A DNA stretch of 28,242 bases, taken from a virus. The stretch covers positions 1 to 28,242 of IMG/VR virus record IMGVR_UViG_3300009788_000257. One strand, written 5' to 3'. A program made the position numbers and the translations under genes. Each line of letters starts with the position of its first letter. Positions within the stretch are counted from its first letter, which is position 1. The notes beneath the pieces were generated by a model. The model was given only the letters and a program-made list of their open reading frames with translations, was not told the DNA's origin and did not search any database. Below are positions 1 to 28,242 of this stretch, one piece after another.

Positions 1-9
1 AATCTCCTA

Positions 10-2517
10 CTACGTGGCGATAGTATCAGGTGTGCGAATAGCTGCCTGACTCAACCCACCTGTGTCGATCGTATTCTCAATCTCAAAAGGTTGGATTGGA
101 TCTACAGACCCACCGTTTCTGACACGAATAAGAACAGGTATGTCTGCCAGGTACACGAGGTTTGCACTCGACATATTCACCGGATCACCACCAGTTGCGA
201 TCACATCAAGGATGGGAATGTAAGCAGTGTCGGCTGCATTCAGATCGTAAGGAACGGCATTGATGGCATAGGTGTCTGCTGCGTCCCAGTCATCATCCGT
301 TCCGCCCTGCAACGGCGTGTGCGAGATCGTATTGGCATCATCGATGGCCGTGATTACACCCCATGACGAATCCGTGATATTCAATATAACGTCGCCAATA
401 ATAGGGTCATCAGTTGCATTGGTGAAGTTTGCACTGGTATCAATCAGCTGCGTCCCAGCAGCGTCTGGTGTCGTTACACCAGTTCCTTCGGCTACGTTCG
501 TCAGCGTCAGGTCAGTACCAGAGAACGACGCGTACCTGAATCGAAGTTCGACAATATTCACGGTATCGACTACACGGGTCGTACCGGACTCTGGCGTGTC
601 ATTCGGAATCGTGGCATCAAACCTGATCTGAACGTCAGCCTCACCATTGAAAGCACCTGTCGGTGCGGCGATACCGTGCTGTGCCTTATCGATAACCCCG
701 GAAGGTGCGGTTAGAACGAAGATGCCTACACGGTCAGCATCAGTACCGTTGACAGCGGTAACAGTTGCGTTGATAAACAGCGGCGGATTACGTACGTTGC
801 CATCGTCATCGACCAACTGGAACGCCTGCACATCGGCAGGTGCCACATCAGTCAAGACCACACCAGGCGCACCGAAGTAGGTACCACCAGCAAAGGTTCC
901 GAGAGGTGCCGACTTAGGCGTAGTAATCGTCCGGGTCGCAGATACCGTGGCAAAGTCCGTATACGATGCTTGCACTGGGTCATCACCAACTTGCGTGATG
1001 GCGTTCAGCGTGAAGACGCGGGTGTTGCGCATAATCAGATCACCGGTAGGACCATCGTCATGGTCTGCAACCACAGTGCCCTGTGCTACTAACGCGTCAC
1101 CTGAGTCATGGAAATACAGCACCTCACCTTCAACAAAGGCACCGGTTTGCGTGTTGTACTCAGCCTGCAAGTCGTTGCCGAGATATGCCTCACCATTGAC
1201 GCCTTCGGCATCAAATATATAGGTGCCGCCGCCGCCTCGACCACGTCTGATCTCGGCTTTATGAAACTCGTACAGATCAGCAACCGGGTTGGCTTCACCA
1301 TCAACCGCAATACTGTACGGGAATGCGGCCTGACCACCACCGAGACTCACGTCCGTAGCAGCAAAGACGATTAAAGGATCTGTACCAAGTGCTGCTGGAC
1401 CAATATCAGTCGGCGCAACAGCGGTGCCAAATATAGCGGAGTCTGCTCCAGTGAACTGTCCTGTCGCACCACTGAAGTCGGCAAGCGCGGGGCCGATCAG
1501 GTAATACTGAACAGTGATCGCCGGGGGAGTGCCAGCCGACGAAGTCACGATGCCCTGGATGGTGTCGTCGGAATCATCCTGGATCACCTCACCGACAGTG
1601 AATTGATCTGTTGGGCCAACAGCAAGCACCATCTCACGAAGTCCTGTGGCGTTGTTCAGGTCGCCACCAGTTGCCAGCGGCACCGGTTGTCTGCCACCGG
1701 TCGTCAAGTCAATAATAAAGTTGTCGAACAAGGCACCGTACTGACGAGCGAACACCGTGACCTCGGCATCATCAATCTCAACATCGGTTGACTTGACCTT
1801 AACCAAGATGTCAATCTGACCCGAACCCCACCAACGATTCGTCGCACCTACCTCACGACCAATTAGCTCGACACCATCCTGGTAAATGTACAAGGTCGAA
1901 TTAACAAAAATCGTACCAAGACTGAACAGGTTAGTCCAAAGCGATTCACCTGTCTCGGATGCCACCCCACCACCGGAAGCTGCGGCGTAAGTATCGGTGA
2001 AATCGCCAGCCGCAGAAGATGAGGCTACGGTATATGCCTCTGTCGCGGCGTCATCGAAAAGATCAGTAGCAGGGTCATCGGGACGAATCCATGCCACCCC
2101 TATCTCTGCTCCGTACCTTTCATCAAAGGCGAGAATGGTGCCGGTGTCACCAGTAGTCGTGCCGCTAATTATCTTACCAAGGTCTGAGGCCGCGAATGGT
2201 GTTCCAGCACCACTTCCATTGTAGGAGATGGCACGAACTTCACCAGTTGCCCAACCCAGCGTAGTCAGTGCGCCGCCAGTCAGGTACTGGGTGGACTCAT
2301 CATCAATAAACCATTGATTGATGACCGTGAACGCTGTCGGCGTCTGTGCCGACATAGGAACCGGGTCATCCATCTGGTCCGGTTCATCGAATAGGTCTTG
2401 AAGCGCAGAGTAAAGCGCCAGGGATGTGTCGGTTACGGTAGGCGACTCTACGACATCGCGGAATATACGTTTCGCCGTGTAATCAATGTCCCACCGATTA
2501 CCTAAAAAAGTTCCCAT
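10..2517 (-). CDS. Large beta-rich virion structural protein (835 aa)
   Basis: I see an 835-residue protein rich in Gly, Thr, Asp and Ala with no signal peptide, membrane segment or Cys clusters, the composition of phage virion surface or tail proteins. The N-terminus (about residues 1-75) contains LALYSALQDLFDEPDQMDD and VPMSAQTPTAFTVINQWFID, a pattern I associate with large structural proteins of N4-gp56/P22-portal phages. Several stretches of the type G-x-I-x-G-x-T-x-G-x-T-G (near residues 110-125, 320 and 700) look like recurring small beta modules. A clear SD (TTGGAGAG) precedes the ATG. The gene is last in the visible virion module, and a copy of the GTCGCAGGAGTGAC hairpin lies 27 nt upstream of the ATG. 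A tail or surface structural role is inferred from position and composition; no enzymatic domain is recognisable. Confidence 0.75.
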   Translation of the reverse strand: MGTFLGNRWDIDYTAKRIFRDVVESPTVTDTSLALYSALQDLFDEPDQMDDPVPMSAQTPTAFTVINQWFIDDESTQYLTGGALTTLGWATGEVRAISYNGSGAGTPFAASDLGKIISGTTTGDTGTILAFDERYGAEIGVAWIRPDDPATDLFDDAATEAYTVASSSAAGDFTDTYAAASGGGVASETGESLWTNLFSLGTIFVNSTLYIYQDGVELIGREVGATNRWWGSGQIDILVKVKSTDVEIDDAEVTVFARQYGALFDNFIIDLTTGGRQPVPLATGGDLNNATGLREMVLAVGPTDQFTVGEVIQDDSDDTIQGIVTSSAGTPPAITVQYYLIGPALADFSGATGQFTGADSAIFGTAVAPTDIGPAALGTDPLIVFAATDVSLGGGQAAFPYSIAVDGEANPVADLYEFHKAEIRRGRGGGGTYIFDAEGVNGEAYLGNDLQAEYNTQTGAFVEGEVLYFHDSGDALVAQGTVVADHDDGPTGDLIMRNTRVFTLNAITQVGDDPVQASYTDFATVSATRTITTPKSAPLGTFAGGTYFGAPGVVLTDVAPADVQAFQLVDDDGNVRNPPLFINATVTAVNGTDADRVGIFVLTAPSGVIDKAQHGIAAPTGAFNGEADVQIRFDATIPNDTPESGTTRVVDTVNIVELRFRYASFSGTDLTLTNVAEGTGVTTPDAAGTQLIDTSANFTNATDDPIIGDVILNITDSSWGVITAIDDANTISHTPLQGGTDDDWDAADTYAINAVPYDLNAADTAYIPILDVIATGGDPVNMSSANLVYLADIPVLIRVRNGGSVDPIQPFEIENTIDTGGLSQAAIRTPDTIAT

Positions 2518-2614
2518 CAGTAACTCTCCAATTAGAGGCTAGAGTCACTCCTGCGACCACACACCGAATTTGTACCAGAAATTAGCTCATCAAGCTAGTT
2601 ATAGCTTTATATTT
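2518..2614 (-). other. Intergenic leader with overlapping small hairpins
   Basis: This 97-nt gap separates two large virion genes that are otherwise in near-contiguous order. In mRNA sense it starts with AAGCTA-TAAC-TAGCTT, a 6-bp stem, which overlaps an alternative TAGCT-TGATG-AGCTA stem. The 14-nt AGGA hairpin element and then the SD of the 835-aa gene follow. No strong U tract follows the first hairpins, so a terminator is not supported. Confidence 0.4.
2544..2557 (-). promoter_or_regulatory. Repeated 14-nt AGGA hairpin, copy A (upstream of the 835-aa virion gene)
   Basis: In mRNA sense this is GTCGCAGGAGTGAC. It can form a 5-bp stem GTCGC/GTGAC (one G-U pair) with an AGGA tetraloop. The same 14 nt occur at 12667-12680 and 13978-13991 with unrelated flanks. 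Here it lies 27 nt before the ATG, and a separate SD (TTGGAGAG) sits closer. A GGA in a hairpin loop is what CsrA/RsmA-type proteins recognise; function here is inferred. Confidence 0.5.
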
Positions 2615-5011
2615 TTAATCCCCAAACGTTGCGGCAGCACTGACGTAACTCTTTGAGGAGGCGTCATAATCTGCACCAATACTATGTGCGCCGGTAGCAA
2701 CCCTATCGGCCCTGATAATCGTAATCTGCTTGGCACCATCGACTACTTTATCCGCACGACGAATAGACCCCACACCGCTTGCGGCAGGTGGGAACGTATC
2801 CAGGTCATCTGTCAAAGAAAACATGACATCGATCGCTGGCTGCGTCGTATTGTTCAAGCTGATCGATGGATTTGATGTCACTGCCTGACCCACGCTGTTG
2901 CCATCATCTTCTTCTGCGCCAGCTGCGGCTTTGTTGATTACTGCAAACGCAATGGCACGGAATGGCGCAGCACCAGAGAGCGTCAGGACCACATCTTTAG
3001 CGCCAGAATCCGCATCAGGGATGTCGTGACGATATAAGAACACCTCGTGGAACTCACTGCCTTCCTGTACGAAGTTTCCACCTGCGGTATCGGTCATGGC
3101 ATCGCCATCAAAAGTGAAAGACGTAACCGTTCTGTTGACTGTCGAATCCCAGTAAAATCCGGCGACGACCAGCTTGCGATTGGTTCCACCAGGAAGTTTT
3201 ACCTTCGCAGTTATTGTGGTGCCACTTACATCATTACTGATCTGACCGTGTTTGGAAATATCGAACCTGACCGCATCAATTGCACCGGCAATAGGATCTG
3301 GTGTCATCTGCACAGCAGCATTCATGCCAGTGCTTATAATCGTATTGCCATCTGCTTTCGGCAGGTATCGTGTATCACCTGGGCTAGACTTCCTGACGTT
3401 GATTTTTACAGCAAGGTCACCTGTGTAGTTGTAACCGGTGTCCTGATATAAGCCGCTTGCGTTTGTCCTGCCTTCCGACACCAAAGCGTTCGTTGCGGCA
3501 TTGCGAATACTGACAAACACATCTTCAAGAACGGAACCGTCATCAGCATCTGTTACGGTTATTGCGAGAGTCACGGTCTGCGTGATCGTCACAAGCCCGG
3601 TGTAACTCCCAACAATACGGTAAGAGAATCCTTCGATACCGGTGTCGAGACCACCACCGATATTGACTGCGCTAGATCCAGCCAAGTTGATGTTGATGTC
3701 TGCGTCGAGTGTAGACGGGTTAATAAAGAAAACCTTCTCAGCCTCTACTGCGTCACCATCATCCTGTGAGGCGAAACCGTCAACCACCAGACCACTGACA
3801 TCGTAGGTAAATGGACCGGCACCGACTGGTGCAATCTCGATTGCGTTATGTGTGCCGCTTCTAACGAAGGTCGAGTTGATCTGTTTTTCCTGGTCCTCTT
3901 CGACCGTGCCCCACACAACGGCACCGTTTGCATCGTTCGATCCGTTCCAGGTATTGCCGTCCATATCCAGCGACGACAGATCCATTTGATCACCGTTAAC
4001 GTATGTCGAGTTCCTGCTGAACTTAGAAGCATCCTGCACAGGGTAAGTAATGGCACCGAAGTTAATCCAAGTCGTTGCCAGCAGTTCGAGTTCATCGAAA
4101 TCAGCATCGGACATATCGAATGGCGCACGCACACCAGTGTTGATGTTTACGACGCGGGTCTGTCGAAACGCATTTGTACCGGTGCCACCCAGAAGCCTGA
4201 AGATGAAATTACCCGCACCTATCGAACGACCACCACCGTTGTCACCAACGTAGTACCACTGCTGATCAACACCTTCGAATCCAGTGTCGCCGGTAGCGGC
4301 ACCAAACTCGGTATTGGCAAAAAGGTAGAACGCATCACCAATCGGATTGGAAAACATTGCTGCGCCGACAGTCTCATCATCGCCAACCAGGTCGGTCATC
4401 GTTTCTGGCGTGCCTGAAGATCCACCTGTGACGGACGCGTGGTAATCCGTGTTCAGGTCATAGTAAATGCCTGAGATAAAGACGTTGGCGACGTTACCCT
4501 GTGCCTTCGCGTTATGGATGCCTCCATAGCCGATTTGAGTAACGTCAGAAGAATCGAAGTTTGCTTCGGCCCCATTGAATACGTGGTGACCGACATCTGA
4601 TGAACCTGGATTGGCATCAGTCTCACTGAGATCTATCTTGAATACGTTGAATACTTTCTGGTACGGCAAGCCCAGTGCGTTAGAACCACCGGCTTGATAG
4701 CCGATTCGATCCGTACCACCTGTGTCACCGACGACGACACCGGCTCCGACAACCTCTGCCACGTCATAACCATTGTCCTTGACCGCGATGTAGATGGTCG
4801 AGTTAGACAGGTCGAGAGCGAACGTCGCATCAGCTGAATCCTCAATCGCATACGTGTCGTCATATACGTTCGAGTGCTGCACCTGGACAGAGTTCGGAGA
4901 GATGAGCGTGTTACCGGCAAGGTCATTGGGGTTAAGCTGCGAGCCAGTAGTCGCGAAGTCAGCATCGTCCTGACAATCCTGCAACCTGGTTCTGTTGTCG
5001 GTAAGAGCCAT
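2615..5011 (-). CDS. Virion structural protein with carboxypeptidase-regulatory-like Ig domain (798 aa)
   Basis: The protein has 798 residues and is acidic and beta-rich, with no signal peptide. Residues about 1-470 are a Gly/Asn/Asp-rich region, with parallel-beta-helix-like stretches such as STYVNGDQMDLSSLDMDGNT near 335-355. Residues about 480-570 (ITVTDADDGSVLEDVFVSIR, followed by NASGLYQDTGY) look like a carboxypeptidase-regulatory-like/Ig beta-sandwich common on phage surfaces. Residues about 580-798 form a C-terminal beta domain ending in a TGAHSIGADYDASSKSYVSA-type motif that I associate with phage tail or fibre proteins. The start codon overlaps the upstream stop as TAATG, indicating translational coupling. 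A receptor-binding or decoration role is inferred. Confidence 0.75.
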   Translation of the reverse strand: MALTDNRTRLQDCQDDADFATTGSQLNPNDLAGNTLISPNSVQVQHSNVYDDTYAIEDSADATFALDLSNSTIYIAVKDNGYDVAEVVGAGVVVGDTGGTDRIGYQAGGSNALGLPYQKVFNVFKIDLSETDANPGSSDVGHHVFNGAEANFDSSDVTQIGYGGIHNAKAQGNVANVFISGIYYDLNTDYHASVTGGSSGTPETMTDLVGDDETVGAAMFSNPIGDAFYLFANTEFGAATGDTGFEGVDQQWYYVGDNGGGRSIGAGNFIFRLLGGTGTNAFRQTRVVNINTGVRAPFDMSDADFDELELLATTWINFGAITYPVQDASKFSRNSTYVNGDQMDLSSLDMDGNTWNGSNDANGAVVWGTVEEDQEKQINSTFVRSGTHNAIEIAPVGAGPFTYDVSGLVVDGFASQDDGDAVEAEKVFFINPSTLDADININLAGSSAVNIGGGLDTGIEGFSYRIVGSYTGLVTITQTVTLAITVTDADDGSVLEDVFVSIRNAATNALVSEGRTNASGLYQDTGYNYTGDLAVKINVRKSSPGDTRYLPKADGNTIISTGMNAAVQMTPDPIAGAIDAVRFDISKHGQISNDVSGTTITAKVKLPGGTNRKLVVAGFYWDSTVNRTVTSFTFDGDAMTDTAGGNFVQEGSEFHEVFLYRHDIPDADSGAKDVVLTLSGAAPFRAIAFAVINKAAAGAEEDDGNSVGQAVTSNPSISLNNTTQPAIDVMFSLTDDLDTFPPAASGVGSIRRADKVVDGAKQITIIRADRVATGAHSIGADYDASSKSYVSAAATFGD

Positions 5012-5421
5012 TACTGACCCAACCTTATTGCCAGCGCAATCGCGACCGCGTTCGGTGCGTACAGGTGGTTATGCCTAGTCAAGCCGTTTGTGTTGATGCA
5101 GTACATTTCATCAGCACCTGCATGCCACGTATTGTTATTGTCGGTGTTGCCGCAAATCAACACCAAGTCGTCTTGTGGGAGTTCGCCCATAGTTTTGTCG
5201 CCACTCGGTTCGAGAAACGCTTTCGGCATGTTCGGATCTAATGACGCCAGTGCCTCTTCCATCGTTGCGTACTGATCGACATCGACCTGTTTCATTTCGT
5301 CCATGACAGGCACAAACTTGAAGCGAGTGATACCGAAGGCACCGCGCATCTGACGCCACAGCTGCCATTCCTCCAACGGTGACAACTGTGTAGCTTCCCA
5401 TCTTGTAACCACAATGATCAT
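5011..5421 (-). CDS. Small protein in the tail module, possibly SPOUT/TrmH-like fold (136 aa)
   Basis: The 136 residues lie between two large virion genes and are coupled to both by TGATG and TAATG overlaps. The sequence is mixed alpha/beta. It opens with a hydrophobic strand (MIIVVTRWEA). A second strand with a Gly-Asn turn follows (LVLICGNTDNNNTW, residues about 86-99). The protein ends with LYAPNAVAIALAIRLGQ. The order 'hydrophobic strand-G-N ... N-x-A-x-A-I-A-L' resembles the C-terminal knot region of SPOUT-type RNA methyltransferases (VFGNE ... LN-S-AA-IALYE). That comparison is by eye and weak. It could equally be a virion chaperone or minor structural protein. No signal peptide or membrane segment is present. 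Confidence 0.65.
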   Translation of the reverse strand: MIIVVTRWEATQLSPLEEWQLWRQMRGAFGITRFKFVPVMDEMKQVDVDQYATMEEALASLDPNMPKAFLEPSGDKTMGELPQDDLVLICGNTDNNNTWHAGADEMYCINTNGLTRHNHLYAPNAVAIALAIRLGQ

Positions 5422-7787
5422 CAGAACCCTGTCCTTCTCGGATTCGGTTCAAGCACGGTCCACCTCGTGCCCTGTGACTCTGCTGTCCATACCGCTGGTC
5501 TGGTCTCGGCTCGCCAGGTAGCGGCACATCGTTTTGCCCACCAGACATTTGGTGGATCTGCGACCCAAAGTGTTGGCAAACATTTCGCCTCCCAAATACT
5601 AAGTCTTGCTGCAGCAAACCAGGTGCCACCGATCTCTTCATCGGGTGCATCCCATTCGGTCCCAGGCTCTGATGCTGATTGTGCCTCAACTGGTATCTCA
5701 TCTGCCAGCCACAATGCCGCACACAGCTGCGCCTCCCACCTGACACCATTGCAATCTGCCAACCAAAACTCACAGCTTGCATCGGTTCGAGCAACGAATA
5801 AAGCGAACAAAGGATCTGTCCACTCAACTGGAATTTCTTCGAAGATCCCAGGATCTGCACGCCACTCCACAGGTATTGCGCTACTGAGTTCCGCAATTCC
5901 ACGCGCCTCCCACGGAATGAACTGGTCGAAAGTCTTGAAGAATATTTGCTGCCACTCAATTGGAAACTCAAGATCAGATGAAACAAACTGCTCCAGCAAC
6001 CAGCTGTAAGGCATTACCTGATCAGCGTTAACAGTGGTGCGCCACTCGATAGGAACGACCCTATCAAAAATAGAATTCAGACTAAGCCACTCGATCGGTA
6101 TCACGGCATCATCATCAATCTCCAAAACCCATTCAACGGGTATGGTGTTGTCCTGTATAACGTCGGCATCCCACTCAACTGGTACAGACGCGTCCACAGC
6201 AAGTCCAAGAGTCCACTCAACGGGAACGATGAAGTCAACAGGTGCGAACGGTGTGTTCCACTCGTACGGGATCTGCTGATCCAACCGCAACTCTAGGTGC
6301 CACTCAACCGGAACCTGGTGATCAGGAGCAAGTTCCTGGGTCCACTCCAATGGGATCTGTCGGTCGATCTCCAGGAATACAGTCAGCTGCCAGTCATACG
6401 GGATTACGCGATCCGCCAGTAACTCACCATGCCACTCCAACGGAATTGAATGACTTGCATCGACGGGACCACCCCAGTTAATCGGGATCTCGGACAGAGC
6501 AACCAGTACCGTTTCCGTCAACCACTCCACTGGGATCTGATGATCCCGATCAAGTTCAGTGATCCACTCAACCGGCGACTGACGATCGAACTCTAATTCT
6601 AGTTTCCATCCATAAGGTACTTGGAAGTCAGCACCGGGATCTGCGAAAGGTCCTCTCCATGCGTACGGGATAACGTGATCAAAGTCTGAGAACCCTGACC
6701 AGTTGATTGGCGACTGATGGTCTCCTGCAATTGCACCTCGCCACTCGACAGGAACCTGATGGTCTCCAGGTGTTGTTGTGCTATTCCATTCGACAGGAAT
6801 CTGCTTATCAACTGTGAGTTCGAGCGACCACTCAACCGGTATTGAATTATCTGCACTGAACGGACCTCCGTAGTCAATCGGAATGACATTGTCTTGTGCG
6901 ATACCCTGACGCCATTCAACAGGAAGGATGTGATCAATATTTAATCCCGGACCCCATTCAATCGGTATGGCGTGATCCGAAGTGATTGGCGTGGCTCCAC
7001 TTATCTTGTACAGCACTGCAGCGTATGCGGCGGTGAGGCGAACCGGTGTGGTTGGGTCCGTGTAAAGAACGGCAGCAGCGGCCTGCGTGATCCTGAGATT
7101 AGTGTTTGTTGAGGCGTCTATCGGTGCCGTGTCGCCGTTAGTTCCGACACCCACATAATCGATTTCAAACTGATCCTGATTTTGGCAGCCTATACCGACC
7201 CAACCATCGGCATCGAGGTCGGCATCTGTTGTATCGATTAGCCAGTCAGTTGGCTCATCTTCACTCGCCTTCCAAACCCTGAATTGAAGTGCGGTTCCGT
7301 TCTTCCTGAATCGAGAGTAGTACCACTTGTCGATGACAGGATTATTATTTGCAACATCCTCTAGTGCATTACCAGGCCAACCAACTGCCCCACCTATATT
7401 GGCAGGAGTCCCGGCGTCGTAACGCTTCAGTTGCCACTGCTCGACAACTCCAAACAGGAGTGCGTACTCAACGAGGTAGCCATCTTCGGTGCCAGCGCCG
7501 CCACTACCATTTACCCAAAAACTAAAGCCAAGATCGGCATCTGCATCATTGATTCGCCAGCGAACGACTATCTCTGAATCTTGGCGCTCGGTATCGGCGT
7601 CAACATCATCAAAACTAAACAGACGTATTGCGTTAGCGGTGTGGACAAACCTGAAAACGCGATCGTCTTCGGCCTCGCCAACACTTTCAACAGTCCAGGT
7701 TTGACTTGTAGTGGTGTATCTATTGGTGAAATTTGTCGGCGCAGACCCAGTGGTCATACCCGCAAAGTCTGTGCTGTAGGTACTCAT
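5421..7787 (-). CDS. Repeat virion protein: LamG-like head, about 27 IPVEW repeats, W-x-A tail (788 aa)
   Basis: Three parts are visible. Residues about 1-220 form a concanavalin/LamG-like beta-sandwich domain (strand patterns such as SEIVVRWRIND, WYYSRFRKNGTALQFRVWKA and FEIDYVGVG). Residues 274-656 hold about 27 degenerate copies of [IV]-P-[VIY]-E-W spaced mostly 13-20 residues apart, usually with an Asp or Asp-His/Asp-x-Gln a few residues before the IP. Residues about 673-778 hold a second array with a W-x-A core (FWLAD, RWEAQ, LWLAD, IWEAK, LWVAD, TWRAE, VWTAE). Both arrays look like stacked beta strands, suiting an elongated fibre, collar or decoration protein. The gene is coupled to the next by TGATG. 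The role is inferred from repeats and neighbours. Confidence 0.75.
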   Translation of the reverse strand: MSTYSTDFAGMTTGSAPTNFTNRYTTTSQTWTVESVGEAEDDRVFRFVHTANAIRLFSFDDVDADTERQDSEIVVRWRINDADADLGFSFWVNGSGGAGTEDGYLVEYALLFGVVEQWQLKRYDAGTPANIGGAVGWPGNALEDVANNNPVIDKWYYSRFRKNGTALQFRVWKASEDEPTDWLIDTTDADLDADGWVGIGCQNQDQFEIDYVGVGTNGDTAPIDASTNTNLRITQAAAAVLYTDPTTPVRLTAAYAAVLYKISGATPITSDHAIPIEWGPGLNIDHILPVEWRQGIAQDNVIPIDYGGPFSADNSIPVEWSLELTVDKQIPVEWNSTTTPGDHQVPVEWRGAIAGDHQSPINWSGFSDFDHVIPYAWRGPFADPGADFQVPYGWKLELEFDRQSPVEWITELDRDHQIPVEWLTETVLVALSEIPINWGGPVDASHSIPLEWHGELLADRVIPYDWQLTVFLEIDRQIPLEWTQELAPDHQVPVEWHLELRLDQQIPYEWNTPFAPVDFIVPVEWTLGLAVDASVPVEWDADVIQDNTIPVEWVLEIDDDAVIPIEWLSLNSIFDRVVPIEWRTTVNADQVMPYSWLLEQFVSSDLEFPIEWQQIFFKTFDQFIPWEARGIAELSSAIPVEWRADPGIFEEIPVEWTDPLFALFVARTDASCEFWLADCNGVRWEAQLCAALWLADEIPVEAQSASEPGTEWDAPDEEIGGTWFAAARLSIWEAKCLPTLWVADPPNVWWAKRCAATWRAETRPAVWTAESQGTRWTVLEPNPRRTGF
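5454..5771 (-). repeat. W-x-A protein repeat array
   Basis: This segment encodes the C-terminal tryptophan array of the 788-aa protein. About eleven tryptophans sit in a W-x-[AV] or related context every 7-12 residues. It is distinct from the IPVEW array and includes four Cys residues. Confidence 0.6.
5817..6974 (-). repeat. IPVEW protein repeat array, about 27 units
   Basis: This segment encodes about 27 units centred on [IV]-P-[VIY]-E-W (also IPINW, IPYDW, VPYGW). Period varies from about 13 to 20 residues. On the plus strand the repeats show as recurring 'ccactc-a-ac-gg-a' blocks. Units are diverged at the DNA level, so the array is old or under selection for the motif rather than a recent slippage product. 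Confidence 0.85.
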
Positions 7788-7795
7788 GGACTAAA

Positions 7796-8830
7796 TCATG
7801 TCTGCAGATCCAAACCAAACTGTGCAGAATTCACAGCTGATTCGGTCCAGTCGATACCACCATTCGGATCATTTTCGTAGATATGATTCAGCAGGCGATA
7901 GTCAACACCCAAGGTTTTATCGACACTCTCAACTTCGGTTACATTGCTGCGACCAATAACACGAACCTCTCGAAACCCAGCATCTTCTTTTCGTACCAAC
8001 ATCTTCGCATCAACACCGTAGATAGTATCAATGCTCCCAGCAAGTGCGGCAAAACCGTATAGCTCACGATCCGTTACGGTAGCCGACCAATTGTACGTGC
8101 TGTCATCATCGGGAGATCCGCCATCGTCAACTGCCTCGTAATTATTGGAGCCGCCGCCGACACGAGTAAAATCGTTCTCATTGCCATCGGCATCGGGGTA
8201 TATGGTTTCAACTCTGCAGTCACCCAGCAGGCCAGTGTTGTCTGCGCCGGTATCGTCTAGGAAATAAATATCATCGACAATTGGATCAAGTGTGGAGTTA
8301 CCATGAAACTCAATATTATCGCACTGCGCCGCGCCAGCATTTTGAGTGTCAACGCTAGTATCGGCAAACAGCTGAGATCCATCCATATGAACATCATAAG
8401 CACCGACGCTATTATCGATGGTTGCTTCAATCTCAAAGTAATACCAAACACCCTGGGTCAACCCAAGACCACTGGTAATATCTATCTGCGTTACGCCGCG
8501 TCTAAGTTCAAGTTCACCAGCGGCAGTCGCAACCAGGACCAGATGATCGATGGCGTTATTCCTGCAAGCCAATAAGGGAAGGTTGGCTGGACCACCATTA
8601 AGTAATTTGTAGGCAAATCCACAGGTGAAGGATGCACTCGGTTTTACGGCATGAGTTAAATTAAAGCCATTGCCTTGCAAGGTAACTGCACGACCACCGG
8701 TATGCCTGCCGGTTACAAAATTAAATACAGTAGTCCACGCACCGGTTGTCGTATACCAGCCGCCGCGAGCCAATTCAGACTCGTCCGTTAGCGTGTACTG
8801 CTCGAACCCCTCTATGAGAAGCAGGGCCAT
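7796..8830 (-). CDS. LamG/concanavalin-like virion protein (344 aa)
   Basis: I start at ATG 8830 (MALLLIEGFEQYTLTDE) because it follows the upstream stop by 2 nt; the frame is open to 8935, but that extension overlaps the upstream gene and reads as shadow. The N-terminal 200 residues have the classic phage LamG/concanavalin pattern: IEGFEQYxx near the start, TGRHTGGRAV, then GVWYYFEIEATID and YDVHMDGSQLF, then VDDIYFLDDTGADN at about 190. Residues about 200-344 (GDCRVETIYPDADGNENDFTR) form a separate beta domain typically seen after this motif in phage structural proteins. It is probably a tail, ring or fibre component. Gene order (after adaptor and a small beta protein, before the IPVEW protein) supports this. 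Confidence 0.8.
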   Translation of the reverse strand: MALLLIEGFEQYTLTDESELARGGWYTTTGAWTTVFNFVTGRHTGGRAVTLQGNGFNLTHAVKPSASFTCGFAYKLLNGGPANLPLLACRNNAIDHLVLVATAAGELELRRGVTQIDITSGLGLTQGVWYYFEIEATIDNSVGAYDVHMDGSQLFADTSVDTQNAGAAQCDNIEFHGNSTLDPIVDDIYFLDDTGADNTGLLGDCRVETIYPDADGNENDFTRVGGGSNNYEAVDDGGSPDDDSTYNWSATVTDRELYGFAALAGSIDTIYGVDAKMLVRKEDAGFREVRVIGRSNVTEVESVDKTLGVDYRLLNHIYENDPNGGIDWTESAVNSAQFGLDLQT

Positions 8831-8832
8831 TG

Positions 8833-9126
8833 CTACAGCCGCAGGTATGTCATCTCCACATCTGGTGCGGGGTTGATAGCGCCAGCTGTCGGATTGACAA
8901 ATCGTACCGTAAGCTGACCAGGTGCAGTTGCCCACGCAGTGGCTGAATAGCCCAGACCGTCATCGACACCATTAGCACCGAGATCAAACGCTACAAGATA
9001 CAACTCACCAGGCTTCACACCAACCAACCCGGTAATATCGACATCGACGGTCGTGATGGTTGCGATAGATGGGAGGTCAACAAGTTTTTGCCACGCCTCA
9101 GGGTGATTGATTTTTACAACGCTCAT
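8833..9126 (-). CDS. Small beta-rich virion protein (97 aa)
   Basis: The 97-residue product carries strands such as ITTVDVDITGLVGVKPGELYLVAFD and ends with LTVRFVNPTAGAINPAPDVEMTYLRL. The VRFVNPTAGAI-type motif is one I associate with small phage surface or head-completion proteins downstream of the adaptor. The ATG (9126) is preceded by an AGGAGATCC SD. It sits 9 nt after the adaptor gene and 2 nt before the LamG-like gene. The exact role is unknown. Confidence 0.75.
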   Translation of the reverse strand: MSVVKINHPEAWQKLVDLPSIATITTVDVDITGLVGVKPGELYLVAFDLGANGVDDGLGYSATAWATAPGQLTVRFVNPTAGAINPAPDVEMTYLRL

Positions 9127-9135
9127 CTGGATCTC

Positions 9136-9903
9136 CTAAAAATATTGCGCCCTGGCACGACGCGGATTATTTCTTTCTTGCTTCCGAACTCGCAACAGAC
9201 GAGCAGAAGGACGCTCACCAACCATTGCAGTAAACGCATCCAAAGATTCTTGCGCTAATTTCTTATTCTCAGTCTCTGTGTCTCGCTTCTTGTAAGCAAG
9301 GTGCTTCATGTACTCAAGCAGACAATAATGGTGTTGCTCGTGAATCTCTGGAATGTGCTGATGACGGGCAGACCAGAGCATGGCAGTGCTCGGCAATCTG
9401 TCTACCGTCATATGAATCGTCCCGGCAAGTTCTGGCACACGATATAACTGCAACTGATGGGTGTCGGTATCCTCAATGTAAAACTCGACAACACCCTGCG
9501 CTGGAGATGCCTCCAGGTCCCATTGGCTTTTGTTCCGATCCATCCATTGCGTGGTGCGCTTACCAACGAGGAACTCGTCGCCGTTTGAATCAACAAACTT
9601 CATACGCCTGATAGCGAGAATCTTGGGGCTGAGTGCATAGACACCTGTGCCAGCAGCTACGGTTATCTGCGTAATCGCTGGTTTGGTGTCTTGATCGAGA
9701 ATGGGCTGACGAAAACAGAACTCATTAGCAGCCTGGTTCGCGTAGCGAGTGATCTCCTGATTCTTCCACAGGAGACCCTCATCATCATTTTTCCAGTTAA
9801 CGCTGGTGACTGTATCCCCAGGTAGATCATCAACGTCCTGCCTGAAAAGTGTTGCCAACTCCTCAAGCGTAAGAGGTAGCTTTATATCCTGGGCACTAGC
9901 CAT
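9136..9903 (-). CDS. Phage adaptor / head-to-tail connector protein, SU10 type (255 aa)
   Basis: The protein begins LPLTLEELATLFRQDVDD and continues with LLWKNQEITRYANQAANEFCFRQP (residues about 48-70). That helical start followed by a beta-sandwich (ITQITVAAGTGVYALSPKILAIRRMKFV, then GVVEFYIEDTDTHQLQLYRVP) and a helical C-terminus (EQHHYCLLEYMKHLAYKKRDTET) is the architecture of SU10-type adaptor proteins. These bind the portal from below and link it to the tail. Length near 250 is usual for the family. Position downstream of capsid and decoration genes agrees. The terminal Arg-rich tail (KQERNNPRRARAQYF) is also common for such proteins. Confidence 0.8.
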   Translation of the reverse strand: MASAQDIKLPLTLEELATLFRQDVDDLPGDTVTSVNWKNDDEGLLWKNQEITRYANQAANEFCFRQPILDQDTKPAITQITVAAGTGVYALSPKILAIRRMKFVDSNGDEFLVGKRTTQWMDRNKSQWDLEASPAQGVVEFYIEDTDTHQLQLYRVPELAGTIHMTVDRLPSTAMLWSARHQHIPEIHEQHHYCLLEYMKHLAYKKRDTETENKKLAQESLDAFTAMVGERPSARLLRVRKQERNNPRRARAQYF

Positions 9904-9913
9904 GTGGTTTCAC

Positions 9914-10423
9914 CTACTCGTCTTCGGGGTCCTCTTCAGGGTCCTCTACAGGGTTTTCTTCTTCTCGTGCTGCTATTTCGTCATCGATCGCTTCAAGCAA
10001 AGTAGACCTTGCCTGACCAGCACGCTCCATTACCGAAAGTTGCGCCAGCGCGTTGTCAGTTAAGCCACCAAGCTGATCCTTCGCCTCACTGACCTTCATA
10101 CCGACAATGGTTTCGCACATCTGCATTTCGATGTCGAGATCTTCTTCTTCCTGGAGCAGATCTTCCTCGCTCGGTTCGTCAGGAATTTCCTCAAGCACTG
10201 GTTCCGGTAGCACCACATCAACCATTGGTTCGCCGTACTCGGTGTACTCCTTGATTGACAACAGACGAGCGAGATGCGCCTCGTCTTTAACCTCGCAGAC
10301 GTGAGCAGCCTCATCACCGTCTGTAAGTTTCGGTTGTGGATGAAACTTGTACACCACACCAGGAAAACTGATTTCTGATCCGACACCATTTCTGGTACGT
10401 CTGATATGCAATTCAATGAGCAT
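9914..10423 (-). CDS. Acidic virion-module protein, possible head-completion factor (169 aa)
   Basis: The N-terminal 60 residues form a compact beta segment (LIELHIRRTRNGVGSEISFP, VVYKFHPQP, HVCEVKDEAHLARLLSI) resembling small phage proteins with a VYHFKP...HVAEVxDxxHAxRLL pattern. Residues about 70-169 are extremely Glu/Asp-rich (EEDLLQEEEDLDIEM; final EENPVEDPEEDPEDE) and likely helical or disordered. It starts with ATG after a GGGGAGA SD and lies just downstream of a strong terminator, between decoration and adaptor genes. Function is unknown; an assembly chaperone or head-completion role is a guess from position. Confidence 0.7.
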   Translation of the reverse strand: MLIELHIRRTRNGVGSEISFPGVVYKFHPQPKLTDGDEAAHVCEVKDEAHLARLLSIKEYTEYGEPMVDVVLPEPVLEEIPDEPSEEDLLQEEEDLDIEMQMCETIVGMKVSEAKDQLGGLTDNALAQLSVMERAGQARSTLLEAIDDEIAAREEENPVEDPEEDPEDE

Positions 10424-10440
10424 TGTCTATCTCCCCAAGT

Positions 10441-10471
10441 TATAAAACAGTGGGGGCAGTTACGCCCCCAC
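10441..10471 (-). terminator. Rho-independent terminator after the capsid/decoration genes
   Basis: In mRNA sense a perfect 8-bp GC-rich stem GTGGGGGC/GCCCCCAC (10471-10450, loop GTAACT) is followed by TGTTTTATA. The U tract is moderate, but the stem is the strongest in the window. It lies between the second decoration gene and the acidic protein gene, where reduced expression of downstream minor virion genes relative to capsid would be expected. Confidence 0.8.
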
Positions 10472-10502
10472 CAAACCACAATCCAACCATCCGAAGAGGA
10501 GG

Positions 10503-10979
10503 CTAGTTTTCAAACTGCGCGCCGAGTTCTGGTCGCGACACGAGAGTTGCTGCAATACCACCAGCTTGCGCAGTTGTTGCAGCAGTTTCCATGCCCACAA
10601 CGATAAATCTGTCGTAATTCACTGCTGGGAACTCAAACATGGCCTGTGTTTCGTAGCGAGTTGAACCAGCAGCTTGAGTAATAGTCGCTGCGGCTGCGAT
10701 CAGCGTCAAGTCAGTCGTATCCGCAGGATCTTGCACGGTGTCTTCAACACCAATGTCAATCGCATGAGCCGTAACCGCATCGAGATCGTCATGCTCAATC
10801 AACAGCGACACGAAGCGATGCTGCGCTGGCAGCTTGACCAACCGGATAAGCAGAGTCGTGTCATCAACTTCCACGGCAGTCAACTCGTAATTCCCGCGTT
10901 GCGTCGTAGACTGTCCAGCTTGTGCCGATGCGACTGCCGGTCCAGCGTTTGAACCCATTACAGTTGTTACTGTGCCCAT
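10503..10979 (-). CDS. Decoration-like virion protein, paralogue 2 (158 aa)
   Basis: This is the second of two tandem paralogues directly downstream of the major capsid gene. Both share TQRGNYEL near residue 30, LLIRLVKLPAQHR at about 43-55, VEDTVQDPADTTD or LEDTVQDPADTTD, RYETQAM, VNYDRFI, and an identical C-terminus GGIAATLVSRPELGAQFEN. The LVKLPAxHRxVSLxxExDDLD pattern fits small beta-sandwich proteins made in high copy on phage heads. The start is ATG 10979 with a TAGGAAG SD. A head-decoration function is inferred from position, size and duplication; a second structural role for one copy is possible. Confidence 0.75.
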   Translation of the reverse strand: MGTVTTVMGSNAGPAVASAQAGQSTTQRGNYELTAVEVDDTTLLIRLVKLPAQHRFVSLLIEHDDLDAVTAHAIDIGVEDTVQDPADTTDLTLIAAAATITQAAGSTRYETQAMFEFPAVNYDRFIVVGMETAATTAQAGGIAATLVSRPELGAQFEN

Positions 10980-10991
10980 GTCAGCTTCCTA

Positions 10992-11465
10992 TTAGTTTTC
11001 GAATTGCGCGCCGAGTTCCGGTCGCGACACGAGAGTTGCTGCAATGCCACCAGCCGCACCGGTTCCAGCAGCAGTAGTGATGTCGATCGTGATGAACCGA
11101 TCGTAATTCACTACCGCAAGTTCCAGCATAGCCTGTGTTTCGTAGCGAGCCACTGCAGCTGCCTGCATGGTCACACCAGTAGCAACTAACGTCGCGTCAG
11201 TCGTATCCGCAGGATCTTGCACAGTGTCTTCAAGACCAATGTCAACCACAAGACCAGCAGCATCATCGAGATCGTCATTTTCCACGACGAGCGATACCAT
11301 GCGATGCTGCGCTGGCAGCTTCACCAGGCGGATCAACAGTGTGTCGTCCTCCGCTTGTGCTGCGAGCAACTCGTAGTTACCACGTTGGGTTACCGTCTGA
11401 CCAGCTTGGGCAGATGCAATCGAAGGACCCGCATTGGAACCCATTACAGAAGCTACAGTTGGCAT
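10992..11465 (-). CDS. Decoration-like virion protein, paralogue 1 (157 aa)
   Basis: This is the copy adjacent to the major capsid gene, 12 nt upstream of its paralogue in transcription order. It is colinear with the 158-aa protein along its full length. Differences concentrate in the middle (residues about 65-100) and around 125-138, and the last 20 residues are identical. The start is ATG 11465 with an AAGAGGAAAG SD. It contains no Cys, no signal peptide and no membrane segment. It is probably a head-decoration or capsid-stabilising protein by position and by the family-like LVKLPAQHR core. Confidence 0.75.
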   Translation of the reverse strand: MPTVASVMGSNAGPSIASAQAGQTVTQRGNYELLAAQAEDDTLLIRLVKLPAQHRMVSLVVENDDLDDAAGLVVDIGLEDTVQDPADTTDATLVATGVTMQAAAVARYETQAMLELAVVNYDRFITIDITTAAGTGAAGGIAATLVSRPELGAQFEN

Positions 11466-11514
11466 AATCTTTCCTCTTAAATATTAGGCAATATCGTTTC
11501 CGTTCGACTTATCC

Positions 11515-12633
11515 TTAACCTGGATCAGCCGAGTAGGTATCCAGCGCGATAACACCAAAGTCTTTTGCGGTGCCTTCAATTGTGAACCTGGTCTTCTTCA
11601 GGCCAAAGATTGACGACGTGCTGATAACCAACTGGTTACCGTTGTCTCGTGTCTCTTCGTGCCAGTTGAAACGCAAACCAGTACCAGGAGACCCGAACGC
11701 GACGACAGCAGCCTGCGAGCCAAGGAACAATGCGCGAGCAGCAGGTTGATCTGAACCAGCACCGGCATCAGTGAATCGAATCACGCCCTTATGCGAGTGC
11801 AACACAACGGTGTTGTGCATACCCAACCCACCCTTGAAGATGGGCGACTTGCGTCCCTCCGCAGCAGCAGCGGCTTTTTGGATTTCGAGCCAGTTCGCCG
11901 CACCGGTAGCGGTCCTCATGTCATACGCCTGCCATGGAGACATCAGCAGCACGAAATGCTCCTCGCCATCAACCATGATCGGTTGAATCTGCGGAGTACC
12001 TTGTGTGCCACCACCCATCATCACGGCTTTGGTGATGGCGCGATCGACTTCGGTCGTTGTGATTTGATCGTCGTTCGAGATCGTTGCGAAAGTAGTTGCG
12101 TCACCACCGTACATAACATGTTCGGCATCGGGCGCAACAAGCGAGTTGTTACTGAAACCCGCATACGACGTTGGGAAAATGTATTCTGTGTTCGCGCCTC
12201 GATCACCAGAGATATACATGAAGAACAGTTCGTCGAAAATTCGACCCCACCATTCAGCCTGTCTTGCCCTTGCGACCTTGCGCAAGTCATGGATGGTTCT
12301 CTTGCGAGTCATCCGACCACCGGAGTTAACACCTCCACGCATCTGATCGATGTAGACGTTGTCAGTGTAGAACTTCAGATCCTCTTCAGTTCCTTCCTGA
12401 ACATCGTCGCCTTCAATCGGTTGCTGGCGAAGCTGCATAGAGAGATCGAAGGTGATCTGTTCACCAGCGTCTGACTCTAGTTGGGGGAGCATCTGAATGG
12501 GCATGTTTGAATCTGGACCTACACCCATGAACTTCTTGTTGAAATACGATACTCGTGCGGTATCGACAGCAAGGAATGCGGAAAACCTCTTTACTGCCTT
12601 CGGGTCGTTGAGACCGATAATGGTTTGCGCCAT
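11515..12633 (-). CDS. Major capsid protein, N4-gp56 family (372 aa)
   Basis: The product matches the N4-gp56-family coat protein in length and motif order. It has an N-terminal arm with FNKKFMGVGPDSNMPIQMLPQLESDAGEQITFDLSMQLRQQPIEGDD (residues about 31-77). The next region is VYIDQMRGGVNSGGRMTRKRTIHDLRKVARARQAEWWGRIFDELFF, and then VLLMSPWQAYDMR. The C-terminal HK97-like P-domain strands include LFLGSQAAVVAFG and ISTSSIFGLKKTRF. The start is ATG 12633 with an exceptionally strong GGAGG SD. Its leader carries the AGGA hairpin element and a second hairpin whose 3' arm ends in the SD. Neighbouring scaffold and decoration genes agree. Confidence 0.93.
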   Translation of the reverse strand: MAQTIIGLNDPKAVKRFSAFLAVDTARVSYFNKKFMGVGPDSNMPIQMLPQLESDAGEQITFDLSMQLRQQPIEGDDVQEGTEEDLKFYTDNVYIDQMRGGVNSGGRMTRKRTIHDLRKVARARQAEWWGRIFDELFFMYISGDRGANTEYIFPTSYAGFSNNSLVAPDAEHVMYGGDATTFATISNDDQITTTEVDRAITKAVMMGGGTQGTPQIQPIMVDGEEHFVLLMSPWQAYDMRTATGAANWLEIQKAAAAAEGRKSPIFKGGLGMHNTVVLHSHKGVIRFTDAGAGSDQPAARALFLGSQAAVVAFGSPGTGLRFNWHEETRDNGNQLVISTSSIFGLKKTRFTIEGTAKDFGVIALDTYSADPG

Positions 12634-12643
12634 GGTGACAAAA

Positions 12644-12660
12644 CCTCCAACTTTGGTTGG
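12644..12660 (-). promoter_or_regulatory. Capsid-gene SD overlapped by a small hairpin
   Basis: In mRNA sense CCAAC-CAAA-GTTGG is immediately continued by AGG, so the GG closing the 5-bp stem is also the start of the GGAGG ribosome binding site of the capsid gene. The geometry would let the hairpin partly mask the SD. Confidence 0.45.
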
Positions 12661-12666
12661 TAAGTC

Positions 12667-12680
12667 GTCACTCCTGCGAC
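12667..12680 (-). promoter_or_regulatory. Repeated 14-nt AGGA hairpin, copy B (capsid leader)
   Basis: The sequence is GTCGCAGGAGTGAC in mRNA sense, 33 nt before the capsid ATG and right after the terminator-like hairpin. Here the stem can extend to 7 bp (TCGTCGC/GTGACGA) with AGGA in the loop. It is not the capsid SD, since a closer GGAGG exists, so its exact conservation is not explained by ribosome binding alone. Confidence 0.55.
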
Positions 12681-12684
12681 GATC

Positions 12685-12714
12685 AAAAAATAAATAGAGC
12701 CACTACCCTATTTA
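12685..12714 (-). terminator. Terminator-like hairpin between CsrA-like gene and capsid gene
   Basis: In mRNA sense TAAATAGGG-TAGTGG-CTCTATTTA makes a 9-bp stem with one G-U pair, followed at once by TTTTTT. The stop codon TAA of the 70-aa gene is the first arm's start. The stem is A/U-rich, so termination may be partial. Confidence 0.65.
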
Positions 12715-12924
12715 GCCGACTATAACACCATCAGGGGGGAGCAATTCAACTCGCACTTCCTCTGGGGCGTCTATTGCAAGACGAGCATACTTATTTCCAC
12801 GCTTGTAAATTAACTGAACCACGACCTTTTTACTGTCATCTCCATTGGTGATCTTCAGCTTGTGATTGGTAAACAAATCAACACTCAAGCGGCTTCCAAC
12901 CTCAAGGTCGTGGAACAGTGGCAT
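12712..12924 (-). CDS. CsrA-like small protein between scaffold and capsid genes (70 aa)
   Basis: The 70 residues are beta-rich. VGSRLSV (9-15) matches the position of VGETLMI in CsrA, VVVQLIYKRGNKY (34-46) that of VTVTVLGVKGNQV, and ARLAIDAPEEVRV (47-59) that of VRIGVNAPKEVAV. This is the CsrA strand order with the hallmark xAPxEVxV. An extra few residues (about 20-33) lie between the first strands. The classical CsrA RNA contacts (two Arg before VG and Arg after EVxVH) are not conserved at those places, so RNA binding is not assured. It starts 3 nt after the scaffold stop. A GGA-in-loop hairpin lies upstream of the scaffold and capsid genes flanking it. The CsrA relationship is by eye and unconfirmed; otherwise this is a small virion-module protein. 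Confidence 0.7.
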   Translation of the reverse strand: MPLFHDLEVGSRLSVDLFTNHKLKITNGDDSKKVVVQLIYKRGNKYARLAIDAPEEVRVELLPPDGVIVG

Positions 12925-12927
12925 TAC

Positions 12928-13974
12928 TCAAAACTCTCTGGAGTTGAGATATTCATCTGCTTTCGCTTTCGGCAATTTTGCTAATTCTGCCTCAAGTTCC
13001 ATCCCGTCCATTTTGTCCAATTGCGCGAACGGGTCATCTTTCTCTTCGATAATCGCAGCCTCAGGTAATGTAGCAAGTGTCTTCGGTGGTGGTTTCTGCG
13101 GCTTCTCCTCGTGCTCTTTTTCGATTTGCGCGGTCCTGGTAGCCTCCTCACTTTCAGCCCCTTCTTCAACAGGGACTTTCTTCACGTCCATATTGAACGC
13201 CTCGCGAACACCTTCAGCAGCTTTACGCAAGAACCATCGATATGGTTTACCTTGATTTTCTTCGTCAGCGTACAACTCTTCCAAGGCACCACGTAGCGCA
13301 CCATAAACAACCGGTTTCTTGAACTCATCGTTCTCTTCGATGAAACGTTCGACTTCCCAGTTCCAATGTTGATCAGAGATAAGTTCGTTGTTGCCCTTAA
13401 CGAATTCAACCTCTCGCTTTTGCGCCGTCAACTCTGCGAGATTTGTAGTCAACTTCCGGTTTTCTTTAGCGTGCGCGGCGTAATCGATCTCACCTTCGGC
13501 TAATTGATTATCGAGAGTTTCAATTGCTTCATTGGTGGATGTTAACTGCTCCTCCAAATCATCCGGTATTCCCCGCGCCTGCAACTGTGCACGAAACGAG
13601 TCAACTGCCACTGGTGGTGCAGACACGTTGTCATCAACTTTCTCCGGGTCTTTCTCCGGGTCTTTCTCCGGGTCTTTTTCGGGATCTTTTTCGGGATCTT
13701 TCTCCGGGTCTTTTTCTGGATCTTTTTCGGGATCTTTCTCCGGGTCCTTGTCAGGATCTTTCTCCGGGTCCTTTTCCGGGTCTTTTTCGGGATCTTTTTT
13801 TGGGTCGGCAACGACACCCGCTTTGTCTTTATCGGTCACCTGGGGAGGATCTACCGCATCCGACTCCGCAGAGGCATCGTTGCCGTCTGTTTCGCTTTCC
13901 TCAAGTGCAGCCCTTTCCTCGTCGGATAAACCTGCTGCGGCCATTGCATCATCTTTTTCTACGTGCTTCGTCAT
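12928..13974 (-). CDS. Probable capsid scaffolding protein with DPEK repeats (348 aa)
   Basis: The protein is highly charged with no Cys. Residues 1-56 are acidic, 57-112 are fourteen DP[ED/K]K tetrapeptides, about 125-190 form a helical coiled-coil-like region (LEEQLTSTNEAIETLDNQLAEGEIDYAAH), and about 195-270 carry WEVERFIEENDEF and YRWFLRKAAEGVREAF. The C-terminus is helical (MDGMELEAELAKLPKAKADEYLNSREF). A charged, helical protein between portal and major capsid genes is the usual place and style of a scaffold. Its AGGAGTG SD lies inside copy C of the 14-nt hairpin element, giving it the most direct potential for translational control. Confidence 0.8.
   Translation of the reverse strand: MTKHVEKDDAMAAAGLSDEERAALEESETDGNDASAESDAVDPPQVTDKDKAGVVADPKKDPEKDPEKDPEKDPDKDPEKDPEKDPEKDPEKDPEKDPEKDPEKDPEKDPEKVDDNVSAPPVAVDSFRAQLQARGIPDDLEEQLTSTNEAIETLDNQLAEGEIDYAAHAKENRKLTTNLAELTAQKREVEFVKGNNELISDQHWNWEVERFIEENDEFKKPVVYGALRGALEELYADEENQGKPYRWFLRKAAEGVREAFNMDVKKVPVEEGAESEEATRTAQIEKEHEEKPQKPPPKTLATLPEAAIIEEKDDPFAQLDKMDGMELEAELAKLPKAKADEYLNSREF
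13639..13806 (-). repeat. Fourteen 12-bp tandem repeats encoding DPEK
   Basis: Units are 12 bp without interruption (plus-strand forms such as tttctccgggtc and tttttcgggatc), encoding DPEK with one DPKK (first) and one DPDK. Third-position variants differ between units, so the array is not freshly amplified throughout. Length variation between relatives is expected. Confidence 0.95.
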
Positions 13975-13977
13975 TTC

Positions 13978-13991
13978 GTCACTCCTGCGAC
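13978..13991 (-). promoter_or_regulatory. Repeated 14-nt AGGA hairpin, copy C (scaffold ribosome binding site)
   Basis: The sequence is GTCGCAGGAGTGAC in mRNA sense, ending 3 nt before the scaffold ATG, so AGGAG is the SD and sits in the hairpin loop and 3' arm. Folding, or a protein bound to the loop, would compete directly with ribosome binding. Confidence 0.65.
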
Positions 13992-14003
13992 TACTGTCTT
14001 TAA

Positions 14004-16238
14004 TTAAACGCCACCGTCATCCGGTGGTCGTGCTGTTTCGAACGGCACTATTGAGCCACTGGTATTAGGATCAATAACTCCACTCTCTTCTTTGAAACTG
14101 GCAAACAATTCATCAACGGCTGCTGCAAGCTGCGGGTTGGCTGCTAACGCCTCGGCAATCTCAGATGCAGTCTTCATTGCGCTGGCTTCCGCCACAGCTG
14201 CATCAGATGTCGTTTTCGCCGCCCTGGTTGTCTTGGTTGAAATGTCGGCTTCCAGATCACGCTTTTCACGATCCGCATCTTCTTCTTTTTGAGCATCACG
14301 TTGCTTACGTAACTCATCGGCATTCGGTGCGTCTGGATCAATCTGTCCATTCAGTTCACGGATGCGTCGAACCATTTCATCGCGGTTCGGATAATCGCTG
14401 AGATCTAACACCATATCAAGTAGCGCAAGCTGGACCTCAGGATCAAGCTGACCCATCAGATTCATCATGGACTCGAACATGGCGAGCCTGACGGTCTCAT
14501 TGAACGTCTTGGTATCGACAATAAAGTCTGCCTTGGTCTTGGTAATATCATTCTCGATCTCAAGCGCACCATCAGCATCCTGACCCGGCATGTTGATGTT
14601 CATGAACTCTTGAGATCCGCGATCGTTCGTTATACGAATGACCTTCGGCTCAGAATAATATTGCTCAATCAAAGACAGCTTCTTCTCGCCGTGCAGCTGT
14701 ATGGCAAAACGCAAGTTATCAAAAAGATCGGCAGTGACAACACTGCCCTGAGTTTGTCGGAGACCAATAGCTGTACCTGATGTTGCGTTAGTGACCTCGC
14801 CGCGATTTTCTTCAGTTACTCCAGACGCACCTTCAAGGAACTGCATGTCCTGGATCATCAGTGCGACATGCTCTTTTGCTAACGCCGTATCATTTTTAAT
14901 TTCAAAATCGGAACCTCGCACCTTCTTGATGATACCGTCTGGTCTGGCAACCTGCTCCTCTGTCTCATCCCAATCTTCAACCGCGTCTTCGTCGGCAATG
15001 ACTCGATTAGTAGATAAAATGTGAAGTGCTTTTGAACGACGCTTGTTCAGATCTTCCTGAGGATCTCGCATGTTGCGAATGGTGCCGTAAGGTTGGTTGT
15101 CTCTGTCCCTTCTGAAAGCCCATATCGGCGTAAACGGAAACTTCTCGTGCAGATACGGTGACTCAACATCCTGCAACATTCCCTTGTTGGTGAATATTGC
15201 GCACCGCACCTTCATTTTAACTGCGTCATAAACAGAGGCATGACCATCGCTGATCAGTGAGTCAATACTTGGTTTTCTCGGACCTTTGATCTCGCTACCG
15301 TTCATGCGCATCAACTGATTACGAAATAACGGCGTCATCAACGCACTCACCCTCGTTCTCAGCATCGACACTGGTTCTGGCTGGCGATACCAACATTCAA
15401 TGAGACGTACCCGTTGCCTTCGGATTCCAATATGGAAACTGTCGTTGAACATGGCACGACCGGACTGCAGTAATGTCGAGCCTGGTGTGAACGCGTGGTA
15501 GAGACCTGTAAAGCCAATGTCATCATCTTCAGAAAATGAGAATAAATCGTGAGATACAGACGCGAGGTGAATAACTTCTTTACGATCAGGGAACATCGCC
15601 TCGGCAATGTCTTCGTCAACCCATTTCGACCTGAACAAAAATCGCGAGTCCGAGTTATCAGGTTCTTTGGCAAGCGGGTCATTCCAGATGTTTCGCCATG
15701 ACTCCCAGCGATCGAACAACTTCTCTTCGGTTGGGTCCGACCTGATACCGCACTCAAGCCAACCTATGCCCACCTTCACGGCATCGGCAAAGCCCATAGA
15801 TCTTGCAAACGGAGCATGGTTAACATCATCGGTAAATTTCAATAACTTGGTTTTGGTCTGTGCCGCTTTGTCGTCTTCTTTTTCACGACCATAAACTTTG
15901 AAGTCAACCCTGGTTCGACGCTCAGTGCCTAAAATCCATCTTATGTGTTGCTGGATCTGATTAAAGACAAGAGGTGCTTGGCCGCGTTCCTTGAGAACTT
16001 TGGAGTCCTCATCAGTCCACTGCAAGCCATCGTTAAAATCTGCGTCAATCGATTGCTCAAAACGATTATTAGCAGATGCGGTTCTCGCCTCGCTCCACCA
16101 CTCTTTGAGTTTTCTTTCAGTTGCTAAAGCAGCCTCCGAGTCAAGTGGATGTGCTTTAGCAATTGCCTGACTGTCTTCGTTGGCACGCATCTCGAACGGG
16201 ACGTGTTCTTTAATGACACCGACATTTTCAAACGGCAT
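14004..16238 (-). CDS. Portal protein, P22-like family (744 aa)
   Basis: The N-terminus of the dodecameric portal is recognisable: KLKEWWSEARTASANNRFEQSIDADFNDGLQWTDED, then LKERGQAPLVFNQIQQHIRWILGTERRTRVDFKVYG (residues about 37-125). Next come GIGWLECGIRSDP and the wing/stem region through residue about 450 (GTIRNMRDPQEDLNKRRSKALHILSTNRVI). It then has a GEVTNATSGTAIGLRQTQG motif typical of P22-type portals. The helical C-terminus (about 640-720) is a barrel-like Ala/Glu/Lys-rich region. I use ATG 16238, 1 nt after the upstream stop, with AGGAG 9 nt away; the frame extends to a TTG at 16265. Length of 744 suits the family (about 700-750). Confidence 0.9.
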   Translation of the reverse strand: MPFENVGVIKEHVPFEMRANEDSQAIAKAHPLDSEAALATERKLKEWWSEARTASANNRFEQSIDADFNDGLQWTDEDSKVLKERGQAPLVFNQIQQHIRWILGTERRTRVDFKVYGREKEDDKAAQTKTKLLKFTDDVNHAPFARSMGFADAVKVGIGWLECGIRSDPTEEKLFDRWESWRNIWNDPLAKEPDNSDSRFLFRSKWVDEDIAEAMFPDRKEVIHLASVSHDLFSFSEDDDIGFTGLYHAFTPGSTLLQSGRAMFNDSFHIGIRRQRVRLIECWYRQPEPVSMLRTRVSALMTPLFRNQLMRMNGSEIKGPRKPSIDSLISDGHASVYDAVKMKVRCAIFTNKGMLQDVESPYLHEKFPFTPIWAFRRDRDNQPYGTIRNMRDPQEDLNKRRSKALHILSTNRVIADEDAVEDWDETEEQVARPDGIIKKVRGSDFEIKNDTALAKEHVALMIQDMQFLEGASGVTEENRGEVTNATSGTAIGLRQTQGSVVTADLFDNLRFAIQLHGEKKLSLIEQYYSEPKVIRITNDRGSQEFMNINMPGQDADGALEIENDITKTKADFIVDTKTFNETVRLAMFESMMNLMGQLDPEVQLALLDMVLDLSDYPNRDEMVRRIRELNGQIDPDAPNADELRKQRDAQKEEDADREKRDLEADISTKTTRAAKTTSDAAVAEASAMKTASEIAEALAANPQLAAAVDELFASFKEESGVIDPNTSGSIVPFETARPPDDGGV

Positions 16239-16239
16239 A

Positions 16240-16725
16240 TCAGAGATCTCCTCGCGCAAGTTCAAGAGGTTGGTCTACATGCTCAAAACCTTCGGTGCTG
16301 TTAATCGTGTCTCCCTCGATCTCAGCATTAATATCGAACGACTCATTACCGACGCGCATCACACCAACAACGTCGGCAGCAGGGGTTCGCTCGATCTTCA
16401 TCGGTTTCATGTTTATCAGATCCTCAAGACAATCCATGATTGCCTCGGCAATACGAAACCTCGTGTCAAGACTATTGCCAAGACCAAGCATTTCTTCGAT
16501 CATTGCGCAGGCGTGAACCATGTAGAATGAGTGCCCTGAATGCGGGCTTTCAACGTCATCAACATACTTCCAGGCCGATTCCTGGGTGATAACATAGGCT
16601 CTCTTTCTGACTGAAAGGAAGCGATTGGCCCTGATCACAAGAGCCGGTTCCTCGTCAACATACTGATAGAGGATCTGAATATCACCGAAACTTCTAGTTT
16701 TGACAATCGTGGGATGTACTTTCAC
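16240..16725 (-). CDS. Conserved-looking hypothetical protein between terminase and portal (161 aa)
   Basis: The 161 residues start with GTG (16725). The sequence is mixed alpha/beta. It begins with a beta region (IQILYQYVDEEPALVIRANRFLSVRKRAYVITQESAWKYVDD). It continues with a helical segment containing HACAMIEEMLGLGNSLDTRFRIAEAIMDCLEDLINMKP. It ends in an acidic tail. The function is not recognised. Position between terl and portal, with a 1-nt gap to the portal gene, puts it in the packaging/head-assembly transcript. Confidence 0.7.
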   Translation of the reverse strand: MKVHPTIVKTRSFGDIQILYQYVDEEPALVIRANRFLSVRKRAYVITQESAWKYVDDVESPHSGHSFYMVHACAMIEEMLGLGNSLDTRFRIAEAIMDCLEDLINMKPMKIERTPAADVVGVMRVGNESFDINAEIEGDTINSTEGFEHVDQPLELARGDL

Positions 16726-16825
16726 GATCTACTTCATCCGGTTATATCCTCATCGGTTTGCTGGCTGTGGACTGGCCTATTATTATTGTGTTCACCCGGC
16801 CTGGTGAGCGTACTGTGCCACAGGA

Positions 16826-18334
16826 TTACACGGTGCGCCAGTTGGTTTTTTTCTTCTTGCGCCTGCGCGCCTGACTTGGTGCTTTGTAGCCGACCGCGAA
16901 TTGTTCAAATGATTTGGCTCCATGAGATGCCCAGTCATGCAGTGGTTGGGACTTGAACGTACCCAGCTTCTCATCCCATTCTTTCCGATAGTGATCCAGA
17001 GCCTTAACAGTTTCTGTACAATTCCGCTGGTCAAACCAACAAGTTGGCAGGATCGATCGCACCGCATCGATACCGTCCATCTCCTCCTCGATGCGCGGCA
17101 CAACCCGTATAGGACGCAAACCCAGTTTAACCAGTGACTCACGTCGTGATATGCCGGTAGCCATTTCACGAACCTCAACATCATGCGGTAAAAAGTGCTG
17201 ACCGTACGTGTACGGTTTGCCCTGCAGGATCTTCGTGTAGTGACCGAGTGACTCACCACGATTGATGTATTCGTCTATAAACCGGTGCTCCATCCCGTAC
17301 CGTTGGTGGAAAATTATATGCGTGTCGTCAGACATACCAAGATCCCAGAATGTATTGACGGGCAGACGCGGATCATAGGGCACGTTGATGATGTGCTTCT
17401 GCTGCCGCAACCAGGTCATCTGCTGCTTGTAGTAAGCACCTTCGATACTTGCCCTGAACGCCTCATCTGGTGTGGACGGGTACTCACGAAGCATGTATTC
17501 ACCCTGCTCCATTTTCTTTTTCACGTACCACAGACGTTGCCCAAGACTGAGTTTCTGACCTATCTCCTGTTCAACATCATCGAAATATTCAAGATCATCA
17601 CGAGTGATAATGACCCTGTCGATCATCTCCTCAGGCATCGAGTACTGACTTTCTCGCCACCACGGAAAGAAATGAAACCTCCAATCAAGAACCGTTAAGG
17701 CAATACCGGAATGTTCGTTGTTTCTTGCTATGTCGCATATATCGAAGAAGTGACCGAACGATCCTTCTGCGGTTGATTCAATGGTGACGGACTGACCGGC
17801 CTGAACAGTGTTTAACGCACCGGTTCGAACCTCTGCAGCCTTCTCAGGATACTTCGCACACAGCTTGCCGTATTCGGAAATATGAAGATAGTTCAACGTA
17901 CCAGAACGCATCGAGGTGCCGACTCGGATCGAGGAGTCATTTGCAAAAAGATATTCGTTGGTTGTGTCCTGACGAGGATGCAGGAACGCTCTGATCTGAT
18001 CGGGAAGATGGTTGTACGGGAACTTTACTTTTGTTTCAAAAATTACCTTGGCGTCGTCCCTGGTGTGGGCGATTATTCCGCAACGTGTATTTGGGTAAAA
18101 GGCCGCATTATCCAGGAGCAGAATGTCTATGAACGTCGTCATCCCCAGCTGTCTCGCCTTCAGGATTACGTTCATGTACCAAAAGTTTTCTAGCAGTTCC
18201 GTCTGTGCCCAGTTGGGTTGAAAGAGGACCTCGTCTCCCGCCTTGTTCTGAATGCGATAGAGATTGTTGAGTCGCCACAACTGGTCCGTGAAGTGATCCG
18301 TGACCACTACTAACTGTTCTGTCGAGTCTGCCAA
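16826..18334 (-). CDS. terL: Terminase large subunit (502 aa)
   Basis: This is the DNA-packaging motor. The ATPase has a Walker-A-like KARQLGMTT (residues about 59-67), hydrophobic Walker-B-like LNYLHISE (about 147-154) and a coupling motif TIESTAEG (about 184-191). The nuclease domain includes FWDLGMSDDT (Asp near 331) and LHDWASHGAKSF (Asp near 467), as in TerL RNase-H-fold nucleases. I use TTG 18334 because AGGGAGG lies 8 nt upstream; the frame begins at a TTG at 18361. The C-terminus is basic (RRRKKKK). It overlaps the small terminase gene out of phase by about 227 nt if that ORF is used to its stop. Confidence 0.93.
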   Translation of the reverse strand: MADSTEQLVVVTDHFTDQLWRLNNLYRIQNKAGDEVLFQPNWAQTELLENFWYMNVILKARQLGMTTFIDILLLDNAAFYPNTRCGIIAHTRDDAKVIFETKVKFPYNHLPDQIRAFLHPRQDTTNEYLFANDSSIRVGTSMRSGTLNYLHISEYGKLCAKYPEKAAEVRTGALNTVQAGQSVTIESTAEGSFGHFFDICDIARNNEHSGIALTVLDWRFHFFPWWRESQYSMPEEMIDRVIITRDDLEYFDDVEQEIGQKLSLGQRLWYVKKKMEQGEYMLREYPSTPDEAFRASIEGAYYKQQMTWLRQQKHIINVPYDPRLPVNTFWDLGMSDDTHIIFHQRYGMEHRFIDEYINRGESLGHYTKILQGKPYTYGQHFLPHDVEVREMATGISRRESLVKLGLRPIRVVPRIEEEMDGIDAVRSILPTCWFDQRNCTETVKALDHYRKEWDEKLGTFKSQPLHDWASHGAKSFEQFAVGYKAPSQARRRKKKKTNWRTV

Positions 18335-18944
18335 TTGTCGATCCTCCCTTTGCCGCACCAATCATTTCCATTAGCTTGGCGACACCATCAGTATCAATCT
18401 TGTCCTGCTGGAAGTATCCGAGGATACGCGCAATAGAGTCCAGCGCACCTTTTTTATCGACAAATTTAATTCGGGTGGTATGACCGATAGCCTTACGTGC
18501 CTTGCCCCTGCCCTCGTATTCTGTGAACACATCGATCTGGGCTATTGCTTTACGCGCACCAATCGGAACTTCTTGAATGTGTCTGAGACTGCCAAAATTA
18601 TCGAATAAATCAGCCGGGTCCAGAAAAGCAATACGGCCCAACTCCCTCACGATCCTTTCCTGACCACATTCGGTGTTGCGCCGCATTGTCTTCCGGCGTC
18701 TATTCAGGTAGGCATTGATGTGCGGTTTTTTCATGAGATCGTACGTGCCGCGATCGACATTCTGCATAGACTTATGAGCATAGCCTGCGGCTATAAACGC
18801 CTTGCGTCTGTTTTGATCGGGATCTGCAAGTAAGTGGTCACAGTACCGGCGCTGTTTGGATGTCAAACCAAACTCGTCAGTACTTGGTGCTGACCTTCGG
18901 CGCGTTGCCACGCCCGTATTAGCTGGTTTCTGACTTGCACTCAA
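18108..18944 (-). CDS. terS: Terminase small subunit, with long out-of-phase 3' overlap (up to 278 aa)
   Basis: Residues about 25-75 carry the DNA-binding helix-turn-helix pattern of small terminases: LTSKQRRYCDHLLADPDQNRRKAFIAAGYAHKS, then PHINAYLNRRR. Residues 85-190 (ELGRIAFLDPADLFD, VFTEYEGRGKARKAIGHTTRIKFVDKKGALDSIARILGYF) fit the oligomerisation region. The start is TTG 18944 with AAGGA 9 nt upstream and no earlier ATG. From residue about 204 on, the sequence is low-complexity (LHGPVVATQQSLSHSEQGGRRGPLS) and overlaps terL, so I suspect the real protein is nearer 200 residues or the stop was lost by an indel. Which is true cannot be decided from this sequence. Confidence 0.8.
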   Translation of the reverse strand: MSASQKPANTGVATRRRSAPSTDEFGLTSKQRRYCDHLLADPDQNRRKAFIAAGYAHKSMQNVDRGTYDLMKKPHINAYLNRRRKTMRRNTECGQERIVRELGRIAFLDPADLFDNFGSLRHIQEVPIGARKAIAQIDVFTEYEGRGKARKAIGHTTRIKFVDKKGALDSIARILGYFQQDKIDTDGVAKLMEMIGAAKGGSTIGRLDRTVSSGHGSLHGPVVATQQSLSHSEQGGRRGPLSTQLGTDGTARKLLVHERNPEGETAGDDDVHRHSAPG

Positions 18945-19440
18945 TTATTGTGATCCTTGTCTTCTGTTCCGCAAACGTCATGACTTTCGTCTGGAACACG
19001 TTCATATGTTGTATCACATCCGGGGTGTCATCTTCCAGGAACCCCAACTTAACCAAGGCGTCAATAACTGGTTTTACGCCGCCAATCAAATTGTCTTCAT
19101 CAAGTAATTTTAGACCACGTCTCTCGATTGTCAGGGACGCGTTCTGGATAGGGTCACCAAACTTCGCCTTTCCACGATTTTGAATCGTCGCCCAATGAAG
19201 TCTCTTGTACCACTCAGTCTTTATCGTGTGGTATTTTTTCCAGTGCGCCCTGACCCATTCGTTGGTCGAGTTGGTAGGGACCGGGACGGTGATCTCGAAC
19301 TGGAAGGGGCTGAACTGGAGCGACGACGTGCCAGGTTGTTCCACTTTATTGCTATTTCGTCTGCGGCTCTTAGAGCGCGTTCTTCGGCACGCTTTAACAT
19401 TGCCTTTAACGCCGCCTTTCTCCTCTCGCATCCCGCGCAT
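18919..19440 (-). CDS. RusA-like Holliday-junction resolvase (up to 173 aa)
   Basis: The core FEITVPVPTNSTNEWVRAHWKKYHTIKTEWYKRLHW and, towards the C-terminus, LLDEDNLIGGVKPVIDALVKLGFLEDDTP match the RusA family. The DxDN, D and DD acidic residues correspond to its metal-binding aspartates. RusA cleaves Holliday junctions and can trim replication/packaging intermediates. Usual length is about 120. The ATG at 19440 gives a 32-residue Arg/Lys-rich extension that is also the shadow of another ORF. A GTG at 19344 would give a more typical 141 residues but has no clear SD, so the start is unresolved. The gene lies just upstream of the terminase genes. Confidence 0.8.
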   Translation of the reverse strand: MRGMREEKGGVKGNVKACRRTRSKSRRRNSNKVEQPGTSSLQFSPFQFEITVPVPTNSTNEWVRAHWKKYHTIKTEWYKRLHWATIQNRGKAKFGDPIQNASLTIERRGLKLLDEDNLIGGVKPVIDALVKLGFLEDDTPDVIQHMNVFQTKVMTFAEQKTRITIIECKSETS

Positions 19441-19445
19441 GCCAC
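19221..19445 (-). CDS. Small CxxC protein overlapping rusA-like gene (74 aa)
   Basis: It starts at GTG 19445 with a good SD (TGAGGA, 8 nt). The beginning, MACAGCERRKAALKAMLKRAEERALRAADEIAIKW, resembles small phage proteins with an N-terminal CAGC zinc or redox-like motif and a helical follow-on. The GTG shares its first base region with the stop of the 85-aa gene. The C-terminal half (Ser/Arg/Pro-rich) overlaps the RusA core out of phase and may be poorly constrained. I judge the first 40 residues as likely coding and the rest uncertain. Confidence 0.55.
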   Translation of the reverse strand: MACAGCERRKAALKAMLKRAEERALRAADEIAIKWNNLARRRSSSAPSSSRSPSRSLPTRPTNGSGRTGKNTTR

Positions 19446-19702
19446 TAAGGTTTCCTCACTTTTGTGGTCGTTTTCGTCTTTTCTGGTGGTCGTCTCAGTG
19501 GCGGCAAGCCTTTCTTTATTCGATTTTTCTTTATCGTGCCTGACACCAAATTCTTTGCACCGGATCTAGCCAGTGCAAGACGATCCTTGTTCGATATTTT
19601 AATTCCCAGCATGTCCCTGCCGCCGACATTCGAAGAATTAATCTGCCCCTCTCCGATTGCGATCTCAGACTCTGCTTGTGACTTTTTTGTGAAGTTTGTC
19701 AC
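19445..19702 (-). CDS. Small basic hypothetical protein (85 aa)
   Basis: The 85 residues start with GTG 19702 (MTNFTKKSQAESEIAIGEGQ), overlapping the upstream stop as GTGA. The C-terminal half is strongly basic (KKNRIKKGLPPLRRPPEKTKTTTKVRKP), suggesting nucleic-acid contact or disorder. No family is recognised. Tight coupling to both neighbours supports a real gene. Confidence 0.6.
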   Translation of the reverse strand: MTNFTKKSQAESEIAIGEGQINSSNVGGRDMLGIKISNKDRLALARSGAKNLVSGTIKKNRIKKGLPPLRRPPEKTKTTTKVRKP

Positions 19703-19896
19703 CTCAGGAAGATTCTTCTGCTCGGCTTATTTATCTCAGCCACATGCTGGTCAAAAGTCTTGAATAAACTAGCGAACTTTGGTTTGCCTTTCTTATCCAA
19801 ATCTTTGGCGAAGGGAGCATTGACAGTATCTGGCCTACCCGGTGGTCTAGCCAGGGGTCGGCGGCGCTTGCGCTGAGTGCCAAAATTACGTGCCAT
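19699..19896 (-). CDS. Small basic hypothetical protein (65 aa)
   Basis: The 65 residues start with ATG 19896 after an AGAAATGGC-rich leader. The N-terminus is highly basic (MARNFGTQRKRRRPLARPPGR). The remainder, DLDKKGKPKFASLFKTFDQHVAEINKPSRRI, looks helical. No Cys or membrane segment is present. Function unknown; the stop overlaps the next start. Confidence 0.6.
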   Translation of the reverse strand: MARNFGTQRKRRRPLARPPGRPDTVNAPFAKDLDKKGKPKFASLFKTFDQHVAEINKPSRRIFLR

Positions 19897-19927
19897 TTCT
19901 GGAGAATACTAGACTGACCGGCATTCC

Positions 19928-20176
19928 TCAACTATCTGGTTTTCCAGACAAGCCGCAATAGCCCTTGCGTTGATCACCTCTTTGCCCGGTCATCCACTGC
20001 CAGTGAGCACACACACTGCCAACACAATGTGCGCCCTCGTAAGGATCTCTGCGCTCCGGGTGCCTGTTTACTGCCACCGCATTCATGACTTTATTTGGCA
20101 TCTCGACAATCGATGCAACACGTGCCTCAGGGCACCATTTTTTTGGTGCTTCATGTTCGGTATATGCCTGTCCCAT
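19928..20176 (-). CDS. Small four-Cys protein, paralogue of the 68-aa gene (82 aa)
   Basis: The order KKWCPEARV, then HCVGSVCAHWQW, then GYCGLSGKP forms a C...CxxxxC...C signature shared with the 68-aa product at 24194-24400. Shared parts are CVGSxC, W and GYCGxxG. Such short proteins recur in phage accessory regions. The four Cys could bind zinc or an Fe-S cluster, but no function is established. I use ATG 20176 because GGGAGAG lies upstream and it overlaps the previous stop as TGATG; a TTG at 20179 is possible. Confidence 0.65.
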   Translation of the reverse strand: MGQAYTEHEAPKKWCPEARVASIVEMPNKVMNAVAVNRHPERRDPYEGAHCVGSVCAHWQWMTGQRGDQRKGYCGLSGKPDS

Positions 20177-20346
20177 CAATCTCTCCCGTCTATAATACTG
20201 TCGTCTTCAAATGTAACATCAATCGCAACGCCATCATCTGTCACCGTTACATCCACGCTCTTAATATCCCACAGCAAATCAAACTCAGACTCCATGCCAG
20301 CAAGAACGACTTGCTCCAACTCTTCTTTGGTGAGATGTACTAGCAA
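20176..20346 (-). CDS. Small acidic protein (56 aa)
   Basis: Translation of this frame gives MLVHLTKEELEQVVLAGMES, then EFDLLWDIKSVDVTVTDDGV, then AIDVTFEDDSIIDGRD. It has a helix followed by two beta strands, acidic, with coherent amphipathic pattern and no low-complexity artefact. The start is TTG 20346, just after the upstream gene, without a strong SD; the stop overlaps the next ATG as TGATG. It is too short for a typical ORF cutoff. Function unknown. Confidence 0.6.
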   Translation of the reverse strand: MLVHLTKEELEQVVLAGMESEFDLLWDIKSVDVTVTDDGVAIDVTFEDDSIIDGRD

Positions 20347-20348
20347 AA

Positions 20349-20612
20349 TTATTTTTCCGTGCCATCAGGCTGTAAGGTCCGACGATGCAATCTGTCGTAC
20401 TTTTCCTGACCAGGAACGCCCAACTTTCTGATGCGTCGTTGTTCCCAAGGGATCTCTGAGAAGTCGTTGGTTGACGGACAGCTATGGCATTGCGAACACA
20501 GCGTCCAACCCACGCCTTCTACCTTTGTCGTGAAGGGCACGCACCAGCATTCACACTTCTCGCAAAACTCGGCGTCTGCATGAGGTCGTGTCAGTTCTCT
20601 AACGAATCCCAC
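20349..20612 (-). CDS. Zinc-ribbon-like Cys-rich protein (87 aa)
   Basis: FCEKCECWCVPF (residues 16-27) and LCSQCHSCPSTN (about 38-49) provide CxxCxCxC and CxxCxxC sets, suggesting a small zinc-binding fold. The C-terminal half is basic/polar (WEQRRIRKLGVPGQEKYDRLHRRTL). The start is GTG 20612 overlapping the upstream stop by 14 nt. Role unknown; it might bind nucleic acid. Confidence 0.65.
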   Translation of the reverse strand: MGFVRELTRPHADAEFCEKCECWCVPFTTKVEGVGWTLCSQCHSCPSTNDFSEIPWEQRRIRKLGVPGQEKYDRLHRRTLQPDGTEK

Positions 20613-20808
20613 GGCGAAAGAACCTTGCAGGCAAAATTGTGGACATCGCGGCCCGAATATTTTGCATGGTTACGTAATCGCCACCGGCACGATCATAAGC
20701 AGTATTTAAGGCATCCAATCGACGCCTTTTTTGGTAACCCAAATGAATAGTTGATCGAGACGGAGGTACGCGTTGCCGACCTCTTTTATTACAAACTCGC
20801 TTGCTCAT
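20599..20808 (-). CDS. Small Arg-rich protein (69 aa)
   Basis: The 69 residues are very basic, MSKRVCNKRGRQRVPPSRST at the start and ILPARFFRRGIR at the end, with a helical centre (RRLDALNTAYDRAGGDYVTMQNIRAAM). The ATG lies 2 nt after the preceding stop. The composition suggests nucleic-acid or internal virion binding, but nothing specific is recognised. Confidence 0.6.
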   Translation of the reverse strand: MSKRVCNKRGRQRVPPSRSTIHLGYQKRRRLDALNTAYDRAGGDYVTMQNIRAAMSTILPARFFRRGIR

Positions 20809-20810
20809 CT

Positions 20811-21137
20811 TTAAGAATCCGGTTTCTTCTCAAGAGCAAGATATGCCTGCACGCCTCGCTGCATACCTATCTGCAACAGCACCATGGCACCTTCAAGAGT
20901 CATGCCACCGTCCTTATGCATATACACGATCTGTCGAGAAATAAAACCAACCAGCGCCATCACGGCATCAGCGTTGCTTTCACCAGCCATAACAAGTCCG
21001 TGCTGCTTTAACAATGCCTCGATCAATAACTCGGTACGATCCTCATCTACGGTGTCACACATGACACCCCACATGGCTTCAATTTCATGCATGGTAGAGG
21101 TTATTTCGTCAATTTTATCACGCGTCATTTCAATCAT
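20811..21137 (-). CDS. Helical hypothetical protein (108 aa)
   Basis: The product is almost entirely helical, from MIEMTRDKIDEITSTMHEIE through LLIEALLKQHGLVMAGESNADAVMALVGFISRQIVYMHKDGG to GAMVLLQIGMQRGVQAYLALEKK. It contains only one Cys and no transmembrane segment. It overlaps the upstream gene as ATGA. No family is recognised. Confidence 0.65.
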   Translation of the reverse strand: MIEMTRDKIDEITSTMHEIEAMWGVMCDTVDEDRTELLIEALLKQHGLVMAGESNADAVMALVGFISRQIVYMHKDGGMTLEGAMVLLQIGMQRGVQAYLALEKKPDS

Positions 21138-21457
21138 TTGCCTGCGCTCGTTCTGGCGTCTTTGCCGGTTTGGAAATCAGTTATAGCTTGAAGGATCAAT
21201 GCCACCCTGTCCAACGACAGGTGCTCCTTGTCGGTATCCATCATATCCGCCTCAAGATCCAGTAGCCACTGCTTAAGCTGCGACAAGAAGCACGGATCAC
21301 CCGGTTCGGCCCCAGGTTGAGTCATGCGGTGGTCGGTGAGACTGAACATATAACGAATCTTGCCACCGTTTTGCATGGGGCAAATCAACCAAATCTCACC
21401 ATCAGGAACACTGGGATCATCAACAATTTCTATGCCTCGAACCGATAAAGTTCTCAT
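21134..21457 (-). CDS. Hypothetical protein (107 aa)
   Basis: It has an N-terminal beta section (TLSVRGIEIVDDPSVPDGEIWLICPMQNGGKIRYMFSLTDHR) and a helical C-terminus (FLSQLKQWLLDLEADMMDTDKEHLSLDRVALILQAITDF). The start ATG overlaps the upstream stop as ATGA. Function is not recognised. Confidence 0.65.
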   Translation of the reverse strand: MRTLSVRGIEIVDDPSVPDGEIWLICPMQNGGKIRYMFSLTDHRMTQPGAEPGDPCFLSQLKQWLLDLEADMMDTDKEHLSLDRVALILQAITDFQTGKDARTSAGK

Positions 21458-21654
21458 TGGCTTCCATCTGCACGAACAAATCGTCGCGGCAATTCCGTCA
21501 TCATCCTGTGTACAGCCTTAGGCATGTCATCTTGCTCCAGGGCACTAACAACGCGCACTAGTTTAGCCACGTCTTCGGCTTGCTTGTGCATGCCCTGCTT
21601 CTTCATGGCGTTGATGATTTTTCTGTAATAATTCCAATCTGGTCCAGTAGCCAT
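21454..21654 (-). CDS. Small helical hypothetical protein (66 aa)
   Basis: The ATG at 21654 has a very strong AGGAGG SD 4 nt upstream; a GTG at 21657 is an alternative. The product is WNYYRKIINAMKKQGMHKQAEDVAKLVRVVSALEQDD followed by a short basic end. Helix-rich, no known family. Confidence 0.65.
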   Translation of the reverse strand: MATGPDWNYYRKIINAMKKQGMHKQAEDVAKLVRVVSALEQDDMPKAVHRMMTELPRRFVRADGSQ

Positions 21655-21662
21655 CACACCTC

Positions 21663-22034
21663 CTAAAACGGCACGTCGTCGTCAGGCACGTCGTCATTAA
21701 ATGGGAGATCAGGTTCTGCTGGTTTGTGCGTCTTCTCAACAGACTCCAGGAACTGCCTGCCGAGAACTTCAAACCCTACTCCGTGCTTTACCGCATTCAC
21801 ATACTCTTCCAGCTTTTTCTGCAAATACGGATTGAGAACGCCTTCCTGTTTTGGTTTAGAATTGCCGCGATGATTGTCAGCCTTTGGGCAGGTGTCAAAA
21901 TGTGAGGTGTGCTTGTTACGATCAAAAACGTCGCCTTCCTCGATATTGATCGGATCGCACGGCATGTTCTTTCCTGCCATGGTTTTCAGCCACTTGATTG
22001 GCGCACCACAACTCCTGCAAAGACCTCCCTTCAT
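21663..22034 (-). CDS. Zinc-binding protein with SSB-like acidic C-terminal tip (123 aa)
   Basis: An N-terminal zinc-ribbon-like segment LCRSCGAPIKWLKTMAGKNMPCDP (residues 5-28), with His/Cys at about 44-49 (HFDTCPK), resembles small phage proteins with CxxCGxPIxWxxTxxGKxxPxDP. The middle is helical (YLQKKLEEYVNAVKHG). It ends DLPFNDDVPDDDVPF, strikingly like the acidic DDDIPF tip of bacterial SSB that recruits repair and replication proteins. I infer possible SSB-interaction mimicry, untested. Confidence 0.7.
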   Translation of the reverse strand: MKGGLCRSCGAPIKWLKTMAGKNMPCDPINIEEGDVFDRNKHTSHFDTCPKADNHRGNSKPKQEGVLNPYLQKKLEEYVNAVKHGVGFEVLGRQFLESVEKTHKPAEPDLPFNDDVPDDDVPF

Positions 22035-22273
22035 ACGGCTATCTCTTCAATCGCGGCATCAACACGAACCAGCGCATTATTGATTTGCTGAAAGGCGCGA
22101 ATATTCTTTTCTGGAAAATCCAGCTTCCGCGCCGCATGCAAGGACTTAGTCAGTAACCGAGAAGCCGCGTTAAGGTTTTCAACAAGCAACACCCTCTGCG
22201 CTTTCTTAGTGATTGTTTTCTTCGCCACCTTTTTCTTCGCTACCTTTTTCTTCGCCTTCTTTTTCGTTGCCAT
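22031..22273 (-). CDS. Histone H1-like Lys-repeat small protein (80 aa)
   Basis: From ATG 22273, with AAGGAG 6 nt upstream, it begins MATKKKAKKKVAKKKVAKKT with repeated AKKKV units like H1/HU-type tails, then a folded-looking region (LLVENLNAASRLLTKSLHAARKLDFPEKNIRAFQQINNALVRVDAAIEEI). It likely binds DNA nonspecifically. The Lys-repeat part lies inside the 3' end of the upstream acidic-tail gene in another frame. The open frame continues to 22312 without a better start. Confidence 0.7.
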   Translation of the reverse strand: MATKKKAKKKVAKKKVAKKTITKKAQRVLLVENLNAASRLLTKSLHAARKLDFPEKNIRAFQQINNALVRVDAAIEEIAV

Positions 22274-22616
22274 GATTGTCTCCTTTATCTGCTTCAGCAG
22301 ATGCTGCCTCAAAAGTTCTTAATGCCAATACCGCGATCGCCATGATACAAAAATTGGGATGAACGGTGTCACCAACATCATCACCCTCTACACCGAATTT
22401 TACATTAGCTGCCAACTTTTCACCGATGTAAGCAACCAGCATCGCAATGGCACATACACCAGCTGCTGTGGACGCGTCCTCGAAAGTCTCATCCACAGCA
22501 GGCGCAAGACGCTCCCACAAAGCAGCAACCTCGGTATTAACCGCACCTACCGACATCTGTCTGGCGATCTCCATCGGTACATCCATTTCTGCAAGCATTT
22601 GTTCAAAAGCACTCAT
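22206..22616 (-). CDS. Helical protein with acidic repeat tail (136 aa)
   Basis: Residues about 1-105 are helical with a somewhat hydrophobic stretch, GVCAIAMLVAYIGEKLAANV and NFCIMAIAVLALRTFEAA, which might be buried rather than membrane-spanning. The tail EKEGEEKGSEEKGGEENNH is acidic/Gly-rich and overlaps the H1-like gene by 68 nt. The ATG at 22616 overlaps the previous stop as ATGA. Unknown function. Confidence 0.65.
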   Translation of the reverse strand: MSAFEQMLAEMDVPMEIARQMSVGAVNTEVAALWERLAPAVDETFEDASTAAGVCAIAMLVAYIGEKLAANVKFGVEGDDVGDTVHPNFCIMAIAVLALRTFEAASAEADKGDNHGNEKEGEEKGSEEKGGEENNH

Positions 22617-22852
22617 TTGCCATCTCCACAGTCTTCGTCTTCATCGATAAATTTGCCACAATGTGGACACTCGATAGCTGGTCTCATCTGTTCGGCAAAA
22701 TCAAAAATCCCGGCCTTACACGTAGGGCAAAAACACACAGGTAGAATACCGATAAATCCCTCTACGCCGCCTTCCAGGTCCATGTCGAAATTACCGCAGC
22801 AACAAGTGCATCGATGCAGACCATCTTCCTCGGAATTATCAGTTTCAGCCAA
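22613..22852 (-). CDS. Zinc-ribbon-like protein with three Cys clusters (79 aa)
   Basis: The clusters are RCTCCCG, VCFCPTCKAG and ECPHCGKF. Two CxxC pairs are typical of a zinc ribbon, with an added CTCCC. It begins MAETDNSEEDG and ends acidic (EDEDCGDGK). I start at TTG 22852 because GGAG lies 7 nt upstream; the frame allows a TTG at 22867. It overlaps the upstream gene's stop. A nucleic-acid role is suggested by family style only. Confidence 0.65.
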   Translation of the reverse strand: MAETDNSEEDGLHRCTCCCGNFDMDLEGGVEGFIGILPVCFCPTCKAGIFDFAEQMRPAIECPHCGKFIDEDEDCGDGK

Positions 22853-23093
22853 GTCTTTTCTCCGCAACCTGCCACGACTTCAAACCCCTGGTAGTGAGGA
22901 ACATACAATCGACCCAGAGATCATCTCTTGGTTCGACACGAATCCAGTTACGTGCCAAGCATTGTTCTTTGAGTTTTTTCCGCATCGCCTTGCTGCCGAC
23001 GCTGATACGCACACCAAGACAACCCAGTTGGATGTCATCCAGTTCTTTAACATCAGTCAAGAATGCGAACTGACCACGCGTCATGCTAGGCAC
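22845..23093 (-). CDS. Hypothetical protein, possible winged-helix-like (82 aa)
   Basis: The protein has alternating helix and strand segments: MTRGQFAFLTDVKELDDIQLGCLGVRISVGSKAMRKKLKEQCLARNW IRVEPRDDLWVDCMFLTTRGLKSWQV. The last part (short helix, then strands near WIRVE, LWVDCMFLTTRG) recalls a wing. GTG 23093 and ATG 23084 are both possible. It is coupled to the upstream winged-helix gene. Confidence 0.6.
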   Translation of the reverse strand: MPSMTRGQFAFLTDVKELDDIQLGCLGVRISVGSKAMRKKLKEQCLARNWIRVEPRDDLWVDCMFLTTRGLKSWQVAEKRLG

Positions 23094-23430
23094 GTTTATT
23101 ACCGAAAAATTCCGTTGCCACCCTGACCCGACTCATTCTGCCGCTTTTAGCCTTGCGCTTACGGCTCTTGTACGTGATCAGTTCCTTGTCCTGTAACGCC
23201 TTAAATCGCGCCGTAATTGTCGAATACGGAACGGACCCAAACTTAAAGTGAATTGCGTCAATGACTTCGTCTTGTGTGCAGCCGCGCTCGCGAAATCCAC
23301 GTATCACCTCCAGGACGCGTCGCTCCCAGCGAGCAGTATCCACACCTCGCGCAGCTGCGTGCGAAGTCGAAGGGTCACCGGCACGCGCTAATGTCTTCGG
23401 ATCTGTGCCAAATAAATCGCGTTCATTCAT
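23086..23430 (-). CDS. Winged-helix DNA-binding protein (114 aa)
   Basis: The start DPKTLARAGDPSTSHAAARG is an N-terminal motif seen in phage DNA-binding proteins. Residues about 40-85, VLEVIRGFRERGCTQDEVIDAIHFKFGSVPYSTITARFKALQDKELI, form an evident helix-turn-helix with wing (TITARFKALQDKELITY) followed by basic residues (KSRKRKAKSGRMSR). It could be a regulator of the small-gene operon or a host-takeover factor. The ATG overlaps the upstream stop as ATGA. Confidence 0.7.
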   Translation of the reverse strand: MNERDLFGTDPKTLARAGDPSTSHAAARGVDTARWERRVLEVIRGFRERGCTQDEVIDAIHFKFGSVPYSTITARFKALQDKELITYKSRKRKAKSGRMSRVRVATEFFGNKRA

Positions 23431-23633
23431 GGCTTGTGTCCGAACGGCGAATCATTGGGATGCTTGCCATCTGAATGCAACTCGTGATCCTTACGGATGC
23501 AAGGACTCATTCTGGCGAATAAAAAGCCTATGGCGCGAGTCAACGCGTAGGCATGACCACCTTCTTCGGCACGAAAAACCTTGGTTTCGTTTTTGCCAAA
23601 ACTACCTTCAATCGCTATCGTTATCTGTCCCAT
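23427..23633 (-). CDS. Small hypothetical protein (68 aa)
   Basis: The product starts with a beta segment (GQITIAIEGSFGKNETKVFRAEEGGHAYALTRAIGFLFARM) and ends in a polar, His-rich tail (RKDHELHSDGKHPNDSPFGH). It follows the previous stop as TAGATG. No family is recognised. Confidence 0.6.
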   Translation of the reverse strand: MGQITIAIEGSFGKNETKVFRAEEGGHAYALTRAIGFLFARMSPCIRKDHELHSDGKHPNDSPFGHKP

Positions 23634-23804
23634 CTAACTATCTCCTGCTGGAAGACTGAAAAAATCCCGGATGCACTTCATGACGTGGCGACGATCATCT
23701 CGCTTAAGAGGCGCGAGTGCATCCAGGCACAAAACAAGTGCGTCACGTTGCTCCTCGTAAATTTCTTGATCGACAACGTCTTCGAGTTCATCAATCCCGG
23801 CCAT
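23634..23804 (-). CDS. Small helical protein (56 aa)
   Basis: ATG 23804 has a strong GGAGG SD 6 nt away. The translation is MAGIDELEDVVDQEIYEEQR, then DALVLCLDALAPLKRDDRRH, then VMKCIRDFFSLPAGDS, which looks helical and coherent. The stop abuts the next ATG (TAGATG). It is below common length limits. Function unknown. Confidence 0.7.
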   Translation of the reverse strand: MAGIDELEDVVDQEIYEEQRDALVLCLDALAPLKRDDRRHVMKCIRDFFSLPAGDS

Positions 23805-23961
23805 TACACACCTCCGGTCGTCTTATCGAACCCGTATACAATTCAAAGATCCAGCGACCCGTCACGTCACGGAACGTTGACGCGTTTTCCGCATCGGGCT
23901 TGCCCATGTGTTTTGCACGAGCAACTTTCTTTTCCAGTGCTTCTCGCCTGTCGTCACTCAT
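23791..23961 (-). CDS. Small helical protein (56 aa)
   Basis: I start at ATG 23961 (MSDDRREALEKKVARAKHMGK), which overlaps the upstream stop as ATGA, rather than the frame's longer start at 24003. The remainder, NASTFRDVTGRWIFELYTGSIRRPEVCNGRD, is mixed helix/strand. It overlaps the start of the next gene by 14 nt. No recognised family. Confidence 0.55.
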   Translation of the reverse strand: MSDDRREALEKKVARAKHMGKPDAENASTFRDVTGRWIFELYTGSIRRPEVCNGRD

Positions 23962-24197
23962 GGCTGCTCTGGCGCTTTCGCTTCGGCTAAGTCGATTCCG
24001 CACTGCGTAACCCTACCCTCCGAATCAACGTTGTAAAAAAACAGCGTATTGCCTTCTTTGTCTTCAACGTAAACGCTGTGCGGCGCGTTCAACTTCGCAA
24101 GTCTGATCGCGTCTTTTTTTGCTTCTTCCAGGTCGTGAAATGCGCCTCTGGCGCTATGCACTGCCACGGTAAATTCAGTCATTGTTTTTTCCTTCAT
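23958..24197 (-). CDS. Small alpha/beta hypothetical protein (79 aa)
   Basis: Strand-helix-strand pattern: MTEFTVAVHSARGAFHDLEEAKKDAIRLAKLNAPHSVYVEDKEGNTLFFYNVDSEGRV. ATG 24197 overlaps the upstream stop (ATGA). An internal ATG at 24182 has an AAGGA SD and is an equally good start. This resembles small DUF-type proteins in phage accessory regions but is not assigned. Confidence 0.6.
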   Translation of the reverse strand: MKEKTMTEFTVAVHSARGAFHDLEEAKKDAIRLAKLNAPHSVYVEDKEGNTLFFYNVDSEGRVTQCGIDLAEAKAPEQP

Positions 24198-24400
24198 AAG
24201 AAACGTGGTATACCGGCAGAACCGCAGTAACCTTTTGGTCCGGGTTCTGACACGTACGAGTCTGGACCAGCTTCAAGACGTTCGATCCATCTCCATGCCA
24301 TGCAAGACGAACCCACACAGATCTGGTCTTGCAGCGGCTTGTCGGGGTCAATCATGCGATGGCAGATTATTTTAGCCGCCTCTTTCTCAGTGACTATCAT
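24194..24400 (-). CDS. Small four-Cys protein, paralogue of the 82-aa gene (68 aa)
   Basis: ICHRMIDPD, ICVGSSCMAWRWIERLEAGPD and KGYCGSAGIPRFL give the same C...CxxxxC...C signature and CVGSxC/GYCG anchors as the 82-aa protein at 19928-20176. The two are diverged, separated by about 4 kb of the same operon. The start overlaps the previous stop as ATGA. Zinc or Fe-S binding is only a suggestion from Cys spacing. Confidence 0.65.
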   Translation of the reverse strand: MIVTEKEAAKIICHRMIDPDKPLQDQICVGSSCMAWRWIERLEAGPDSYVSEPGPKGYCGSAGIPRFL

Positions 24401-24864
24401 CCGTGCGTCAACAAAGGCGGCATCTTGCCACTGTCGTATGCTTTCGCAATTTGTGGTTTCGCCAGCTGACCCATGGTCTGCCCGTTCGGCAGCACGATGT
24501 GTGCCAAGAACTCGTCTTCGAACTCGGTAATACCCGACTCCACAGCCTCTAGTTTGGCCTTAATGACCAGAGCCAGTGCACGCCAGCGTTGCCTAATGGA
24601 CTGCTCATAAATCTTCTCAGCGGCCTCAGGCGCACGCTCGTAGGTGTAGCTGCCGCGTTTGTATTCTGTGAACTCCGCATCGTTTCGATTTGGTAGCGGC
24701 AGCATAAATCTGACCTGACGACCAACCATCTTGAATGCGACTACAGCCCATTCTGGCTTGCTGCCGTAGACAAATTCTTCGGCACCATAACGTGTCAACA
24801 CATTCTCGATTTCAATGCGAGATTTCGAACTACTGACAGTGGTTTTTGCCGCGAATTTGCCCAT
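24397..24864 (-). CDS. Conserved phage protein of unknown function (155 aa), first gene of the small-gene operon
   Basis: I start at ATG 24864 (SD GGGGA). Residues then read KTTVSSSKSRIEIENVLTRYGAEEFVYG, EWAVVAFKMVGRQVRFMLPLPNR, QRWRALALVIKAKLEAVESGITEFEDEFLAHIVLPNG, a pattern I recognise from many phage hypothetical proteins that begin at this point. The frame extends upstream to TTG 24960 with weaker support; a GTG at 24936 also has AAGGA upstream. It is the first gene after the sigma70 promoter, so it may be expressed early. Function unknown; I infer no activity. Confidence 0.7.
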   Translation of the reverse strand: MGKFAAKTTVSSSKSRIEIENVLTRYGAEEFVYGSKPEWAVVAFKMVGRQVRFMLPLPNRNDAEFTEYKRGSYTYERAPEAAEKIYEQSIRQRWRALALVIKAKLEAVESGITEFEDEFLAHIVLPNGQTMGQLAKPQIAKAYDSGKMPPLLTHG

Positions 24865-25121
24865 ACTTTTCCCCAGGTGAATAAAACGGAAGCGGGTAGT
24901 TTCCTGATCAGTTGGACCCCGTCTAGCACGTCGCACCCAGGCTTCCTTAAAGGTTGACAAGAGACCTTAATCAACTGCCGGACATTCCCTGCGCGATGTT
25001 CGTACCTAACTCTCCAACAACTCCCGGCATCGGTTAACCCCGGTATACATGAGTCGCTACCCGCAACCTACGTGTCTTATAACGCTCCGAAAGCATGCCG
25101 TCAAGCCTGAAAACACACTAT
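24865..25121 (-). other. Promoter-containing intergenic region and leader
   Basis: About 257 nt between the exported protein gene and the next gene's ATG. It holds the promoter below, then a leader of about 200 nt. In the leader are two short ORFs (25050-25006, 14 aa; 25030-24971, 19 aa, MPGVVGELGTNIAQGMSGS), which could be chance or small leader peptides. If the TTG at 24960 is used, the leader shrinks to about 110 nt. No strong terminator is seen for the upstream gene. Confidence 0.5.
25076..25104 (-). promoter_or_regulatory. Sigma70-type promoter for the small-gene operon
   Basis: In mRNA sense TTGACG (25104-25099), an ideal 17-bp spacer, then TATAAG (25081-25076). Each box matches the consensus at 5 of 6 positions. 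Transcription would start near 25069, reading toward the 155-aa gene and the following genes. Confidence 0.7.
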
Positions 25122-26072
25122 TTACGGCACGACCTTGCAGGTCTCGTTACTGGGTACGGATTCCTGCCCGTTGGTGGCGACAGTGGTGGCGTAATAGCAG
25201 CGCATGCCGCTGGCGACGTTAACCAGGACGTGCTGCGGAGGATCTGGCGGAACCGAGACGATTTCAATGCCAGAGGGCGCGTCATAAATCGAAATTGACG
25301 CGATTTCCGCAAGTGGTAAGTCCGTGTCGTCTTCATAGGTCGTGGCATTCACCCATTGCAGCGGCACATTGCCGGGGAAACAGTCGGGATCGATTCCCTG
25401 CGACCACGAACCCAAATTATCTGTTGGCACGCTCTCATTTATGGTGCCGACGACATCAACTGCACAGGCATCGTAAGATCTTGCCAAGTCATAGGCGCGA
25501 AGTGCGAAACTGCCATTCGCTGGCTGGCTGCCATCGACGCGAGATCCGTAAACGCCGCCTGCGAGCACACCGGGATCTGGATAAACCGCAGTTGGCAGCA
25601 CCTGCCAGTCGTGAATGCGCAAGACATCGTCAATAATTACGGCGTAACCCGCGTCATCCCACGAAATAACGACTCTGGACTCGACACCATTGGCAGGCAG
25701 TCCCCAACGCGCCCTGAACAGCCTCCGGTTGTCCTGTCGGTCGAACCATTCGCCGTGAATGCCGTCATTCCAGACCCAAATACCCAAATGACCGGGAATA
25801 TTTAGCAGTCTCAAGCTGTCGCCAGTGCTGAACAGCAAGCGAGGTGTGAAATCTAGCTCGATGCGACCCACGGTCTGCCCAAAATGCTCCATCACAGCTT
25901 GCGGCAACTGCACGGTTCCATCAGCCTCGGTCCAGAAAAACTCAAAATAGGGTGTCTCAACCGGTCTGGGCTGATCGCTAAAGTTTTGTGGTGCTGCCGG
26001 TGGTGCCTGACCGCGTGCCTCGCCAAAAATGGCGAGACAAACGATTAGCACCGCAATTAATTTGGATTGCAT
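25122..26072 (-). CDS. Exported LamG-like protein with C-terminal beta domain (316 aa)
   Basis: The start MQSKLIAVLIVCLAIFGEARGQA is a good Sec signal peptide, with cleavage expected after ARG or GQA. Residues about 40-180 are a LamG/concanavalin-like jelly roll (VGRIELDFTPRLLFSTGDSLRLLNI, VESRVVISWDDAGYAVIIDDVLRIHDWQ, YGSRVDGSQPANGSFALRAYD). The rest includes a fibronectin-III-like end (DAPSGIEIVSVPPDPPQHVLVNVASGMRCYYATTVATNG) with Cys. ATG 26072 overlaps the preceding gene by 16 nt. Phage genes with signal peptides usually act in the periplasm or at the cell surface; superinfection exclusion, host remodelling or a late virion role are all possible. Confidence 0.7.
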   Translation of the reverse strand: MQSKLIAVLIVCLAIFGEARGQAPPAAPQNFSDQPRPVETPYFEFFWTEADGTVQLPQAVMEHFGQTVGRIELDFTPRLLFSTGDSLRLLNIPGHLGIWVWNDGIHGEWFDRQDNRRLFRARWGLPANGVESRVVISWDDAGYAVIIDDVLRIHDWQVLPTAVYPDPGVLAGGVYGSRVDGSQPANGSFALRAYDLARSYDACAVDVVGTINESVPTDNLGSWSQGIDPDCFPGNVPLQWVNATTYEDDTDLPLAEIASISIYDAPSGIEIVSVPPDPPQHVLVNVASGMRCYYATTVATNGQESVPSNETCKVVP

Positions 26073-26860
26073 GTCGAACAATCACATTCAATGCCGTGTT
26101 CACCAGAACCGTCAGGCGAATGTGTATGGGCCGCTTCCCTTTCTTGAATGTATCGCGCCGCAGTGTCGTGCCGAGACTCACCGGGAAACTTATTAGCAAC
26201 ATTCATGATTAGCTCATAGTACAAGGTCCTGTAATTCCGATCATCTGGGTAAGGAAGTACAGCATCCAATATTGACAGTCCCACTATTTCGGGTTCATCT
26301 ACAGCATTCAATGGATACACATATTCGTGCAGACGTTCAAGGACTGGATTTAGCCTGTTACGGTATGCGGCCCAATTGGTAGCCTCCCCTTTCCGTTTGC
26401 AAATTTCTGACGCACTCCGAAGCAAGTCATAACCGTCACGCAGTAGTTGCTCCAGGTAGTCAATGTTAATCACTTTCGGCGTACCGCACTTAGTGCAGGT
26501 TACTGGCGGCGCGTCTTTACTTGGATCGCTCCAGACATGATCACACCATGGTTCAGCAAGCAGAAATTCCACGTACTCGATCAGATCTTCTCGGTCGTGA
26601 TGAAGCGTTTGAAAGTCACAAGTCTTGTCGCGACACGCCCGGTCATGGCGAATTTTTGTATCGGCAAAGTCGAATGGCGCAAACGTGTCTTCTGCCCTAT
26701 CGAGAGTTGACCATCTCTTCCATCGAGCAAGGTCGGCAATCAGCTTCGTGCAGACTTCTCTGCCATGATATTCGCCACAGTAAAGACAGCTTGCCTCGAC
26801 CTCCATGTGCTTGATTTGCGCTCGTAACGAGTCAATCAAATTGTCTGTAATTTCGCCCAT
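26057..26860 (-). CDS. Cys/His-rich hypothetical protein (267 aa)
   Basis: CLYCGEYHGREVC (residues about 25-37), HDRACRDKTCDF (about 73-84), WCDHVWSDPSKDAPPVTCTKCGTPK (about 105-130) and ECDCSTCNPN at the C-terminus suggest several zinc sites. The remaining sequence is helical (DREDLIEYVEFLLAEP; YLEQLLRDGYDLLRSASEICKR). ATG 26860 follows an AAGGGG SD. The stop overlaps the exported protein start. No family identified; it may be a host-interaction protein in this accessory block. Confidence 0.65.
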   Translation of the reverse strand: MGEITDNLIDSLRAQIKHMEVEASCLYCGEYHGREVCTKLIADLARWKRWSTLDRAEDTFAPFDFADTKIRHDRACRDKTCDFQTLHHDREDLIEYVEFLLAEPWCDHVWSDPSKDAPPVTCTKCGTPKVINIDYLEQLLRDGYDLLRSASEICKRKGEATNWAAYRNRLNPVLERLHEYVYPLNAVDEPEIVGLSILDAVLPYPDDRNYRTLYYELIMNVANKFPGESRHDTAARYIQEREAAHTHSPDGSGEHGIECDCSTCNPN

Positions 26861-26863
26861 CAC

Positions 26864-27472
26864 TTACCCCTTTCGATACAACAGGAACTTGGACGCAAAA
26901 CTCGCGTCTTCGGTGCCGATGTTCTCGTCTTCACCGAAAGCGTCAGCGGGTTCGATGCGCCAACCCAATTTGATGACGAGGTGGTGGGTATCGCTCCATA
27001 TGTGCACGACCTTGAAACCGGCTTGCCAACCCTGCCATGCCAGATACCATGCCGTTTTAATATTGGCATCAATACCTCCGAGGTTGTGACGCCTAAGCAC
27101 TGTCGGCTCATAACGAAGCAATTCCAGGTCGGTCTTGTAGCGCACCAAGTCAGGATCAATATCCAGATCCAGTAACTCGAAACTTCTCAATCCATTGGCC
27201 GGGTTCCTGATGGCGTGATAGCGATACCAGGACCGGAAAGTCGTGCCATTTTTATCAACCCACCACTTCGGCAGAGACGACAGGAAAGTACTCTCGCCGC
27301 CCTTCCAGTCTTCTGGATTTGCCCATGGCCGGGTCCACCACGGCAGGAAGCTGTAATGCGTGTGTTTGTACCTCCACATCAGCGGCACCACGAACAAACC
27401 CGCAAAAGCAGTCGGTGCCTTGATAAGCAAAAATCCAATCCACAGCAGGATAAATACAGGTAATCTAATCAT
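26864..27472 (-). CDS. DUF7338-like membrane-anchored phage protein (202 aa)
   Basis: The N-terminal MIRLPVFILLWIGFLLIKAPTAFAGLFVVPL is a hydrophobic membrane segment. The next part, WRYKHTHYSFLPWWTRPWANPEDWKGG, then WYRYHAIRNPANGLRSFELLDLDID, matches the small phage family with a hydrophobic start and a W-rich region containing NPANGLR-type motif. The C-terminal half contains repeated aromatic strands (AWYLAWQGWQAGFKVVHIWSDTHHLVIKLGWRIEP). The ATG overlaps the preceding nuclease stop by 8 nt. Such proteins lie next to lysis or tail genes in many podoviruses; function is not established. Confidence 0.75.
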   Translation of the reverse strand: MIRLPVFILLWIGFLLIKAPTAFAGLFVVPLMWRYKHTHYSFLPWWTRPWANPEDWKGGESTFLSSLPKWWVDKNGTTFRSWYRYHAIRNPANGLRSFELLDLDIDPDLVRYKTDLELLRYEPTVLRRHNLGGIDANIKTAWYLAWQGWQAGFKVVHIWSDTHHLVIKLGWRIEPADAFGEDENIGTEDASFASKFLLYRKG

Positions 27473-27946
27473 GTCTGTTCTCCTTCAATAGCTTTTTTTT
27501 GAGGTCCCAGATTCTGAGCGCACCGAGTCGTGCCACCTTGTATTGATCGGCATCCGACATCTTCCGGGCATGGTTTGGCATGGGGTCTCTGATTCTTTTG
27601 CATCGCGTCCAGACGTTGTCGTTTTCCGGGTCCACGAGAATGATACCGGCTCGCTCCGGGATAAACTCGATGCAACGCTCCAGGTAAGTTGGTATGGCAA
27701 AGTACAGGTATTTTATTCGGTTGCTGCGGTGTCCGTGCGGCTTTTCCGCGTCCTTTTTATGTCGGCGCGAGTGACCTTAATTTCGATCTCGGTGCAGTAA
27801 CCTGCCTTCGACACCATGAGAAGATCGCACTCGTGCATGTTCATGCCCCAATGCACGTTTGGCACAATCAGGTTGGTTCTGTAATTAAAGAACCTGACAA
27901 GTGCGATCTCCATTTCTGGCGTGGTTATGTACACCTTTTTTTTCAC
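27465..27946 (-). CDS. MmcB-like PD-(D/E)XK nuclease, frameshifted at A5 run
   Basis: Frame 1 (GTG 27946; the frame is open to TTG 28009) gives KKKVYITTPEMEIALVRFFN, YRTNLIVPNVHWGMNMHECD, LLMVSKAGYCTEIEIKVTRA and then DIK. Acidic D in ECDLL and EIEIK form the PD-(D/E)XK core of MmcB-type nucleases. At 27754-27758 (A5 in mRNA sense), the continuation to KDAEKPHGHRSNRIKYLYFA, IPTYLERCIEFIPERAGIIL, then to LRIWDLKKKLLKENRHD lies in the -1 frame with no stop until 27465. Adding one A restores a single about 160-residue protein. I interpret this as one gene broken by a single-base deletion, a sequencing error or, less likely, a programmed shift. Confidence 0.7.
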
Positions 27947-28242
27947 TAGAGGACAGACGTGCCCTCGACGCCGCGAGCAATCCTGGCATTGGTTCGGTGG
28001 TGCAGCCAATGCAAGGCTTCTTCCAGCTTGGTGATGGCAAGCGCGTTTTCACGACAACTGTACTCACCACTTTGGAATCCCTGCAAGCGATCCAAAACGA
28101 TCGCGATAAGGTCTTCGTTGTGGCAACCGTTTGTCCCGGCTTCCTGGATGGGACCGTTCTGGAAACTTACCTCGACAAACACTTTGCCAGTCGCCTTGTC
28201 TTCGACAACGTACTCGTGGTTCGCGCCACCAGCACCAGGCTC
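27946..28242 (-). CDS. Tad1/Acb2-hairpin-like protein, candidate anti-defence nucleotide sponge (5' truncated)
   Basis: The gene runs off the window. The frame continues upstream of GTG 28182 as EPGAGGANHEYVVEDKATGK. The visible C-terminal part is FQNGPIQEAGTNGCHNEDLI, then AIVLDRLQGFQSGEYSCREN, then ALAITKLEEALHWLHHRTNA, then RIARGVEGTSVL. NGxxNEDxxxIxxDRL, CREN, KLEEALxWLxxRTxxR and RGVEGT fit the Tad1/Acb2-type hairpin family that captures immune signalling nucleotides (Tad1 binds the Thoeris signal). I assign this family by motif memory, not by search. It is first in the visible accessory block, before the nuclease. Confidence 0.6.
   Translation of the reverse strand, partial: EPGAGGANHEYVVEDKATGKVFVEVSFQNGPIQEAGTNGCHNEDLIAIVLDRLQGFQSGEYSCRENALAITKLEEALHWLHHRTNARIARGVEGTSVL

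Follow-up and report, generated by a model that had tools for sequence, protein, structure and literature searches.

The question raised by this locus is whether the last ORF of a 28,242-base virus record (the window) encodes a protein that captures bacterial immune signals, and if so, of which kind. The ORF is the last one on the minus strand, runs from 28242 to 27946 and is open at the contig end (Table 1). It had been proposed, from a reading of the letters alone, to encode a Tad1/Acb2-type anti-defence protein. All motifs quoted in support of that proposal are found in the ORF (NGCHNED, CREN, KLEEALHWLHHRT(NAR) and RGVEGT). The observation was confirmed, and the homology match is far beyond chance. 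The start codon lies outside the window. Intact relatives (L002, L006, L013 and L014) start roughly 18 to 25 residues further upstream, so the contig end removes the start codon together with the N-terminus; an estimated 20 to 30 residues are missing.

Table 1. Coordinates of tad1, its parts and the adjoining nuclease gene in the window.
Feature	Position	Strand	Extent and evidence
tad1, 5'-truncated	27946..28242	-	98 codons and stop codon TAG; homology searches, alignment and model
N-terminal beta-strand part, remainder	28156..28242	-	Residues 1-29 (GANHEY ... VSFQN); 16-sequence alignment and model strands
Alpha-hairpin	27973..28119	-	Residues 42-90 (H42-56, H64-90); alignment, model, PF24729 over residues 49-80
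MmcB-like nuclease gene (PHROG 2776 kin)	27465..27950	-	Flanks tad1 and is not part of the sponge; overlaps the tad1 stop codon

In a PHROG profile search, the window protein matched PHROG 2428 at E = 1.1e-34 over residues 6 to 96. A phmmer search against PDB chains found the Tad1 chains as a group at E = 6e-24 to 1e-18, with CmTad1 (8kbb) at 6.3e-24 and CbTad1 (7uav) at 7.9e-19. Among phage records, the top rank went to a protein annotated as Tad1 in Bacillus phage SBSphiJ7 (59% identity over residues 3 to 95, E = 3e-25). The similarity to these characterised Tad1 proteins (CmTad1, CbTad1 and SBSphiJ7 Tad1) is significant along the whole available length. A profile built from 16 relatives matched CbTad1 (3e-38) and CmTad1 (2e-36) end to end in the PDB, followed by gp184 (8y6v_I); no other PDB protein was found up to E = 10. 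The profile check suggested in the original prediction gave a split result: PHROG 2428 and the PDB Tad1 chains were strongly matched, and the Acb2/Tad1 hairpin model PF24729 scored 26.0 bits, 1 bit under its gathering cut-off of 27. Since the intact relative L006 also falls below the cut-off with 24 bits (SBSphiJ7 Tad1 scores 34.2), the sub-threshold score probably reflects the limits of the Pfam model more than it speaks against membership. Neither NCBIfam nor PADLOC contains a model matching the window protein.

The AlphaFold2 model has moderate confidence (pLDDT 74, pTM 0.54) and shows two strands (residues 9-14 and 21-27) ahead of two long helices. This order, beta-strands at the N-terminus and then a pair of long helices, is the Tad1 layout; part of the N-terminus is outside the window. 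Foldseek gave 20 matches with E ≤ 0.001, every one a chain of CbTad1 or CmTad1, and the following matches have E > 1. Global TM-scores against Tad1 are modest (0.52 to 0.59), and identity in the structural alignments is about 41% to CbTad1 and about 56% to CmTad1. VIA-align gave Z scores of 7.3 to 7.9 to CbTad1 and CmTad1 entries over the hairpin. Unrelated helical proteins follow at 6.6 and below. Taken alone these scores would be weak evidence, but with identities of 47 to 61% the result is firm.

The alpha-hairpin by itself is common to Tad1 and Acb2, and the window protein could in principle be an Acb2 sponge that acts on CBASS only. The two share the hairpin family PF24729, and the Acb2 protein Vs.4 of phage T4 is present in the structural match list. 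The Vs.4 entry (7uq2) has a VIA-align Z score of 5.8 with 8% identity, however, which is no better than that of unrelated helical proteins. Neither phmmer nor the 16-relative profile matched any Acb2 chain in the PDB up to E = 10. In addition, residues 1 to 30 align to the beta-strand part of Tad1, a part that Acb2 does not have (PMC12043709). We rejected Acb2 identity on the sequence evidence and the beta-strand N-terminal part, and consider it extremely improbable. The presence of that part narrows the original Tad1/Acb2-type assignment to Tad1, for which sequence and structure searches agree. It is strongly supported that the window protein is a Tad1, truncated yet otherwise well conserved, of a family that is already known and widespread.

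In the 16-sequence alignment, the invariant residues are Y11, F27, Q28, G30, P31, G39, F56, Q57, R64, E65, T71, E75, A76, W79, R83, R87 and G94, and N66 is nearly invariant. The hairpin keeps the conserved F56, R64, E65, N66, W79, R83 and R87. The window residues F56, N66, R83 and R87 align with CbTad1 F82, N92 and the helix arginines R109 and R113. We take CbTad1 F82 and N92 to be pocket residues that contact gcADPR.

The nuclease gene lies directly downstream of tad1 on the same strand, and its opening GTG overlaps the tad1 stop codon. The original prediction of a neighbouring nuclease holds in that the gene exists and is MmcB-like; its frame is broken, shifting by one base near 27757 in a poly-A run. 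A relative of the nuclease in L075 is a single frame across the equivalent point and has a weak score to the MmcB-like family PF06319. We considered a programmed -1 frameshift in this gene and thought it unlikely, because AUA-AAA-AGG is a poor slippery site and the L075 relative keeps a single frame. It is simpler to assume an error of sequencing or assembly in the A-run, or else a genuine mutation.

The broken frame in this next gene and the 5' end of tad1 beyond the contig could be read as signs that the Tad1 homolog is non-functional or repurposed, for example as a decayed gene or as a binder of another nucleotide. Against this reading, the frame stays open through all 98 codons, and the core residues are retained at positions where relatives with 46 to 69% identity are invariant. 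Loss or change of function appears very unlikely.

After the nuclease gene comes g202, which encodes a membrane protein (PHROG 2143); next are two proteins that gave no match, and then tailed-phage early and structural genes. The neighbours g268 and g319 (signal peptide-like start) have no defence match. It had been suggested that this accessory block could be an anti-defence island. PADLOC, whose library covers defence genes, matched neither tad1 nor any of six genes near it, and no counter-defence family was found among the tested neighbours in Pfam, PHROG or NCBIfam. Across the compared Tad1 loci, none of the immediate neighbours of tad1 was seen next to another Tad1 gene; the only genes that recur there are structural ones, such as terL and portal genes at low identity (e.g., in L078). 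The sole viral relative found for g202 is in L073, which has no Tad1 match. The island was rejected on these grounds: g202, g268 and g319 lack a defence match, the relative of g202 occurs in L073 without Tad1, and the immediate neighbours are not shared with other Tad1 loci. From the absence of defence matches and shared neighbours, Tad1 is therefore regarded here as a single accessory gene within the contig, without a demonstrated island.

Three other features of the contig were recorded on the minus strand. An acidic protein adjoining the capsid gene (12928-13974) carries about a dozen tandem DPEK repeats and is likely of the scaffold type. Downstream of the capsid gene, two adjacent near-alike proteins of 157 to 158 aa (10503-11465) apparently represent a tandem duplication. 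The ORF for the terminase small subunit (18108-18361) shares about 250 bases with the ORF for the large subunit; the C-terminus of the small subunit may have lost its frame there (a possible indel), or the large subunit may have a later start.

Tad1 is a hexamer made of three dimers, with a beta-sheet at the N-terminus and two helices at the C-terminus of the protein; it has six pockets for gcADPR or cyclic dinucleotides and two trimer-interface sites for cyclic trinucleotides, and it blocks Thoeris and CBASS by sequestering signals without degrading them (PMC12043709). Given the family membership, the conserved core residues and the predicted fold, the best explanation for the window ORF, and a very probable one, is a phage-encoded Tad1 that sponges bacterial nucleotide immune signals and blocks effector activation. 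By homology to the characterised proteins, the window protein would form a hexamer as well. During infection it would capture the nucleotide signals that bacterial immune enzymes produce, holding them without degradation; the ligands characterised for Tad1 are gcADPR of Thoeris TIR proteins and the cyclic di- and trinucleotides of CBASS. The effectors would then stay inactive and phage replication would be possible. One bacterial answer to such sponges is Panoptes, which is triggered by two of four Tad1 alleles (PMC12657218).

Tad1-related proteins were found in 66 viral loci and 126 phage records, and in 61 loci in genomes from many bacterial and some archaeal phyla. In the tree, the window Tad1 is nearest to L078 and L002 with a modest support of 82, the alignment having too few columns for firm placement. 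Nor does the tree single out one characterised Tad1 as the closest functional analog. The window Tad1, of a lineage with no characterised neighbour close by in the tree, may prefer another ligand, for example a signal new to Tad1, but we regard this as very unlikely. A separate clade (L020-L061; e.g., L027:4929-5246) consists of short hairpin proteins with the pattern NPAGG...WQNGPL...NGAFVE...CRENALAITKLEEALHW. Their N-terminus is unlike that of Tad1 and the branch support is 100. The clade is possibly another sponge subfamily.

A reading made without tools found a real counter-defence gene here. General annotation would miss such a gene, because the Pfam score is just under the cut-off and NCBIfam has no matching model. 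The result adds one more phage to the known Tad1 carriers and leaves the knowledge of the family unchanged.

Comparison with known sponges places the window protein as follows. Acb2 (T4 Vs.4, PaMx33) shares the PF24729 hairpin and the sponge principle; it differs in lacking the beta-strand N-terminal part, in having another pocket (PMC12043709) and in showing no sequence match to the window protein. CmTad1 (8kbb/8kbc/8kbd) and CbTad1 (7uav/7uaw/8smd/8kbe/8kbf) belong to the same family by sequence and model. CbTad1 has FQKGAR where the window protein has FQNGPI, and its positions F82, N92, R109 and R113 are kept. SBSphiJ7 Tad1 (OM982674.1, UPI13470.1) has a longer N-terminal part and is 142 aa in total, whereas the start of the window protein is cut off by the contig end; the two share the hairpin and the C-terminal RGVEGT(H/S) tail, and are 59% identical over residues 3 to 95.
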